Source of the DNA: Demequina subtropica
Lineage (GTDB): Bacteria > Actinomycetota > Actinomycetes > Actinomycetales > Demequinaceae
Direction of reading: 5' to 3'
NCBI RefSeq assembly: GCF_000971235.1
Contig: NZ_BBMB01000014.1
Location: 1-64,000 of the forward strand
DNA: 64,000 nt
The notes under the pieces were generated by a model. It made no database searches and was not told the DNA's origin. It saw only the letters and a list, made by a program, of their open reading frames with translations. Shown here piece by piece: positions 1-64,000 of this stretch (the stretch's first letter is position 1; every line of letters begins with the position of its first letter). The translations under genes were made by a program, and so were the position numbers.

Positions 1-62
1 CCGTGATCGAGCACCGAGCACCTCGTGGCGCGCTTCCGGTGGTCAGGGCGAGGCGGCGAGGC

Positions 63-914
63 TCAGCTCTCGCCTGCCGTCGGGCGTGGCCGCGCTGCCC
101 GCGCGGCCGCCTCGCGCTCGCGGCGCCGCCATTCGGCGTCGATCGTGTTCTGGCGTCGGTGCTCGCGGAATCGTGCCATCGGACCGAAGCGGTGGCTGCT
201 GACCGGCGCCGGCACGTGGCCGGATGCGAACAGCGAGTATGCCGAGGTCGGATCTGGCTCATCGGGCAGTGCCGCGTTGGTGAGCTTGTACACCGGCGTG
301 CGCCGTGACGCGACGTGCGCGGCGCCGTCGCGCGGCATCGGGCCGTAGAAGCGATCGCGGTACGGGCCGAAGAAGTGGGGTCCGCGTGCGGAGATACGCG
401 GCGCCTCCTCCCAGGCGCGGCGCGCGATGGGATCGGTGGCGATGAGCTCCCCGAACAGCTCGTGCAGCCAGAAGTACCCGCTCGCCCGACTCCGCTCGCT
501 CCAGTACCGCTCGGAGGCCGCGTGCCAACCGGCGATGATCGGCGAGCCCGATTCAGCGGCGAGGAACCACGACGACAGCGCCCGGCCCGGGCGCGGCGCG
601 CGGAAGGCGAAGAAGCCGGTGGGAAGCGGGTCGGGCAGCCACGAGTCGAGCGGTTCCATGCAGAACGTCGTCGCATCCGCCCAGGCGCCGCCGAAGCGGT
701 CCAGCAGGGCCAACCTGATGCGGTCAGACTGGGCCGCGGGCTTCACACCGGGGTCGATCGCAAGGTCGGGCACCAGGGTTGCGACATCGCTGCGGTCGAT
801 GGTGCGGACGGTCCACGTCGGGTTGGCTCGACGCCAGCTCTCGACGCACGACTGCACCAGGCGCGGTGCATCGTCCCAGCCCTGAAGCCAGAGAATCCAG
901 ATCGTCTTGTCCAT
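63..914 (-). CDS. Capsular polysaccharide synthesis-type glycosyltransferase
   Basis: About 283 residues. The N-terminus MDKTIWILWLQGWDDAP and the central block LLDRFGGAWADAT match the Caps_synth / DXD sugar-transferase family (GT32-like), whose members use a nucleotide-sugar donor and a divalent metal held by the acidic motif. No signal peptide or membrane segment is evident, so it should act in the cytoplasm on a polysaccharide or glycolipid acceptor. I place the start at 914, where the conserved WILW block begins; an in-frame upstream start at 956 would add 14 Arg/Gly-rich residues. The acidic motif reads D-A-T rather than D-x-D. The C-terminal 30 residues are Arg/Ala-rich. Donor and acceptor are unknown and no other polysaccharide gene adjoins it. 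Confidence 0.75.
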   Translation of the reverse strand: MDKTIWILWLQGWDDAPRLVQSCVESWRRANPTWTVRTIDRSDVATLVPDLAIDPGVKPAAQSDRIRLALLDRFGGAWADATTFCMEPLDSWLPDPLPTGFFAFRAPRPGRALSSWFLAAESGSPIIAGWHAASERYWSERSRASGYFWLHELFGELIATDPIARRAWEEAPRISARGPHFFGPYRDRFYGPMPRDGAAHVASRRTPVYKLTNAALPDEPDPTSAYSLFASGHVPAPVSSHRFGPMARFREHRRQNTIDAEWRRREREAAARAARPRPTAGES

Positions 915-1019
915 CGCCGATCGCGCGCCCCTTCCGCCGCGAGGCGTGCGGGCCACGAATCGGCACGGACGGCACGGCGCGACAAAGACTAGCCCGGGCT
1001 GCTGCGCCCGTCAGGTCTC

Positions 1020-2537
1020 TCAGGCGAGCAGCCCCGCCGCACGCATCGCGGCCCACACCTGCGAGCGACCCGCGACCGATCCCAGGTCCTGCCCGAGCAG
1101 CTCCTGGGCCGCCGCGAGGCGTGCGCGGACCGTGTGCCGGTGCACGCCGAGCGCGCGTGCCGCGGCATCGTGGGCGCAGTCCGCCGCGAACCAGGCCGCG
1201 AGCGTGGCGACCAGCGCCGAGCCCTGCCGCTCGTCATGCGCGGTGAGGGGCTCGAGAGAGGCCTGCGCGACGATGCGCGCCTCGCCGGTCTCGAGCAGCG
1301 CCAGCACCCCGGCGCCCGGGAGGTCCGAGAAGCGCGTGACGGGGGAGAGCCTCCGCTCGCGTGCGGTCCGCGCCTGCCCGAGCGCCTCGGGCACGGCGTC
1401 GAGGCGCATGGGCGCCGACACCCCCACCGTGCCGCCGTGGCGCAGCACGAGCTCGTCGACCAGCGCCGTGTCCTCCTCCGCAAGCACCACCACCAGGTCG
1501 CCGTGGTCGATCGCGTGGAGCATCGCGACGCCTCGCGTGTCGAGCCAGCGCCCGATCCCGCCCGCCTCGGCGAGCCTCTGGTCGGCGACCGCGACCACCA
1601 CGGGCGGGTCCGGCAGCGGCGATCCCGAGGCGCGCGCGACCCCGGCCGCGAGGGCCACGTCGCCGCGCAGGAGCGCCGCGAGCACGCCCTCCGCGAGCGC
1701 CTCCCGCGCCTGCTCAAGGTCCTGGCGCTGCTCGAGCGCGAGCGCGGCCATCGCGACCACGGTGGTCACCACCGCGCGGTGCTGCTCGTCGAGGTCCTCC
1801 GCCGCGATCGCGAGCACGGCGCGAAGGCGGCCCCGCTGGCCGAGCGTCTGGAGCTGGAACACCTGATCGCCCACCGTCACGCCCGAGGTGGCCTGGACGC
1901 CGCGCACCAGCATCGCCGCCGCGTGCCGGCGCAGCTCCGCCACGCTCGCGGCATCGACGCCGCCGCCCGGGTGCTCGTGCATGAGCGCATCGCCGTCGAC
2001 CAGCCCCACCCAGGCGCCGAGGCGGCGCGCGAGCTCGGCGAGCATCGAGCGCAGCCCGTCAGGGCGCAGCGCCGCGAGCGCCACCGCGCGCTGCGCCTCG
2101 AGCGCCCACGTCCGGCGCTCGTAGGCGACGGCGGCCAGCGCCTCGGCGTTGGCGCGTGCGAGCGCGATGAACGGGGTGTCGTACGGGACCTCCCACAGGG
2201 GCAGGCGCGCCTCGCGGCAGGCCTTCACCAGGGGCTCGGGGATGCCCTCCCGCTCGACCTCGGTGCCGAATCCCAGGCCGATCATCCCCGAGCGCGCGAG
2301 GCGCTTCACGTAGGCCGCATACGGCTTGGGGTCGTCACCCGCGTCGCGGAACTGCGTACCCGTGGTGAGCAGCACCATGCCGCCCGCGAGGAAGGGGGTG
2401 GGGTCGGCGAGGTCGGAGCTGTGGATCCATCGGACGGTCGCGTCGAGCGCGCCCTCGGGGATCGCGGCCTCGGGGGTGGCGAGGCGCAGGTGGAGCTCGG
2501 GTCGCGCGAGCAGCGCGCGGATGGTCGGCGAAGCCAT
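1020..2537 (-). CDS. PucR-family transcriptional regulator, probable GABA-operon regulator
   Basis: 505 residues. The N-terminal PucR domain (about residues 1-125, including IHSSDLADPTPFLAGGMVLLTTG) is followed by a GGDEF-like middle region and a C-terminal helix-turn-helix near residues 455-490 (AARALGVHRHTVRARL). PucR-type regulators usually control nitrogen or amine catabolism in response to a small molecule. It is divergent from gabT, with only 92 bp between the two start codons, so it most likely controls the GABA genes; that is inference from position. The sequence 5' of its ATG holds a weak CAGGCT hexamer 6 nt upstream, compatible with leaderless expression. Family assignment is firm; activator versus repressor cannot be told. 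Confidence 0.85.
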   Translation of the reverse strand: MASPTIRALLARPELHLRLATPEAAIPEGALDATVRWIHSSDLADPTPFLAGGMVLLTTGTQFRDAGDDPKPYAAYVKRLARSGMIGLGFGTEVEREGIPEPLVKACREARLPLWEVPYDTPFIALARANAEALAAVAYERRTWALEAQRAVALAALRPDGLRSMLAELARRLGAWVGLVDGDALMHEHPGGGVDAASVAELRRHAAAMLVRGVQATSGVTVGDQVFQLQTLGQRGRLRAVLAIAAEDLDEQHRAVVTTVVAMAALALEQRQDLEQAREALAEGVLAALLRGDVALAAGVARASGSPLPDPPVVVAVADQRLAEAGGIGRWLDTRGVAMLHAIDHGDLVVVLAEEDTALVDELVLRHGGTVGVSAPMRLDAVPEALGQARTARERRLSPVTRFSDLPGAGVLALLETGEARIVAQASLEPLTAHDERQGSALVATLAAWFAADCAHDAAARALGVHRHTVRARLAAAQELLGQDLGSVAGRSQVWAAMRAAGLLA

Positions 2538-2616
2538 GAGCCGAGCCTGCCACCGTGGACAGTTCTGAGCAAGAGGCTGTACGCGGCGGCGAGTGCGGCG
2601 TCCACGGTCGCGGGCC

Positions 2617-2622
2617 TAGCGT
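2617..2622 (+). promoter_or_regulatory. Leaderless -10 element of gabT
   Basis: TAGCGT ends 7 nt before the ATG at 2630. There is no Shine-Dalgarno sequence, so transcription should begin at or next to the start codon. The same geometry recurs at many genes in this window. Confidence 0.5.
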
Positions 2623-2629
2623 CGCACTC

Positions 2630-3994
2630 ATGACCCTCATCGACACCTCCGCCGCGACCGCCGGCGGACCGGCCCTCACGCAGGAGCGCCGGCTCGTCAC
2701 CGCGATCCCTGGTCCGCGCTCGCAGGAGCTGCTCGACCGCAAGTCGGCAGCCGTCGCCGCAGGCGTGGGCCACACCGCGCCCATCGCGGCCGTGGCCGCG
2801 GGCGGCGGCGTGGTCGTCGACGCCGACGGCAACTCGCTCATCGACCTCGGATCGGGCATCGCCGTGACCTCCGTGGGCAACGCCCATCCCAAGGTGGTCG
2901 AGGCCGTCCAGCGCCAGGCCGCCCAGTTCACCCACACGTGCTTCATGGTGTCGCCCTACGAGGGCTACGTGGCCGTCGCCGAGGCGCTCAACCGCCTCAC
3001 GCCGGGCGACTTCCTCAAGAAGTCTGCGCTGTTCAACTCCGGCGCGGAGGCCGTCGAGAACGCGGTCAAGATCGCGCGCAAGGCGACCGGCCGCCAGGCC
3101 GTCGTGGCCTTCGACCACGCGTACCACGGCCGCACCAATCTCACGATGGCGCTCACCGCGAAGTCGATGCCCTACAAGAGCGGCTTCGGACCCTTCGCCT
3201 CCGAGGTGTACCGCGCGCCCATGTCGTACCCGTACCGCGACGGCCTCACCGGCCCCGAGGCGGCGGCCAAGGCGATCTCGGTCATCGAGAAGCAGGTGGG
3301 CGCGGACAACCTCGCGGCCGTCATCATCGAGCCGATCCAGGGCGAGGGCGGCTTCATCGTGCCCGCCGAGGGCTTCCTCCCGGCGATCTCGGAGTGGTGC
3401 ACCGCCAACGGCGTGATCCTCATCGCGGACGAGGTGCAGAGTGGCTTCGCGCGCACCGGCGCGATGTTCGCCTCCGAGCACTTCGGGATCGTGCCCGACA
3501 TGGTCACCACCGCCAAGGGCATCGCGGGCGGGCTCCCGCTCGCCGCCGTCACCGGCCGCGCCGAGATCATGGACGCCGCCCACGTCGGGGGCCTGGGCGG
3601 CACCTACGGCGGCAACCCGATCGCCTGCGCCGCGGCGCTCGCGAGCATCGAGGTGTTCGAGTCCGAGGACCTGTCCGACCGCGCCCGGGAGATCGAGGCG
3701 CTGATGCTCGCGCGCCTCGAGACCATGCAGGCGGCGGACGCGCGCATAGGCGACATCCGCGGACTCGGCGCGATGATCGCGATCGAGCTCGTGGACCCCG
3801 CGACCAAGGCGCCCGCCGCCGCGCTCGCCGGCGCGGTGGCCAAGCGCTGCATCGCCGAGGGCGTCATCGTGCTCACGTGCGGCACGTACGGCAACGTCCT
3901 GAGGTTCCTGCCGCCGCTCACCATCGGCGACGCGCTCCTGTCCGAGGGCCTCGACGTGGTCGCGGCCGCGCTCGCGGCGGAGGTGTCCGCATGA
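2630..3994 (+). CDS. gabT: 4-aminobutyrate aminotransferase
   Basis: 454 residues, class-III PLP-dependent aminotransferase. It moves the amino group of GABA to 2-oxoglutarate, giving succinate semialdehyde and glutamate. Seen directly: LFNSGAEAVENAVKIAR (cofactor phosphate region), the HAYHGRTN block, IADEVQSGFARTG with the PLP-binding Asp, and TTAKGIAGGLP with the Schiff-base Lys. The start at 2630 fits the family length and has a TAGCGT box 7 nt upstream; an upstream in-frame ATG at 2555 would add an implausible tail. The stop overlaps the next gene by ATGA, so it is translationally coupled to the succinate-semialdehyde dehydrogenase that uses its product. Likely regulated by the divergent PucR protein. 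Confidence 0.93.
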   Translation: MTLIDTSAATAGGPALTQERRLVTAIPGPRSQELLDRKSAAVAAGVGHTAPIAAVAAGGGVVVDADGNSLIDLGSGIAVTSVGNAHPKVVEAVQRQAAQFTHTCFMVSPYEGYVAVAEALNRLTPGDFLKKSALFNSGAEAVENAVKIARKATGRQAVVAFDHAYHGRTNLTMALTAKSMPYKSGFGPFASEVYRAPMSYPYRDGLTGPEAAAKAISVIEKQVGADNLAAVIIEPIQGEGGFIVPAEGFLPAISEWCTANGVILIADEVQSGFARTGAMFASEHFGIVPDMVTTAKGIAGGLPLAAVTGRAEIMDAAHVGGLGGTYGGNPIACAAALASIEVFESEDLSDRAREIEALMLARLETMQAADARIGDIRGLGAMIAIELVDPATKAPAAALAGAVAKRCIAEGVIVLTCGTYGNVLRFLPPLTIGDALLSEGLDVVAAALAAEVSA

Positions 3995-5457
3995 CCGCCG
4001 TCGCCGAGCGCGCGCTGCTCGACTCCGTCCCCACCGGCCTGTACATCGCGGGGGAGTGGACCCAGGCGTCGTCCGGCGCGACGCTCGACGTCGCCGACCC
4101 GTCGACGGGCGAGGTGCTCGCGAGCATCGCCGACGCGACGCCGGACGATGCGCGGCGCGCACTCGACGCGGCCGTCGCCGCGCAGGGCGCGTGGGCCGCG
4201 ACGGCGCCCCGCGTGCGCGGCGAGATCCTGCGCAAGGCGTTCGAGCTGGTGCGCGAGCGCGCGGAGGACTTCGCGCTGCTCATGACGCTCGAGATGGGCA
4301 AGCCGCTCGCCGAGGCGCGCGGCGAGGTCGCCTACGGCAACGAGTTCCTGCGGTGGTTCTCCGAGGAGGCCGTCCGGATCACCGGGCGCTTCGGCCCCAA
4401 CCCCGAGGGCACCGGCACGATGGTCGTCTCGCAGCGCCCCGTGGGGCCGAGCTACCTCATCACCCCGTGGAACTTCCCCCTCGCGATGGCCACGCGCAAG
4501 ATCGCCCCCGCGCTCGCCGCGGGCTGCACCGTCGTCGTGAAGCCGGCCGCGCTCACGCCGCTCACCACGCTGCTGCTGGCCTCGGTGCTCGAGGAGGCGG
4601 GCGTCCCCGCCGGGGTGGTCAACGTGTTGACCACCTCCCGCTCGGGGGCCGTCTCGGAGCCCATCATCTCCGATCCGCGCCTGCGCAAGCTCTCCTTCAC
4701 CGGGTCGACCGAGGTGGGTCGCGCGCTGCTCAAGCAGGCCGCCGACGGCGTGCTGCGTGTGTCGATGGAGCTGGGCGGCAACGCTCCGTTCCTCGTGTTC
4801 GAGGACGCGGACCTGGACAAGGCCGTCGAGGGCGCCCTCATGGCCAAGTTCCGCAACATCGGTCAGGCCTGCACGGCCGCCAACCGGTTCATCGTGCACG
4901 CCTCCGTCGCCGACGAGTTCGCGCGCCGCGTCGCGGAGCGCGTCGCGGGGATGAAGGTGGGCCGCGGCACCGAGGACGGCGTCACCATCGGCCCGCTCAT
5001 CGACGACCGCGCCGTCGCGACGTCGCTCGCCCTGGTGGACGATGCGGTGGCCAAGGGCGCCACTGTCGCCGCCGGCGGCAAGGCGGTCGACGGGCCAGGC
5101 AGCTTCGTCGAGCCGACCGTGCTCACGGGCGTGCAGCCGGGCTCCGAGATCCTCACCACCGAGATCTTTGGGCCCGTGCTCGCGATCGCGACCTTCGAGA
5201 CCGAGGAGGAGGCGATCGCGCTCGCGAACGCCACCGAGTACGGCCTGGTCTCGTACGCCTTCACACAGGACCTGGCGCGCGGGCACCGCCTCATCGATCG
5301 GCTCGACACCGGGATGATGGGCCTCAACGCGGGCGTGGTGTCCAACGCGGCCGCGCCGTTCGGCGGCGTCAAGCAGTCCGGCATCGGCCGCGAGGGCGGC
5401 CTCGAGGGCATCCACGAGTACCTGTCGACCAAGTACACCCTGATCCCGGCGGGCTGA
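3991..5457 (+). CDS. gabD: Succinate-semialdehyde dehydrogenase (aldehyde dehydrogenase)
   Basis: 488 residues, aldehyde dehydrogenase superfamily. It oxidises the succinate semialdehyde made by GabT to succinate with NAD(P)+. Seen: TPWNFPLAM, the Rossmann element FTGSTEVGRALL, the general-base region SMELGGNAPF and the catalytic Cys in FRNIGQACTAANRF. The C-terminal FGGVKQSGIGREGG is typical of GabD proteins. It begins inside the gabT stop codon (ATGA), so the two form one transcript. Length is normal for the family. Confidence is high because of the gabT coupling. Confidence 0.92.
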   Translation: MTAVAERALLDSVPTGLYIAGEWTQASSGATLDVADPSTGEVLASIADATPDDARRALDAAVAAQGAWAATAPRVRGEILRKAFELVRERAEDFALLMTLEMGKPLAEARGEVAYGNEFLRWFSEEAVRITGRFGPNPEGTGTMVVSQRPVGPSYLITPWNFPLAMATRKIAPALAAGCTVVVKPAALTPLTTLLLASVLEEAGVPAGVVNVLTTSRSGAVSEPIISDPRLRKLSFTGSTEVGRALLKQAADGVLRVSMELGGNAPFLVFEDADLDKAVEGALMAKFRNIGQACTAANRFIVHASVADEFARRVAERVAGMKVGRGTEDGVTIGPLIDDRAVATSLALVDDAVAKGATVAAGGKAVDGPGSFVEPTVLTGVQPGSEILTTEIFGPVLAIATFETEEEAIALANATEYGLVSYAFTQDLARGHRLIDRLDTGMMGLNAGVVSNAAAPFGGVKQSGIGREGGLEGIHEYLSTKYTLIPAG

Positions 5458-5500
5458 ACCGCCGCATCGTCCACCCACCACCAGCAACGCAAGGAGACAC

Positions 5501-6865
5501 ATGTCCGGCTACGCAGTAGTGAACCCGGCCACCGGCGAGCGCCTGGCCGACTACCCGACGATGTCCGAGGCGGACGTCGAGACCGCGCTCGCGGCCGCCG
5601 ACGGCGCGTACCGGGGGTGGTTGCGCTCGTCCACGGTCGAGGAGCGTGCCGCGCTGGTGCGTCGCGTCGCCGAGCTGCACCGTGAGCGTCGCGAGGAGCT
5701 CGCGGCGATCATCGTGCGCGAGATGGGCAAGCCCCTCTCGCACGCGCTGGGCGAGGTGGACTTCGCCGCGGACATCACCGAGTACTACGCGGACAACGCG
5801 GAGAAGGTCACGGGCGACACCCCCATCGACATCCTGGGCGAGGGCACCGCGGTGATCCGCCGCAGCCCGCTGGGCGCGCTGCTCGGCATCATGCCGTGGA
5901 ACTTCCCCTACTACCAGGTGGCACGCTTCGCGGCGCCGAACATCGTGGTGGGCAACGCGATCGTGCTCAAGCACGCGCCGCAGTGCCCCGAGTCGGCCGC
6001 CGCGATCGAGCAGATGTACCGCGACGCGGGCTTCCCCGAGGGCGTCTACGTCAACGTCTACGCCTCGAACGAGCAGGCCGCGACGATGATCGCCGACCCG
6101 CGCATCGCGGGCGTCTCGGTCACGGGCTCGGAGCGTGCCGGGTCCGCCGTCGCGTCGCTCGCGGGTCAGCACCTCAAGAAGGTGGCGCTCGAGCTCGGCG
6201 GCTCGGACCCGTTCATCGTGCTGTCGACGGACGACCTGGACGCCGTCGTGGAAGGCGCCGTCGAGGCCCGCATGGACAACTCGGGCCAGTCCTGCAACGC
6301 GCCCAAGCGCTTCATCATCATCGACTCGCTCTACGACGAGTTCCTCGAGAAGTTCACGGCCGCGATGGTCGCGTGCACCGCGGGCGACCCGTTCGCGGAG
6401 GAGAGCGTCATCGGGCCCCTGTCCTCGCTCGCCGCGGCGGAGCGCCTCGACGCGCAGGTGTCCAAGGCGGTCGAGCAGGGCGCGACCCTGGTGGCAGGCG
6501 GCACCCGTGACGGCGCGTTCTTCGAGCCGACCGTCCTCACGGGCGTCACCAAGGACATGGACGTCTACCGCGAGGAGCTCTTCGGGCCCGCGGCGGCCGT
6601 GTACAAGGTGGCCTCGGAGGAGGAGGCGGTCGCGCTGGCCAACGACACGGCGTTCGGCCTCGGCTCGTACGTCTACACGACCGACCCCGAGCAGGCCGAG
6701 CGCATCGCGGACGCGATCGAGGCCGGCATGGTCTACGTCAACTGCGTGCTCGCTGACAGCCCCGAGCTGCCGTTCGGCGGCGTGAAGCGCTCCGGCACCT
6801 CGCGCGAGATGGGCCTCCTCGCCGCGGACGAGTTCGTCAACAAGAAGCTCATCCGCATCGCCTGA
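5501..6865 (+). CDS. Second succinate-semialdehyde/aldehyde dehydrogenase (GabD1-like)
   Basis: 454 residues, a shorter aldehyde dehydrogenase subfamily resembling actinobacterial NADP-dependent GabD1. Seen: [42 protein letters not shown] with the general-base Glu, and catalytic Cys in [13 protein letters not shown] good AAGGAGA ribosome site precedes the ATG at 5501, 43 nt after gabD, so it is probably cotranscribed but translated independently. Having two dehydrogenases behind one aminotransferase suggests different cofactor or semialdehyde preference; which one serves GABA cannot be decided from sequence. A near-perfect 15-bp hairpin follows, closing the operon. Confidence 0.85.
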
Positions 6866-6870
6866 CCCAT

Positions 6871-6917
6871 CGACGCCCGGCGGCCGCCTCCTTCTCCTGG
6901 GTGGCCGTCGGGCGTCG
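6871..6917 (+). terminator. Rho-independent-type hairpin after the GABA operon
   Basis: Arms at 6871-6885 and 6903-6917 pair over 15 bp with one mismatch, loop of 17 nt. There is no strong U tract, as is common in GC-rich actinobacteria. Confidence 0.55.
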
Positions 6918-6946
6918 TCGTGTCCGGGGCCGACCGGCGCGCGCCA

Positions 6947-6962
6947 ATACCCCCTGGGGTAT
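6947..6962. promoter_or_regulatory. CsoR/CstR-type operator at the rhodanese promoter
   Basis: ATACCCCCTGGGGTAT is a near-palindrome of the ATA-C4/5-G4/5-TAT type bound by DUF156 (CsoR/CstR/RcnR) repressors. It overlaps the predicted -10 hexamer TATGCT (6960-6965), which ends 7 nt before the rhodanese ATG. A bound repressor would block RNA polymerase. Three further copies occur at 8508, 8691 and 35612. No DUF156 gene is visible in this window, so the regulator must lie elsewhere. Confidence 0.7.
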
Positions 6963-6972
6963 GCTGTCCCGC

Positions 6973-7383
6973 ATGATCAGCATCCGCCGCGGCGCCCTCG
7001 CCGCCACCGCCCTTGTCCTCGCGGCGACGCTCGCCGCCTGCTCGCCCACGGAGTCCGGCCCCGTCGCCTTCGACGGCGAGCACGTCTCCGCCGACCGCTT
7101 CGCCGAGGCCGTCGCCACCGACGGCGTCGTGGTGATCGACGTCCGCACCCCCGAGGAGTACGCCGAGGGCCACCTGCCCGACGCGGTCAACATCGACGTG
7201 TCCGCGTCGACCTTCGACTCCGAGGTCGCCGGGCTCGACCCCGAGGGCGAGTACGCGGTGTACTGCCGATCCGGCAACCGCTCGGGCGTCGCCATCGAGC
7301 AGATGGCCGCGGGGGGCGTCGAGCACACCGTGGGCCTCGAGGGCGGCATCGGCGCCTGGTCGGGGGACGTCGTCGCCGGCTGA
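6973..7383 (+). CDS. Rhodanese-domain lipoprotein
   Basis: 136 residues. The N-terminus MISIRRGALAATALVLAATLAACS is a lipoprotein signal peptide with lipobox LAAC, so the protein is anchored outside the membrane. A single rhodanese domain follows: VVVIDVRTPEEYAEGHLPDAVNID, then the active-site loop YCRSGNRSGVA with the persulfide-forming Cys, then GLEGGIGAW. Rhodaneses carry sulfane sulfur. The start at 6973 is set by the signal peptide and by TATGCT 7 nt upstream (leaderless). The CsoR/CstR-type site over its promoter suggests induction by persulfide or copper. A catalytic role is likely because the Cys is present; the acceptor is unknown. Confidence 0.85.
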   Translation: MISIRRGALAATALVLAATLAACSPTESGPVAFDGEHVSADRFAEAVATDGVVVIDVRTPEEYAEGHLPDAVNIDVSASTFDSEVAGLDPEGEYAVYCRSGNRSGVAIEQMAAGGVEHTVGLEGGIGAWSGDVVAG

Positions 7384-7420
7384 CGGACCGCGGCTCGCGG
7401 CCGCGCCGCGCTCACGACCG

Positions 7421-7462
7421 ACGGAAGGTGCCCGCCACGAGCTCGTGGCGGGCACCTTCCGT
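7421..7462. terminator. Perfect 42-bp palindrome between convergent genes
   Basis: Two 21-nt arms beginning ACGGAAGGTGCCCGCC meet with no unpaired loop bases. It lies between the converging rhodanese and TDT genes and most likely terminates transcription from both sides. Confidence 0.65.
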
Positions 7463-7493
7463 CGTGGTCGACGCTTGCGCGCCGGGGGCGGGC

Positions 7494-8486
7494 TCAACCC
7501 TCCGCGGTCAGCAGCTCGCCGCGGACGACAGCCACGGCGGTGCGCCACCCGAGCCCGAGGACCAGCAGGCTTGCCGTGGCGAGCGCCGCCACCCCGACCC
7601 AGGCCGCGAAGGCGGTCGCGCCGCTCTCGTAGGCCGCGAGCAGCGCGGACGCGGCCGCGCCGAGGGGGAACGTGTACGCCCACGCGCTCACGGCGAAGGG
7701 CACCTTGCGCAGGTAGGTCGCCTGCGAGGCGAGCAGCGCGAGCTGGAAGATCACCACGCCGAGCAGCATCATCGCGATCGGGTCGGTCCACGATCCGCCG
7801 AGGCGCACCCAGGACAGCGAGGCAACGGCAGGCGGGGCGACGAGGATCGCGAGCGTGGGCGCGAGGCGCCACGGCATGGTGCCCTCGAGGAAGAGCCTGC
7901 CCAGCACGATGGGCAGCAGCCCGAGCCAGAACAGCGCGCCGACCCCGAAGAAGTACCAGCTGATCTCCGTGGGCGCGTGCGCGACGCCCGCGAGCGGTGC
8001 CACCAGGTTGCCGACGATCGGGATGAACCACGCCGGGTGCACGTGCACCGCCTCGACGCGCGCGTCCGCGATCCAGGCGCGCATGATGAGCACGGTCGCG
8101 ATGAACTGCAGCGCCGCGCCGGGCCACCACAGCGCCGCGGAGACGCCTTCGGCGATCGGTGCGAACGCCGTCGCGAGCACCATGAGCGAGACCGGCAGCG
8201 TGGCCACGAACGCGGACTTCACGGGGTGCGTCCACTCGGCGCGGGCCGCGCCCGGGTGGCGGATCGCCTTGGCCGCGTAGGCCACGAGGGCGACCGCGAC
8301 GACCGCGAGCCCGAGGCCCGCGAGCATGTCGTTCACCGGCAGCGACAGCTCGAAGGCCTCCTCGAGGCGGTACCACGCGACCGCGGTCCCGCCCACTCCC
8401 ATCGCGACGGCGAAGATGCCCACCGGGAGGTGGGCGAGGCTGCGCGCCGGAGGCGCCGTGGACGATGCGGCGGTGTCGGTGGTCAT
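7494..8486 (-). CDS. TDT/SLAC1-family membrane permease (TehA-like)
   Basis: 330 residues with about ten hydrophobic segments and the family opening LAHLPVGIFAVAMGVGGTAVAW. TDT proteins (E. coli TehA, malate permease, yeast sulfite exporter Ssu1, plant SLAC1) are trimeric anion channels or exporters in the cytoplasmic membrane. A GGAGGA ribosome site lies 6 nt before the ATG at 8486. A CsoR/CstR-type operator copy sits 22 bp upstream of the start. Shared control with a rhodanese and a thioredoxin makes sulfite export attractive, but that is inference; tellurite, chloride or C4-dicarboxylate cannot be excluded. Confidence 0.8.
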   Translation of the reverse strand: MTTDTAASSTAPPARSLAHLPVGIFAVAMGVGGTAVAWYRLEEAFELSLPVNDMLAGLGLAVVAVALVAYAAKAIRHPGAARAEWTHPVKSAFVATLPVSLMVLATAFAPIAEGVSAALWWPGAALQFIATVLIMRAWIADARVEAVHVHPAWFIPIVGNLVAPLAGVAHAPTEISWYFFGVGALFWLGLLPIVLGRLFLEGTMPWRLAPTLAILVAPPAVASLSWVRLGGSWTDPIAMMLLGVVIFQLALLASQATYLRKVPFAVSAWAYTFPLGAAASALLAAYESGATAFAAWVGVAALATASLLVLGLGWRTAVAVVRGELLTAEG

Positions 8487-8507
8487 GGCTTCCTCCTCGG
8501 CGTCGGG

Positions 8508-8523
8508 ATACCCCCTGGCGTAT
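8508..8523. promoter_or_regulatory. CsoR/CstR-type operator upstream of TDT permease
   Basis: ATACCCCCTGGCGTAT matches the sites at 6947, 8691 and 35612 at 13 or more of 16 positions, with one G-to-C change in the right arm compared with 6947. It is 22 bp upstream of the minus-strand permease start at 8486. Confidence 0.6.
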
Positions 8524-8690
8524 GCCCTCAGTCTGGCACCGGCCGCCGGGGTCGCGGACGGGGTCGATGGTCCCATGCCTGCCCGCCGCGGCGGCGTTCC
8601 GGCCGGCGTCAAGTGCTCGGGCGGGACCATTCCGGACCTCCTGGCCGGCCGCATCGTCCCCGCGAAAGCACGTGAAAGTCCCTGGATCCT

Positions 8691-8711
8691 ATACCCCCTA
8701 GGGCATAAAAT
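8691..8711 (+). promoter_or_regulatory. adhE promoter with CsoR/CstR-type operator
   Basis: ATACCCCCTAGGGCAT (8691-8706) abuts TAAAAT (8706-8711), a good actinobacterial -10 hexamer. Transcription would begin near 8718 and leave a 5' leader of about 120 nt before adhE. The operator overlaps the promoter, consistent with repression. A second possible -10, TACCGT at about 8774, would give a shorter leader. The 354-bp gap between the TDT gene and adhE otherwise holds nothing I recognise; no Rex-type (TTGTGA-N6-TCACAA) site is visible. Confidence 0.6.
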
Positions 8712-8840
8712 GCCTGGTAGTGGGCCTATGGTCCCCGGGACCTCTGCCCCGCGAGATCCCCCTGGCCCGCGCCTACCGTGAGGGTCATGGGGATCGAGGC
8801 CCGGAGGGGGCCGGCACCCGTCACTAGGAGCCAGACAAAG

Positions 8841-11558
8841 ATGACTACCACTGTCCCGGAGAGCGCGACCACCGACGTCGCGACCGCCATCGACAAGCTC
8901 GTCGCCAACGCCCAGGAGGCGCTCGACGCGTACAGCGTGTTCACGCAGGACGACGTCAACCTCCTCGTCAAGAAGGCCTCCGTGGCCGCCCTCAACCAGC
9001 ACGGCGAGCTCGCCGTCCTCGCGGTCCAGGAGACCGGCCGCGGCGTCTTCGAGGACAAGGCCGTCAAGAACATCTTCGCGTGCGAGCACGTCACGCACTC
9101 GATGGGCCCGATGAAGACCGTCGGCATCATCCACGAGGACCCGATCAAGGGCATCACGGAGATCGCGGAGCCCGTCGGCGTCGTCGCCGGCGTCACCCCC
9201 GTGACCAACCCGACCTCGACCGCGATCTTCAAGTCGCTCATCGCGCTGAAGACCCGCAACCCGATCATCTTCGCGTTCCACCCGAGCGCGCAGCAGTCGT
9301 CCGTCGCCGCCGCCAAGATCGTCCGCGACGCCGCGATCAAGGCCGGCGCCCCCGAGCACTGCATCCAGTGGGTCGAGACCCCCTCGCTCGAGGCCACCAA
9401 CCTCCTCATGAACCACGACGGCGTCGCGCTCATCCTCGCGACCGGCGGCAACGCGATGGTCAAGGCCGCGTACTCGTGCGGCAAGCCGGCCCTCGGCGTC
9501 GGCGCGGGCAACGTCCCCGCCTACGTGCACAAGTCGGCCGTGCTCGAGCGCTCGATCAACGACCTCGTGATCTCGAAGGCCTTCGACAACGGCATGGTGT
9601 GCGCCTCGGAGCAGGCCGTCATCCTCGACGCCGAGATCTACGACAAGGCCCTCGAGCTGTTCGACCGCCTCCACGCGTACAAGGTCACCCCTGCCGAGAA
9701 GAAGATGCTCGAGGAGTTCATCTTCGGCGTCACCGCCGACGGCCAGAACTGCGCCGGCGCGAAGCTCAACCCGAACGTGGTGGGCAAGTCGCCGCAGTGG
9801 ATTGCCGAGCAGGCCGGCTTCTCCGTCCCGGAGGAGACCTCGATCATCCTCGCCGAGGTCTCGACCGTCGGCGAGAGCGAGCCGCTCACCCGCGAGAAGC
9901 TGTGCCCGGTCCTCGCCGTCCTCAAGGCGGAGTCCACCGAGCAGGGCCTCGACTACGCCGAGCGCATGGTCGAGTTCCACGGCCTCGGACACTCGGCCGC
10001 GATCCACGCGACCGACGACGCGCTGATCAAGGACTTCGGCAAGCGCTGCAAGGCGATCCGCATCATCGTGAACTCGCCCTCGAGCCACGGCGGCATCGGC
10101 GACATCTACAACGCGTTCATGCCGTCGCTCACCCTCGGCTGCGGCTCCTACGGCCACAACTCGGTCTCGAACAACGTCACCGCGGTCAACCTCATCAACG
10201 TGAAGCGCATCGGCCGGAGGAACAACAACATGCAGTGGTTCAAGGTTCCGGCCAAGACCTACTTCGAGCCCAACGCGATCCAGTACCTGCACGACATGAA
10301 CGGCGTCAACCGCGTCACGATCGTCACCGACGCGACCATGACCCGCATCGGCATCGTCGACAAGGTCCTCGACGTCCTCAACCGTCGCGAGAACCCGATC
10401 TCGGTGCAGATCATCGACAACGTCGAGCCCGAGCCGAGCGTCGCGACCGTCCGCAAGGGCGCCGAGACCCTCCGCGCCTTCAAGCCCGACACGATCATCG
10501 CGGTCGGCGGCGGCTCGCCGATGGACGCCGCGAAGGTCATGTGGCTGCTGTACGAGCACCCGGACATCGACTTCGCCGACCTCAAGGAGAAGTTCTTCGA
10601 CGTCCGCAAGCGCGCCTTCCAGTTCCCGAAGCTGGGCGAGCTGGCCAAGCTGGTCTGCATCCCGACCACGTCGGGCACCGGCTCCGAGGTGACGCCGTTC
10701 GCCGTGATCTCCGACCCGGAGAGCGGCCGCAAGTACCCGCTCGCCGACTACGCGCTCACACCGACCGTCGCGATCGTGGACCCGGTCCTCACCGCGAACC
10801 TCCCGTCGCGCGTCGCCGCCGACTCCGGTCTCGACGCCCTGACCCACGCCACCGAGGCCTTCGTCTCGGTCTACGCGAACGACTACACCGACGGCCTGTG
10901 CCTGCAGGCCATCAAGATGGTCTTCGAGTACCTGCCCCAGTCGGTGCAGGAGGGCGGCCAGGCGGTCAAGGCCCGCGAGAAGATGCACAACGCCGCGACG
11001 ATCGCCGGTATGGCCTTCGCCAACGCGTTCCTGGGCCTGGTGCACGCCATGTCGCACGTGACCGGCTCCACCTTCCACATCGCCCACGGCCGGACCAACT
11101 CGGTGTACCTGCCCCACGTGATCCGCTACAACGGCAAGGTCCCGACCAAGCCGGCCTCGTGGCCCAAGGCGGAGTCGTACGTCGCGCCGGAGCGCTACCA
11201 GGAGATCGCGAAGCACCTCGGTCTCCCGGCCTCGACCCCCGAGGAGGGCGTGGAGTCCTACGCGAAGGCCGTCGAGGACCTGCGCACCGCCTGCGGCGTC
11301 GAGAAGTCCTTCAAGGAGCTCGGCGTGGACGAGGCGGAGTTCATGGCCTCGCTCGACACGCTCGCGATGAACGCCTACGCCGACCAGTGCGCGCCGGCCA
11401 ACCCGCGCCTGCCGATCCTCGAGGACATGAAGGTGATGATGGAGGCCGCGTACTACGGCATCACCTGGGACGAGGTGAAGGCCAACCGCAAGGCCGAGGC
11501 CATCGTCGCCGACGCCAAGAAGGCCCCGGCCAAGAAGGCCGCTGCGAAGAAGGCCTGA
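8841..11558 (+). CDS. adhE: Bifunctional aldehyde-alcohol dehydrogenase
   Basis: 905 residues. The N-terminal CoA-acylating aldehyde dehydrogenase half (about 15-440) has its catalytic Cys at residue 254 in FDNGMVCASEQAVI. The C-terminal iron-dependent alcohol dehydrogenase half (about 460-870) shows GGGSPMDAAKVMW, TTSGTGSEVTPFAVI and the metal-binding HAMSHVTGSTFHIAHGR. It converts acetyl-CoA to ethanol via acetaldehyde, normally during fermentation, and AdhE proteins form spirosomes. The start at 8841 has an AGGAG site 10 nt upstream; an in-frame ATG at 8787 and GTG at 8778 lack a conserved extension. The Lys/Ala tail KKAPAKKAAAKKA is unusual for AdhE. The promoter carries a CsoR/CstR-type site. 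A perfect hairpin follows the stop. Confidence 0.95.
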   Translation: MTTTVPESATTDVATAIDKLVANAQEALDAYSVFTQDDVNLLVKKASVAALNQHGELAVLAVQETGRGVFEDKAVKNIFACEHVTHSMGPMKTVGIIHEDPIKGITEIAEPVGVVAGVTPVTNPTSTAIFKSLIALKTRNPIIFAFHPSAQQSSVAAAKIVRDAAIKAGAPEHCIQWVETPSLEATNLLMNHDGVALILATGGNAMVKAAYSCGKPALGVGAGNVPAYVHKSAVLERSINDLVISKAFDNGMVCASEQAVILDAEIYDKALELFDRLHAYKVTPAEKKMLEEFIFGVTADGQNCAGAKLNPNVVGKSPQWIAEQAGFSVPEETSIILAEVSTVGESEPLTREKLCPVLAVLKAESTEQGLDYAERMVEFHGLGHSAAIHATDDALIKDFGKRCKAIRIIVNSPSSHGGIGDIYNAFMPSLTLGCGSYGHNSVSNNVTAVNLINVKRIGRRNNNMQWFKVPAKTYFEPNAIQYLHDMNGVNRVTIVTDATMTRIGIVDKVLDVLNRRENPISVQIIDNVEPEPSVATVRKGAETLRAFKPDTIIAVGGGSPMDAAKVMWLLYEHPDIDFADLKEKFFDVRKRAFQFPKLGELAKLVCIPTTSGTGSEVTPFAVISDPESGRKYPLADYALTPTVAIVDPVLTANLPSRVAADSGLDALTHATEAFVSVYANDYTDGLCLQAIKMVFEYLPQSVQEGGQAVKAREKMHNAATIAGMAFANAFLGLVHAMSHVTGSTFHIAHGRTNSVYLPHVIRYNGKVPTKPASWPKAESYVAPERYQEIAKHLGLPASTPEEGVESYAKAVEDLRTACGVEKSFKELGVDEAEFMASLDTLAMNAYADQCAPANPRLPILEDMKVMMEAAYYGITWDEVKANRKAEAIVADAKKAPAKKAAAKKA

Positions 11559-11604
11559 ACAAGCTGGCTCCCGGGGTCCTCGTGACCCCGTGAGACCCTC
11601 CCTC

Positions 11605-11637
11605 AGGGCCCCGACACCCCTCCGGTGTCGGGGCCCT
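11605..11637 (+). terminator. Terminator hairpin after adhE
   Basis: A perfect 14-bp stem, AGGGCCCCGACACC pairing with its complement across a CCTCC loop, 47 nt after the adhE stop. Confidence 0.7.
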
Positions 11638-11681
11638 GTGCGTGTTCCGGGACGATGCGCGGGTGCGCCATGATGGTCGGC

Positions 11682-11948
11682 ATGAATCGCCGCCTCGCCG
11701 CCACGCTCGTCGCCGCCGCCACGCTCGCCACCGTCCTCTCGGGCTGCGACGACGCGAGGGACGCGCTCACCGAGGCCACCTCCGGCGCCAAGGACGCGAT
11801 CGAGAAGGCGAACGACGTCAAGGACCAGGTCAAGCAGAAGGCCGACGAGGTCCAGCAGAAGGTCGACGACGCGAAGCAGACGATCGACGAGACGAAGCAG
11901 AAGGTCGAGGACGTCAAGGACGCGGTCGACGCGGTCACCGGCGGCTGA
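11682..11948 (+). CDS. Small coiled-coil lipoprotein
   Basis: 88 residues. A signal peptide [22 protein letters not shown] with lipobox LSGC is followed by about 65 residues of charged heptad-like sequence ([20 protein letters not shown]) that should form one long amphipathic helix. It resembles apolipoprotein/ExbL-like helical repeats but I do not recognise a named family. It is surface-anchored by prediction. The start was chosen from the signal peptide and a CATGAT hexamer 7 nt upstream; in-frame ATGs at 11655 and 11670 exist but place residues before the basic n-region. It is monocistronic between the adhE terminator and prfB. Function unknown. Confidence 0.7.
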
Positions 11949-12000
11949 TCCCGCGCATCGCGCGCGAGGTCCCGCACGAGCGCCACTAGACTTGACGCTC

Positions 12001-13116
12001 GTGGCCACCGACTTCGCGACCGAGATCCAGGAGCTCCGCTCGACCTTCTCCCAGATCGAGGCGGTGACCGACCCGACCCGGCTCAAGGCGCGCATCGCCG
12101 AGCTCGAGGAGGCGGCCGCGGCGCCCGACCTGTGGGACGACCAGGAGAACGCCCAGAAGGTCACCAGCCAGCTGAGCCAGGCGAACGCCGAGCTCGAGCG
12201 CGTCGCGCGCATGGGCGCGCGCATCGACGACCTCGAGGTGCTGGTCGAGCTGGGCATCGAGGGCGAGGACGAGGACACGCTCGCCGAGGCGGACGCCGAC
12301 CTCGCGAAGCTCAAGGCCGACCTGTCTGCCATGGAGGTCCGCACCCTCATGACGGGGGAGTGGGACGAGCGCAACGCGGTGGTGACCATCCGCTCGGGCG
12401 CCGGCGGCGACGACGCGACCGACTTCGCCGAGATGCTGCTGCGCATGTACCTGCGCTGGGCCGAGCGTCACGGCTACGGCACCAAGGTGCTCGACACCTC
12501 GTACGCCGAGGGCGCCGGCATCAAGTCCGCGACCTTCGAGCTCAACGCGCCGTACGCGTACGGCACCATGTCGGTCGAGGCCGGCACGCACCGACTCGCG
12601 CGCATCAGCCCGTTCGGCTCCGCGGACAAGCGTCAGACCTCGTTCGCCGCGGTCGAGGTGATCCCCGAGATCGAGCAGACCGACCACATCGAGGTCCCCG
12701 AGTCGGAGATCAAGGTCGACGTGTTCCGCTCGTCGGGCCCCGGCGGCCAGTCGGTCAACACCACCGACTCCGCCGTGCGCCTCACGCACCTGCCCACCGG
12801 CATCGTCGTGTCGATGCAGGACGAGAAGTCGCAGATCCAGAACCGCGCCGCCGCCATGCGCGTGCTCCAGTCGCGCCTGCTGCTGCTGAAGAAGGAGCAG
12901 GAGGCGGCGCAGAAGAAGGAGCTCGCGGGCGACATCAAGGCCTCGTGGGGCGACCAGATGCGCTCGTACTTCCTCTACGGCCAGCAGCTGGTCAAGGATC
13001 TGCGCACCGGCTACGAGGTCGGCAACCCGCAGATCGTGTTCGACGGCGACCTCGACGGCTTCATCGACGCGGGCATCCGCTGGCGTCGCGCGGAGCAGAA
13101 GGCCGCCGCCGAGTAA
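12001..13116 (+). CDS. prfB: Peptide chain release factor 2
   Basis: 371 residues. RF2 recognises UGA/UAA and triggers peptide release on the ribosome. The recognition tripeptide SPF ([12 protein letters not shown]) and the catalytic GGQ ([17 protein letters not shown]) are both present, with the usual coiled N-terminal domain. The GTG start at 12001 is preferred over the TTG at 11992 because TAGACT (11987-11992) ends 8 nt upstream, giving a leaderless mRNA, and the TTG lies inside that box. There is no in-frame TGA and no programmed +1 frameshift, unlike many bacterial prfB genes. It precedes ftsE, the usual actinobacterial order. Confidence 0.95.
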
Positions 13117-13135
13117 TCGAGCCCCGGTCCGCCCT

Positions 13136-13253
13136 GCGGCTCCGCCACACAGGAGAGCTCTCGGCGGCACCATCGAGTGGTCCGCTGCCACGACACACCG
13201 ACGACACGCCGAGCGGCGTGTGGCGCAGCCGCAGATCCGTGTGGCGGAGCCGC
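13136..13253 (-). repeat. Dispersed 118-bp repeat, copy A
   Basis: Read on the minus strand it starts GCGGCTCCGCCACAC, then a 6-nt GATC-centred spacer, then GCGGCTGCGCCACAC, then an internal segment with CGGCGTGTCGTCGG, and closes with GTGTGGCGGAGCCGC, the exact reverse complement of the opening 15-mer. Copy B at 18914-19030 has the same plan in the opposite orientation. It lies between prfB and the ftsE promoter. No reading frame is evident. Confidence 0.7.
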
Positions 13254-13397
13254 GAGCGGCACTGCTTCGCGCATCGTCAACTGTCACGACGTGACGAACA
13301 GGACACGCGCGGCGCGGCGCGCCTCCCCGAACCCGGGTGAGCGCGTTCCTACCATGCTGAGGTGGCGCGGGTCCTACCCCTCGCGCGCGCAGCACTC

Positions 13398-14090
13398 ATG
13401 ATTCGACTCGACAACGCCACCAAGGTCTACAAGCGGGGCGCCCGTCCCGCGCTCGACTCCGTCTCCGTGGAGATCGAGCGCGGCGACTTCGTGTTCCTCG
13501 TGGGCTCGTCCGGATCGGGCAAGTCGACGTTCCTCAAGCTCATCCTGCGCGAGGAGAGGCCCACCGGCGGCGACGTCTACGTCGCGGGGCGCCACCTCAA
13601 CAAGCTGTCCGCGTGGCGCGTGCCCCACCTGCGCCGCGAGATCGGCGCGGTGTTCCAGGACTTCCGCCTGCTCCCCAACAAGACCGTGTACCAGAACGTC
13701 GCGTTCGCGCTCCAGGTCATCGGCAAGAGCCGCCACCACATCCAGTCGACGGTCCCCGAGATGCTCGACCTGGTGGGCCTGTCGGGCAAGGAGAAGCGCT
13801 TCCCGCACGAGCTGTCGGGCGGCGAGCAGCAGCGCGTCGCCATCGCGCGCGCCTTCGTCAACCACCCGCCGATCCTGCTGTGCGACGAGCCGACCGGAAA
13901 CCTCGACCCGGGGACCTCCGTCGGCATCATGCGGCTCCTGGATCGCATCAACCGCACGGGCACCACGGTGCTCATGGCCACGCACGACGACGAGATCGTC
14001 GACCAGATGCGCAAGCGCGTCATCGAGCTGCGCGGCGGCGAGCTGGTCCGCGACCAGGACCGCGGCGTCTACGGGCTGGAGCGCGTGTGA
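13398..14090 (+). CDS. ftsE: Cell division ATP-binding protein FtsE
   Basis: 230 residues, ABC ATPase that with FtsX controls a periplasmic/extracellular peptidoglycan hydrolase at the septum. Walker A is [11 protein letters not shown], the signature is [14 protein letters not shown] and Walker B is [13 protein letters not shown]. The conserved family start [14 protein letters not shown] is at 13398. However, TACCAT at 13350-13355 is 6 nt before an in-frame GTG at 13362, and 13398 has no ribosome site, so a leaderless product with 12 extra residues ([12 protein letters not shown]) is possible. The stop overlaps ftsX as GTGA. Confidence 0.93.
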
Positions 14091-14998
14091 GGCTCCGGTT
14101 CATCTTCGGCGAGGTCTTCAACGGCCTCCGCCGCAACACGACCATGGCGCTGTCCGTGGTCCTGGTGACGTTCGTGTCGCTCATGTTCGTGGGCGCCGCG
14201 GCGCTTACGCAGATGCAGATCGACCAGCTCAAGGACGACTGGTACGGCAAGGTCGAGATCGCGATCTTCCTGTGCCCCGAGAGCTCGCGCAACGAACGAT
14301 GCGCCGAGGGCGCGGTCACCGCCGCGCAGGAGGAGGACATCCGCGCGGTCCTCGAGGACGGGGCGCTGAGCGACCTGGTCCAGAAGGTCTACTACGAGTC
14401 GCGCGAGGAGGCCTACGGGAAGTTCGTCGCGAACGACGACGAGGGCATCTGGTCGTACCTCACGCCCGAGCAGATGCAGCCCAGCTTCCGTGTGAAGCTC
14501 TCCGACCCGGAGCAGTACCAGGTGGTCGCGGACGCGACCGAGGGGCTTCCCGGCGTCGACGTGGTCCGCGACCAGCGCGAGATCTTCTCCGAGCTGTTCC
14601 GCTTCCTCAACGCCGCGACCGTGATCGCCGCGGCGCTGGCCGCCGTCATGCTCATCGCCGCGATGCTGCTCATCACCACCACCATCAGGCTCAGCGCGCT
14701 CAGCCGCCGGCGCGAGACGCAGATCATGCGCATGGTCGGGTCCTCGCGCTCGCTGATCCAGATGCCGTTCATGCTCGAGGGCGCGGTCGCTGCCACTGCC
14801 GGCGCCGTCCTCGCGATCGGCGGCCTGTTCTTCGGCGTCCGCTACCTGATCGAGGACTGGCTCAAGAGCTCGGTGACGTGGGTGCAGTACATCGGCACCT
14901 CGGATGTCCTGAACGTCGCTCCCTGGCTCCTGGTGATCGCGGTGGGCCTCGCGGCCGTCGCGTCGATCGTCACGCTCGGGAGGTACACGCGCGCATGA
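14087..14998 (+). CDS. ftsX: Cell division protein FtsX
   Basis: 303 residues. One transmembrane segment near the N-terminus ([20 protein letters not shown]), an extracellular domain of about 130 residues containing a Cys pair ([12 protein letters not shown]), then three transmembrane segments with the cytoplasmic motif [14 protein letters not shown]. This is the standard FtsX topology; the outer domain docks the hydrolase. It starts GTG inside the ftsE stop and its own stop overlaps the next gene (ATGA), so the three proteins are made together. Confidence 0.93.
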
Positions 14999-16446
14999 TC
15001 CGTCACCTCCGCACGCCCCTGCTCGCCGCGACGGCGACGCTGCTCGTCGCGGTGCTCACGGGCACCCTGGTGACGGGCGCCGGCGCCGAGGGCGGCATCC
15101 GCTACGACTCGAGCTACGACGACGACATCGAGCGTGCGCAGGACAAGTCGGACTCGTACGACGAGCAGCTCGAGGACCTCGAGGGCGCGCTCGAGGACAC
15201 GAGCGCGGAGATCATCGCCGCGAGCAAGAAGCTCAAGGCGACGGAGGCGAAGCTGCCCGCGGCGCAGGAGGCGCTCGACAAGGCGAACGAGAGGGTCGAC
15301 GAGGCGCTGCTCCAGCAGAAGCTCACCGCCGACAAGCTCGCTGCCGCCGAGGCTCAGGACAAGGCGATCTCGGACCAGATCGCCGAGGACGAGGCGCGGA
15401 TCGTCGAGCTCGAGGAGATCGTCGCGGCGCTCGCCCGCGCGCAGTACCAGGGTGTGGGCGATGACGAGGCGCTGAGCCTCGTGTTCGGCGCCAGCACCTC
15501 CCAGGAGTTCATCGACAAGTTCGCGGCGGAGCACAACGCCTCGCGCGTGCAGTCGAACGCGCTCGCGGACGTCGAGGAGATCGCGGCGGTCAACCGCAAC
15601 CGCGGCGCCCGTCAGGAGGCGGTGCGCGACTACATCGTCGAGCTCAAGGCGGAGGCCGATGCGCTCGTCGTCGAGACCGAGCGCCTCCAGGAGCAGGCCG
15701 CCGCCAAGAAGGCCGCGCTCGACGAGCTGGTCGAGGAGCAGCAGAAGCTCAAGGCGGACCTCGAGGCGAAGAAGGCCGAGGAGCTCGAGCGTCAGGCGGA
15801 GCTCGAGGCCAAGCAGCAGGCCGTGCGCGACACCATCAAGGACCTCGTCAAGAAGAAGCTCGCCGAGGAGGAGGCTGCCCGCAAGGCGGCCGAGGAGGCT
15901 GCCCGCAAGGCGGCCGAGGAGGCCGCGCGCAAGGCCGCCGAGGAGGCGGCCAAGGGCAACGGCTCCGGCTCGGGGTCGAGCTCCGGCGGGTCCTCGAGCT
16001 CGGGCGGCTCGTCGGGCTCCGGCGGCTCGACCAGCACGTGGAGCAAGGGCCTGCTCGGCTGGCCCTCGCCGTACCACGTGGTCACGTCGAGCTACGGCAT
16101 GCGGTTCCACCCGATCCTGCACTACTGGCGCCTGCACGCCGGCACCGACATCCGCGCGTACTGCGGCACCCCGATCTACGCGGCGCGCGCGGGCAAGGTG
16201 CAGTGGGCGATGTGGCGCGCCGGGCTCGGCAACACGGTCCTGCTCGACCACGGCTACATCGAGGGCAAGTCGCTCATGTCCAGCTACAACCACCTCACCC
16301 GCTCCGTGGTGAGCGCGGGCCAGTACGTGACCAAGGGCCAGCTGGTGGGCTACTCGGGCAACACCGGCACCTCCGCGGCGTGCCACCTCCACTTCGAGGT
16401 CTACGTCAACGGCGACACCACGGACCCGATGAAGTACATCGGCTGA
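14995..16446 (+). CDS. FtsEX-associated M23 peptidoglycan hydrolase with coiled coil
   Basis: 483 residues, EnvC/RipC-like. A secretion signal (about 1-31, ending GAGA) is followed by a long coiled coil (about 40-300), four AARKAAEE-type repeats, a Gly/Ser linker and a C-terminal LytM/M23 domain (about 360-483). Zinc ligands are visible in SYGMRFHP, LHAGTD and CHLHFEVYVNG, so the endopeptidase looks active rather than degenerate. FtsX is expected to bind the coiled coil and release the catalytic domain at the septum. The ATGA overlap with ftsX supports that role. Confidence 0.9.
   Translation: MIRHLRTPLLAATATLLVAVLTGTLVTGAGAEGGIRYDSSYDDDIERAQDKSDSYDEQLEDLEGALEDTSAEIIAASKKLKATEAKLPAAQEALDKANERVDEALLQQKLTADKLAAAEAQDKAISDQIAEDEARIVELEEIVAALARAQYQGVGDDEALSLVFGASTSQEFIDKFAAEHNASRVQSNALADVEEIAAVNRNRGARQEAVRDYIVELKAEADALVVETERLQEQAAAKKAALDELVEEQQKLKADLEAKKAEELERQAELEAKQQAVRDTIKDLVKKKLAEEEAARKAAEEAARKAAEEAARKAAEEAAKGNGSGSGSSSGGSSSSGGSSGSGGSTSTWSKGLLGWPSPYHVVTSSYGMRFHPILHYWRLHAGTDIRAYCGTPIYAARAGKVQWAMWRAGLGNTVLLDHGYIEGKSLMSSYNHLTRSVVSAGQYVTKGQLVGYSGNTGTSAACHLHFEVYVNGDTTDPMKYIG
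15871..15942 (+). repeat. 24-bp tandem repeats in the M23 hydrolase gene
   Basis: Three units of 24 bp; the first two are identical (starting GAGGCTGCCCGCAAGG), the third differs at several third positions. They encode EAARKAAE repeats of the coiled coil and could vary in number between strains. Confidence 0.7.
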
Positions 16447-16531
16447 GCGGCGGTGCACGCACCGCTAGACTGGTGCGTCGCGCCCGCCGACGATCGGCCG
16501 GGCGAGCCGGGAAGGGCCGAGGAGGTGGCAC

Positions 16532-17005
16532 ATGGGTGAGAGCGGCATCAAGGTGATCGCGACCAACCGCGCCGCGCGCCACGACTTCTTCATCGACGAC
16601 GTCCTCGAGGCGGGCATCGTCCTCACGGGCACCGAGGTGAAGTCCCTGCGCCAGGGCCGCGCCGTGATCGGCGACGGCTACGTCTACGTCGACGGCGGCG
16701 AGGCCTGGGTGGAGAACCTCCACATCCCCGAGTACTCCCAGGGCACGTGGACCAACCATGCGCCCAAGCGCAAGCGCAAGCTGCTCCTGCACGGGCACGA
16801 GATCGAGGACCTTCAGCAGCGCACGCGCGAGAAGGGCTACACGATCGTCCCGCTGCGCCTGTACTTCCTCGATGGGCGCGCGAAGCTCGAGATCGGCGTC
16901 GCCCGAGGCAAGAAGATGCATGACAAGCGTCAGACGCTGCGGGAGAAGCAGGACAAGCGCGAGGCCGAGCGGGCCTTCGGCACGCAGCGCGGCATCAACC
17001 GCTGA
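16532..17005 (+). CDS. smpB: SsrA-binding protein SmpB
   Basis: 157 residues. SmpB binds the tRNA-like part of tmRNA and carries it to stalled ribosomes. Family blocks are clear: ATNRAARHDFFIDD, GIVLTGTEVKSLRQGRA, NLHIPEYSQG, RKLLLHGHEI and a basic C-terminal tail (MHDKRQTLREKQDKREAE) that enters the mRNA channel. A GGAGG site is 8 nt before the ATG. The partner RNA gene ssrA lies 5.5 kb downstream. It follows the M23 hydrolase by 85 bp; TAGACT near 16467 may be its own promoter. Confidence 0.95.
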   Translation: MGESGIKVIATNRAARHDFFIDDVLEAGIVLTGTEVKSLRQGRAVIGDGYVYVDGGEAWVENLHIPEYSQGTWTNHAPKRKRKLLLHGHEIEDLQQRTREKGYTIVPLRLYFLDGRAKLEIGVARGKKMHDKRQTLREKQDKREAERAFGTQRGINR

Positions 17006-17076
17006 CCGCACCCCTGCGGCGGGACGATGCGCGGGTCGCGTCATTCCACGAGCGCTGGGGTGGGCATGATGGACCC

Positions 17077-18891
17077 ATGGCCCGCATCGTCCTTTCCGTT
17101 CTGTCAGCCCTGGTAGCCGCGTTGGTGCCGGTCGTCGCGCACGCCGATGCGCCCGACGGCGGCCGGAGCGTCGAGCGGTGGGAGGCGGGGTACACGCTGC
17201 AGGGGGACGGCTCTGTCGACGTCACGGTCGAGATCGACTTCGACTTCGGGAACGAGCCCGGCCACGGTCCGTACTGGACCCTGCCGATCCGCCAGGCGAC
17301 CGACGATCCGGACTACGACCGCGTCTACGACATCACCGACGTCGGTGCATCGTCCCCGACGGGCGCGCCTGCGAAGGTCTACCTCGAGGAGGGCGACGAC
17401 TGGCTCGTGGTGCGCGTGGGCGACGAGGACGTGGACGACGTCTCGGGCGTGCAGACCTACGTGCTCACCTATACCGTTCACGACGTCATGAACGCGACGG
17501 ACGCCGGTGACGAGTTCTACTGGAACGTCATCGGCGACGGGTGGGAGACGCCCATCGCCGACATCCTGGTGACGGTGACCGGCGAGGCCGACGTCACCGA
17601 CGCGACATGCTTCGCGGGACCCGCCGGTGGGACGACCGCGTGCGACGGCGTGGACTTCGGCGGGGTCGGCGCGGAGTTCACGCAGGCCTCGCTCGGGCCG
17701 GGGGAGCCGATGTCCGTCGCGGTGGCGTACCCCGCCGGGACCTACTCGACGGAGCCGGTGCTGCGCGAGAGCAGCGATCTCGCTCACGCGTTCCGGATCA
17801 CGCCCTGGACGGTGGGCGGCTTCCTGGTGCTGCTGCTCGGCGGCCTCGCGCTGGTGGTGCGTCGCATCCGCACCACCGGGGCGGATCACGAGTACGCCGA
17901 CTTCACGCCCGGCGTCGGCCCGGCCGGGGGAGAGGCCGCCGCCGTGCGCAAGCGCGACAAGCGCGCTCCCGTCGCGGTCGCCTTCGCGCCGCCGGACGGG
18001 CTGCGCCCGGGCCAGCTGGGCACCTTGATCGACGAGAAGGCCGATGTCCGCGACGTCACCGCGACGATGGTGGACCTCGCCGTCCGCGGCTACCTGGTGA
18101 TCGAGGCGACGGGCGAGGACGGGTACACGCTGGTCAAGCAGCGCGAGGCCGACGGCGCCCTGCATCCGTACGAGCAGATGCTTTTCGACGCGATCTTCAC
18201 CGGACGTGACCGCGTCACGCTCGACGACCTCAAGACCACCTTCCACGCCGACATGGCGAAGGTCCAGGCGCAGCTCTACCGCAACGTCACCACCAACGGC
18301 TGGTTCCGCTCGAACCCCACGCATGCGCGCGGCGCGTGGGCCGGGACGGGCGTCGCGGTCCTCATCGCGGGCGTGCTCGCGACCGTCGGGCTCGCGAACG
18401 TGTCCTCGCTCGCGCTGATCCCGCTCGCGCTCGTGGTGGTGGGCATCGTCATGGTCGCGACGTTCGCGATCGCGCCCGCGCGCACGCCCGAGGGGAGCCG
18501 GATCCTCGCGCAGACCAAGGGCTTCGAGCTCTACCTCCGTACCGCCGAGGCGGCGCAGCTGCGGGTCGAGGAGGGGCACGACCTCTTCAGCAGGTACCTG
18601 CCGTACGCGATCGCGTTCGGGGACGCCGAGGCGTGGACCAAGAAGTTCGAGCAGCTCGCGGCGCAGGGGGAGCGGCTCGCCGAGCCCACCTGGTACCGCG
18701 GCTACGGCTTCGGCTACGGCCTGTTCTGGGCGCACGCCGCGGGCTTCGGGCATCGCATGGGCGAGTTCACGGCGCTGGCCGATGCGGCGATCAGCGCGCC
18801 CACACCGGGCTCGTCCGGAGGGTCGGGCTTCTCCGGCGGAGGCGGCTTCTCCGGCGGTGGTGGCGGAGGCGGTGGTGGCGGCGGCTGGTGA
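17077..18891 (+). CDS. DUF2207 membrane protein with Gly-rich tail
   Basis: 604 residues. A signal peptide (about 1-24, ending AHA) precedes an extracellular beta domain with WTLPIRQATDDPDYDRVYDI typical of DUF2207, a transmembrane segment near 247-265, a cytoplasmic domain, two more membrane helices near 425-470 and a C-terminal SGGGFSGGGGGGGGGGGW tail. The family's function is unknown; the low-complexity glycine tail is a common feature. CATGAT 6 nt before the ATG at 17077 suggests leaderless expression. Confidence 0.85.
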   Translation: MARIVLSVLSALVAALVPVVAHADAPDGGRSVERWEAGYTLQGDGSVDVTVEIDFDFGNEPGHGPYWTLPIRQATDDPDYDRVYDITDVGASSPTGAPAKVYLEEGDDWLVVRVGDEDVDDVSGVQTYVLTYTVHDVMNATDAGDEFYWNVIGDGWETPIADILVTVTGEADVTDATCFAGPAGGTTACDGVDFGGVGAEFTQASLGPGEPMSVAVAYPAGTYSTEPVLRESSDLAHAFRITPWTVGGFLVLLLGGLALVVRRIRTTGADHEYADFTPGVGPAGGEAAAVRKRDKRAPVAVAFAPPDGLRPGQLGTLIDEKADVRDVTATMVDLAVRGYLVIEATGEDGYTLVKQREADGALHPYEQMLFDAIFTGRDRVTLDDLKTTFHADMAKVQAQLYRNVTTNGWFRSNPTHARGAWAGTGVAVLIAGVLATVGLANVSSLALIPLALVVVGIVMVATFAIAPARTPEGSRILAQTKGFELYLRTAEAAQLRVEEGHDLFSRYLPYAIAFGDAEAWTKKFEQLAAQGERLAEPTWYRGYGFGYGLFWAHAAGFGHRMGEFTALADAAISAPTPGSSGGSGFSGGGGFSGGGGGGGGGGGW

Positions 18892-18913
18892 GCCGCCGTC
18901 GCGCGCGCCCCTT

Positions 18914-19030
18914 GCGGCTCCGCCACACCGATCCACGGCTCCGCCACACGTGTGCCGGCGTGTCATCGGCGAGCCGCGACCATCGCGCCCCGTTCCGGGC
19001 GCGGCACGCGGCCCGTGTGTGGCGGAGCCG
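18914..19030 (+). repeat. Dispersed 118-bp repeat, copy B
   Basis: It opens GCGGCTCCGCCACAC, then CGATCC, then ACGGCTCCGCCACAC, has an inner segment with CCGGCGTGTCATCGG and closes with GTGTGGCGGAGCCG (19017-19030), the reverse complement of the opening. The plan and spacing match copy A at 13136-13253. It lies in the gap after the DUF2207 gene. Confidence 0.7.
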
Positions 19031-19046
19031 TGTGAGACGGAACGCG

Positions 19047-19082
19047 GAGAGGCCCGCACCCCAGCAGGGGTGCGGGCCTCTC
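19047..19082. terminator. Terminator hairpin between convergent genes
   Basis: A perfect 16-bp stem, GAGAGGCCCGCACCCC and its complement, around an AGCA loop. It lies between the DUF2207 gene and the converging MMPL gene. Confidence 0.7.
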
Positions 19083-19095
19083 GCGGCGTTGAGGG

Positions 19096-21708
19096 TCAGG
19101 CCTGCGCGGCTGGCTCCTCGTCGGTCTCCTCGGTGTGCGGCACGGGATGCTCGCGCTCGAGCGCCGCGCCCTCCACGTCCACGTTGGGGAGGATCTTGTC
19201 GAGCCAGCGCGGCAGCCACCACGCCTTCTCGCCCACGAGGTGCATGAGCGACGGCACGATGACCATGCGGACCACGAACGCGTCGAACAGCACGCCCATC
19301 GCGAGGCCGAAGCCCATGGGCCGGATCAGCGCGATGTGCGAGAACACGAATCCGCCGAACACCGAGACCATGATGATCGCGGCGGCCGTGACCACGGCGC
19401 GCCCGTGGCGCAGGCCCGAGACCACCGAGCGGCGCGCATCGAGACCGTGGACGTACGCCTCGCGCATGCCGGTGGTGAGGAACAGCTGGTAGTCCATCGC
19501 GAGGCCGAACAGGATGCCCGTGAGGATGATGGGCAGGAAGCTCAGCACCGGGCCCGGGTCGTGGACGCCGAAGAGCGAGCTCAGCCAGCCCCACTGGTAC
19601 ACCGCGGTCACCATGCCGAAGGCCGCGAACAGCGACAGCACGAAGCCGAGCGTCGCGATGAGCGGTACCACCAGCGAGCGGAACACGACGATGAGGATGA
19701 TGATCGACAGGCCCACCACGATCGCGAGGTAGAGCGGGAGCGCCTCGTCGAGCTTCTGGGAGACGTCGATGTTGCCTGAGGCCTCACCGGCGACGCCGAT
19801 GACGGTGCCGTCCTCGAGTGGGGAGAGCTCGCGGAGGTCCTCGACCAGCTGGACGGTGGACTCGCTGCCGGGGCCCTCGTTCGGGATGACCTGGAACGCG
19901 AGGAACCCGTTGTCCTCGGACGCGCCGGCCGGGGCGACAGCGGCGACGTCCTCGTTCTCCATGAGGACGTTCGCCACGGCGACCTGGGCCGCGAGGAGCT
20001 CGTCGTCGGAGACCGCCTCGGGCAGCTCCGCGGTCACCAGGAGGGTGCCGTTGACGCCCTCGCCGAACTTCTCGTCGACGGTCTTGTACGCGATGTACTG
20101 CGTCGAGTCGGTGGGCTCCTGGGTGCCGTCGGGCAGGCCCAGGCGCATCGACAACGCTGGGATCGCGATGATGAGCAGCGCGACGACCGCGCCGAAGAAG
20201 CGCAGCAGCGCGAGGCCCGTGCGCATCGGCTCGACGGGTGCCTCGGCGTGCTCGGCGGCACCGCGGGTCGCGCGTGCCTTCTTTCCCAGGACGCGGTGCC
20301 CGACGAGACCGAGCACCGCGGGGGTGAGGGTCACGGCGACCAGGACCGCGATGCCGACGCAGAACGCGCCGACGGTGCCCATGATGCCGAGGAACGGGAT
20401 ACCGGTGATGTTGAGCGCGAGCAGCGCCACGATGACCGTCGAGCCCGCGAAGACGACAGCGTTGCCGGACGTCCCGTTCGCGAGGCCGATGGACTCGTGG
20501 AGGTCCATGCCGCGCTTGTACTGCTCGCGGTGGCGGTTGACGATGAACAGCGAGTAGTCGATGCCGACGGCGAGGGCGAGCATGACGCCGAGCACCGGGG
20601 TGACCGAGGACATCTCCACGACGCCGGAGAAGGCGAGCGCGGTGGCGACACCGACGCCGACGCCGAGCACCGACGTGACGATGGGCATGAGCGCCGGCCA
20701 GATCGCGCGCATCATCACCATGAGGACCACGAAGGCGAGCGCGACACCGATGACCTCGCCGGCGCCCATGACGCCCTCGACGCTGGTCGCGATGTCGGCC
20801 GAGAAGTTGACGGTGATGCCGTCGGGGGTGGCGGCGCGGACGTCGGCGATGACCGCGTCCTTGTCCTCCTGGACCACCTCGTAGACGTTGGTGTCGAACT
20901 GGATCAGACCCAGCGCGGTGGTGCCGTCCTCGGACACCGAGCGGATGCCCGCCGCTGCGTCCGCGAGCTGGGCGCCGAGCTCGAGCTGCGCCTCCTGGGC
21001 CTCGAGCTCCGCGCGGCCGTCGTCGATCTGCGCCTGGCTGTCGTCGAGCTGCGTCTGCTGCTCCTCGATCTGCGCGAGACCCGCGTCGAGCTGCTCCTGC
21101 TGCTCGTCGATCTGCGCCTGCTGCGCCTCGAACTCTGCGACCGCGAACTCGTAGGTGCCGGCGTCCTTGGCCTGCTGGATCGCCTCGTCGAGCTGAGCCT
21201 GGCCGGCGTCGAGCTGCTGCTGGCCCTCCTCGAGCTGCGCGAGCGCCTCGTCGAGCTGCTGCTGGCCGGCGTCGAGCTGCTCCTGGCCGGCATCGAGCTG
21301 GGTGCGCGCGTCCTCGATCTGCTGGGGCGCGCCCTCGAGCTGCGAGCGCTGCTCCTCGAGCTGCGCCTGCGTCGCGAACGGGTCGATCACGCCGGTGACG
21401 GCGTCGACGTCCTGCGCGGCGGCGAGCGCGTCGCTCACCTGCTGCTTCTGCTCGTCCGTGAACGGCTCGCCGCTCTCGGTCTGGAAGACCGCGCGCGAGG
21501 ACCCGCCTGCGAGCTCGGGGATCTCCTCCACCAGCTGGTCCGTGACCTTCTCGGTCTCGAGCCCGGGGATGGAGAAGCTGTCGGTGAGGGTGCCGCCGAC
21601 CGCGACGAAGGCGCCGCCGGCGACGCCGAGCGCCAGCAGCCACGCGACGATCGCGATGAGCGGCCGCATGGCCGACGCGCGGCCGATGCGGTACAGGAGG
21701 TGGGCCAC
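19096..21708 (-). CDS. MMPL/RND-family transporter with Gln-rich coiled-coil loop
   Basis: 870 residues, twelve predicted membrane helices in two halves, each preceded by an outer loop; GIDYSLFIVNRHREQYKRG and AMDYQLFLTTGMREAY are the paired MMPL motifs carrying the proton-relay Asp. The first outer loop contains about 140 residues of repeated QLDAGQQQLDEAL-type heptads, predicted to form a long extracellular coiled coil as in YdfJ-like members. Such proteins export lipids or hydrophobic compounds using the proton gradient. The GTG at 21708 has an AGAAAGG ribosome site; the longer in-frame extension to 21840 runs through the promoter. Divergent from a TetR gene that probably represses it. Confidence 0.88.
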   Translation of the reverse strand: MAHLLYRIGRASAMRPLIAIVAWLLALGVAGGAFVAVGGTLTDSFSIPGLETEKVTDQLVEEIPELAGGSSRAVFQTESGEPFTDEQKQQVSDALAAAQDVDAVTGVIDPFATQAQLEEQRSQLEGAPQQIEDARTQLDAGQEQLDAGQQQLDEALAQLEEGQQQLDAGQAQLDEAIQQAKDAGTYEFAVAEFEAQQAQIDEQQEQLDAGLAQIEEQQTQLDDSQAQIDDGRAELEAQEAQLELGAQLADAAAGIRSVSEDGTTALGLIQFDTNVYEVVQEDKDAVIADVRAATPDGITVNFSADIATSVEGVMGAGEVIGVALAFVVLMVMMRAIWPALMPIVTSVLGVGVGVATALAFSGVVEMSSVTPVLGVMLALAVGIDYSLFIVNRHREQYKRGMDLHESIGLANGTSGNAVVFAGSTVIVALLALNITGIPFLGIMGTVGAFCVGIAVLVAVTLTPAVLGLVGHRVLGKKARATRGAAEHAEAPVEPMRTGLALLRFFGAVVALLIIAIPALSMRLGLPDGTQEPTDSTQYIAYKTVDEKFGEGVNGTLLVTAELPEAVSDDELLAAQVAVANVLMENEDVAAVAPAGASEDNGFLAFQVIPNEGPGSESTVQLVEDLRELSPLEDGTVIGVAGEASGNIDVSQKLDEALPLYLAIVVGLSIIILIVVFRSLVVPLIATLGFVLSLFAAFGMVTAVYQWGWLSSLFGVHDPGPVLSFLPIILTGILFGLAMDYQLFLTTGMREAYVHGLDARRSVVSGLRHGRAVVTAAAIIMVSVFGGFVFSHIALIRPMGFGLAMGVLFDAFVVRMVIVPSLMHLVGEKAWWLPRWLDKILPNVDVEGAALEREHPVPHTEETDEEPAAQA

Positions 21709-21812
21709 AGGGGAACCTTTCTCAGGGGTGATCCGGGGAGGGTGGCGACGATGCCCTGGCGTGCCGTCCGGCCGCGCGGGCTGAGCCCGGGCCGGGAGGC
21801 ACGTCTGAGAGA

Positions 21813-21836
21813 AGTCTAGGACAACTCCGACGAGTT
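21813..21836 (-). promoter_or_regulatory. MMPL promoter with candidate TetR operator
   Basis: On the minus strand TAGACT (21813-21818) is a -10 hexamer. Just upstream, AACTCCGACGAGTT (21823-21836) is an inverted repeat with 5-bp arms inside the spacer region. It lies between the divergent MMPL and TetR genes, the expected place for autoregulated repression. Confidence 0.4.
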
Positions 21837-21894
21837 TCACGACAACTGTTGGTTATCGCTTGGTGAAGTCCACGGACGGTGCCACAATCTCCCC

Positions 21895-22455
21895 GTGGAC
21901 GTGCGCATCGTGAGGACCCGGAGACGCCTGCAGGAGGCGCTCGTGGCGCTCGCGAGCGAGCGCGGGCTCGACGACATCTCGGTGAGCGACATCGTGGCCG
22001 AGGCGGGGGTCAACCGCTCGACCTTCTACCAGCACTACTCCGACAAGGAGACGCTCCTGGCGGACGCGCTCGACGCCGTCGCGGAGGAGGCGGGGGCGGG
22101 GATGTCGGGGCTCATCCTCGGCGCGGCGCCGCCCGAGCCCTTGGTGCGCTTCCTCGAGCACGTCGAGGCGCATGCCGATCTGTACCGCCGCGTGTTCACA
22201 GAGCCCGGCTATGGCGCGGTGCTGACCCGGCTGCGGCTCCGCAGCCGCGAGGCGATCCGCGACCTCGCTCCCGATGTCGACGAGATCTCGCGCAAGCGGC
22301 TTCCGGTCGACGTCGTGGCGGCAGGGCTGACCGGCCTCGTGCTGGGCGTCGTGGGGGAGTGGCTGCTCGCCGAGGACCGGCCCCCGGCCGCGGAGGCCGC
22401 CGGCTGGATCTGGAGCATCGTGCTCGGTCTGCCGGTGCTCAGCGAGGGCGCCTGA
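21895..22455 (+). CDS. TetR/AcrR-family regulator
   Basis: 186 residues. The N-terminal helix-turn-helix (about 10-55) reads ALASERGLDDISVSDIVAEAGVN then RSTFYQHYSDKETLL, canonical for TetR. The C-terminal ligand domain is not conserved enough to predict an effector. The GTG at 21895 has CACAAT 6 nt upstream, giving leaderless expression. It is divergent from the MMPL exporter with 186 bp between them and most likely represses it. Confidence 0.85.
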   Translation: MDVRIVRTRRRLQEALVALASERGLDDISVSDIVAEAGVNRSTFYQHYSDKETLLADALDAVAEEAGAGMSGLILGAAPPEPLVRFLEHVEAHADLYRRVFTEPGYGAVLTRLRLRSREAIRDLAPDVDEISRKRLPVDVVAAGLTGLVLGVVGEWLLAEDRPPAAEAAGWIWSIVLGLPVLSEGA

Positions 22456-22485
22456 GCGCTTCCGAGGCGGAGCACGGAGGCGTGC

Positions 22486-22514
22486 TTGGGCGCTGTCGGT
22501 CGTTCCGGTAGACT
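22486..22514 (+). promoter_or_regulatory. ssrA promoter
   Basis: TTGGGC (22486-22491), a 17-bp spacer and TAGACT (22509-22514). Transcription would start near 22521, about 11 nt before the mature tmRNA 5' end made by RNase P. Confidence 0.5.
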
Positions 22515-22531
22515 GGTGTCATAACTGCACA

Positions 22532-22898
22532 GGGGATGATCGGTTTCGACGTGTGTTTACTTCCGGAGGGAAGCGGGCCGAGAACGCAGAGTTATCTCGT
22601 AAACGACCTCTGCAACCTATAGGTGCCGATTCCAAGCGCACCGACTTCGCCCTCGCTGCCTAAGCGAGCGCCATGAAGTCCGTCAGCCCAGGGGCGTTCC
22701 CGACCTGGATCCTGGCGTCGACTAGGGAACTTGCTTCAGTCCTTCGTCATCGGGGACTGCGGGACTTCTAGATGACTGAGCCCGCTCACCACCTGCCTGA
22801 TGGTGGGTGAGGGGCTGAGAAAACCTTCTTCAGGCTGCGCCCGGAGAAGACTTCGGTTTGGACATGCGGACCCGGGTTCGATTCCCGGCATCTCCACC
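22532..22898 (+). ncRNA. ssrA: tmRNA
   Basis: The 5' end GGGGATGATCGGTTTCGAC and the 3' end GGGTTCGATTCCCGGCATCTCCACC form the tRNA-Ala-like half; GGGGATG pairs with CATCTCC. The tag frame runs from GCC at 22625 to TAA at 22661-22663 and encodes ADSKRTDFALAA, ending in the ALAA degron recognised by Clp proteases. tmRNA rescues stalled ribosomes with SmpB. The terminal CCA is only partly encoded (ACC then T). A GC hairpin terminator follows. Confidence 0.95.
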
Positions 22899-22905
22899 TC
22901 TCGCG

Positions 22906-22938
22906 AGGCCCCCGACGCCCATCGGCGTGCGGGGGCCT
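22906..22938 (+). terminator. ssrA terminator
   Basis: AGGCCCCCGACGCC pairs imperfectly with GGCGTGCGGGGGCCT, ending in a short T run, starting 8 nt after the tmRNA. Confidence 0.6.
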
Positions 22939-23023
22939 TCGCATGCCCGGCGCCGGGCGCTCGCCCGCCGCGCCCGTCGGCAGCCGCGCTCGCCGCGCCC
23001 GCTCGCCGCTCCGGTACGTCCCC

Positions 23024-23072
23024 GCGGGACATGGGTGCCGGATCCGGGCCGGATCCGGCACCCATGTCCCGC
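23024..23072. terminator. Perfect 22-bp hairpin upstream of the cation antiporter gene
   Basis: Arms 23024-23045 and 23051-23072 pair perfectly over 22 bp around a GGGCC loop; each arm holds a GGATCC site. It lies between the ssrA terminator and the antiporter promoter TAGGCT (23097-23102). It is unusually long for a terminator in this window, so a small repeat element is also possible. Confidence 0.5.
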
Positions 23073-23108
23073 CAGCGCGCCCGCGAGCTGCGTCACTAGG
23101 CTCGGGCC

Positions 23109-24092
23109 ATGACGCTCGCGATCCTCGCGACCCTGGCAGGGCTCGCCGCGCTCGCGTGGAGCGCCGACCGCTTCGTCTCCGGCGCATCGTCCGTCGCGGC
23201 GCACCTGGGCATGGCGCCGCTGCTCATCGGCATGGTCGTGGTCGGCTTCGGCACGTCCGCCCCGGAGCTCGTGGTGTCGGCCTTCGCCGCGGCGGGCGGC
23301 GACCCCGAGATCGCGCTCGGCAACGCGCTCGGCTCGAACATCGCGAACATCGGCCTGATCCTCGGCATCACCGCGATCATCGTGCCCGTCCTGGTCCACC
23401 GCGGCGTGCTCCGACGCGAGCTGCCGCTGCTGCTCGCGGCGACGCTCCTGCTCGCGCTCGTGCTGCTCGACGGGAGCATCTCCCGCATCGACGCCGGGAT
23501 CCTGGTGATGGCGCTCGGCGCGCAGCTGGTCTGGGCGGTCCGCACCGGCACCCGGCGCCGGCCACCCGGCGAGCCCCAGGACGAGCTCGCGCGCGAGATC
23601 GAGGCGCGGGAGGCCGCCGCCGGGATGTCGTACCGGGCGGCGTGGGCGTGGACCATCGGCGGCATCGTGCTGCTGGTCGCGGCCTCGCGCGTGCTCGTCT
23701 GGGGAGCGGTGGGCATCGCGGAGCGCCTCGGGTGGTCGGACCTGGTCATCGGCCTCACGGTGGTCGCGATCGGCACCTCGGCGCCGGAGCTGGCCGCGGC
23801 CATCGTCTCCGCGCGGCGCCGCGAGACGGACCTGGTGCTGGGCAACGTCATCGGCTCGAACCTGTTCAACACGCTCGCGGTGGTGGGGCTCGCGGGGCTC
23901 ATCGCGCCCTCCGCCGTCGAGCCGCAGGCGCTCACGCGGGACCTCCCCGTGCTCCTCGCGTTCACGCTCGCGTTGCTGATCATGGGCTTCCGGCCGCGCG
24001 CCGACGGGCGCATCAACCGTCTCGAGGGCGCGGCGCTCCTGGCGGCTTGGATCGCCTACACGGCGGTGCTCATCGGCACCGCGGGCGGCTGA
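23109..24092 (+). CDS. Ca2+/Na+ antiporter, CaCA family (YrbG-like)
   Basis: 327 residues, ten predicted membrane helices. The two alpha repeats are clear: MVVVGFGTSAPELVVSAFA with GNALGSNIANIGLILG, and LTVVAIGTSAPELAAAIVS with GNVIGSNLFNTLAVVG. These inverted-topology repeats form the ion sites of the cation/Ca2+ exchangers. It exports Ca2+ (or exchanges Na+) across the cytoplasmic membrane. TAGGCT 6 nt before the ATG indicates a leaderless transcript. The central cytoplasmic loop is charged and short. Ion specificity cannot be fixed from sequence. Confidence 0.9.
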   Translation: MTLAILATLAGLAALAWSADRFVSGASSVAAHLGMAPLLIGMVVVGFGTSAPELVVSAFAAAGGDPEIALGNALGSNIANIGLILGITAIIVPVLVHRGVLRRELPLLLAATLLLALVLLDGSISRIDAGILVMALGAQLVWAVRTGTRRRPPGEPQDELAREIEAREAAAGMSYRAAWAWTIGGIVLLVAASRVLVWGAVGIAERLGWSDLVIGLTVVAIGTSAPELAAAIVSARRRETDLVLGNVIGSNLFNTLAVVGLAGLIAPSAVEPQALTRDLPVLLAFTLALLIMGFRPRADGRINRLEGAALLAAWIAYTAVLIGTAGG

Positions 24093-24146
24093 TCGTCGGG
24101 ACCTCCGTACCTGCTCGCACGCCGTATCGCCCCTTACCTTCGATAC

Positions 24147-24992
24147 GTGCTGACTCTCCCCGAAACCGTCGACGTCCATGCCAAGGCCGCCGTGGCCAAG
24201 GTGAAGCTCTCGCGCACCCCGCTGCGCCTCCTCGTCTCGGCGATGCTCGCCGGCATGTGGATCGGCGTCGGCGACGTCCTCATGTGGTCGGCCGCGGGGC
24301 CGTTCCACGTCGCGGGCGATCCGATGGAGAAGCTCGTCGCCGGCAGCGTGTTCGCCGCCGCGCTCACCATCGTGGTCTTCGCCGGCTCAGAGCTCGCGAC
24401 GAGCGCGATGATGATCCTCCCGCTCGGCGCGATCCGTCGCACCATCTCCTGGTTCCAGGCCGCGGGCGTGCTGCTCGCGATCTTCTTCGCCAACATGATC
24501 GGCGCGTTCGCGTTCGCGTGGGTCATGATCCAGACCGGGGTGCTCGGGCACGGCGCGACAGGGGAGTTCGCCGCCGACACGCTCGCGGGCAAGATCTCGC
24601 ACACGCCCGCGGAGCTGTTCTGGCGCGGCGTCATGTGCAACGTGCTCGTATGCGTCGCGATCTGGGCCGCGGCCCGCCTCAAGAACGAGGTCGCCAAGGC
24701 CGTCATCATCTTCTGGGCCGTGCTGGCCTTCATCGCCTCGGGCTTCGAGCACGTCGTGGCGAACATGACCACGTTCGGCATCGGCCTCATCAGCGGCGGC
24801 GACGTCACGTGGGCGGACTTCGGCACCAACATGGTGTGCGTGGGCCTGGGGAACCTGGTCGGCGGTGCCGTGGTGATCGGTCTCGCCTACGCCTTCGTCG
24901 CCGGCAAGGCGCGCCCGGACGCGGACGATGCGCCGGCCCAGGACCCGGTCGAGGAGGCCGAGGCGGTGCTCGAGGACGCGACCGCGCGCTGA
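24147..24992 (+). CDS. Formate/nitrite transporter (FNT) family channel
   Basis: 281 residues with six membrane segments and FNT blocks LVSAMLAGMWIGVGDV, FAGSELATSAMMILPLG and GFEHVVANMTTFGIGL. FNT proteins are pentameric channels for formate, nitrite or hydrosulfide. The GTG at 24147 lies 6 nt after TACCTT, a leaderless start. Substrate cannot be called: there is no formate lyase or nitrite reductase gene near it. With AdhE elsewhere in the window, formate export during fermentation is possible but unproven. The Ala/Glu-rich C-terminus is cytoplasmic. Confidence 0.85.
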   Translation: MLTLPETVDVHAKAAVAKVKLSRTPLRLLVSAMLAGMWIGVGDVLMWSAAGPFHVAGDPMEKLVAGSVFAAALTIVVFAGSELATSAMMILPLGAIRRTISWFQAAGVLLAIFFANMIGAFAFAWVMIQTGVLGHGATGEFAADTLAGKISHTPAELFWRGVMCNVLVCVAIWAAARLKNEVAKAVIIFWAVLAFIASGFEHVVANMTTFGIGLISGGDVTWADFGTNMVCVGLGNLVGGAVVIGLAYAFVAGKARPDADDAPAQDPVEEAEAVLEDATAR

Positions 24993-24993
24993 G

Positions 24994-26067
24994 CTACCGC
25001 CCCATCGCGACGCGCTCGGGGCAGTCGAACGGGTCGCGCGCGGCGAGCCCGACGCGGTTGAGGTACTGCACCACGATCGCGTACGACTCGAGCAGGCTGG
25101 TCTCCGTGTAGGGCACGCCCACGTTCGCGCAGTGCTCGCGGACGATCTCCCTGGCGCGTCCCAGGTGCGGGCGCGCCATCGACGGGAACAGGTGGTGCTC
25201 GATCTGGAAGTTGAGCCCGCCCATGAGGATGGACATGGTCCAACCGCCCCGGATGTTGCGGCTGGTGAGCACCTGCTTGGACAGGAAGTCCATCTTCATG
25301 TCCGCGGGGACGATCATCATGCCCTTGTGGTTCGGCGCGAACGAGGCGCCCATGTACACGCCGAAGACGGCCATCTGCACGCCGAGGAACGCGAACGCCA
25401 TCCCGAGCGGCAGGAACCAGAACAGCGGCACCAGGTACAGCACGAAGTGCGCGGCGATCGCGGGGATCTCCTGCCAGCGCTGACGGCGGGTCCCGGAGGT
25501 CACCAGCGAGCGGATCGACTGGTAGTGGAGGTTGATCCCCTCGAGCGTGAGGAGCGGGAAGAACAGCCAACCCTGGCGCGCGTTGATCCACCGCAGGAGC
25601 CCGCGTGCGTTCGCGGCGTCCTCCTCGCGGAACGCGATGGTGTCCATGTCGATGTCGGGATCCTTGCCCACCCGGTTGGGGTTGCCATGGTGGCGGGTGT
25701 GCTTGTGCATCCACCACTGGTGGCTGATGCCGACCATCAGCGTGCTGAGGAAGCGCCCCAGGCGGTCGTTGGCCGGGCCCGAGGCGAGCACGGTGCGATG
25801 CGACGCCTCGTGGCCGAGGAACGCGATCTGCGTGAACACGATGGCGAGCGCGGCCGCCATGAGCAGCTGGAACCAGGAGTCGCCCAGGAGGATCATCCCG
25901 GTGACGACGCCGCCCAGCGCAAGCGCGAGCGCAGCGCCGTAGATGGCGTAGAAGCCGTAGGCGCGCTCGAGGAGGCCGGTGTCGCGGATGGTCGCCGACA
26001 GCGCCGCGAAGCGGCGGGTGACGTGGTTGACGGGCAGGGACGATGCAGGGGGCTGGGCCGGGATCAT
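24994..26067 (-). CDS. Membrane fatty acid desaturase
   Basis: 357 residues. The three histidine boxes that bind the di-iron site are HEASH, HKHTRHH and QIEHHLFP, characteristic of front-end/acyl-CoA or acyl-lipid desaturases. Four membrane helices flank the boxes. It introduces a double bond into membrane fatty acyl chains using O2 and an electron donor; no ferredoxin reductase gene adjoins it. The ATG at 26067 has a GGAGAGG site and overlaps the stop of a 20-codon ORF. A perfect palindrome lies over the predicted promoter. It converges on the FNT gene with 1 bp between the stops. Confidence 0.9.
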   Translation of the reverse strand: MIPAQPPASSLPVNHVTRRFAALSATIRDTGLLERAYGFYAIYGAALALALGGVVTGMILLGDSWFQLLMAAALAIVFTQIAFLGHEASHRTVLASGPANDRLGRFLSTLMVGISHQWWMHKHTRHHGNPNRVGKDPDIDMDTIAFREEDAANARGLLRWINARQGWLFFPLLTLEGINLHYQSIRSLVTSGTRRQRWQEIPAIAAHFVLYLVPLFWFLPLGMAFAFLGVQMAVFGVYMGASFAPNHKGMMIVPADMKMDFLSKQVLTSRNIRGGWTMSILMGGLNFQIEHHLFPSMARPHLGRAREIVREHCANVGVPYTETSLLESYAIVVQYLNRVGLAARDPFDCPERVAMGR

Positions 26068-26126
26068 GCCTCTCCGGGGTCGTGGCGGGTGACTTCCCAG
26101 TCGGGCTGAGCGGCGATGCTCGTCAT
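26064..26126 (-). CDS. Possible 20-codon ORF coupled to the desaturase gene
   Basis: An ATG at 26126 opens a frame of 20 codons (MTSIAAQPDWEVTRHDPGEA) whose TGA overlaps the desaturase ATG as ATGA. Third positions are mostly G or C, like real genes here. It starts about 13 nt after a TAGGGT box, near the expected transcription start. It could be a translated leader coupling desaturase synthesis to transcription, or chance. I do not recognise the peptide. Confidence 0.35.
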   Translation of the reverse strand: MTSIAAQPDWEVTRHDPGEA

Positions 26127-26139
26127 GCGGATGGCGCCT

Positions 26140-26157
26140 ACCCTACGGTGCCGTAGG
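26140..26157 (-). promoter_or_regulatory. Desaturase promoter with palindromic operator
   Basis: CCTACGGTGCCGTAGG (26142-26157) is an inverted repeat with perfect 7-bp arms and a 2-bp centre, overlapping the minus-strand -10 hexamer TAGGGT (26140-26145). The form fits a TetR-type repressor site. The regulator is not identifiable from this window. Confidence 0.55.
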
Positions 26158-26236
26158 TTCGGTGTCACGGTTCACACGCGGAACCGCCCCGCACCTGCGA
26201 TGACGCTGTCCGCCCGGGCCTGCCGCGACGTCCGGG

Positions 26237-26653
26237 TCAGCCCTCGGCGCCGGGGTCGCAGGAGAGATGCCATCGCAGGAAGGCCGGGTCCGATGCGAGG
26301 GGCAGGGCCAGTGAGGCCACGGTGACGGGCACGCCCACCGTCACCTCGAGCGACTCGAGTCCCAGGTTCGGGTCCGCGTTCACCGCGGCGACGGCCGCCT
26401 TGTCGGGGCCTGTGAGCGGCATCGGCTCGGTCTCCGTGTCGAGCGCGACGACCGCGCATGACGCCGTGACCACGTCGCCGGCATCCCCCGTCGCGGCGAC
26501 GACCGCGTCGAAGCACTCGACGCCCTCGCGCGCGGGTGAGCATGTCGCGGGCTCGAGGGTCGCATCGTCGATGTACGCCGCGCTCGGTGCCGAGCAGGCG
26601 GCGACCGCGGCGGCAGCGAGGGCGGAGAGAGCAATGCGCAGTGCACGGGTCAT
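26237..26653 (-). CDS. Hypothetical secreted lipoprotein
   Basis: 138 residues. The signal peptide MTRALRIALSALAAAAVAAC has lipobox VAAC, so the mature protein should be membrane-anchored outside the cell. The mature part has three further Cys (ATCSP, VECFD, TASCAV) and one near the C-terminus (HLSCDP), which could form two disulfides. No family is recognised. It stands alone between the desaturase promoter region and the VOC gene. Confidence 0.6.
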   Translation of the reverse strand: MTRALRIALSALAAAAVAACSAPSAAYIDDATLEPATCSPAREGVECFDAVVAATGDAGDVVTASCAVVALDTETEPMPLTGPDKAAVAAVNADPNLGLESLEVTVGVPVTVASLALPLASDPAFLRWHLSCDPGAEG

Positions 26654-26729
26654 GGCTGGATCCCCCTCCGGCTCTGCGCGGAGCCTCGCACGGGGCGCAG
26701 CGGATCGTCAACGCTCGCCCGGCGGCGCC

Positions 26730-27599
26730 TCAGCCCGCGACGGTCACGCGGATCTGCGAGCCCCACGGATCGGCGACCGTGACCGTGCGGCCATCGTCCG
26801 CGACCGCGGCGCCCCTGTGGGCGAGGCGCTCCCGCAGTGCGCCGAGGTCGTCCGCGGACGGCAGCACGATGTCCATCGTGCCCAGGCCCAGGGATGCCGC
26901 GCGCGGGCCCGCGCCGCGCGAGTTCCAGGTGTTGAGCCCGACGTGGTGGTGGTAGCCGCCGGCGGAGACGAACAGCGCGCTGCCCATGTCGAGAACCTCG
27001 TCGAAGCCGAGCGTGCCGACGTAGAACTCCTTCGCGGTGGGGATGTCGCCCACCTGGAGGTGCACGTGGCCGACGCTCGCCGCGACGGTCGGCGCGGCCA
27101 CCTCGGCCTCCGTGAGGTGCGTGGTGAGGAACCCGTTGACGTCGATGTGCTCGGTGCCCATCAGCGGGCGGCCCGTGGCGTCGCGCGTCCAGGCCTCGCG
27201 CGGCCGGTCGACGTACAGCTCGACGCCGTTGCCCTCAGGGTCGTCGAAGTAGAAGGCCTCGCTCACCAGGTGGTCGGCGGCGCCGGTGTACGAGCCGGGC
27301 GCGGCCTGCGCGACGCGCAACACGGCGGCCGCGAGCCCCTCGCGCGAATCGAAGAGGACCGCGGTGTGGAAGAGCCCCGCGCCGCGCCGGTCGAAGCGGG
27401 GCAGCCCGCGCGTGGGCGTGAGCACCACGGTGTCGACGCCGCCGCGGCCGAGCACATGGCGATCGCCGTCGACGCGGATCTGCTCGAGCGCGAGCACGTC
27501 GCGGTAGTAGGCGAGCATCGTGTCGAGGTCCTCGACGTGGAGCTCGACCGGCCCCATCGTCGTCCCGTCTGCGATGCGGTCTCCGCGCGCGCCGTCCAT
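26730..27599 (-). CDS. VOC-family ring-cleaving dioxygenase (CatE/MhqO-like)
   Basis: 289 residues with two vicinal-oxygen-chelate modules (about 10-135 and 165-285). Metal-ligand candidates are the His in GPVELHVEDLD and GLFHTAVL in the first half and GHVHLQVGD plus the Glu of NGVELYVDRP. The plan matches catechol-2,3-dioxygenase/hydroquinone dioxygenases, which open aromatic rings using Fe(II). The ATG at 27599 is preferred because AGAGGG lies 6 nt upstream; 27605 is an in-frame alternative. A MarR-type palindrome overlaps its promoter, as in quinone-responsive mhq operons. Substrate unknown. Confidence 0.78.
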   Translation of the reverse strand: MDGARGDRIADGTTMGPVELHVEDLDTMLAYYRDVLALEQIRVDGDRHVLGRGGVDTVVLTPTRGLPRFDRRGAGLFHTAVLFDSREGLAAAVLRVAQAAPGSYTGAADHLVSEAFYFDDPEGNGVELYVDRPREAWTRDATGRPLMGTEHIDVNGFLTTHLTEAEVAAPTVAASVGHVHLQVGDIPTAKEFYVGTLGFDEVLDMGSALFVSAGGYHHHVGLNTWNSRGAGPRAASLGLGTMDIVLPSADDLGALRERLAHRGAAVADDGRTVTVADPWGSQIRVTVAG

Positions 27600-27624
27600 G
27601 CTCATCCCTCTTCCCTGCGTATTG

Positions 27625-27642
27625 GTTGCCGTGGCAACTATA
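27625..27642 (-). promoter_or_regulatory. VOC dioxygenase promoter with MarR-type operator
   Basis: GTTGCCGTGGCAAC (27625-27638) is an inverted repeat with perfect 6-bp arms. On the minus strand it overlaps the end of the -10 hexamer TATAGT (27637-27642), so a bound repressor would occlude the promoter. TTGC-N-GCAA cores are common in MarR-family sites. No MarR gene is present in the window. Confidence 0.55.
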
Positions 27643-27711
27643 GCGTGGTGGGCGGGGAGCGGTCCACCGCCTCGCGCAACGCGCCTGGAACTCCGGCGAT
27701 ACCCTGGCGCC

Positions 27712-28482
27712 ATGACCACGGTCCCCGCCCCGGCGCTGTCCCTGCGCGGGCTCGTGAAGCGCTTCGGCCACACGCTCGCGGTGGATCGCATCGACCTCGA
27801 CATCCCGGCCGGGTCCTTCTACGGGGTGGTCGGACCCAACGGCGCGGGCAAGACCACCACGCTGTCGATGGCGACCGGGCTGCTCCAGCCCGACGCGGGC
27901 ACGGTGGCCGTGCTCGGGATCGACCTCTGGTCCTCGCCCGAGGCGGCCAAGCCGCTCATCGGGGTCCTGCCGGACGGCCTGCACACGTTCGACCGGCTCA
28001 CCGGCGGGGAGCTGATCTCCTACGCCGGACGCCTGCGGGGCCTCGACCGCGAGGTGGTGCGCGCCCGACGGGACGACCTCCTCGCGGCGCTGGACCTCGA
28101 GGACGCGGGTCGCACGCTCGTGATGGACTACTCGGCGGGCATGGCGAAGAAGATCGGCCTCGCGTGCGCGCTCGTGCACGCTCCGCGTCTGCTGGTGCTC
28201 GACGAGCCCTTCGAGGCCGTCGACCCGGTGTCCGCCGGCGCGATCCGGCGCATCCTCGAGGAGTACGTCGCGACGGGCGGCACGGTGGTGCTGTCCTCGC
28301 ACGTGATGGCGCTGGTCGAGCGGCTCTGCGATCACGTCGCCGTCGTCGGCCGCGGGCGCGTCCTCGCCGCGGGAACCCTCGCGGAGGTCCGCGGCGGCGC
28401 CCTCGACCTCGAGGAGCGGTTCGTGGCGCTCGTGGGCGACGAGCGCGAACGGCGGGACCTCACGTGGTTGCGACAGTCGTAG
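27712..28482 (+). CDS. ABC-2 type exporter, ATP-binding subunit
   Basis: 256 residues. Walker A GPNGAGKTTTLSM, signature MDYSAGMAKKIGLACAL (degenerate LSGGQ: YSAGM) and Walker B LLVLDEPFEAVDP are present, with the switch His in LSSHVMALVE. The ATG at 27712 is 6 nt after TACCCT, leaderless. The gene end overlaps the permease by 19 nt. It powers export through the 530-residue partner downstream; the substrate is unknown. Confidence 0.87.
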   Translation: MTTVPAPALSLRGLVKRFGHTLAVDRIDLDIPAGSFYGVVGPNGAGKTTTLSMATGLLQPDAGTVAVLGIDLWSSPEAAKPLIGVLPDGLHTFDRLTGGELISYAGRLRGLDREVVRARRDDLLAALDLEDAGRTLVMDYSAGMAKKIGLACALVHAPRLLVLDEPFEAVDPVSAGAIRRILEEYVATGGTVVLSSHVMALVERLCDHVAVVGRGRVLAAGTLAEVRGGALDLEERFVALVGDERERRDLTWLRQS

Positions 28483-30056
28483 CGATCCGCCTGCGCGCGG
28501 CGTGGCACCTCGCACGCCGCGAGTGGTGGCGCCTGCTGGTCGCCGGCCTGGGCGTGACCTGGATGCTGACGATGCTCCCGTGGCTCGTGTGGGGCGGCGC
28601 GGCGCTCGCGCGCCAGAGCGACGATGTCCGCGCCGACCTGCTCGTGGGGCTGGTCGCCGTGCTGTCGATCGGCTGGACCGTGGTGCCGCTCATGGTCGCC
28701 GGGCTCGACGACACGCTCGAGCCGGCGCGCTTCCGCACGCTCGGGGTGTCGGCGCGGACGATCATGCCGGGCCTCACCGTCGCGGCGTTCCTCACGATGC
28801 CGGCCGCGTTCTTCGCCCTCGCGCTCGGGCTGCTCGGGCTCTCGTGGCGGGGCAGCGGGGCCGGGGTGCTCGCCGTCGCGGCGCTCGGGCTCGCGCTCGC
28901 GTACGGCTCCATGGTGCTCGGCGCGCGCGTCAGCGCGGCGTGGGCGGCGCGCGTGCTGTCCTCGAGGCGGGCCAAGCTCGCGACGTTCGCGGTGCTCGCG
29001 CTCGCGCTCGCCGCCGCGGCGCCCGTGGCGCTCGTGCTCTTCCGCGACGGGCTCACGGCGGTCATCGGCGCGGACGTCGAGGTCCTCCTCGACAGGCTCG
29101 GGACCACGCCGCTCGGCGCGGGCGTCGCGGCGCCGGCGTACGCAGCGGCGGGCGACTGGGCGGGAGCGGGCTGGCGGATCGCGATGCAGGCCGTGTGGCT
29201 GCTCCTGGTGCATGGGGTGTGGCGCGTCAACGTCGCGCATCAGCTCGTGGCGCCGTTGGGGCGCGGGGGAGGAGCGCGTCGCCGCCACGACCGGATCCTG
29301 GACCCGGTACGGGGGCTCGTGCACCCGCGCGACGGCGCGACGGCGGCGGTGCACGCGCGGCTCGTCCGGGCGTGGGTGAGCGATCCCCGCTACCTGTCGT
29401 CCCTGGTGGGCGTGATGCTCCTTCCCGTCACGTTCTTCGCGCTGGTGATGCCCGTGTTCGACCTCGACCGGCGATGGGCCTACCTGGTGCCGATCGTGCT
29501 CGCCGTGACCATCGGGTGGGGCCGGCACAACGACGTCGCCTTCGACTCGACCGCGCTGTGGCTCGACGTCGTGTCGGGCAGGCTGGGTCAGGCGGTGCTG
29601 CGCGGGAGGCTCGCGGCGACGGCCTCGTGGGCGCTCCCGCTCATCGTCGTCGTCGCGCTCGCGACGGTCGCGTGGGGCGGGCGCTGGGCCGATGCCCCCG
29701 GGCTGCTGGGGACGTGCGTCGGCGTGCTCGGGGTGAGCCTCGGGGTCGCGGCGCTGAGCGCGGTGCTCGTGCCCTACCGTGCGCCCGCGCCGGGAGCGAG
29801 CCCGTTCGGATCGGAGGTCGGCGCGGTGGGCGCGGGCCTGGTCGCGCAGCTCGTGTCGTCGCTCGTGCTCCTGCTGCTCGTGCCGTTCGTCGTGGTGCCG
29901 TTCGTGGTCGCGCTGGTGGCCGAGGCGCCGGGCTGGGGCGTGGTCGCATGCGTGCTGGGGATCGCGACCGGGATCGGCGCCTACGCCGGCGGGGTGCGCG
30001 CCGCGGGGGCCGTCTACAACGCGCGCTCGGGACGGCTCCTGGCGTCCGTGGCATAG
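28464..30056 (+). CDS. ABC-2 type exporter, large permease subunit
   Basis: About 530 residues with roughly ten to twelve hydrophobic segments (for example WMLTMLPWLVWGG, LLPVTFFALVMPVF, LVSSLVLLLLVPFVVVPFVV). It starts at the GTG 28464 inside the ATPase gene, so translation is coupled. The long C-terminal half with a second membrane block is unlike simple six-helix ABC-2 permeases and suggests a fused double permease. No substrate clue. The C-terminus YNARSGRLLASVA is cytoplasmic. Confidence 0.8.
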   Translation: MVATVVAIRLRAAWHLARREWWRLLVAGLGVTWMLTMLPWLVWGGAALARQSDDVRADLLVGLVAVLSIGWTVVPLMVAGLDDTLEPARFRTLGVSARTIMPGLTVAAFLTMPAAFFALALGLLGLSWRGSGAGVLAVAALGLALAYGSMVLGARVSAAWAARVLSSRRAKLATFAVLALALAAAAPVALVLFRDGLTAVIGADVEVLLDRLGTTPLGAGVAAPAYAAAGDWAGAGWRIAMQAVWLLLVHGVWRVNVAHQLVAPLGRGGGARRRHDRILDPVRGLVHPRDGATAAVHARLVRAWVSDPRYLSSLVGVMLLPVTFFALVMPVFDLDRRWAYLVPIVLAVTIGWGRHNDVAFDSTALWLDVVSGRLGQAVLRGRLAATASWALPLIVVVALATVAWGGRWADAPGLLGTCVGVLGVSLGVAALSAVLVPYRAPAPGASPFGSEVGAVGAGLVAQLVSSLVLLLLVPFVVVPFVVALVAEAPGWGVVACVLGIATGIGAYAGGVRAAGAVYNARSGRLLASVA

Positions 30057-30083
30057 CGATGGCCCGCGCGTACCATGGTGCGC

Positions 30084-30359
30084 ATGAGCGAGACCCTTGA
30101 GCCGATGACCCAGCCGCAGGGCGGCACCGCGACGATCGAGCGCACCGACACCCAGGAGCTGGTGGAGCCCGGCGACGCCGAGCGGTTCGCGCACTACGTC
30201 AAGAAGGAGAAGATCCTCGAGTCCGCGATGAGCGGCGAGCCCGTGATCGCCCTGTGCGGCAAGGTGTGGGTCCCCGGGCGCGACCCGAACCGCTTCCCCG
30301 TGTGCCCCGCATGCAAGGAGATCATCGACGGCGTATTCGGTCCCGACGGCGACGAGTAG
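30084..30359 (+). CDS. DUF3039 protein
   Basis: 91 residues. Seen: VEPGDAERFAHYVKKEKI, ALCGKVWVPGRDPNRFPVCPACKEI, with a C-x(n)-C-x2-C set (ALCGK, PVCPAC) that may bind zinc. This small actinobacterial family normally sits beside clpS, as here. The ATG at 30084 is 7 nt after TACCAT, leaderless. The function is unknown; position suggests a link to protein turnover or murI expression. Confidence 0.85.
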   Translation: MSETLEPMTQPQGGTATIERTDTQELVEPGDAERFAHYVKKEKILESAMSGEPVIALCGKVWVPGRDPNRFPVCPACKEIIDGVFGPDGDE

Positions 30360-30395
30360 CCGCGCGGGGGCGCCCTGCGGCCTTACGCTGAGCGC

Positions 30396-30683
30396 GTGGG
30401 TACCCAGGAGCGGCTCGAGCCGGGCGCAAGCGTGCGCACGCGCGTGCGCGAGCCCTGGGTCACGGTCGTCTGGAACGATCCGGTCAACCTCATGAGCTAC
30501 GTCACCCGCGTGTTCCAGGAGTACTTCGGCCTGCCGCGCCAGGAGGCCGAGGCACGCATGCGCGAGGTGCATGAGAAGGGCCGGTCGGTGCTGAGCAGCG
30601 GGAGCCGCGAGCAGATGGAGGTGCACGTCCAGGCGATGCACTCCTACGGGCTGTGGGCGACGCTCGAGCGGGCCGACGCGTGA
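30396..30683 (+). CDS. clpS: ATP-dependent Clp protease adaptor ClpS
   Basis: 95 residues. ClpS binds N-degron substrates (N-terminal Leu, Phe, Tyr, Trp) and hands them to ClpC/ClpA. The substrate-pocket block [20 protein letters not shown] and the helix [21 protein letters not shown] are conserved. The GTG at 30396 is 6 nt after TACGCT, leaderless. The stop overlaps the next gene as GTGA. Confidence 0.93.
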
Positions 30684-31312
30684 GGGCCTTCGCGGCCCGC
30701 GACGGCGCGGCCGTCGCCGCGCTCGACGAGGACGAGCGCCTGGTCATCGCGCGCATCGTGGCCGATGTGGGCCTTCTCCTGGGTGGCGAGTCGTTCGGCA
30801 GCGCGCCGCACTCGACGCTCCCGCACCGCGAGGATCTCGCGGAGAGCCTGCGCTTCCTCGACGAGCTCGCCGACGCGCCCGCGGAGCCGGACGACCCGGC
30901 GCTCCTGCGGCTCCTGCCCAACGCGGCGCCGCGCGAGCGCGAGGTCGCGGACGAGTTCCGCCGCCTCACCGAGGAGGACCTGCGCGCGACCAAGCTCGCG
31001 CGCCTGCGCCGCATGTGGGAGGAGCTGAGCCAGGACTCGGACGAGTGGGTGGTGCCCGCGGACCACGTGATGCCCACCGCCGCCGCGCTCACCGACGTGC
31101 GCCTCGTCATCGCCTCCCGGCTCGGGCTCGAGAGCGACGCGGATGCGGAGGCGCTGCACGCGGACATCGCCCGCGCGGGCGAGGCGATGGAGTCGGACGC
31201 CTCGCCGGAGCCGGCCATCGACCCCGAGCGCGTCTGGCTCGGGATGCTCTACGACGCCCTCACGTGGCTCCAGGAATCGCTGGTGTCCGTGTCGCTAGGA
31301 GGACAGGGATGA
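30680..31312 (+). CDS. DUF2017 protein
   Basis: 210 residues, acidic and helical, no membrane segment. Seen: [17 protein letters not shown] near the N-terminus, [20 protein letters not shown] in the middle and [15 protein letters not shown] at the end, matching the actinobacterial DUF2017 family always found between clpS and murI. It begins inside the clpS stop (GTGA) and its stop overlaps murI (ATGA). The function is unknown; tight coupling to ClpS suggests a role with the Clp machinery. Confidence 0.88.
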
Positions 31313-32130
31313 ACGACGCGCCCATCGGCGTGTTCGACTCGGGCGTGGGCGGCCTCACCGTCGCCCGCGCGATCATGGACACGATGCCGCACGAGTCGGT
31401 GCACTACGTCGGCGACACCGCGCACGGGCCCTACGGACCGCTCGGGATCGCGGAGGTGCGCCAGCACGCGCTCGACATCATGGACGCGCTCGTCGCCGAC
31501 GGCGTCAAGACGCTCGTCATCGCGTGCAACACGGCCTCCGCCGCGGTGCTCCGGGACGCGCGGGAGAGGTTCTCGCGCGAGCGCGGGATCCCGGTGGTCG
31601 AGGTGATCCTGCCCGCCGCGCGCCGAGCCGCGTCGCTGTCGCGCTCGCGTCACGTGGGCGTGATCGGCACGGTCGCGACGGTGACGTCCGGGGCGTACGA
31701 CGACGCGCTCGCGGGGGCGCCGGACCTCACCATCACCAGCCAGGCCTGCCCACGGTTCGTCGAGCTCGTCGAGGCGGGGGAGACCACCGGTCCCGAGGTG
31801 ATCCGCGTCGCCCGCGAGTACCTCGCGCCGCTCCAGGAGGCGGGCGTGGACACGCTCATCCTCGGGTGCACGCACTACCCGCTGCTCGCCGGCGCGATCG
31901 CGTATGTCATGGGCCCGGACGTGACCCTGGTCGACTCCGCCTCCGAGACCGCGCGCGACGTCTACCGCGTGCTCGCGGCCAACGGGCTCGAGCGCGAGGC
32001 GCACACCGCGCCCAGCCACCGCTTCTACGCGACCGGTCCGCGCGACCGCTTCGAGGCGCTCGCCCAGCGCTTCCTTGGTCCCGTGGTGACGCAGGTGGAA
32101 CCTCTTCCCGAAGTGGAGGCGGCCCAGTGA
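31309..32130 (+). CDS. murI: Glutamate racemase
   Basis: 273 residues. MurI makes D-glutamate for peptidoglycan. The catalytic Cys pair is in [12 protein letters not shown] and [10 protein letters not shown]; the substrate loop [17 protein letters not shown] is intact. Length is normal. It overlaps DUF2017 upstream and the MBL gene downstream, so the whole clpS-murI-MBL block is one coupled operon. Confidence 0.95.
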
Positions 32131-32912
32131 GGCTCACCATCGTCGGCTCCGCCGGCTCGACCGCGGGCCCCGACGCGCCCGCCTCCTGCTACCTCGTCGA
32201 GGCGGACGATGCGGACGGCCGCACGTGGCGCATCGTCCTCGACCTGGGGTCGGGTGCCATCGGGCCGCTCCAGCGGTACTGCGACCCCGCGCGCGTCGAC
32301 GCCGTGGTGGTGTCGCACGGGCACCCCGACCACTGCGCCGATCTCGCGGCGCTCTCGGTGCTGCGGCGCTACGGGCCCGCGGCCGATGAGGACCTCCCGC
32401 CGCTGATCCTGCTCGGCCCCGAGGGGCTCGACCAGCGCATCGTCCAGATCGCGGGCTCCGAGGACCTGACCGCGCTCGCGACGTTCGACTTCACCGCCGT
32501 GGGCGACGGCGACACCGCCGCCGTCGGGCCGTTCTCCTTCACGTTCGCGCGTGCCTGGCATCCCGTCCCGGCCGTCGCGGTGCGCGTCGCGGGGCCGTCG
32601 GCGCTCGCGGACGGGCCGACATCCCTGGTGTTCACGGGCGACACGGATCGCTGCGACGAGGTCCTGGGCCTCGCGCGCGGCGCCGACGCCCTGCTCGCCG
32701 AGGCCGGCTGGGCGCACTCACGTGTCAACCCCGAGGGCATCCACATGAACGGCACGCAGGCGGGCACGCTCGCGCGCGATGCGGGCGTGGGCGAGCTGAT
32801 CGTCACGCACATCGCCTCGTGGGTGGATCCCGCCGGCACGCTCGAGCTCGCGACCGTGGCGTACGGCGCGCCCGTTACCCACGCGGTCCCGGGCGAGACG
32901 CACATCCTCTGA
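32127..32912 (+). CDS. MBL-fold metallo-hydrolase (RNase Z-like)
   Basis: 261 residues. The metal motif HGHPDHCAD, the later His in RAWHPVPAV, the Asp in VFTGDTDRC and the His of IVTHIASW are present, so the two-zinc site looks complete. Such proteins next to murI and rph are called cyclic-nucleotide phosphodiesterase or RNase Z-like; I cannot choose. It starts GTG inside the murI stop. Confidence 0.85.
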
Positions 32913-32925
32913 CCCGCGCCCGTCC

Positions 32926-33022
32926 GACAGCCGCAACGGAGCGAGTCCCGGATGTGCGGCGTGTCGCGGCCCGTGACCGATCCCACCCACGGCGGGTCGG
33001 GACCAGCTCCGTTGCTGCTGTC
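32926..33022. repeat. Long imperfect inverted repeat between MBL and rph genes
   Basis: GACAGCCGCAACGGAGC (32926-32942) pairs with 33006-33022 with one mismatch, and GTCCCG / CGGGAC extends it inward. The interior contains TGTGCGGCGTGTC, also found with small change inside the two 118-bp repeats, so this may be a diverged relative. It could act as the terminator of the clpS-murI operon. Confidence 0.45.
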
Positions 33023-33045
33023 AGGGGGCGGATAGGCTCGTCACC

Positions 33046-33777
33046 ATGACGATCACCCGTGCCGACGGCCGCACCCCCGACCAGCTCCGCCCCATCTCCT
33101 TCGAGCGCGGCTTCCAGCGCAACGCCGAGGGCTCGTGCCTGGTGACGTTCGGCGGGACGCGCGTGCTGTGCTCCGCGTCCTTCACCGAGGGCGTGCCGCG
33201 CTGGAAGAAGGGCTCCGGCGAGGGCTGGGTCACCGCCGAGTACGCGATGCTCCCGCGCGCGACCAACACGCGCAACGACCGCGAGTCCGTGCGCGGCAAG
33301 ATCGGCGGCCGCACCATGGAGATCAGCCGGCTCATCGGCCGCTCGCTGCGCGCGATCATCGACGTCAAGGCGCTCGGCGAGAACACCATCGTGCTCGACT
33401 GCGACGTGCTCGACGCGGACGGCGGCACCCGGACCGCCGCGATCACCGGCGCGTACGTCGCGCTCGCGGACGCGATCGAGTGGGGACGCAAGCACGGCGC
33501 CATCAAGCCCGGCGCCCAGCCCCTCAGCGGTTCGGTCTCCGCCGTGAGCGTGGGCATCATCGACGGTGTCCCGATGCTCGACCTGCCGTACGTCGAGGAC
33601 GTCCGCGCCGAGACGGACATGAACGTGGTGATGACCGGGGTCGGCGGCTTCGTCGAGGTGCAGGGCACCGCCGAGGGCGCGCCGTTCTCCAAGGAGGAGC
33701 TCGACGCGCTGCTCGCGCTCGCGACCCAGGGCAACGCGGACCTCGCGGTGCTCCAGGCGATGGCGCTGGAGGACTGA
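33046..33777 (+). CDS. rph: Ribonuclease PH
   Basis: 243 residues. RNase PH is a phosphorolytic 3'-5' exonuclease that trims tRNA and rRNA ends. Seen: [19 protein letters not shown], the phosphate-binding [41 protein letters not shown] and [20 protein letters not shown] 7 nt before the ATG makes it leaderless. It overlaps rdgB by one base (TGATG). Confidence 0.96.
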
Positions 33778-34388
33778 TGGCGCGTCTCGCGATCGCGACG
33801 CACAACGCCCACAAGGTCGACGAGATCTGGGCGATCCTCGCGCCCTCCCTGTCCGGGCTCACGCGCGAGGACGTGGCCTCCGCCAAGGAGCTCGGCGCCC
33901 CGAGCCCCGTCGAGGACGGCACCACGTTCGCGGAGAACGCGCTCATCAAGGCGCATGCGCTCGCCGCCGCGACCGGGCTGCCCGCCATCGCCGACGACTC
34001 GGGCATCGGCGTCGACATCATGGGCGGCGCGCCGGGCATCTTCTCCGCGCTGTGGTCGGGCGCGCACGGGCAGGACCAGGAGAACCTCGAGCTGCTCCTC
34101 GCGCAGATGGCGGACATCCCGGACCAGCACCGTGGCGCCGAGTTCGTGTGCGCCGCCGTGCTGGTGATGCCCGACGGCCGCGAGCAGGTGTGCCGCTCGA
34201 TCCTGCGCGGCGAGCTGCTGCGCGCGCCCGCAGGCGAGGGCGGCTTCGGGTACGACCCGATCTTCCGCGCGCAGGGTGAGTCCGTCTCCAACGCGGAGCT
34301 CACCGCCGAGCGCAAGAACCAGATCAGCCACCGCGGCAAGGCGTTCCGCGCCCTCGCCCCTCACGTGGCCGAGGCGCTCCGGGCCTGA
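33777..34388 (+). CDS. rdgB: XTP/dITP diphosphatase (non-canonical purine NTP pyrophosphatase)
   Basis: 203 residues, HAM1/RdgB family. It removes ITP, dITP and XTP from nucleotide pools. Seen: ATHNAHKVDEI (substrate loop, His in place of the usual Gly), AIADDSGIGVD with the catalytic Asp pair, GGFGYDPIF and the terminal SHRGKAFRAL. The usual SARYAG block is replaced by SALWSGAHGQD, a change seen in actinobacterial members. Coupled to rph. Confidence 0.92.
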   Translation: MARLAIATHNAHKVDEIWAILAPSLSGLTREDVASAKELGAPSPVEDGTTFAENALIKAHALAAATGLPAIADDSGIGVDIMGGAPGIFSALWSGAHGQDQENLELLLAQMADIPDQHRGAEFVCAAVLVMPDGREQVCRSILRGELLRAPAGEGGFGYDPIFRAQGESVSNAELTAERKNQISHRGKAFRALAPHVAEALRA

Positions 34389-34389
34389 G

Positions 34390-34977
34390 ATGACCAGGCC
34401 CCGCCCGGTTCGGGACGCTCAGTCCTCCGATCCGGACGCGGGGGCCGTGCGCGGGACTCCCGTCCTGCCGGACCGCCTCGGGCCCGGGCTGCGCGTCGTG
34501 TTCTGCGGCACCGCCCCGGGGCTGGCGTCGGCGGCGCGCGGGCACTACTACGCCGGCCCGGGCAACCGCTTCTGGCAGTACCTGGGGGAGGCCGGCATCG
34601 TCCCCGAGCCGCTCGCCCCGGGGGACGATGCGCGGGTCGCCCGGTTCGGCATCGGCCTCACCGACCTGGTGAAGACCATGGCGCAGAGCCACGATCGCGG
34701 CCTCCCGTACGACGTCCCGGCGCTCGCCGCGAAGGTCGCCGCGCATCGTCCCCGGTGGATCGCCTTCACGTCGAAGGAGGCCGGCGCGCAGGCCGCACGC
34801 TGGCTCGGGCGGCCGCGGCCGGGGCTCGGTGCCCAGGACTGGTCGTTCGCGGGCGCGCGCGTGTTCGTTCTCCCAAGCCCGAGCGGGCGCAACCAGGGGC
34901 GCGCCCACTACGACGGCCGACCGAGCCGCCTCGACTGGTGGGCGGAGCTGGCCCGCGTCCTCGAGAGGGAGCCCTAG
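34390..34977 (+). CDS. Mismatch-specific uracil-DNA glycosylase-like protein (MUG/TDG)
   Basis: 195 residues. The family block VVFCGTAPGLASAARGHYYAGPGNRFWQYL, the mid motif IGLTDLVKT and the C-terminal loop FVLPSPSGRNQG match Mug/TDG enzymes, which excise uracil or thymine opposite G. E. coli Mug has GINPG with the catalytic Asn; here it is GTAPG, so the Asn is missing and activity may depend on another residue. The gene follows rdgB by a few bases; both are DNA/nucleotide sanitation functions. Its stop overlaps the convergent NUDIX gene by 4 bp. Confidence 0.8.
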   Translation: MTRPRPVRDAQSSDPDAGAVRGTPVLPDRLGPGLRVVFCGTAPGLASAARGHYYAGPGNRFWQYLGEAGIVPEPLAPGDDARVARFGIGLTDLVKTMAQSHDRGLPYDVPALAAKVAAHRPRWIAFTSKEAGAQAARWLGRPRPGLGAQDWSFAGARVFVLPSPSGRNQGRAHYDGRPSRLDWWAELARVLEREP

Positions 34978-35516
34978 ATCGCGGCGCCGCAGTGCGCGAG
35001 AGCCTGACGGACCAGCACGTGCTGGCCGCCGGCCATCTCCGCGGCCACATCCTCGCTCGCGGCCTCCTCGGGCGTGAGCCAGGTGAGGTCGAGCGCGCCC
35101 TGCTGCGGCTCGCAGTGCCCCTCGACGGGCACGACGTAGACCAGCGCGACGGCGTGCTGGCGGGAGTCGTGGAACGGCGTGACGCCCTTGGTCGGGAAGT
35201 ACTCGGCGACCGCGAGCGGCACCGGCGACAGGGGCACCTGCGGCATCGCCGCGAGCCCCAGGTCCTTCTCGAGGTTGCGCACGATGGCGTCGCGGATCCG
35301 CTCGTGCAGCAGGACGCGCCCGGCGACGATCGCGCGGGACATCGCGCCGTCGATGGCCCTGAGGAGCAGGCCCACCTCGGTGATCTCGCCCATGGGATTA
35401 ATCCGCACGGGGATCACGTTGACGTACACCAACGGGAGCTCGGAACGGACGTGCTGCAGCTCGCGGTCGGACAGCCAGCCGGTGGGTTCGTCAGGGAGCT
35501 CGGCCATATCGGTCAT
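34974..35516 (-). CDS. NUDIX-fold protein (DUF4916)
   Basis: 180 residues. It has the opening TGWLSDRELQHVRSELPLVYVNVIPVRIN and YFPTKGVTPFHDSRQHAVALVYVV of an actinobacterial NUDIX-like family. The exact Nudix box (GX5EX7REUXEEXGU) is not present; LLHERIRDAIVRNLEKDLG occupies its place, so hydrolase activity is doubtful. It converges on the Mug gene with a 4-bp overlap. Start at the first ATG of MTDMAELPDEP; a second ATG four codons in is possible. Confidence 0.7.
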   Translation of the reverse strand: MTDMAELPDEPTGWLSDRELQHVRSELPLVYVNVIPVRINPMGEITEVGLLLRAIDGAMSRAIVAGRVLLHERIRDAIVRNLEKDLGLAAMPQVPLSPVPLAVAEYFPTKGVTPFHDSRQHAVALVYVVPVEGHCEPQQGALDLTWLTPEEAASEDVAAEMAGGQHVLVRQALAHCGAAI

Positions 35517-35607
35517 GAGTCTTTTCTACCCCGAGTCTGCGCGTGGCCCGTCAACCGCGCCGTGACGTGACAACCTGGATACCGAAAGCCCGCACGCAGG
35601 GAAGTGA

Positions 35608-35627
35608 TAGGATACCCCCCGGGGTAT
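35608..35627 (+). promoter_or_regulatory. CsoR/CstR-type operator at the thioredoxin promoter
   Basis: ATACCCCCCGGGGTAT (35612-35627) is the fourth and most symmetric copy of this 16-bp site. The -10 hexamer TAGGAT (35608-35613) overlaps its left end. The gene starts 22 nt downstream. Confidence 0.65.
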
Positions 35628-35648
35628 TACTGCCGAAGAGAGGAAGCA

Positions 35649-36020
35649 ATGGCAACTGTCGAGCTGACCACCGACACCTTCGATGAGACCGTGAGCAAGG
35701 ACGGCATCGTCCTCGTGGACTTCTGGGCCGAATGGTGCGGCCCGTGCAAGCGCTTCGCGCCCATCTTCGAGCAGTCCTCGGACGTCAAGCCCGAGATCGT
35801 GCACGCCAAGGTCGACACCGAGGCGCACCAGGAGCTCAGCGTGAAGTACGGGATCACCGCGATCCCCACGCTCATGGCGTTCCGCGACGGCATCATGGTC
35901 TTCAACCAGGCCGGCGCGCTGCCGGGCCCGGCGCTCGAGCAGCTGATCGGCGCCGTCGAGGGCCTCGACATGGACGAGGTCCGCACCAAGATCGCCGAGC
36001 ACGAGTCCGCGCAGGGCTGA
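35649..36020 (+). CDS. trxA: Thioredoxin
   Basis: 123 residues, one thioredoxin fold with active site DFWAEWCGPCKRFAP and the cis-Pro in ITAIPTLMAF. No signal peptide, so it is cytoplasmic. It reduces disulfides and protein persulfides. An AGAGGAAG ribosome site precedes the ATG. The CsoR/CstR-type operator over the promoter separates it from housekeeping trx genes and suggests induction by persulfide or metal stress. A strong hairpin follows. Confidence 0.93.
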   Translation: MATVELTTDTFDETVSKDGIVLVDFWAEWCGPCKRFAPIFEQSSDVKPEIVHAKVDTEAHQELSVKYGITAIPTLMAFRDGIMVFNQAGALPGPALEQLIGAVEGLDMDEVRTKIAEHESAQG

Positions 36021-36031
36021 GACGGCTTCAC

Positions 36032-36067
36032 AGGGCCCGGTCCTCCCGCAGGGGAGGGCCGGGCCCT
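36032..36067 (+). terminator. Terminator after trxA
   Basis: AGGGCCCGGTCCTCCC pairs with GGGAGGGCCGGGCCCT (16 bp, one G-T pair) around a 4-nt loop. Confidence 0.7.
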
Positions 36068-36099
36068 CTGCATGCCCGGCCTCCAGGCGCCGCTCCGGA

Positions 36100-36729
36100 T
36101 CAGAGGCTGCGGGCGGCCGCGAGGGCCACGACGCCCAGCGCGATGACGGCGCCCGCGGCGACGATGCCGAGCACGCGGACCACGCGCGGCGACACGCGCG
36201 CGCCCACCGCCGATCCCACGATCGCGAGCCCCGCCTGCCACAGCAGCGAGCCGAGCCCTGCCGCGATCACGAAGACGAGCGGGCCGGCCGCGGCCGTCGT
36301 CACGGTGGTGACGACGCCGGCGAGCGCGACGAAGTACACGACGGTCGCGGGGTTGAGCGAGGTGAGCGCCACGAAGCGCGCGTAGACGCGGAGCGGGCGG
36401 CCCCGGACGAGCTCCGCGGCGGGCGCGGGCGGCCGCAGGGCGCCGCGCAGCAGCACGAGCCCGATGCCGATGAGGACCACGCCCGACACGACCGCGATCG
36501 TGGAGCCCCACGGCGCGAGGGCGTCCGCCGCATACGCGCCGAGCCCGACCGCGACGGCGCAGTACGCGAGGTCCACCGTGGCGACCCCGGCGGCGGCGGC
36601 GAGGCCCGTGCGGAGCCCCTGCAGCATGGCCTCGCGCAGGATGAGCACGCCGATCGCGCCGAGCGGCATCGCCACCGCGAGCCCCGCGACGAACCCTGCC
36701 GCGGCGAGCGTGAGGAGGTCGTGGGTCAC
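36100..36729 (-). CDS. LysE/RhtB-family amino acid exporter
   Basis: 209 residues, six predicted helices. The opening GFVAGLAVAMPLGAIGVLILREAML and the block FVALTSLNPATVVYFVALAG are the LysE/ArgO signatures; the family exports amino acids. The GTG at 36729 is chosen because the longer frame up to 36840 runs into the tRNA-Leu gene. Substrate unknown. Confidence 0.85.
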   Translation of the reverse strand: MTHDLLTLAAAGFVAGLAVAMPLGAIGVLILREAMLQGLRTGLAAAAGVATVDLAYCAVAVGLGAYAADALAPWGSTIAVVSGVVLIGIGLVLLRGALRPPAPAAELVRGRPLRVYARFVALTSLNPATVVYFVALAGVVTTVTTAAAGPLVFVIAAGLGSLLWQAGLAIVGSAVGARVSPRVVRVLGIVAAGAVIALGVVALAAARSL

Positions 36730-36801
36730 GGCGACATCGTGGCATGCACCTGGCCTGACGCGACAGATCCCGCACCGGCGGGCCGGTGCGGGATCCGAGA
36801 G

Positions 36802-36883
<82 letters not shown>

Positions 36884-36937
36884 GCGGGGTCCAGGATACG
36901 GGCGCGCGACGGCGCCCGGCCCACGCCCGCGGCGGTG

Positions 36938-37408
36938 TCAGTCGATCTTGAGGTCGCGGCGCAGCTTGGCGACGTGGCCGGTGGCCTTGACGTTGTACTG
37001 CGCGAGCGCGACCTTGCCGTCCTCGTCCACCACGACGGTCGAACGGATCGAGCCCTCGACCTCCTTGCCGTAGAGCTTCTTGAGGCCCCACGCGCCGTAG
37101 GCGTCCTGCACCGCGCGGTCCTCGTCGGACACGAGCGTGAACGTCAGGCCCTCCGCCTCGCGGAACTTCGCCAGCTTCTCCGGCGAGTCCTTCGAGATGC
37201 CGACCACCTCGTAGCCCTCGGCGTGGAGGCGGTCGAGCGAGTCGCGGAAGTCGCACGCCTGCGTGGTGCAGCCCGGCGTCATGGCGGCGGGGTAGAAGTA
37301 CAGGATGACCTTGCGGCCGCGCAGGTCCGCGAGGCGGAACGTGCCGGAGTCGGTCGATGCGGTGAAGTCGGGCGCGGTGTCGCCCACGGCGAGTCGGGTG
37401 TCGTTCAT
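36938..37408 (-). CDS. bcp: Thiol peroxidase of the Bcp/PrxQ family
   Basis: 156 residues. Peroxidatic Cys in YPAAMTPGCTTQACDFRD with a resolving Cys five residues later, then GISKDSPEKLAKFREAEGL and STVVVDEDGKV. It reduces H2O2 and organic peroxides using thioredoxin. Starts at the ATG of MNDTRLAVGDTAPDFTA; a second Met just upstream is out of line with the family. Divergent from the large zinc-ribbon membrane protein gene. Confidence 0.93.
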   Translation of the reverse strand: MNDTRLAVGDTAPDFTASTDSGTFRLADLRGRKVILYFYPAAMTPGCTTQACDFRDSLDRLHAEGYEVVGISKDSPEKLAKFREAEGLTFTLVSDEDRAVQDAYGAWGLKKLYGKEVEGSIRSTVVVDEDGKVALAQYNVKATGHVAKLRRDLKID

Positions 37409-37510
37409 GATGCCTCCAACGCTAGCGCGGGGGACACGATTCCACCGCCGTGCGTCGGTGCGTGCCGAAGCGCGTCTCGCGTCGCTACACTCGCGCCCAA
37501 GGGGGCGTTC

Positions 37511-40500
37511 ATGGTCGTAGCAGGGGATTCGGCGTGTCCGTTGTGCGGGGATCCCGCGTCTGACCAGCCCGGCGGCGCGTGCCCGGGCTGCGGTGCCGAT
37601 CTGGGCGACCCGGCGGCGCAGCGCCTGCGAGAGGCCGTGGCTGCGGTGGCGCTCTCGCAGGCGGCCTACGATGCCGCGCGGGTCCAGCTGGATCGCGATC
37701 TCGCGGCGCGCGAGCGCGCCCGGGTCGAGCTCGGCGCGACCAGGTTCAGGATGCGGCGCCTGGGTCCGGAGGACGATGCGCCCCGCGAGGATGCGCCCGT
37801 CGCGCCGCCCGCCGCCTCCGCACCGCGCGACGTCTTCGCGGTCCCGGGACCGTACCGGCCCCGGGCGCCACGCGCCCCTCGGGTCCGCACGGCACGCCTG
37901 CGGACCGCGCTCACGGCCCCGGTGCTGCTGGGGATGGCGGGCGCCGCGCTGCTCATCGCGTCCGCGATCGTGTTCGTCGCGGTGACGTGGGAGACGATCC
38001 TCCCGGCGCTCCAGGCGGTCATCCTGCTCGCCATCGCTGCGGCCGTGGGCGTGCTCGCGCGCTGGGTGCTCCGCCGGGGCATGCCCGAGCCCGCCGGTGC
38101 CATCGGCGTCGTCTCGGCGGCCTTCGCGGGCACGTCCGTGGTCGCGCTCGAGCGCACGGCGGACGTGCTCGGGGTCTTCACCACGCCGGCCGCGCTCGTG
38201 GTCGCCGCGGCGACGGCCTCGTTCCTTGCGCGCCGCGACGTGCCGTGGCTGTCGCTCGCCGCGGCCGCGACCGTCCCCGTCGCGGCCCTCATCGCGGTGG
38301 CGGGCGCCAGCGCGGAGTCGGGGGCCGCGGGCCTCGCGCTGTCCGCCGCGGTGGCCGTGGGCCTGCTCATGGTCGCGGGCGAGCGGTGGTTCGACGGCAT
38401 GGGCGCGGAGCTCCAGCGCTACGCGGTCGCGGCGCTCGGACCTCTCGCCGTGGTCGCGACCTACGCTCTCGCGGACCTCGAGCCCGGCAAGATCTGGTGG
38501 GTCTGGCTTCCTGCGGTCGCGGCGGTCGGCGCGGCGGTCCGTTGGCGCGGGATCGGCGTCACCGCCGCGGTGGTCGCGACGACGTCCGCGGGCGCGGGCA
38601 TGGCTCCGCTGCTGAGCGAGCCGGCGCTCGCGCTGCTCGTGGTCGCGGCGATCGGCGCGCTGGCGCTCGCGGCCGGCGCCCGCGAGCCCGCGCTGCAGCG
38701 GGCCGTCGCGTGGGGGCTCGTCCCCGCGGGCATCGCCGCCGTCGTCGCCGCGGTCGCAGGCCTGGGTATCGCGATCGACGCGCGCGGCGCCGCAGCGGCG
38801 GCACCATGGGCGTGGCCTGCGGGCCTGGCCGCGATCGGCGCCGCGAGCATCGTCGCGCGGCGCTGGGAGGATGCGGAGCACGCGCGCGCCGTCCTGACCA
38901 CCGGCGCTGCGATGGTCGCCGCCGCGACCGTGCCCGCCGTGCTCGCGCTCGCGCCTCCGCCCGGCGGTGGAGCCGCGATCGCCCTCGCCGCGGCGTCCGT
39001 GGCGGCGCTGCTCGCGGGTGCGGCGCGCGCGTGGCCCGCGGGGCCGGCGCGCCTCACCGTCGCGCTCGCGGGGGTGGCCACGGGCGCCGGGGGTGCGCTC
39101 GTGGGCATGGCGGCGTGGGCATCGCCCGGGGACCGGTGGCCGTGGCTCACGCTCGCCGGTGCCGCCGTCCCGCTCGCCCTCGCCCTGGCGGCGGTCCGTC
39201 GGGCGCCCCGGGCGCTCGGCGCTCTCAACGTGCTGCTCTTGACGCTCGCTCCCGCCGCCACCGTGCTCCGCCTCGGCGGCACGGAGGTGTGGGCAGGTGC
39301 CGCCCTGGTGGCCGCCGCGGCGGCGCTCGTGTGGTTCCTCGCGGGCGTCGCCCCCGCGGCCGCGCGGTGGGCGCTCGGGGGCCTCGCGCCCGCGGCGGTC
39401 CTCCTGGTGGTCGCACTCGCGTGGGGTGGTGTCGCGGCGATCGACGTGCTCCGCCTCGAGGGAGCCGCGGGGCCTCGCAGCTGGCTGCTGGCCTGCGGGC
39501 TGACGCTGCTCGCGGGCGTGGTGGCCTCGGCGGCGATCCGAGGGCGCGCGATCGGCGACGGTGACCATGCACGGCTCGGCGAGACCGCCGGAGCGGTCCT
39601 CGCGACCGCATGCGCAGCCGTCGGGACGGCGGCGGTCGCGTCGGCGGGCGCGGGCGAGGTGGCCACGATGGGCGCGGCGCTCGTGCTGTCCGCGGCTGCG
39701 GGAGCCACCGGATGGTGGTGGCGCGACGCGCAGGCCCGGGCGGTCGCGCAGATCGGCGCCATCGCGTGGGTGACGGCGCTCGCCCTGCGAGGGGTCGCGG
39801 GCATCGCGCTCGGCCTGGTCCCGCCCGTGACGGGCGCGGCGGTGGTGCTGGGGATCGCCGGCCTGCTCGCGCTCGCCGCTCTGCTGGTCCCGCGCTTCGC
39901 GACCGCGCCCGCGGTGGCGATCGCCACCCTGGTGGCGCCCGCCTGGGTGAGCGGTGAGGGCGGCGGCCCCGTGGCGGTCGCGCTCGCTGGGGCGACGTCG
40001 GCCGCCGGCGCCGCGTGGCTGCTGCGTGTGCTCGGCGAGCGCCCTGCCGCCGCGGGCCGGTGGGGGCTCGTGCCCGTCGCGCTGTGGGCGCTGCCGGGCT
40101 TCGCCTCGACCGCGGTCGCCTGGCTGCGTGCCGTGTCCGATGCGTGGGAGGGGACCGGCGCCGGGACGCCCGTCGACCCGCTCGCCGTCCCCGCCGCCGC
40201 TGTCGCGGCGGCCGGGCTGCTCGCGGCACGGCGGCTGCGAGTCGACGCCGCGACCATCGTCGGGGCGGCATGCGTGCTCGCCGCCGCGGCCGTCCCGACG
40301 CCGTGGTCGGCGATCGTGGTCGCGGCCGTCGCCGTCGCCGGGCTCGCGGTGCTCGGACGCTGGACGGTCGGCCCCTGGCATCCCGTGATGATCGCCCTCG
40401 CGGCGGTGCTGATGGCGGGGATGCACCCGTGGGCGCAGGTCGCGGCGCACGCGGTGGTCGCCGCGGTGCTTGTGCTGATCGCGCGACGCCTGGTCGCGTG

Positions 40501-41263
40501 GCGCGAGGTCGGCGGGCTGGTCGCGGTGGCCGCGGGCGCCATCGCGGCGCGCCTCGCGGTCGGCGAGCTCGGCGGGGAGGAGGTCGCCACGGCGGCGCTC
40601 GCCGGCGTCGCGTTCGCGGGCATCGTGGCGCTTGCGCGACTCGACTGGATCCCTGCCGTCGCGGTGGCACGGGCGGGTGCGGCCGCATCGATCCTGGTCC
40701 TGGCCGCGGGCATCGTCGCGGACGATGCGACGGCGGCCGGCCTCGGGATGCTGGTGGTGTCCGCGGGCTGGCTCGCGCTGCGCGAGCCGGCGCCGTTGCC
40801 CGCCCGGGTGGGCGCGGCGATCGGCGCGACGCTCGGTGTCGGGCTCGTCCTGAGCGGCGCCGGCATCGAGGCGCTCGAGGCGTACACGATCGTGCCGGCG
40901 GCGTGGGCGCTGGCCGAGGGTGTCGCATGGATGCGGCGCGATCCTGAGCTGGCGAGCACCACCGCGCTGGGCGGCGGGCTCGCGCTCGCGATCGTGCCGA
41001 GCCTCGTCGCGATCGCGGTGCAGCCGGGCGCGCTCGTGCGCACCGTCGGGCTCACGCTTGCGGTGGCGGCGCTCGCGATCGTGAGCGTCCGAACCAGGTG
41101 GCTCGCGCCCGCGGTCGCCGCGGCCGCGACGGCCGTCGCCCTCGCGCTCGTCCAGGTCGCGGTGCCCGACCCCGAGCTGCCCCGCTGGATCGCCTTCGCG
41201 GCCGTGGGCGCGGTGCTGCTCGGGCTCGCCGTCGCCTACGATCGGCTGCGCCAGCTCAGGTGA
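37511..41263 (+). CDS. Giant polytopic membrane protein with N-terminal zinc ribbon
   Basis: 1250 residues. The first 35 residues carry a Cys4 zinc ribbon (CPLCGDP ... ACPGCGADLG), then a charged helix (about 40-90), a Pro-rich linker, and from about residue 135 to the end more than thirty closely spaced hydrophobic segments rich in Ala, Val and Gly. The first of these (ALLIASAIVFVAVTWE) resembles the opening of DUF2157-type membrane proteins. The ATG at 37511 has AAGGGGG 5 nt upstream and TACACT 20 nt upstream. Actinobacteria often have such proteins, but I know no function. It is single-gene, followed by tRNA-Lys. Confidence 0.8.
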   Translation: MVVAGDSACPLCGDPASDQPGGACPGCGADLGDPAAQRLREAVAAVALSQAAYDAARVQLDRDLAARERARVELGATRFRMRRLGPEDDAPREDAPVAPPAASAPRDVFAVPGPYRPRAPRAPRVRTARLRTALTAPVLLGMAGAALLIASAIVFVAVTWETILPALQAVILLAIAAAVGVLARWVLRRGMPEPAGAIGVVSAAFAGTSVVALERTADVLGVFTTPAALVVAAATASFLARRDVPWLSLAAAATVPVAALIAVAGASAESGAAGLALSAAVAVGLLMVAGERWFDGMGAELQRYAVAALGPLAVVATYALADLEPGKIWWVWLPAVAAVGAAVRWRGIGVTAAVVATTSAGAGMAPLLSEPALALLVVAAIGALALAAGAREPALQRAVAWGLVPAGIAAVVAAVAGLGIAIDARGAAAAAPWAWPAGLAAIGAASIVARRWEDAEHARAVLTTGAAMVAAATVPAVLALAPPPGGGAAIALAAASVAALLAGAARAWPAGPARLTVALAGVATGAGGALVGMAAWASPGDRWPWLTLAGAAVPLALALAAVRRAPRALGALNVLLLTLAPAATVLRLGGTEVWAGAALVAAAAALVWFLAGVAPAAARWALGGLAPAAVLLVVALAWGGVAAIDVLRLEGAAGPRSWLLACGLTLLAGVVASAAIRGRAIGDGDHARLGETAGAVLATACAAVGTAAVASAGAGEVATMGAALVLSAAAGATGWWWRDAQARAVAQIGAIAWVTALALRGVAGIALGLVPPVTGAAVVLGIAGLLALAALLVPRFATAPAVAIATLVAPAWVSGEGGGPVAVALAGATSAAGAAWLLRVLGERPAAAGRWGLVPVALWALPGFASTAVAWLRAVSDAWEGTGAGTPVDPLAVPAAAVAAAGLLAARRLRVDAATIVGAACVLAAAAVPTPWSAIVVAAVAVAGLAVLGRWTVGPWHPVMIALAAVLMAGMHPWAQVAAHAVVAAVLVLIARRLVAWREVGGLVAVAAGAIAARLAVGELGGEEVATAALAGVAFAGIVALARLDWIPAVAVARAGAAASILVLAAGIVADDATAAGLGMLVVSAGWLALREPAPLPARVGAAIGATLGVGLVLSGAGIEALEAYTIVPAAWALAEGVAWMRRDPELASTTALGGGLALAIVPSLVAIAVQPGALVRTVGLTLAVAALAIVSVRTRWLAPAVAAAATAVALALVQVAVPDPELPRWIAFAAVGAVLLGLAVAYDRLRQLR

Positions 41264-41294
41264 GCCGGGATGCCGGAGGCGTCCCCGTGCCGAT

Positions 41295-41323
41295 TTCACT
41301 TTCGCGTAGAAGTCAGGTAGTGT
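41295..41323 (+). promoter_or_regulatory. tRNA-Lys promoter
   Basis: TTCACT (41295-41300), a 17-bp spacer and TAGTGT (41318-41323), with a short AT-rich stretch after it. The tRNA starts about 30 nt downstream. Confidence 0.5.
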
Positions 41324-41352
41324 TTTCTCTCGCGCCGCGGTAGCGGAGCGAT

Positions 41353-41428
<76 letters not shown>

Positions 41429-41432
41429 CACA

Positions 41433-41464
41433 CGAAGGCCCGGTCCGGATGGACCGGGCCTTCG
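41433..41464 (+). terminator. Terminator after tRNA-Lys
   Basis: CGAAGGCCCGGTCC pairs perfectly with its complement around a GGAT loop (14 bp). Confidence 0.7.
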
Positions 41465-41743
41465 TCGTTCCCGGCGGACGTCGGCATGCCGATCCCCGTC
41501 CGGCGCACGCACGATTCCGCGCCCGATTCCGCCGAATCACGCATTCCGTCGCGATCAACACTGGCCAAGCGCGCATCGGTGCGCTACAAGTAGAGGCGTG
41601 GACAAAAGGGACGAAGGCGGACCATTCGGTACGCCGGAATCCTGCAAGGGTCCGCGAGGCGAGGGTTCCTGGTCTGTGGCGCGGTGAGCGCTGTCGGCCG
41701 GTGCGCGCGCCGTCCAGGGGGGATCACAACACGGGGGTACGTG
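41465..41743. other. Gap of 279 bp before the dehydratase gene
   Basis: Between the tRNA-Lys terminator and the dehydratase start there is no frame that looks coding. The stretch is slightly richer in A+T around 41560-41650 and ends with GGGGG 8 nt before the start codon. I see no convincing promoter pair or structured RNA. Confidence 0.5.
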
Positions 41744-42841
41744 ATGGGCAACGCTGAGAGGGCTGGCGACAGCTCGACCTTTTCCGGGAAGACCGTGTTC
41801 ATCACGGGTCACAGCGGATTCATCGGAGCGTGGCTCGCCACGGTCCTCGACCACCTGGGAGCGAACGTCGTCGGCTACTCGATCGACGACGACCCCTCCT
41901 CGGCGGAACGGGCCGTGTGGCTCGAGGAGATGGGCGTCCACCGCATCGTCGGTGACGTCCGCGACCGCTCCCGCCTCTTCGCCGCGCTCGAGGTGACGCG
42001 GCCGGACGTCGTCTTCCACCTCGCGGCGCAGGCGATCCTGTGTCGCGGCTTCGACGACCCTCACCTCACCTTCGACGTCAACCTCAACGGCTCGCTCAAC
42101 ATCCTCGAGGCGGAGCGCATCGGGCTCATCCCGTCGCTCGTGCACGTGACCTCGGACAAGTGCTACGTGCCCATGTCCGCGGACAGCGGCATGCTCACCG
42201 AGGACAGCCCCATCGGCGGGCACAGCCCGTACTCGGCCTCGAAGTCGATGTGCGAGAGCATGTTCGCCGAGTTCATGGACCTGCCCCGCCTGGGCGGTGC
42301 CCCGCACCGCGCCGGCTCGGTCCGCCTGGGCAACGTGATCGGCGGCGGCGACGATGCGGACCGCCTGGTCCCCAACTGCATCCGCGTGTTCCAGGACGAC
42401 CGCGTCTTCGCGGTCCGCGACCCGCTCGCGGTGCGACCCTTCCAGCACGTGCTCGACGTGGTCGACGGGTTCGTGCGCCTGGGCGCCCGGCTGCTGACCG
42501 CGACCGAGGAGGACGTGCACGCCCTCAACTTCGCGCCGCCGACCGCGGGCCACACCGCGGGCGAGATGGTCTTCGAGCTCGCGCGGGCCTGGGGTGACGA
42601 GGCGCTCATCAGCCCCGAGCGCGACGTGTGCGGCTTCCCCGAGGACAAGCTGCTGTGGCTCGACGGCTCGCGCGCCGCGGACCTGCTCGACTGGCACCAC
42701 GCCTTCGACCTGCGCCGCTCCGCCGAGCGGATCGTCGACTGGGTGCGCAGCGTCGACGAGGGCGCGACCGCGGCCGAGGCCACTCGCCGCCAGGCTGCCG
42801 AGTACTACCTCGAGCCGGTGCATGTGGAGGCCGCGGCCTGA
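41744..42841 (+). CDS. NAD-dependent sugar-nucleotide dehydratase/epimerase (CDP-glucose 4,6-dehydratase-like)
   Basis: 365 residues, extended SDR family. The NAD-binding loop TGHSGFIGAWL is near residue 17, followed by the substrate and catalytic motifs HVTSDKCY and SPYSASKSMCE (Tyr-x3-Lys). TSDKCY and the early placement of WL(E) fit CDP-glucose 4,6-dehydratase (RfbG), but the rest has diverged and UDP- or GDP-sugar substrates are possible. A GGGGG site precedes the ATG; an in-frame GTG is one codon upstream. No nucleotidyltransferase or glycosyltransferase gene is nearby, so it is an orphan. A strong hairpin follows. Confidence 0.75.
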   Translation: MGNAERAGDSSTFSGKTVFITGHSGFIGAWLATVLDHLGANVVGYSIDDDPSSAERAVWLEEMGVHRIVGDVRDRSRLFAALEVTRPDVVFHLAAQAILCRGFDDPHLTFDVNLNGSLNILEAERIGLIPSLVHVTSDKCYVPMSADSGMLTEDSPIGGHSPYSASKSMCESMFAEFMDLPRLGGAPHRAGSVRLGNVIGGGDDADRLVPNCIRVFQDDRVFAVRDPLAVRPFQHVLDVVDGFVRLGARLLTATEEDVHALNFAPPTAGHTAGEMVFELARAWGDEALISPERDVCGFPEDKLLWLDGSRAADLLDWHHAFDLRRSAERIVDWVRSVDEGATAAEATRRQAAEYYLEPVHVEAAA

Positions 42842-42863
42842 CGGACGCGCCGCCCCCGACGTC

Positions 42864-42896
42864 ACGAGGCCCCGGTCCAGCGGACCGGGGCCTCGT
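42864..42896. terminator. Terminator between convergent genes
   Basis: A perfect 15-bp stem ACGAGGCCCCGGTCC with a 3-nt loop, between the dehydratase gene and the converging binding-protein gene. Confidence 0.7.
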
Positions 42897-42913
42897 CGTC
42901 GGGAGGTGGCGGT

Positions 42914-43918
42914 TCAGCCGAGCTCGCCGTCCGAGCTGAACACGAGACCGACCATCACCTGGCCCTGGCGCAGCGCGTTCTTGGTGAGCGGCCCGCCCGC
43001 GTCGAGCGAGTCGAACTGCGCGACCTCGAGGCCGTACTCCTCCTCGAGCCCGATCTGGCAGAACGGGCGCTCGGGGCACTCGGGAGGCCCGCCGAGCGAG
43101 ATGGTGCCGCAGGTCTCCGCGAGCCCGGTGAGGGACGTGACGCCGTACTCCTCCGAGAACGCGGTGGTGACGGCGAATGCGTTCTGGTCCTGAGCGGCCG
43201 AGGGGGCGCCGAAGACGAGCCCCGCGTCGGTCGCGAGCGGCTCGAGCGCGGCGACGGTCGCGTCGACGTCGCCCGAAGCCACGGGCTCCGCGTCCGCGCC
43301 GTTCGCGGCCAGGTTGAGGTACTCCGTCACGGTCGCCGCGTACTCCGGGACCACCTGGATCTCGCCGCTCTCGAGCGCGGGCAGGTACGTCTCGCGGGAG
43401 CCGATGGTCCGCACCTCCGTGTCCCAGCCGGCGGCGTCCAGCACGGCGGCGTAGATCTCCGCGACCGTGATGTTCTCGGAGAAGTTCGCGGCGCCGATGA
43501 CGATCGATCCGGAGCCCTCGTCGGGTGCCGCGATCGAGTTGTCCGCGACGAACTGCGTCGCCGCCTCCTGGGAGGTCGCGCGATCGATGTCCACCGCCTT
43601 GTTGAGCGCGATCAGGTCGTCCGTGGTGAGCACCGCGGACACCGCGTCGAGCGCCGCGATCAGCTCGGGGGTCGCGGCGTCCCCGTTGATCGCCGGGATC
43701 ACGTTGTCGGCGTTCTGCAGCATCGCATCGTCCTCGAGGACCACGAGCGTGTCTCCCGGCACGGGCTGGCACTCCTGGGCCATGGAACCGCCGGAGGTCG
43801 AGCCCATGGTCGAGGCGTCGTTGCTCTCCAGTGGAAGCGTGTCGGAGCCGGAGCTGCAGCCGGCGAGCAGCAGGACCGCGGTGGCGGTGCCCGCAAGGAT
43901 GGCGTTCGTGCTTCTCAT
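42914..43918 (-). CDS. Glycine betaine/choline-type substrate-binding lipoprotein, apparently circularly permuted
   Basis: 334 residues. Lipoprotein signal MRSTNAILAGTATAVLLLAGC. In usual OpuBC/OpuCC proteins the domain runs from a GSKNFTEQ-type opening to TTDG, then VVLEDDK...PVV, and ends with LN-x-VD. Here the VVLEDDAMLQNADNVIP ... LNKAVDIDR part comes first (about residues 58-115), IVIGAANFSENITVAEIYAA starts near residue 139, and the protein ends VMVGLVFSSDGELG, exactly where VVLEDD would normally follow. So the order is C-part then N-part. Binding function should be kept. The two permeases upstream on the same strand and the divergent ATPase complete the importer. Confidence 0.85.
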   Translation of the reverse strand: MRSTNAILAGTATAVLLLAGCSSGSDTLPLESNDASTMGSTSGGSMAQECQPVPGDTLVVLEDDAMLQNADNVIPAINGDAATPELIAALDAVSAVLTTDDLIALNKAVDIDRATSQEAATQFVADNSIAAPDEGSGSIVIGAANFSENITVAEIYAAVLDAAGWDTEVRTIGSRETYLPALESGEIQVVPEYAATVTEYLNLAANGADAEPVASGDVDATVAALEPLATDAGLVFGAPSAAQDQNAFAVTTAFSEEYGVTSLTGLAETCGTISLGGPPECPERPFCQIGLEEEYGLEVAQFDSLDAGGPLTKNALRQGQVMVGLVFSSDGELG

Positions 43919-44058
43919 GTCGCTCCTCCGGTGGGGGTCTGTCCATGGTGCGCAACCGGGGTGCGAGGGTGTTTGTTCCCCCGTGACCCGGCTTCCAGGC
44001 TATTCACCATTCGCCGCGTCCGCGAGGGCGGATGGGTCGGAACAGGACGATGCGTGGG

Positions 44059-44790
44059 TCAGGCGGCGGCGACCGTGGTCGCGCGCAGGGGGAGGGGCGT
44101 CGCGACGCGCTGGGCCCGGCTGAGCAGCTGGTCGATCCCGAGGCACAGCGCCGCGATGAGGATCCCCCCGGCGAGCACCTGACCGTAGCGCTGCGTCGCG
44201 ACGCCGGTGTTGATGATCACGCCCAGCCCGCCGCCCGCGACCAGCGCGGCGAGGGGCACGGTGGCGACGGTCTGCGTGGTGGAGGTGCGCAGGCCCGCCG
44301 CGATGAGCGGCACCGCGAGCGGCAGCTCGACGCGCAGCGCCACCTGGCGACGTGTCATCCCTTGGCCGAACGCCGCCTCGCGCACGTCCGCGTCGACGCC
44401 GGCCATGCCGGTGAAGGTGTTGGTGAGGATGGGCGGGAACGCGAAGATCGCGGCGGCGATGATCACCGCGCGGTTCCCGAAGCCGATCGCGGAGGCGGAG
44501 AACAGCGTGAGCAGCGCGAGCGTGGGCATGGCGCGCGACACGTTCGAGATCACGGTGGTCGCCCCGCCGCCTCGGCGGATGTGCCCCAGCCACAGGCCCA
44601 GCGGCAGCGCGAGCGCGGCCGCGATCGCGACGGCCGCGAAGGACATGTAGAGGTGCTCGATCGCGAGCGCGATGATCGAGTCCTGCTGGAAGCGCGGGGA
44701 GCCGTCGAGGTTGGTGCCGAACATGCCGTGCGCGCCCGTCCAGCTGACGGGGTCGGTGAGGTACTCCCACGCGTCGCCGATGCTGCTCAT
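44059..44790 (-). CDS. Compatible-solute ABC importer permease (OpuBB/OpuBD-like), second
   Basis: 243 residues, about six helices, with the permease loop AAFGQGMTRRQVALRVELPLAVPLIAAGLR (EAA motif). The N-terminal 30 residues are hydrophilic. The start at 44790 overlaps the stop of the first permease gene (ATGA). It pairs with the other permease as a heterodimeric channel for glycine betaine, choline, carnitine or similar solutes. Confidence 0.88.
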   Translation of the reverse strand: MSSIGDAWEYLTDPVSWTGAHGMFGTNLDGSPRFQQDSIIALAIEHLYMSFAAVAIAAALALPLGLWLGHIRRGGGATTVISNVSRAMPTLALLTLFSASAIGFGNRAVIIAAAIFAFPPILTNTFTGMAGVDADVREAAFGQGMTRRQVALRVELPLAVPLIAAGLRTSTTQTVATVPLAALVAGGGLGVIINTGVATQRYGQVLAGGILIAALCLGIDQLLSRAQRVATPLPLRATTVAAA

Positions 44791-45452
44791 GCGACGGCGC
44801 TCCTCGCGCGCGAGCGCGCCCACGGCATCGCCCACCGTGCCGCCAGCACCAGGAGCAGGTCGAGCACGAGCGCGAGCGCGAGGCACAGCAGCGCGCTGGT
44901 GGCGATCTGCGCGCGGTAGTTCGACTGCATGCCCCGGAACATCAGCTGACCGAGCCCGCCATAGCCCACCACCACACCCACGGTCACGAGCGCGACGGTG
45001 GAGACGGTGGCGATCCGCAGCCCGGCGACGATGCTGGGCAGCGCGTTGGGGAGCTCGACGGTGAGCAGCAGACGGGTGGGGGAGTAGCCCAGCCCGCGCG
45101 CCGCGTCGACAACGTCGGGGTCGACCCCCTGGAGACCGACGAGCGTGTTCCGCACGAGCACGAGCAGCGCGTATGCGACCAGGCCGATGAGCACCGTGGT
45201 GCGTCCGATCCCGGTGAAGGGCGCGAGCAGCGCGAACAGCGCGAACGACGGCACCGTGTAGAGCACCCCGGTGAGCCCGAGGATGGGGCCGGACAGCCGC
45301 GGCGAGCGGCGCGCGAGCATCGCCATGGGCAGCGCGAGCGCGATCGCGATGAGCATCGCCTCGACCGTGAGCGTCGCGTGGATCTGGAGATGCTCCCAGA
45401 CCTCGCCGCCGCTGCGGCGCAGGTAGTCGAGCGACAGCCAGGGGTTATCCAC
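44787..45452 (-). CDS. Compatible-solute ABC importer permease, first
   Basis: 221 residues with about six helices and the EAA loop DAARGLGYSPTRLLLTVELPNALPSIVAGLR. The GTG at 45452 is 6 nt after the minus-strand hexamer TACGGT (45459-45464), leaderless. It heads the operon permease-permease-binding protein, read away from the divergent ATPase. Confidence 0.88.
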   Translation of the reverse strand: MDNPWLSLDYLRRSGGEVWEHLQIHATLTVEAMLIAIALALPMAMLARRSPRLSGPILGLTGVLYTVPSFALFALLAPFTGIGRTTVLIGLVAYALLVLVRNTLVGLQGVDPDVVDAARGLGYSPTRLLLTVELPNALPSIVAGLRIATVSTVALVTVGVVVGYGGLGQLMFRGMQSNYRAQIATSALLCLALALVLDLLLVLAARWAMPWARSRARSAVA

Positions 45453-45458
45453 CCTTCG

Positions 45459-45505
45459 ACCGTACACGGCGGGTCCGACGGGCCCTGGGGCGGTCACGCT
45501 ACGGT
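45459..45505. promoter_or_regulatory. Divergent leaderless promoters of the solute importer
   Basis: TACGGT occurs on the minus strand at 45459-45464 and on the plus strand at 45500-45505, each 6 nt before a start codon (45452 and 45512). The 59-bp gap therefore holds two back-to-back promoters, so one regulator here could control both halves of the importer. Confidence 0.55.
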
Positions 45506-45511
45506 GGACCG

Positions 45512-46267
<756 letters not shown>

Positions 46268-46309
46268 GCGGCTAGCGCCAGCCGCGCCGCCGCGCCGCCT
46301 GATGCGGCA

Positions 46310-46975
46310 TTACCGCCAGCGGCCCCGCCACCATGGCGTCTTGAAGCCCGCGGCGGCGCGTTCCTCGCGCTCGGCGCGCTCCTCCGCCTCGAGCTGGGCG
46401 CGGCGCCGGCGTCGCCGACGCCCGGTGGTGACGATGCGGTAGAACACGAAGCCCATCGCGATGAGCACCACCACCACGAGGATGGGCACGAAGATCGCGA
46501 TGAGGCTGAGCGCGACGGCGGTCGCGTCCTCGGCGAACGAGGCGACGGGCGCGCCCGTGCCCGCGGTCGCGGCGTTCACGGACGGCCGTGAGGCGGACTT
46601 CGCGGTGTGGACGGCGGCGGTGACGATCGCGCCGATGATGCCCGCGATGAGCGGGTTCTCCTGCCAGAAGCTGCTCTCGTCGATCACCTGCGCGGCCGCG
46701 GTGGCGGCGAAGATCACGCCGCCCACCACCGGTCGCACGAGCGACTGGAGGAGGTCGTTGATGTGGTCGACGCCCGGGATCTTGTCCAGCACCAGCTCAG
46801 CGGCGAGCAGCAGCAGGCCGATGATGATGGTGGGCCACGACTGCAGCCAGTCGAGCTGCTCCGGCAGCACGATGAAGTCGGTGAAGCGGGCGAACAGCCC
46901 CACCAGCACGAGCGGGATGAACGCGTTGAGCCCCGCTGCGGCGGCCAGTCCGGCGCCGGTGAGAGCTGCGAGCAT
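46310..46975 (-). CDS. DUF4126 membrane protein
   Basis: 221 residues. The opening GAGLAAAAGLNAFIPLVLVGLFARF and PVVGGVIFAATAAAQV match the DUF4126 family, with several membrane helices and an Arg/Glu-rich cytoplasmic C-terminus. GGAGGAG lies just before the ATG. The upstream in-frame extension runs into the tRNA-His gene and is not used. Function unknown. Confidence 0.8.
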   Translation of the reverse strand: MLAALTGAGLAAAAGLNAFIPLVLVGLFARFTDFIVLPEQLDWLQSWPTIIIGLLLLAAELVLDKIPGVDHINDLLQSLVRPVVGGVIFAATAAAQVIDESSFWQENPLIAGIIGAIVTAAVHTAKSASRPSVNAATAGTGAPVASFAEDATAVALSLIAIFVPILVVVVLIAMGFVFYRIVTTGRRRRRRRAQLEAEERAEREERAAAGFKTPWWRGRWR

Positions 46976-47037
46976 GTGTCCTCCTCCAGGGGGCGCCGAG
47001 CCGCGGCGCCTTCGCAAGGATAGTCTGCGCGGGAACG

Positions 47038-47074
47038 ACGAAGGCCCCGCCGTCCATGACGTCGGGGCCTTCGT
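47038..47074. terminator. Terminator between tRNA-His and DUF4126 gene
   Basis: ACGAAGGCCCCG pairs with CGGGGCCTTCGT (12 bp perfect), with inner bases CGTC/GACG extending it past a bulge. Confidence 0.65.
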
Positions 47075-47080
47075 GCTCAG

Positions 47081-47154
47081 GGTGGCTAACGGGACTTGAA
47101 CCCGCGGCCCCCGCGACCACAACGCGGTGCTCTACCAACTGAGCTATAGCCACC
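47081..47154 (-). tRNA. tRNA-His (anticodon GUG)
   Basis: On the minus strand it begins GGTGGCTATAGCTCAGTTGG with the extra G-1 and ends GGTTCAAGTCCCGTTAGCCACC. Anticodon loop TTGTGGT gives GTG. The G-1:C73 pair is present, typical of tRNA-His. CCA not encoded. Confidence 0.95.
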
Positions 47155-47190
47155 ATCGTCCCTCGCGGGACGGAGACCAGTGTACCGGGT

Positions 47191-47808
47191 CTACGAGGGT
47201 GTCGGTGACGCGTCGGGCGTCACACGACCCGCCGCTGCCTTGGCCTGATCCGAGTCCGGGCCGGGCAGCGGTACGAGGATGGTCTCGCGGTAGTAGCGCA
47301 GCTCCGTGATCGAGTCGCGGATGTCGCCGAGCGCGCGGTGGCCGCCGGTCTTGGCCGGCGCCTGGAAGAACACGCGGGGGTACCAGCGGCGCACCAGCTC
47401 CTTGAGCGAGCTCACGTCGACCACGCGGTAGTGGAGGTGGCCGATGACGTCGGGCATGTCGCGCTCGAGGAACATGCGGTCCATGCCGACGGTGTTGCCC
47501 GCGAGGGGCGACTTGCCGGCGACGGGGACATGCTCCTTGATGTAGGCGAGCACCTGCTGCTGCGCGTCCTCCATGGTGGTGCCGTGCTCGAGCTCGGGCA
47601 GCAGGCCCGAGGTCTCGTGCATGGTGCGCACGAAGTCGCCCATGCCGGCAAGCGCCTGCTCGGAGGGCTTGATCACGACGGAGACTCCGTCGCCCAGGAT
47701 GTTGAGGTCCGAGTCGGTGACGAGGCACGCGACCTCGACGAGGGCGTCGCTGCCCACATCGAGGCCCGTCATCTCGCAGTCGATCCAGACGAGAGGGGTG
47801 TCGGTCAT
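47191..47808 (-). CDS. orn: Oligoribonuclease
   Basis: 205 residues, DEDDh exonuclease that degrades 2-5 nt RNA fragments. Active-site motifs: WIDCEMTGLD (Exo I), NTVGMDRMFLERDMP (Exo II) and HRALGDIRDSITEL (Exo III with the His). TAAGGT is 7 nt before the ATG at 47808, leaderless. The C-terminal 20 residues are a disordered Pro/Ser tail. Confidence 0.95.
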   Translation of the reverse strand: MTDTPLVWIDCEMTGLDVGSDALVEVACLVTDSDLNILGDGVSVVIKPSEQALAGMGDFVRTMHETSGLLPELEHGTTMEDAQQQVLAYIKEHVPVAGKSPLAGNTVGMDRMFLERDMPDVIGHLHYRVVDVSSLKELVRRWYPRVFFQAPAKTGGHRALGDIRDSITELRYYRETILVPLPGPDSDQAKAAAGRVTPDASPTPS

Positions 47809-47853
47809 GGCCCACACCTTACCGACGCGGTGCGACACGGGTGGGGCGAGGGG

Positions 47854-47904
47854 TTGACAGGCTCGCCCAAGGATGGTTGGTTAGTTGGTGAAGTAACTAA
47901 CCAA
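47854..47904 (+). promoter_or_regulatory. Promoter and palindromic operator of the GntR-ABC operon
   Basis: A consensus -35 TTGACA (47854-47859) is followed by TTGGTTAGTT (47877-47886) and its exact reverse complement AACTAACCAA (47895-47904), spaced by 8 bp. The left arm falls at the expected -10 position, so a bound GntR/YtrA-type dimer would block transcription. It is 29 bp upstream of the GntR gene, indicating autoregulation. Confidence 0.75.
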
Positions 47905-47933
47905 GGAACTGAGCGGGGAACCAGGGAGGTGTC

Positions 47934-48290
47934 GTGGACGACGGTCGGCCGATCTTCCAGCAGATCGCGGAGCAGCTCGAGGAGAGGATCCTCGACGGCT
48001 CCATGCCGGAGGAGGCCCAGGTGCCGTCGATCAACGAGCTCGCCGCGTTCCACCGCATCAACCCCGCGACCGCGCTCAAGGGTGTGAACCGCCTGGTCGA
48101 CGCCGGGGTCCTCTACAAGCGCCGAGGCATCGGGATGTTCGTCGCGACGGGGGCGCGGGCCGCGCTGCTCGCGTCGCGACGCGACGAGTTCCACGACGCC
48201 TACATCGGCCCGCTCGTGTCGCGGGCCGTCACGCTCGGGATCACCCCCGAGCAGCTCATCGAGATGATCAGGAAGGAGGCGGCACAGTGA
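47934..48290 (+). CDS. GntR-family (YtrA subfamily) repressor
   Basis: 118 residues. The winged helix (about 5-75) has PIFQQIAEQLEERILDGSMPEEAQVPSINELAAFHRINPATALKGVNRL and YKRRGIGMFV; the short C-terminal tail marks the YtrA subfamily. Such proteins repress adjoining ABC transporter genes and respond to cell-envelope or drug stress. GGGAGG precedes the GTG start. The stop overlaps the ATPase gene (GTGA). Confidence 0.9.
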   Translation: MDDGRPIFQQIAEQLEERILDGSMPEEAQVPSINELAAFHRINPATALKGVNRLVDAGVLYKRRGIGMFVATGARAALLASRRDEFHDAYIGPLVSRAVTLGITPEQLIEMIRKEAAQ

Positions 48291-49174
48291 CCGCCATCAT
48301 CGAGGCCACGGACCTCAGCCGACGCTTCGGCGCCGTCCGTGCAGTCGACGGCGTCACCTTCGCCGTCGAGGAGGGGAGCATCACGGGACTGCTGGGCCGC
48401 AACGGCGCCGGCAAGACCACGCTCATGAACCTCATCACCGGACAGGACTTCGCATCCTCCGGCACGGTGCGGGTCGACGGCGAGAACCCCGTCGAGAACG
48501 CGCGCGTGCTCACCCGCACGTGCTTCATCAAGGAGTCTCAGAGCTACCCGGACGCCTACCGCGGGCGCCACGTGCTCGCCATGGCCCCGCACTTCTTCCC
48601 GCGGTACGACGCAGCGCTCGCCGCGCAGCTGGTCGAGGACTTCGATGTGCCGGTCAACCGCATGGTGAAGAAGATGTCGCGAGGCCAGCGCTCCGCGCTC
48701 GGGGCCATCGTGGGAATCGCGTCGCGCGCCGAGCTCACCCTGCTCGACGAGCCGTACGCGGGCCTGGACGCCGTGGCGCGCCACGTCTTCTACGACCGCC
48801 TCCTCCAGGACTACGCCGAGCACCCGCGCACCATCGTGCTGTCGACGCACCTCATCGACGAGGCCGCGGACCTGCTCGACCACGTGCTGGTCATCCACCA
48901 GGGTCGCCTCCTCATCGACGCCGCGACCGAGGACCTGCGCGGGACCGCCGCGACGCTCGTGGGGCGCGCGGCGGACGTCGAGGCCTTCGTCGCGGGCCGC
49001 GAGGTGCTGGGTCGCGAGTCGATCGCGGGCATCGCCTCCGCGACCGTCGCGGGGCTCGACGCGCAGGACCGGGCGCGCGCCGCATCGTCCGGGCTCGAGG
49101 TCGCCCCGGTCTCGCTCCAGCAGCTCATCGTGCACCGCACCGGTGCGCCCGTCCACGAGGAGGTGGCGTCATGA
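48287..49174 (+). CDS. ABC exporter ATP-binding subunit (YtrB/BcrA-type)
   Basis: 295 residues. Walker A GRNGAGKTTLMN, signature KKMSRGQRSALGAIVGI (degenerate), Walker B LTLLDEPYAGLD and the switch His LSTHLIDEAADLL. The C-terminal 80 residues are a transporter-specific extension. GTG start inside the GntR stop; its stop overlaps the permease ATGA. Probably exports an antibiotic or lipid; the substrate is unknown. Confidence 0.88.
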   Translation: MTAIIEATDLSRRFGAVRAVDGVTFAVEEGSITGLLGRNGAGKTTLMNLITGQDFASSGTVRVDGENPVENARVLTRTCFIKESQSYPDAYRGRHVLAMAPHFFPRYDAALAAQLVEDFDVPVNRMVKKMSRGQRSALGAIVGIASRAELTLLDEPYAGLDAVARHVFYDRLLQDYAEHPRTIVLSTHLIDEAADLLDHVLVIHQGRLLIDAATEDLRGTAATLVGRAADVEAFVAGREVLGRESIAGIASATVAGLDAQDRARAASSGLEVAPVSLQQLIVHRTGAPVHEEVAS

Positions 49175-49911
49175 CCGCCCTCACCGCAGAGATCCCCGCT
49201 CCGCGCCGCATCGCGTCCGTGATGCGGATCCATGTGGCCAACCCGTGGCCCACCGCGATCCTGCCGTGGCTCGTGCTGTTCGGGGTCCACGGGATCACGT
49301 GGTCCATCTGGGCGCTCATCACGCACTACGCGGGCGACTCGCTCGAACCGGACGCGTTCCGCTACGCCGGCGGGGTGTCCTGGCTCGTCATCTACATGAT
49401 GGTGATCGCGATCCAGGCCATGAACGCCGGGTTCCGCTTCGCGATGGGCTTCTCCGCCACGCGCCGCGACTACTACGCGGGCACCGTCGCGTTCTTCGCG
49501 GCGATGGCCGTGGTCTACGCGCTCGGCCTCGGGGTGCTCGCGATGGTCGAGCGTGCGACGGACGGGTGGGGCCTGGACGGTTCCTTCTATGCGCCGGCGT
49601 ACCTCTACGACGAGCCCTACGCGGTGATCGCGTTCCACTACCTCGCGCTGTACCTGCTGTTCACGGCCATGGGCGCGCTCATCGGGGCGCTGTTCGTGAG
49701 GTGGCGCGCGGCGGGTCTGTACCTGTACTTCGCCGGGCTCGCGCTCGCGGTGGTGGCGTTCGTGTGGTGGGCGCTCGACGCGGGGGACTCGCTGGTGGCG
49801 TTCTTCCGCGACAACCCGATCGAGGTCGTGATGGCCTGGACGCTGCCGCTCAGCGCGGCGCTCGCGGCTCTCGGATGGCTGGTGATCCGCAGGGCGCCCA
49901 CCCGCGCCTGA
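49171..49911 (+). CDS. ABC exporter permease subunit
   Basis: 246 residues, about six membrane helices: ILPWLVLFGVHGITWSIWAL, LVIYMMVIAIQAMNAG, AFFAAMAVVYALGLGVLAM, LALYLLFTAMGALIGALF, LYFAGLALAVVAFVWWAL and WTLPLSAALAALGWLVI. It does not show a named family but its place after YtrB-type ATPase makes it the membrane partner. ATG overlaps the ATPase stop. Confidence 0.8.
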   Translation: MTALTAEIPAPRRIASVMRIHVANPWPTAILPWLVLFGVHGITWSIWALITHYAGDSLEPDAFRYAGGVSWLVIYMMVIAIQAMNAGFRFAMGFSATRRDYYAGTVAFFAAMAVVYALGLGVLAMVERATDGWGLDGSFYAPAYLYDEPYAVIAFHYLALYLLFTAMGALIGALFVRWRAAGLYLYFAGLALAVVAFVWWALDAGDSLVAFFRDNPIEVVMAWTLPLSAALAALGWLVIRRAPTRA

Positions 49912-49939
49912 CCGGCCGCCGCCCCGCGCGGACACACGA

Positions 49940-49982
49940 ACGGGCCCGCGCATCGTCCCCCCTCGACGATGCGCGGGCCCGT
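49940..49982 (+). terminator. Terminator of the GntR-ABC operon
   Basis: A perfect 18-bp stem (49940-49957 and 49965-49982) with a 7-nt loop. Each arm contains the octamer GACGATGC or its complement. Confidence 0.7.
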
Positions 49983-50007
49983 CGCGTCCCCCTCAGCGCC
50001 GCGAAAA

Positions 50008-50136
50008 GTGAGCATTCACATTCCGCGTGCCACCATGGTGACCTGGGACGATGCCTCAGCGGTCCACATCACGGCTTCTGTTACGGAAACGTGACCCTGG
50101 CGTGCTTGTGAACCCTCACATTGTGAGCGCTAATAT
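50008..50136 (+). promoter_or_regulatory. Sugar-operon promoter with LacI-type operators
   Basis: TTGTGAGCGCTAATAT (50121-50136) has a perfect left half of a LacI/GalR site, including the central GCGC, and contains TAATAT (50131-50136) as the -10. Two more inverted repeats of the form GTGA-N4-TCAC lie at 50008-50019 (GTGAGCATTCAC) and 50107-50120 (TGTGAACCCTCACA). The outer pair is about 100 bp apart, allowing looping. The LacI protein at 56525 is the likely ligand-responsive repressor. The rest of the 310-bp gap holds nothing else I recognise. Confidence 0.6.
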
Positions 50137-50221
50137 GCGAATGCACGGTGCCAACGTGGGCACCGTGGGGCAACGCGCTCGATCCGGCAACGATGCCGGG
50201 CAGGACAGGGAGGTTCTGGCA

Positions 50222-51226
50222 ATGAAGAAGCGTTTTCTCACCAGCATGGCACTCACGGGGGCCGCGGCCTTCGCACTGACCGCATGCTCCTCGGACGGCG
50301 GCGACGCCGGCAGCAGCGGCGACGCATCCGGTGACGGCGGCAGCAGCGGCGACACCATCGTCGTCGGCTTCGCTCAGACCGGCTCGGAGTCGGGCTGGCG
50401 CTCGGCCAACACCGAGTCCATGAAGACCGCGTTCTCCGAGGAGAACGGCTTCGAGCTCATCTTCAACGCGGCCGACAACGACACCGCTGCGCAGATCGAG
50501 GCCGTGCGCGGCTTCATCAGCCAGGGCGTCGACGCGATCGTCATCGCGCCGATCGTCGAGGACGGCTGGGACGACGTGCTCCAGGAGGCCGCGGACGCGG
50601 ACATCCCGGTGATCCTCGAGGACCGCACGGTCTCCGCATCGGACGACCTCTACGCGGCCTGGATCGGCCTCGACTTCGAGCAGGAGGGCGTCAAGGCGGG
50701 CGAGTGGGCCGCCGAGATGTACGGCGGCGAGGAGACCAAGATGGTGGTGCTCGAGGGCACCACGGGCTCGGCTCCCGCGAACGACCGCGCGACCGGCTTC
50801 GATGCGGCCATCGAGGGCACCATGATCGAGAAGATCGACTCGCAGACCGGTGACTTCACCCGTGACGGCGGCAAGTCCGTCATGGAGGGCTTCATCCAGA
50901 ACTACGGCGTCGACAACATCGACCTGGTGTACGCGCACAACGACGACATGGCGCTCGGCGCCATCGAGGCGATCAAGGCGGCCGGCGCGGTGCCGGGCGA
51001 GGACATCAAGATCATCTCGATCGACGCGGTGCACGACGGCATGCAGGCGCTCGTCGACGGCGAGATCAACTACATCGTCGAGTGCAACCCGCTCCTCGGT
51101 GACCTGGTCGCCGCGGCCGTCTCCGCCGTCGTCAACGGCGAGGAGGTCGAGGCGGTGCAGTACGTCGAGGACCTGGCGTTCGACCAGGCCGCGGCCGAGG
51201 CGGCGCTGCCGGACCGCAAGTACTGA
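50222..51226 (+). CDS. ytfQ: Sugar ABC transporter substrate-binding lipoprotein, YtfQ-like
   Basis: 334 residues. Lipoprotein signal MKKRFLTSMALTGAAAFALTAC, a Gly/Ser/Asp linker, then a type I periplasmic-binding domain. VGFAQTGSESGWRSAN, SQTGDFTRDGGKSVMEGFI and YAHNDDMALGAIEAIKAAG closely follow E. coli YtfQ, which binds galactofuranose. It captures the sugar outside the membrane. GGGAGG precedes the ATG. A hairpin after the gene probably keeps its mRNA level above that of the ATPase. Exact sugar unproven. Confidence 0.9.
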   Translation: MKKRFLTSMALTGAAAFALTACSSDGGDAGSSGDASGDGGSSGDTIVVGFAQTGSESGWRSANTESMKTAFSEENGFELIFNAADNDTAAQIEAVRGFISQGVDAIVIAPIVEDGWDDVLQEAADADIPVILEDRTVSASDDLYAAWIGLDFEQEGVKAGEWAAEMYGGEETKMVVLEGTTGSAPANDRATGFDAAIEGTMIEKIDSQTGDFTRDGGKSVMEGFIQNYGVDNIDLVYAHNDDMALGAIEAIKAAGAVPGEDIKIISIDAVHDGMQALVDGEINYIVECNPLLGDLVAAAVSAVVNGEEVEAVQYVEDLAFDQAAAEAALPDRKY

Positions 51227-51261
51227 TCCTGCCGGGATCATGACCTTGTAGGCGCGGGCTC

Positions 51262-51299
51262 CCCCTGCGGGGGTCGGCTCAGGCCGGCCCCCGCAGGGG
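51262..51299 (+). terminator. Intercistronic hairpin after the binding-protein gene
   Basis: CCCCTGCGGGGGTCGGC (51262-51278) pairs with GCCGGCCCCCGCAGGGG (51283-51299), 17 bp with one G-T pair and a 4-nt loop. It most likely attenuates read-through or protects the 3' end of the ytfQ transcript, a common device in sugar ABC operons. Confidence 0.6.
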
Positions 51300-51331
51300 T
51301 CCCGCGGCACCGAGCAGAAAGCTGCACCCTC

Positions 51332-52867
51332 ATGAATGCGGACACCGACGTCCCTCCGATCGTCGAGATGCGCGGGATCACCATCCGGTTCCCCGGCGTG
51401 CTCGCCCTGGACAACGTCGACTTCACGCTGCGACCCGGCGAGATCCACTCGCTCATGGGCGAGAACGGCGCGGGGAAGTCGACCCTCATCAAGGCCCTCA
51501 CCGGCGTCTACGCGATCGACTCGGGGTCGATCTCCATCGTGGGTGAGCGGCAGACCTTCTCCACCGCGGCCGATGCGCAGGACGCCGGCATCTCGACGGT
51601 GTACCAGGAGGTCAACCTCTGCGCGAACCTCAGCGTCGGCGAGAACGTCATGCTGGGCCACGAGAAGCGTCGCAGCACCGGCATCGACTGGAAGGCGACG
51701 CACTCCGAGGCGGCTCGCCACCTCGCGAGCCTGGGCCTCACGCTCGACACGCGGTCGATCCTCGCGAGCCACTCGATCGCCATCCAGCAGCTGGTCGCGA
51801 TCAGCCGCGCGATGGTGCTCGACGCGAAGGTGCTCATCCTCGACGAGCCGACGTCGAGCCTCGACAGAGGAGAGGTCGAGCAGCTGTTCGGCATCATGCG
51901 CGACCTGCGCGACAAGGGCGTCGCGATCCTCTTCGTCTCGCACTTCCTCGACCAGGTCTACGAGATCTCCGACCGCATCACGGTGCTGCGCAACGGGGCC
52001 CTGGTGGGCGAGCACCCGATCGCGGAGCTTCCGCGCGATGCGCTCGTCACCAAGATGATCGGTCGCGAGCTCGAGGACCTCGCCTCCATCGCGAGCACCT
52101 CGCATCGCGACATCGACCGCACCGGCACGCCGGTGGTGAAGGCGACCGGGCTGGGCAAGCGCGGCGTGCTGGAGCCCGCCGACCTCGAGATCTACGAGGG
52201 CGAGGTCGTGGGGATCGCGGGCCTCCTCGGGTCCGGGCGCACCGAGCTCGTCCGCCTCCTGTACGGCGCCGACCGCGCCGATGAGGGCACGGTGGAGGTG
52301 CATGGCAGGCACGTGCGTCTGCACCAGCCGCGCCAAGCGATCGAGCACCGCATCTCGCTGTCCTCGGAGAACCGCCGCGAGGAGGGTGTGGTCGCGGACC
52401 TCACCGTCGCGGAGAACATCGTCCTCGGGATGCAGGCGCGCCAGGGGTGGCTGCGCAAGATCCCCAAGAAGGACCAGGACGCGGTGGTGCAGGAGTACAT
52501 CGAGGCGCTCGGGGTGCGCCCCGCGAACCCCAACGCGCTCGTGGGCAACCTCTCCGGCGGCAACCAGCAGAAGGTGCTGCTCGCGCGCTGGCTCGCCACG
52601 GCGCCGGAGCTCCTGGTGCTCGACGAGCCCACCCGTGGCATCGACGTGGGGGCGAAGGCCGACATCCAGCGCAAGGTCGCCGAGCTGTCGGCCCAGGGCC
52701 TCTCCGTGATCTTCATCTCGTCGGAGCTCGAGGAGGTGCTCCGCATGGCGCAGCGCGTCGTGGTACTCAGGGATCGCAAGAAGATCGGCGAGCTCGAGGC
52801 GGCGACCACCGACCTCGACGACCTGATCGACTACATCGCCAACGCGGGTGAGGGGAGCGCGGCATGA
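51332..52867 (+). CDS. ytfR: Sugar ABC transporter ATPase, YtfR-like
   Basis: 511 residues with two ABC domains. First half: GENGAGKSTLIKA and LVLDEPTSS-like LILDEPTSSLD; second half has a degenerate Walker A (GLLGSGRTELVR) but strong signature LSGGNQQKVLLARWL and LLVLDEPTRGIDVGAK, as in all RbsA/YtfR proteins. It energises the two permeases downstream. The stop overlaps the first permease gene (ATGA). Confidence 0.92.
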   Translation: MNADTDVPPIVEMRGITIRFPGVLALDNVDFTLRPGEIHSLMGENGAGKSTLIKALTGVYAIDSGSISIVGERQTFSTAADAQDAGISTVYQEVNLCANLSVGENVMLGHEKRRSTGIDWKATHSEAARHLASLGLTLDTRSILASHSIAIQQLVAISRAMVLDAKVLILDEPTSSLDRGEVEQLFGIMRDLRDKGVAILFVSHFLDQVYEISDRITVLRNGALVGEHPIAELPRDALVTKMIGRELEDLASIASTSHRDIDRTGTPVVKATGLGKRGVLEPADLEIYEGEVVGIAGLLGSGRTELVRLLYGADRADEGTVEVHGRHVRLHQPRQAIEHRISLSSENRREEGVVADLTVAENIVLGMQARQGWLRKIPKKDQDAVVQEYIEALGVRPANPNALVGNLSGGNQQKVLLARWLATAPELLVLDEPTRGIDVGAKADIQRKVAELSAQGLSVIFISSELEEVLRMAQRVVVLRDRKKIGELEAATTDLDDLIDYIANAGEGSAA

Positions 52868-53913
52868 CCGCCGTCTACAAGCATCGGCTGTTCTGGCCGA
52901 TCGTCTCGCTGATCACGCTCATCGCGATCAACGCGATCGCGAGGCCGCAGTTCATCAAGATCACGATGCGCGACGGCGAGCTCTACGGGCCGCTCATCAG
53001 CATCCTGCGCGAGTCGGCGCCGCTCATGCTCGTCGCGCTCGGCATGACCATCGTCATCGCCACCCGCGGCATCGACCTGTCGGTGGGCGCCACGATGGCG
53101 GTGTCCGGGGCCGTCGCGCTCACGATCATCGACGGCTCGGGCGACCCCGGCAACCTCGGCACGGTGCTCACCGCGTGCGTCGTCGCGTTGCTCGTGTCGT
53201 TGGTCCTGGGCGCCTGGAACGGCTTCCTCGTCTCGGTGGTGGGGATCCAACCGATCATCGCGACGCTCGTGCTCATGCTCGCCGGACGCGGCGTCGCGCT
53301 GCTCATCACGGGCGGCTTCATCACCACGGTCAACTCGGAGCCGTTCGCGTTCATCGCGTCGGGCTACCTCGTCGCGCTGCCCTTCGCGTTCCTCATCGGC
53401 GTGGTCGCGATCGTCGTGATGTCGCTGGTGGAGCGGCGCACCGCTCTCGGCGTGCTCACCGAGGCGGTCGGCATCAACCCCGAGGCGAGCCGCCTCGCGG
53501 GCGTGCGCTCCCGCAGCATCATCTGGGGCGCGTACATGGTGAGCGGCGTGCTGGCCGGCGTCGCGGGGCTCATCTACGCCTCGAACATCAGGGCGGCCGA
53601 CGCGAACGCGGCGGGCGTGTTCATCGAGCTGTACGCGATCCTCGCGGTGGTGCTCGGCGGCACCTCGCTCAACGGCGGCAAGTTCTCGATCGCCGGCACC
53701 GTGGTCGGCGTGCTCATCATCCAGACCCTCGAGTCGTCCATCCTGTTCCTCGGCGTCTCGTCGGCGCAGAGCCCGGTGTTCTTCGGCTTCGTGGTCGCGC
53801 TGGTGGTGGTGGTGCAGTCGCCGCGCATGAGGGAGGGCCTGGCCGCCCTGAGCGGCAGGATGCGATCACGCGGACCAGGGGCCCGCAACGACGACAAGGT
53901 GGAGGTGGCGTGA
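52864..53913 (+). CDS. ytfT: Sugar ABC transporter permease, YtfT-like
   Basis: 349 residues. MRDGELYGPLISILRESAP, LGMTIVIATRGIDLSVGATMA and IRAADANAAGVFIELYAILAVVLGG align with E. coli YtfT, including the RGADAN block. Eight to ten helices. Start inside the ytfR stop; its TGATG stop joins yjfF. Confidence 0.92.
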   Translation: MTAVYKHRLFWPIVSLITLIAINAIARPQFIKITMRDGELYGPLISILRESAPLMLVALGMTIVIATRGIDLSVGATMAVSGAVALTIIDGSGDPGNLGTVLTACVVALLVSLVLGAWNGFLVSVVGIQPIIATLVLMLAGRGVALLITGGFITTVNSEPFAFIASGYLVALPFAFLIGVVAIVVMSLVERRTALGVLTEAVGINPEASRLAGVRSRSIIWGAYMVSGVLAGVAGLIYASNIRAADANAAGVFIELYAILAVVLGGTSLNGGKFSIAGTVVGVLIIQTLESSILFLGVSSAQSPVFFGFVVALVVVVQSPRMREGLAALSGRMRSRGPGARNDDKVEVA

Positions 53914-54944
53914 TGGCCGCGATGACGACGGCGCGGCCCAAGAGCGGCCCGAGCGAGGGCAGGCCGTCCGTGGTGCAGACGTTCCTGAGCCGCCACGGCG
54001 GGATGATGCCGACCTTCGCGGCGGTGGCGATCCTGATCCTCCTGTTCATCGGCGGCGAGATCTTCCTGCGCGGCGACTTCATCAAGCCGCTCACCATCTC
54101 GAACCTGCTGATCAACTACGCGTACCTGCTGGTCCTCGCGGTCGGCATGACCTTCGTGATCCTCACGGGAGGCATCGACCTCTCGGTCGGGTCGGTCATG
54201 GCCTTCACCGGAATGCTCGGGGCCAAGCTCCTCGCGGACGGGCTGCCCGTCGGGATCGCCGTGCCCGCGATGCTGCTGGGCGGAGCCGCGATCGGCCTGT
54301 TCATCGGCATCCTGGTGCAGTACTTCGGGGTGCAACCGTTCATCGCATCGCTCGCAGGCCTGTTCCTGGGACGCGGGCTCGCCTTCATCGTGAGCCTGAA
54401 CTCCATCAAGGTGGAGGACCCGGCGGTCCTGTGGCTCCAGTCGACCCGCATCAAGGTGGGCGACTGGGTCATCACCCCGACGGGCATCATCGCGCTCATC
54501 ACGGTGGCGATCGCGGCCTTCGTGCTGCATCTCACCCGGTTCGGGCGCACCATCTACGCGATCGGCGGGTCCGAGCAGTCGGCGCGCCTCATGGGCCTCA
54601 AGGTGGGACGCACGAAGATCGCGGCGTACGTGATCTCCGGCACCTGCGCCGGCCTCGCCGGGCTGCTGCTCACGGCGTACTCGAACGCGGGCTACCCCCG
54701 CAACGGCATCGGCACGGAGCTCGACGCCATCGCCGCGGTGGTGATCGGCGGCACGCTGCTCACCGGCGGGCGGGGGTATGTGCTCGGGTCGATGATCGGT
54801 GTGTTCGTGTACGGCACCATCAAGACGATCATCAACTTCATGGGTGCCGAGCAGGCGTGGATGCAGATCATCGTGGGCTCGCTCCTGCTGCTCTTCATCG
54901 TGGTCCAGCGCGCGATCGTGGCGCGTGCGGAGGGTCGTCGTTAG
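53913..54944 (+). CDS. yjfF: Sugar ABC transporter permease, YjfF-like
   Basis: 343 residues. VGMTFVILTGGIDLSVGSVMAFTG, VHLTRFGRTIYAIGG-like segment, AGY then GTELDAIAAVVIGGTLLTGG follow YjfF. It forms the heterodimeric channel with the YtfT-like protein. The first 35 residues are a hydrophilic extension. One-base overlap with the previous gene. Confidence 0.92.
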   Translation: MAAMTTARPKSGPSEGRPSVVQTFLSRHGGMMPTFAAVAILILLFIGGEIFLRGDFIKPLTISNLLINYAYLLVLAVGMTFVILTGGIDLSVGSVMAFTGMLGAKLLADGLPVGIAVPAMLLGGAAIGLFIGILVQYFGVQPFIASLAGLFLGRGLAFIVSLNSIKVEDPAVLWLQSTRIKVGDWVITPTGIIALITVAIAAFVLHLTRFGRTIYAIGGSEQSARLMGLKVGRTKIAAYVISGTCAGLAGLLLTAYSNAGYPRNGIGTELDAIAAVVIGGTLLTGGRGYVLGSMIGVFVYGTIKTIINFMGAEQAWMQIIVGSLLLLFIVVQRAIVARAEGRR

Positions 54945-54987
54945 CCCTCTTCCAGCCACGTTGCACGCCGCACCTCGTCCTCGCCCC

Positions 54988-54993
54988 GATAAT
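54988..54993 (+). promoter_or_regulatory. Leaderless -10 of the second sugar ATPase gene
   Basis: GATAAT (5 of 6 match to TATAAT) ends 6 nt before the GTG at 55000. It gives the second ATPase gene its own start of transcription inside the operon. Confidence 0.5.
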
Positions 54994-54999
54994 GGGCGC

Positions 55000-56523
55000 G
55001 TGGACGAGGTGCGGCCTTTGCTCGAGCTCACCGGCGCGACGGTGCGCTTCGGCGCCGACGCGGCGCTGGATCGCGTCGACTTCCGGCTCTACCCCGGCGA
55101 GGTGCACTCGCTCATGGGCGAGAACGGCGCGGGCAAGTCGACGCTCATCAAGGCGATCACGGGCGCGCTCGCGATGGACGAGGGCGAGCTGCGTCTCGCG
55201 GGAGAGAGGGTCTCCTTCGCGACGCCGCACGAGGCGCAGGCCTCCGGGATCAGCACCGTCTACCAGGAGATCGAGCTCCTGCCCAACCTCTCCGTGGCCG
55301 AGAACGTCTTCCTGGGACGCGAGCCGCGCCGCGGCGGGGTCGTGTCCCGGCGCCTCATGCGCGAGCGCGCCGCGGCCGTGCTCGAGGACCTGGGCCTCAC
55401 GCTCGACCCCGCCTCGCTCCTGGGCACGCACTCCGTGGCGGTGCAGCAGCTCGTGGCGATCGCGCGAGCGATCTCGGCGGACGTCCGCGTGCTGGTGCTC
55501 GACGAGCCCACGTCGAGCCTCGACCTCGACGAGGTCGCCGAGCTGTTCCGTGTGATCCGCGAGCTCAAGGCGCGCGGCGTCGCGATCCTGTTCGTGTCGC
55601 ACTTCCTCGACCAGGTGTACGAGCTCGCGGACCGCATCACCGTGCTGCGCGACGGCGAGCTGGTGGGGGAGTACCTCACGGGCGAGCTGCTGCGCATCGA
55701 CCTGGTCCAGAAGATGCTGGGCCGCGAGATCGGGGAGGTCCGCGCGCGGGGCCGCGTCTCCGAGGACGATGCCGAGGACGGGTCCGCGGCGGTGCTCCGT
55801 GCGCGCGGGGTGTCGGTCGCGCACGGCGTCGCCGGCGCCGACGTCGACCTCGCCGAGGGCGAGGTGCTCGGAGTCGCGGGGCTGCTCGGCTCGGGCCGCA
55901 CCTCGCTCGCGCACGCGCTCACGGGCGTCGCGCACCTCGAGTCCGGCGTGATCCGCATCGAGAGCACCGACGCGCGCCTCGACTCGCCTCGCCACGCCAT
56001 CTCGCTCGGCGTCGTCTACTCGTCCGAGAACCGTCGCCGGGACGGGATCGTCGCCGAGCTCAGCGTCGTGGACAACATCACGCTGGCGCTGCAGTCGGAG
56101 CGCGGCGTGTTCCGCCGCATCCCGCCAGCGCGCCGCCGCGAGCTCGCCGCGAGCTGGGTCGACGCGCTCGACATCCGGCCACCCGACCTGGACCGCCCCG
56201 TCGGGACGCTGTCCGGGGGCAACCAGCAGAAGGTCCTGCTCGCGCGGCTGCTCGCCCTGTCGCCCCGCGTGCTGGTGCTCGACGAGCCCACGCGCGGCAT
56301 CGACGTCGGCGCCAAGGTCGAGATCCAGAACCTGGTGAGCGAGCTCGCCGACAACGGCATGTCGGTGGTCTTCATCTCCGCCGAGCTCGAGGAGGTGCTG
56401 CGGGTCGGCGACAGGGTCGCGGTCATGCGCGACGGCCGCATCGTCGAGACGGTCGCGGCGGCGGACCTCACCACCGACTCGCTGCTCGCGCTCGTCGCGC
56501 AGCCGGGCGAGGGCGAGGACTGA
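55000..56523 (+). CDS. Second sugar ABC ATPase (RbsA/YtfR-like)
   Basis: 507 residues, two ABC domains like the one at 51332: GENGAGKSTLIKAITGA, VLVLDEPTSSLDLDE, degenerate Walker A GLLGSGRTSLAH, LSGGNQQKVLLARLL and LVLDEPTRGIDVGAKVEI. It is a clear paralogue, diverged in many positions, especially around residues 240-300. It starts 55 nt after yjfF with a leaderless GTG. It may serve a different permease set elsewhere, or replace YtfR under other conditions. LacI follows immediately. Confidence 0.9.
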   Translation: MDEVRPLLELTGATVRFGADAALDRVDFRLYPGEVHSLMGENGAGKSTLIKAITGALAMDEGELRLAGERVSFATPHEAQASGISTVYQEIELLPNLSVAENVFLGREPRRGGVVSRRLMRERAAAVLEDLGLTLDPASLLGTHSVAVQQLVAIARAISADVRVLVLDEPTSSLDLDEVAELFRVIRELKARGVAILFVSHFLDQVYELADRITVLRDGELVGEYLTGELLRIDLVQKMLGREIGEVRARGRVSEDDAEDGSAAVLRARGVSVAHGVAGADVDLAEGEVLGVAGLLGSGRTSLAHALTGVAHLESGVIRIESTDARLDSPRHAISLGVVYSSENRRRDGIVAELSVVDNITLALQSERGVFRRIPPARRRELAASWVDALDIRPPDLDRPVGTLSGGNQQKVLLARLLALSPRVLVLDEPTRGIDVGAKVEIQNLVSELADNGMSVVFISAELEEVLRVGDRVAVMRDGRIVETVAAADLTTDSLLALVAQPGEGED

Positions 56524-56524
56524 C

Positions 56525-57544
56525 ATGGCGAAGCAGGGCAGCGCGAAGGCGGCGAACATCTTCGATGTCGCCCGCCTCGCGGGCGTGTCCCACCAGACCG
56601 TGTCCCGCGTGCTCAACGGCATGCCCAACGTCCGCCCCGCGACCAAGGAGCGTGTCGAGAAGGCGATCGCGCAGCTCGACTACAGCCCGTCGCCCGCCGC
56701 CCGCGCGCTCGTGACTCGCCGGACCCGGACCATCGGCCTCATCACCCCGAGCGCCGTGGACTTCGGGCCCGCGTCGATCGCGATGCACTTCAACCTGGCG
56801 GCGCGCGCGGCGCGCTACAGCGTCGACGCGGTGAGCACCATCGACAGCGAGCCGGCGGCCGTGCGCGCTGCGGTCGAGGGGCTCCTGCGGCAGCGTGTCG
56901 ACGCGATCGTCGTGGTGGTCGCGTACTCGGGCGCGCTCGAGGTGGTGCGCGGGCTCGACCTCGCGATCCCCGTCGTCGCGGCGGCCTCGACCGCGCGCCG
57001 CGACCCGCGCATCGTCGCGATCGACCAGTACCGCGGCGCACGCTCCGCCGTGCAGCACCTCGCCGAGCTGGGGCACGAGCGGATCCTCCACCTCGCCGGT
57101 CCCGCGCAGGCCCCGGACGCCGCGGAGCGGGTGCGCGGGTGGCGGGACGAGCTCGCGGCGCGCCGATTCGAGGTGATCGAGCCGCTCCACGGGGACTGGA
57201 CCGCCGCGAGCGGGCACCGACGGGGCCTCGAGCTCGAGGTCGCGCCGGGTGACGCGGTGTTCGTCGGCAACGACCAGATGGCGATCGGGCTGCTGTCCGC
57301 GCTGCGACAGCGCGGGCTGCGCGTCCCCGAGGACGTCAGCGTGGTGGGCTTCGACGACATCCCCGAGGCCGGCTACCTCAACCCGCCGCTCACCACGGTG
57401 CGCCAGGACTTCGAGGCGCTTGGGCGGCAGATCATGCAGAAGGTTCTCGTCGCGCTCGAGGAGCACGACGGGGAGACCTCCGACACCCCGCTGCCCACGC
57501 GGCTCGTGGTGCGCGAGTCGACCCGCGCGGTCGCGCCCCGGTAA
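56525..57544 (+). CDS. LacI-family transcriptional regulator
   Basis: 339 residues. The N-terminal helix-turn-helix and hinge read NIFDVARLAGVSHQTVSRVLNG; the sugar-binding core includes RTIGLITPSAVDFGPAS and FVGNDQMAIGLLSALRQRG. The effector is presumably the imported sugar. It starts one base after the ATPase stop, so it is cotranscribed. Candidate operators lie before ytfQ at 50008-50136. Confidence 0.92.
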   Translation: MAKQGSAKAANIFDVARLAGVSHQTVSRVLNGMPNVRPATKERVEKAIAQLDYSPSPAARALVTRRTRTIGLITPSAVDFGPASIAMHFNLAARAARYSVDAVSTIDSEPAAVRAAVEGLLRQRVDAIVVVVAYSGALEVVRGLDLAIPVVAAASTARRDPRIVAIDQYRGARSAVQHLAELGHERILHLAGPAQAPDAAERVRGWRDELAARRFEVIEPLHGDWTAASGHRRGLELEVAPGDAVFVGNDQMAIGLLSALRQRGLRVPEDVSVVGFDDIPEAGYLNPPLTTVRQDFEALGRQIMQKVLVALEEHDGETSDTPLPTRLVVRESTRAVAPR

Positions 57545-57548
57545 GCGG

Positions 57549-58658
57549 TCAGTCCTCGTCGGCCGCGAGGGCGGGCCGCGACGTCCACGAGGCGCGCGTG
57601 TACTGGGGCGGCCAGTACCCGATCTCCGCGCCGAGCTCGTGAGCGGCGCGCAGCGGGAAGTGGGGGTCGCGCATGAACTCGCGGCCCACGAACACCGCAT
57701 CGGCCTGGCCGGAGGCGACGATGCGCTCGGCCTGGCGGGCATCGACGATCTGCCCCACGGCGGTCGCCGCGATGCCGGAGCGCTCGCGGATCGCGGCGGC
57801 GTGCGGCACCTGGTAGCCGGGCGCGACGGGGATGACGGCGCCGGGGACGAGCCCGCCGGTCGAGGTGTCGACCAGGTCCGCGCCCGCCTCGCGCAGCCAC
57901 TGCGCGATGGTCACCGTGTCGTCGAGCGTCCAGCCCTCGGGCTCGAGCCAGTCGGTCGCGGAGACCCGCACGAGCACGGGCACGTCCTCGCCCGCGACCG
58001 CGCGCACGCGGCGCACCACGTGGAGCAGCAGCCGCGCGCGGCCCACGAGGCTCCCGCCCCAGCGGTCGTCGCGCAGGTTCGACACGGGGGAGAGGAACTG
58101 GTGGAGCAGGTAGCCGTGCGCGGCGTGCACCTCGAGCACGTCGAAGCCGGCCTCGAGCGAGCGGCGCGCGGCCTCGGCGAACGCGTCGATGACCGCCGCG
58201 ATGCCGTCCTCGTCGAGCGCGCTGGGCTCCGCGTAGCCGTCGAAGGCCACCGCCGAGGGCGCCACGGTGGGCCACCCGCCCTCCGCGGCCGGGACCGTGC
58301 CCACGCCGCTCCACTCGCGGTACGTCGACGCCTTGCGGCCCGCATGCGCGAGCTGGATCGCTGCGAGCGACCCCTGGCCGTGGATGAAGTCCACGATGCG
58401 CGCCCAGGCGTCACGCTGCGCATCGTCCCAGATCCCCGTGTCCCACGGCGAGATCCGGCCCTCGGGCACCACCGCGGTGGCCTCGGCCATCACGAGCCCC
58501 GCGCCGCCTCGCGCGAACGAGCCCAGGTGCACCAGGTGCCAGTCGTTCGGCATCCCGTCCTGCTCCTCGCACGAGTACTGGCACAGCGGGCTGACCCAGA
58601 GCCGGTTGCGCGCCTCGATCGCGCGCAGCGGCAGGGGGGAGAACAGGGCGGACGTCAT
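57549..58658 (-). CDS. NADH:flavin oxidoreductase, Old Yellow Enzyme (YqjM type)
   Basis: 369 residues, FMN-binding TIM barrel. Seen: NRLWVSPLCQYSCEEQDG with the Cys that tunes the flavin in YqjM, AIQLAHAGRKAS, and VHAAHGYLLHQFLSPVSNLRDDRWGGS with the His pair and catalytic Tyr region. It reduces activated C=C bonds of enones and nitro compounds. A TetR gene lies upstream on the same strand, a common arrangement for OYE genes. Physiological substrate unknown. Confidence 0.92.
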   Translation of the reverse strand: MTSALFSPLPLRAIEARNRLWVSPLCQYSCEEQDGMPNDWHLVHLGSFARGGAGLVMAEATAVVPEGRISPWDTGIWDDAQRDAWARIVDFIHGQGSLAAIQLAHAGRKASTYREWSGVGTVPAAEGGWPTVAPSAVAFDGYAEPSALDEDGIAAVIDAFAEAARRSLEAGFDVLEVHAAHGYLLHQFLSPVSNLRDDRWGGSLVGRARLLLHVVRRVRAVAGEDVPVLVRVSATDWLEPEGWTLDDTVTIAQWLREAGADLVDTSTGGLVPGAVIPVAPGYQVPHAAAIRERSGIAATAVGQIVDARQAERIVASGQADAVFVGREFMRDPHFPLRAAHELGAEIGYWPPQYTRASWTSRPALAADED

Positions 58659-58753
58659 GGGGCTCCTTCAGCAGCGGGGCGGGGCTCCATGGTGGCGGAG
58701 CGCCGTGGAGGCGAGAACATCCGAAGGTCCCGCCCGATTCCGCGCGCGTTCGG

Positions 58754-59353
58754 TCAGGCGCGCGCGACCGCGAACCACAAGGGCGGGATGAGCGACAGGA
58801 TCGTGTCGACGGCGACCTGGGGGTCGAGCGGGCCGGGGTTCTCGAGCCACACGCGCAGCGCTCCCGCCGTGCCCTGGCCCACGAAGGCGGCGGCCATCGT
58901 GAACCGCAGGCCGTCGCCCGCGTCGAGCGCGACCCCGTGATCGCGCGCGAACGTCAGGAGGCTCGCCTCCACGTGTCCCGCGAGCAGCTCGGTGAGCACC
59001 GAGCCGTGCTCGCCGGCGGCGTGCGCGAGCCCGCGCCGGTAGACATCGGCGTGCGACATCACGTGCTGGACCAGCACCATCTCGGAGCTGCGCCAGATCT
59101 CCTCGATGTCCTGCGGCGCGCGGTCCACCCCGGCGAAGAACTCCTCGCGGATCGCGTCGAGGTCGCGCAGCAGCACGGCGGTCAGGAGCGCCGCCGGGGA
59201 GGTCGCGTGGTTGTAGAAGGTCGCGCGGGTGACGCCCGCCATACGTGCGATCTCGGTGACCGCGACGCGCTCGATCGGGCGCTCGGCGGCGAGCGTGAGC
59301 ACGGCGTCGGCCAGCGCCTCGGAGCTGCGCGCGAATCGCGGATCGATGGTCAC
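58754..59353 (-). CDS. TetR-family regulator
   Basis: 199 residues. Helix-turn-helix about residues 25-60: VAVTEIARMAGVTRATFYNHATSPAALL. The larger C-terminal domain is of the kind that binds a hydrophobic ligand. It precedes the Old Yellow Enzyme gene by 95 bp and probably controls it; inference from position. Confidence 0.82.
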   Translation of the reverse strand: MTIDPRFARSSEALADAVLTLAAERPIERVAVTEIARMAGVTRATFYNHATSPAALLTAVLLRDLDAIREEFFAGVDRAPQDIEEIWRSSEMVLVQHVMSHADVYRRGLAHAAGEHGSVLTELLAGHVEASLLTFARDHGVALDAGDGLRFTMAAAFVGQGTAGALRVWLENPGPLDPQVAVDTILSLIPPLWFAVARA

Positions 59354-59536
59354 GGGGACAGCCTAGCGAGGCGCCGCGCATCCGTCCGGGACGGACGAGC
59401 ATGGCGGCCCGGAGAGGCGCGCTCGAATGCCGCCGCCATGCCCGCCGATAGGCGCGTGAGTTGCATTTCCGGGACGCCTCGACAAGTCCTCCGATATCGG
59501 CCGTCGTAGATGGCCGAATGCACGCCGAGCCATTTT

Positions 59537-59591
59537 CGAAATATCTGTTTCGTGATGAAATCGGACACTGTGCCTGCATCGATGCAGACAC
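59537..59591. promoter_or_regulatory. Two inverted repeats upstream of the nitrobindin-like gene
   Basis: CGAAATATCTGTTTCG (59537-59552) has 5-bp arms, and a 22-bp near-palindrome centred on TGCATCGATGCA spans 59570-59591 with one mismatch. The stretch from about 59500 to 59600 is clearly richer in A+T than the rest of the window. Both could be repressor sites for the gene at 59634; no clear -10/-35 pair stands out. The remainder of this 280-bp gap shows nothing else. Confidence 0.4.
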
Positions 59592-59633
59592 GACAGCGCA
59601 TGCTGCCGCATCCATAGGGGGAGGGGGCACGTC

Positions 59634-60698
59634 ATGCTGACCGTGACGGACAGCCTGTACAGCGAGAAGTACCGCGCGAACGCGCGTGTGGTCGAGGTCG
59701 CGACCACATCCGACGAGGAGCTGGGGCCGTTCAAGCTCCTGCCGGGCACGTGGAAGAACACGGACCGGCTCAAGGGCCGCGGCTGGAACATGATCGCGCT
59801 GCCGTTCGCGGCGGAGGGTGGCGCGCTCGACTACCGGCTGCTGGTCAACCAGTTCGACGAGGAGCTCAAGTTCTCGCTGGTGGACAAGCGCGTCCCCAAC
59901 CGCGGCATCGACCTCGGTGAGCCCGGTGTGCGGGGTGACAGCACCAACACCGATCAGCTCGTGGTGACGCTCGACTACGAGCAGATGATCGAGCAGATCG
60001 CGGCGGACGACGCCCCGGCAAGCGGTCTCGCGGGCGCGCCGGAGCTCGCGATCCATCACGAGCCCGGGCTCTTCCTCCATATGGGCGAGCCGCGCACCGA
60101 CGGGATCTCCATCGCTCGCCTCGCATCGATCCCGCACGGGAACTCGGCGCTCGCGCTCGGCAGATTCCTGAAGACGGATCAGCCCGCGCGGATCGAGGAC
60201 ATCTCGGGGCTTCCGATCGGTGTGTTCCCGCCGCCCGCGGACGGCGTGGAGATCCCCGAGGAGGAAATGCTCGAGCGCGCCTACCTCGCACCGTACAAGC
60301 ATTTCCACGACGAGAGGTTCCAAGGGCTTTTCGATCCCGTCCATCCGAATGCGCTGCTCAACGCGCTGCCGACGAACGTGGTGAACAACACGGTGCTCTT
60401 CCTCGATACGACTCTGGACCGGGCCGGTGTGCACAACATCCCGTTCGTCGAGCGTCAGGCGGACGTCACCGAGATGAAGGCGACGTTCTGGATCCTCGAG
60501 CTCGACGGCGACGGGGAGGACGCGCCCAACCTCCTCCTCGCGTACACGCAGACGGTGATGCTCGAGTTCTTCCCGCGCCGCGACGGCGAGCCGGGGCTGA
60601 TCAAGTGGCCGCACGTCTCGATCAACGTCATGGAGAAGGTGGTCGAGGAGGCGACCCCCGAGAAGCCGAGCATGCCCTCGCAGTACTACGGGGCCTAG
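59634..60698 (+). CDS. Nitrobindin-like heme-binding beta-barrel protein (uncertain)
   Basis: 354 residues, no signal peptide. The opening GPFKLLPGTWKNTDRLKGRGWNMIALPF resembles the nitrobindin/FABP-like barrel start, and LAIHHEPGLFLHMGEP and LASIPHGNSALALGRF hold conserved His residues that could ligate heme. The C-terminal MKATFWILELDGDG and LIKWPHVSINVMEKV close the barrel. It is about twice the length of nitrobindin, with an inserted middle section (about 200-270). A Gly-rich GGGGGAGGGGG ribosome site precedes the ATG. Heme binding or peroxidase function is inference. It stands alone; the A+T-richer upstream region hints at acquisition. Confidence 0.65.
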   Translation: MLTVTDSLYSEKYRANARVVEVATTSDEELGPFKLLPGTWKNTDRLKGRGWNMIALPFAAEGGALDYRLLVNQFDEELKFSLVDKRVPNRGIDLGEPGVRGDSTNTDQLVVTLDYEQMIEQIAADDAPASGLAGAPELAIHHEPGLFLHMGEPRTDGISIARLASIPHGNSALALGRFLKTDQPARIEDISGLPIGVFPPPADGVEIPEEEMLERAYLAPYKHFHDERFQGLFDPVHPNALLNALPTNVVNNTVLFLDTTLDRAGVHNIPFVERQADVTEMKATFWILELDGDGEDAPNLLLAYTQTVMLEFFPRRDGEPGLIKWPHVSINVMEKVVEEATPEKPSMPSQYYGA

Positions 60699-60752
60699 GC
60701 GTCGGCGGCGTCCACCGCGCCGCATGCCCGCGACCCTCAAGGGCCGCGACCC

Positions 60753-60787
60753 GACGAGGGCCCCTCCGCTGGGGAGGGGCCCTCGTC
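60753..60787. terminator. Terminator between nitrobindin-like gene and tRNA-Arg
   Basis: A perfect 15-bp stem GACGAGGGCCCCTCC and its complement around a 5-nt loop. Confidence 0.7.
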
Positions 60788-60794
60788 GCCTGCG

Positions 60795-60867
<73 letters not shown>

Positions 60868-61014
60868 AGGCGGCCGATGCCGCGCTCACCAGGGTAGTGC
60901 CCGCCGTGGGTGCGTCCCTTGCGGCCGGCCCGGGCGTGCGAAGGCGCGGCGGCCCGGGGCGACGCGCCAGGGCGCGTCCGCCGCGTCCGTGCAGCCTGGT
61001 ACATGCCCCCGCGC

Positions 61015-61057
61015 TACCCTTGGTCGCATGGTTCGGAGAGGGTGCGACGTCGCATGA
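61015..61057 (+). promoter_or_regulatory. Leaderless promoter and 9-codon leader ORF before the GTPase gene
   Basis: TACCCT (61015-61020) ends 7 nt before an ATG at 61028 that opens MVRRGCDVA; its TGA (61055-61057) overlaps the GTPase ATG as ATGA. The geometry matches the other leaderless starts here, so the short frame is probably translated and couples to the GTPase. Confidence 0.5.
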
Positions 61058-62643
61058 GCATGCGACCCATCAAGACGTGGTCGTACCCCGGCAACCTCCT
61101 GGATGCCCTGGTCGACACCCGCCGCGTGGTCGCGGGGGTGCAGCTGCCCCTGCCCACGGCCGGGGTGGAGGAGGCCCGCGAGACCATCCAGCGCATGCTC
61201 GACCAGCTCGATCACCACCTGATCCCGCGCGTGCGCGAGGAGGCGTCGCCCGCGATCGTGGTGGTGGCCGGCTCGACGGGCGCGGGCAAGTCGACCGTGG
61301 TGAACGCCCTGGTGGGGGAGCAGCTCACGCCCTCCGGCGTGCTGCGGCCGACCACGCGCGTCCCCCACCTGTTCCACCACCCGCTCGACACTCAGGTGCT
61401 CACCGACGTCGCGCAGCGCTGCCGCGTCATCGCCACCGAGGCCATGCCGCGCGGGCTCGCGCTCGTCGACTCTCCCGACCTCGACTCGATCAGCGGGGAG
61501 AACCGCGAGATCGCCCACCTCATGATGGAGGCCGCCGACCTCTGGATCTTCGTCACCACGGCCGCGCGGTACGGCGACGCGGTCCCCTGGGAGGCGCTGC
61601 GCGGAGGCGCGGACCGTGGCGCCTCGATCGCGATCGTGCTCAACCGCGTCACAGTCGACGTGGCGGCCCAGGTGCGGCGCGAGCTCGTCGACAGGCTCGC
61701 GACCGAGCACCTCGAGACCCTGCCGCTGTTCGTCATCCCCGAGGACCCCACGCGCCAGGCCACGGTGCCGCGCGACGTGGTCGGCGGGCTCGGCCGCTGG
61801 CTCGACTCGGTCGCCGCGGCCTCGGCGACGACGATCGTCGAGCGCACGCTGCACGGGGCGGCGGAGTCGCTCAAGGAGTGGCTCGAGACGCTGGCCGAGG
61901 CGATGGACGATCAGTCCGCGGCCGCGAAGGACGTGCGCTCGGAGGTGCGCCGCGCCGCGGCCCAGGTGGCGCAGGAGGGCGGCGACCGCTGGTGGGAGAC
62001 CATCCCCACGGGCGCGCTGACCGCCCGGTGGCAGCAGGCGACCGGCGACGGGGGCGCGCTCTTCAAGCTGCGCAACACGCGCTGGGTGCGCCGCCGTCAT
62101 GCGCGTGAGCAGCGCGACGAGGTGCTCCACGCGATCTACCGCGACATGCTCGAGGCCGTCGAGTCGCGCCTGGTCTTCGCCGCATCGTCCGTCGCGGATG
62201 CGATGGAGGAGGCGTTGCGCCGCGCCGAGACGGGGGTCGGGCCCTGGCTCGCGGAGCGGCGCGACCCGCGCGACGCGCGCCAGGCGCGCGAGCGCCAGGC
62301 GGCCGATGCGGCGCGCAGGTGGGCGCATCGGTGCCAGGAGATCGTGCTCGAGCTCCCGGGTGCCGAGCACGGCATCCAGGTGATCGGCGAGCCGGGGCTC
62401 ACCACCACGCTCGCGTGCGCCGCGCTCGGCATCGAGCCCGCGCGCACGGCGCTCATGATCCTTACCTCGCAGGCCGTCGGCGACGCGGTCGAGGAGGCGC
62501 GGGCCGAGCTCGACGCCGCGCGACGCCATTGCGTCAACCGCGAGTCGCTCGACATGATGAAGCCCACCGACATCCCGTCGCTCATGCCGGACTCGTCCGC
62601 GAAGATCCGGCTGCGGCGCGCGGAGCTCAGGGGGCTGCTGTGA
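61054..62643 (+). CDS. Dynamin-like/YfjP-type GTPase, first of a pair
   Basis: 529 residues. G1 is VVVAGSTGAGKST (about 71-81), G3 region is LVDSPDLDSISGENREI and the G4 position holds LNRVT in place of NKxD. The rest is helical, with Arg-rich stretches (RQARERQAADAARR) and a C-terminal region with a hydrophobic segment (TTTLACAALGIEPARTALMIL). It belongs to the actinobacterial pairs of large GTPases, thought to act at membranes, though their role is not established. MSMRPIK is chosen as start since it overlaps the leader ORF stop. The stop overlaps the next gene (GTGA). Confidence 0.8.
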   Translation: MSMRPIKTWSYPGNLLDALVDTRRVVAGVQLPLPTAGVEEARETIQRMLDQLDHHLIPRVREEASPAIVVVAGSTGAGKSTVVNALVGEQLTPSGVLRPTTRVPHLFHHPLDTQVLTDVAQRCRVIATEAMPRGLALVDSPDLDSISGENREIAHLMMEAADLWIFVTTAARYGDAVPWEALRGGADRGASIAIVLNRVTVDVAAQVRRELVDRLATEHLETLPLFVIPEDPTRQATVPRDVVGGLGRWLDSVAAASATTIVERTLHGAAESLKEWLETLAEAMDDQSAAAKDVRSEVRRAAAQVAQEGGDRWWETIPTGALTARWQQATGDGGALFKLRNTRWVRRRHAREQRDEVLHAIYRDMLEAVESRLVFAASSVADAMEEALRRAETGVGPWLAERRDPRDARQARERQAADAARRWAHRCQEIVLELPGAEHGIQVIGEPGLTTTLACAALGIEPARTALMILTSQAVGDAVEEARAELDAARRHCVNRESLDMMKPTDIPSLMPDSSAKIRLRRAELRGLL

Positions 62644-64000
62644 GCGTCAGCTTCGAGGAGGTCACCCCTCGCGACGAGACCGCGCTGCTGCGCGAGCGTG
62701 TCGAGCGGTTGCGGTCCTCCCTCGAGTGGGCGCGCGAGGCGATCCCGGCGTCCATCCGCGCGGAGCTGCACCGGGCGGTCGACCGCTGCGACGAGCGGCT
62801 CGAGCTGGGGATCGACTGGACCGTGGTCGCGCTCGCGGGGGGCACGGGCTCGGGCAAGTCGACGCTGTTCAACGCGATCGTGGGCGTCGAGTTCGCGATC
62901 TCCGGGGTGGCGCGGCCCACCACCTCGCACGTGAGCGCCGCGGTGTGGGGCCATGACCGCGCCGATGCCCTGCTCGACTGGCTGAGCGTCTCTTCGGAGA
63001 GCCGCCTGCGCCGCGACGACGCTCCGCTGGCCGAGGACCCCGAGCTCACGGGGCTCATCCTCCTGGATCTCCCGGACCACGACTCGGTCAACGCGCACAA
63101 CCGCGAGGTGGTCGACCGCATCCTGCCGCAGGTCGATCTGCTCCTGTGGGTCGTGGACCCCCAGAAGTACGCGGACAACGCGATCCACGAGGGCTACCTG
63201 CGCGAGGCCTCGGCCACGGGGCAGCCGTCGCTCGTGGTGCTCAACCACGTGGACCGGCTCAGCACGGAGGACGCCTGGGACGTCGCGCGCGACCTTCAGC
63301 GCCTGCTCGCCGAGGACGGCATGCACGAGGTCCCCGTCATGCCCGTGAGCGCGCGCACAGGCCAGGGCGTCGACGTGCTGCGCGCCGAGCTCGAGGGGGC
63401 CGTCCAGGCGCGTTCCGTCGCGGCCGATGCGGTGGCCGCCGACCTCGTGGACGCGGGGCGCACGCTCGAGCGCGCGCTCGCGCGCGACGCCGATCCCGAG
63501 CTCCCGGACGTCGCGGAGCTGGTCGCCTCGCTCGCCGCGGCCGCTGGCGTCGATGCTCGTGCGGAGGCCGCCGCCGCGGTGGCCGCCGGCCGCGCGTCCT
63601 CGGTCCCTGCCCAGGAGCCGATGCGCCTCGAGGTGGTCGACCGCGAGCGGCTCGACTGGGTGGACGCCGCGTCCGAGGGGCTGCCCGTGCAATGGCGCGT
63701 GGTGATCGACGAGGCGGTGACGCCGGCGGACGAGCTCACGGCCGCGATCGACCAGGCGCTCGCCGCCGTCGCGTGGCCCGTCGCCGACCATGCGCCCCTG
63801 TTCCGCAGGCGGGCGCGCGGCGCGGCCCTCAGCAAGGAGATGCTGCGCCTGGGGCGCGACGCGGTGAGGTCGGCGATCGAGCCCGCGGTGGTGGACCCCA
63901 CGAGCCTCATCCATCAGGCCTACCGCAACCTCGACGAGCTCACCGTCATCGCGCGCGCGGCGGCGCCCGGGCCGGTCGAGCGTCCCGAGGACGCGGTGGC
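62640..64000 (+). CDS. Dynamin-like/YfjP-type GTPase, second of a pair (cut by window end)
   Basis: At least 453 residues, running off the window with no stop. G1 is ALAGGTGSGKST (about 65-75), the switch region is LLDLPDHDSVNAHNREVVDRI and G4 is VVLNHVDRLS (NHVD). SARTGQGVDVLRAEL is the G5-like segment. It starts GTG inside the first GTPase stop, so the two are translated together, consistent with a heterodimer. The helical C-terminal part is incomplete here. Confidence 0.8.
   Translation, partial: MSVSFEEVTPRDETALLRERVERLRSSLEWAREAIPASIRAELHRAVDRCDERLELGIDWTVVALAGGTGSGKSTLFNAIVGVEFAISGVARPTTSHVSAAVWGHDRADALLDWLSVSSESRLRRDDAPLAEDPELTGLILLDLPDHDSVNAHNREVVDRILPQVDLLLWVVDPQKYADNAIHEGYLREASATGQPSLVVLNHVDRLSTEDAWDVARDLQRLLAEDGMHEVPVMPVSARTGQGVDVLRAELEGAVQARSVAADAVAADLVDAGRTLERALARDADPELPDVAELVASLAAAAGVDARAEAAAAVAAGRASSVPAQEPMRLEVVDRERLDWVDAASEGLPVQWRVVIDEAVTPADELTAAIDQALAAVAWPVADHAPLFRRRARGAALSKEMLRLGRDAVRSAIEPAVVDPTSLIHQAYRNLDELTVIARAAAPGPVERPEDAV

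Follow-up and report, generated by a model that had tools for sequence, protein, structure and literature searches.

The window analysed here is a stretch of 64,000 nucleotides from Demequina subtropica (contig NZ_BBMB01000014.1), in which one locus brings together all the parts of an ABC importer: a pair of permeases, the ATPase and a binding protein that is a lipoprotein (Table 1). The binding-protein gene sits downstream of both permease genes, while the ATPase gene is divergent from the permeases, and its product scores 289.5 bits against the ProV subfamily model, whose cut-off is 326.6. The ORF of the binding protein encodes a lipoprotein of 334 residues (plus the stop), whose chain is divided here into the segments C, N1 and N2. 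The order N1-N2-C is referred to as canonical or linear, and the order C-N1-N2 of this protein as window-type.

Around the binding-protein gene, a consensus scan revealed neither a sigma-70 promoter nor a U-tract terminator. Between this gene and an epimerase gene, whose ends converge, stands a perfect hairpin (42864-42896; stem of 15 bp, loop of 3 bases); it has no U-tract, is absent from the list given by the scan and is possibly a two-way terminator. The same genome carries a second OpuAC-family gene of linear order (G000:C10:67896-68636, minus strand, 197.5 bits), situated outside the window at about 24 kb from the permuted gene, and a third, weak match (C18:52492-52947).

Table 1. Features of the importer locus, with positions in the window
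Feature	Position	Strand	Basis
Permuted substrate-binding lipoprotein gene, order C-N1-N2	42914..43918	-	ORF, Pfam and ProX alignment
Signal peptide and lipobox LAGC with lipid-bearing Cys21, residues 1-21	43856..43918	-	Sequence, lipobox pattern search
Linker carrying Cys50 (codon 43769-43771), residues 22-57	43748..43855	-	Sequence, cysteine count
Segment C, residues 58-128, C-terminal in linear relatives	43535..43747	-	Pfam and ProX alignment
Joining linker from old C-terminus to old N-terminus, residues 129-136	43511..43534	-	ProX alignment, linear relatives
Segment N1, residues 137-258, usual opening and first interdomain linker	43145..43510	-	Pfam and ProX alignment
Segment N2, residues 260-332, with Cys270, Cys281, Arg284 and Cys287; SSDG at its end	42923..43141	-	Alignments
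New C-terminus at the break; linear relatives run on into segment C	42914..42925	-	Comparison with relatives
ABC permease TMD1; true start may be downstream of the listed GTG	44059..44886	-	PF00528
ABC permease TMD2; true start may be downstream of the listed GTG	44787..45497	-	PF00528
ABC ATPase, divergent; below the cut-off of its nearest model (proV subfamily)	45512..46267	+	Profile match

A sequence-only reading of this DNA had proposed that the binding protein is a circular permutation of the OpuAC fold, with the usual C-terminal segment placed first and the chain ending at SSDGELG, where it should go on. Profile and pairwise searches bear this out. As a whole, the protein scores 118.3 bits with the Pfam family PF04069 (OpuAC), over its cut-off of 21.2 bits, and the match is made of two pieces on the same strand, both above that cut-off: profile positions 2-183 fall at 42920-43507 (87.3 bits) and positions 188-256 at 43544-43747 (32.8 bits). 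The order of the parts is broken, positions 188-256 coming before 2-183 in the protein; as homology does not require the order, it has been filed as a permuted member of PF04069. Similarly, in A. fulgidus ProX (1sw1; phmmer E 5e-14), residues 4-193 align to query residues 135-330 and residues 201-272 to query residues 58-128, the latter piece being weak alone (15.2 bits). The C-terminal part of OpuAC/ProX thus corresponds to residues 58-128, and its N-terminal and middle parts to residues 135-333. The chain opens with what is normally the last quarter of the protein and stops right after SSDG, its end being SSDGELG and the stop codon; at this point linear relatives do continue, for example with SSDGGVAAFNLVVLTDD in L096.

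Moreover, an AlphaFold model was obtained from a 30-row alignment of window-type proteins (mean pLDDT 91.3, pTM 0.84), numbered from the mature protein, so that 20 has to be added for the full-length one. The structural alignment employed is sequence-ordered and unable to follow a permutation, which is why the model is split into pieces. Canonical relatives match its residues 115-314, with 3mam aligned over 189 residues (Z 14.3, rmsd 1.9, model residues 117-314) and 4z7e over 188 (Z 14.4, rmsd 1.9), and B. subtilis OpuAC (2b4l) matches residues 24-248 only (Z 17.0, rmsd 5.2, 191 aligned). The halves of the model are thus recognised in separate pieces by the canonical relatives and by OpuAC, and such split matches fit a permutant with a break other than that of OpuAC. 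The swapped Pfam and ProX pieces, together with the confident model, confirm the protein as a circular permutant of the OpuAC/ProX fold.

The same order has been found well beyond this gene. In a genus search of 44 genomes, its own included, 42 gave a match: an unbroken one, from query residue 8 or earlier to 333-334, in 36, and only partial, split or weak ones in six, among which G037 looks linear; the other two gave none. Conservation on this scale rules out chance as well as an assembly error. The homologue of D. gelatinilytica (L005) matches at 96%. In D. sediminis (L022) the permuted gene has a frameshift towards the 3' end, near 6850 of the locus, owing to either sequencing error or decay. 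Scanning species genomes yielded 201 confirmed relatives; the best 80 of the 201 were kept and come from Demequina, Cellulomonas, Oerskovia, Actinotalea, Myceligenerans, Pengzhenrongella, Micromonospora, Actinoplanes and MAGs. The C-N1-N2 order repeats in Demequina, Cellulomonas, Oerskovia, Myceligenerans, Micromonospora and Actinoplanes, and 20 of the 21 loci inspected among the 80 end in SSD[G/A].L, or a close variant, followed by 0-6 residues, L022 with its frameshift being the one left. Among the matches listed, it occurs in 17 of 149 genomes drawn evenly at order level (10 of them of the same genus, and one gene cut by a contig end) and in 17 of 394 genomes at class level; many others hold linear relatives, with the two pieces in canonical succession. 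The homologue survey has recovered the same order in further genera, and the earlier view of it as uncommon holds at phylum scale (2 genomes among the matches listed, 396 searched) but not in several actinomycete genera, where it is regular. On plasmids, none of the 347 records with a match covers 80% of the query. A Mycobacterium ulcerans plasmid (NZ_CP083743.1, hit H9) encodes an annotated glycine betaine binder with a single unbroken match to query residues 58-271, so that its order may also be permuted, with another break.

Furthermore, the family is found reopened at other places within Actinomycetota. In the phylum search at least 11 matches cover C and N1 without interruption and stop early, and two further orders were identified in complete genes: N2-C-N1, termed the 131 type, at nine loci (L135-L143), and N2b-C-N1-N2a, termed the 164 type, at two. 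The 396 phylum genomes were scanned with a doubled profile, in which every circular order appears as a single match. Among the matches listed, starts near 1 or 270 correspond to the linear order (down to 237 with upstream linkers), those near 131 (111-132) are found in 11 genomes, those near 164 in 2, and those at 187-196, the window type, in 2; the match in G606 (positions 167-401) is partial. In one family of 16 genomes, the 131 type is present in 6 and the linear order in 9, two genomes having both, and 3 of the 16 gave no match at threshold. The model of the 131 type (pLDDT 81.4) aligns end to end with 2b4l (Z 20.1, rmsd 3.4, 245 aligned of 268, model residues 3-280), and the 131-type profile reaches 1sw1 residue 135 from both sides. 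L135-L143 have the OpuAC-type break between N1 and N2, whereas the protein at 42914-43918 breaks after N2. The parallel with B. subtilis OpuAC drawn in the earlier reading does not extend to the breakpoint of this protein, but the OpuAC break does occur elsewhere in the phylum.

The different orders share an operon. The arrangement ATP< TMD2> TMD1> SBP> is present at 86 of 93 window-type loci (the remaining seven lacking the full operon within the flanking DNA examined), in 23 of 34 linear rows and at both N2b-C-N1-N2a loci; the same gene order with a codirectional ATPase occurs at 8 of 9 N2-C-N1 loci and in 8 linear rows. The linear orthologues of Actinomycetota (L095-L112, L125-L127, L130-L132) have the order N1-N2-C, lack Cys50 and Cys270 and mostly occupy the same operon place as the window type. 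Among them, L095-L099 compare with window-type proteins at 44-59% in the N segment and 38-56% in the C segment. All six window-type proteins compared are on average closest to this group in the N segment, and five of the six also in the C segment (46-56%), the C segment of L093 giving 38% to L095-L099 and 39% to L110-111. Since linear orthologues occupy the same operon place, an orthologous gene has most likely changed its order in place. Around 103 window-type ORFs, no leftover gene pieces were detected within 600 bases downstream or 900 upstream, nor any ORF with two N1 or two C segments (fused doubles), both at E 0.01; with no such trace, gene duplication followed by trimming stays a presumed route. 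At L110 (G535), two linear binding-protein genes of the family lie head to tail (ORFs at 4902 and 5859), with their frames in the same phase and one stop codon between them, an arrangement that fusion could turn into a C-N1-N2 permutant.

Other origins of the unusual chain order have to be weighed against permutation in place. A linear binding protein preceded by an unrelated N-terminal domain is ruled out for practical purposes, given that residues 58-128 are over the Pfam cut-off, correspond to PF04069 188-256 and ProX 201-272, and have no counterpart after SSDG. As little credit is due to a faulty assembly or annotation, or to gene decay: the frameshifted end of the D. sediminis copy (L022, G023) would agree with it, but the single unbroken match in 36 of the 44 genus genomes and the reappearance of the C-N1-N2 order in separate genera and families do not. 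It is also very improbable that the protein is a chimera, with segment C taken from a paralogous gene and fused before a truncated binding protein. The segment trees are too poorly resolved to prove one shared history, which leaves this origin some room; against it, the N segments (6/6) and C segments (5/6) are both nearest to the same linear group, L095-L099, and linear orthologues are found in the same operon place.

The number of order changes was estimated from a tree of 74 rows. In it the 164 type forms one group (support 100/96), and three changes on branches of good support account for the 131 type, a single clade for this N2-C-N1 order being rejected (p-AU 0.001). The four orders together require five changes, three being the least possible; changes were counted without direction, a return to the linear order also being a permutation. 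L110b was left out for its very long branch, and a 75-row tree including it gave the same counts; among the rows kept, L093 has a long branch, and L094, L142, L144 and L126 are of odd composition. Trees built quickly from one segment, N or C, are weaker; they divide the window type between two places and impose fewer changes on the N2-C-N1 type. The idea that the C-N1-N2 order marks a distinct clade is compatible with the 74-row tree, where 30 of 30 window-type rows are on one side of a branch, but the support of this branch is weak (76/76) and the segment trees split the group.

The window-type order is accompanied by a pair of cysteines. Cys50, located in the new N-terminal linker, and Cys270 (counted from the alignment with a tolerance of three columns) are present in 93 of 93 distinct window-type sequences and in none of the 34 linear ones. 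L093 and L094, the most divergent window-type proteins, carry both, which favours a single origin of the C-N1-N2 order. A second pair, Cys281/Cys287, is shared by all 34 linear proteins and by 90 of the 93 of window type, L023 and L093 lacking both residues and L022 being frameshifted there. In the AlphaFold model, isolated bridge marks appear at model residues 28 and 250, next to and at these two cysteines, and also at other places. Cys50-Cys270 is read here as a putative clamp on the strand that has become the new N-terminus.

As regards the two lobes, the EgtUC linker places are taken, by family equivalence, to fall near query residues 244-246 and 71, and along the ring the stretch from one linker to the other contains all three of the new breaks (near query residues 270, 301 and 330/58). 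In EgtUC itself, N339, Y341 and Y443 belong to its two interdomain linkers according to excerpts of the paper describing it (PMC9732360). Breaks between both interdomain linkers would put the new termini in lobe II, the canonical ones being in lobe I, and since both linkers stay intact the closing motion can be kept. Provided that the break is indeed located between these linkers, the lipid anchor would shift from lobe I to lobe II; the two lobes are alike in fold, which may make lobe II able to accept the termini. The loss of one interdomain hinge through the break was also considered and dropped, as the linker residues reported in the same excerpts place both linkers outside the break.

Thus, the protein at 42914-43918 would have originated from a linear orthologue whose ring N1-N2-C was reopened in the loop between the strands VGLVF-SSDG and LVVLED, the old termini being joined by a short linker, probably by gene duplication and trimming. 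A Cys50-Cys270 disulfide would staple the new N-terminus to lobe II, from which, and not from lobe I, the lipid tether would hang, with linkers and closing motion kept, and the permeases would receive from the protein a small solute, polar or amine-bearing and perhaps other than betaine or choline. As lobe II appears to have been opened at two further places in proteins of the same family from other actinobacteria, the event would be a recurrent one. The chain order, its conservation, the shared place in a conserved operon and the order-linked cysteine pair are established at the level of sequence comparison. Taken as a whole, a binding lipoprotein of a ProX/OpuC-kind ABC importer, permuted in place and belonging to a family in which permutation recurs, is the best explanation and quite a probable one. 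It is moderately likely, in addition, that lobe II is a permutation hot spot, with three breaks and at least five changes, the anchor moved each time, the OpuAC order convergent and the disulfide acting as a clamp.

The nature of the solute was approached through the pocket of A. fulgidus ProX (AfProX), whose aromatic cage we take to be Y63, Y111, Y190 and Y214, with R149 and T66 holding the carboxylate and K13 as a further ligand residue. In the ProX alignment, the carboxylate-holding pair is kept (R149 as R284, T66 as T196), K13 corresponds to A144, and the aromatic cage is largely replaced: Tyr193 of the query is kept, but Y190 has become F327, Y111 N246 and Y214 D71. A local motif places the Asn at the cage position in 32 of 34 linear relatives too, and Asp occupies the position of AfProX Y214 in most linear relatives inspected. 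The OsmF equivalog model NF049931 gives 38.1 bits, with a cut-off of 400. The pocket residues lend no support to the choline/betaine binder named in the sequence-only reading; judged from the alignment, the betaine/choline label is doubtful, and a polar or amine-bearing solute is as likely.

A 'domain dislocation' has reportedly been described for OpuAC and ProX. Excerpts of PMC2395249 deal with permutation among the glycine betaine-binding proteins 2b4l, 1r9l and 1sw1, and a word search of PMC2861598 found none of five words for permutation. B. subtilis OpuAC is also a permutant of the ProX order, with its start outside lobe I and its break about 65 residues earlier in the ring than that of the present protein. 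The linear ProX/OpuC-type proteins (1sw1/3mam, OpuBC, OpuCC, EgtUC and YehZ/OsmF) share fold parts and sequence with the latter, which differs from them in chain order and in most of the cation-pi cage. Outside this fold, excerpts of PMC4990184 describe T. pallidum TpMglB-2 as a circularly permuted binding lipoprotein for which membrane anchoring is raised by its authors as a possible reason; unlike the window type, it is a glucose binder of type I / cluster B fold, with an added fourth hinge crossing. Designed permuted halves appear in excerpts of PMC9815098. In a search of open-licence PMC papers, neither permuted actinobacterial ProX/OpuC proteins nor repeated permutation within one binding-protein family were found; the kind of event is already known, whereas that literature yielded neither this breakpoint, nor a cysteine pair linked to the order, nor the recurrence inside one family.

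It may still be asked whether the order does anything at all, or is a harmless accident of neutral drift, with no effect on tether, docking or stability. The use of the same operon by linear and permuted forms would agree with drift, as would the coexistence of linear and 131-type proteins in one family, two genomes having both; the predicted location of all three new breaks in the same lobe and the fixed cysteine pair of one order speak against it, in a suggestive way only, and on balance drift seems rather unlikely.

If the permuted proteins were to gain from the shifted anchor, the candidate uses are the side facing the permeases and the folding order during export, or there may be no use. 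Sequence methods which assume colinearity cut permuted proteins in two, as happened with PF04069 on this protein. Permutants with close linear orthologues in the same operon place, here at roughly 46-59% identity, are good material for comparing folding, docking and tethering and, if the reopening of one lobe does recur, one can put directly to the test whether permutation brings a gain in tether position, in docking side, in folding order or none at all.
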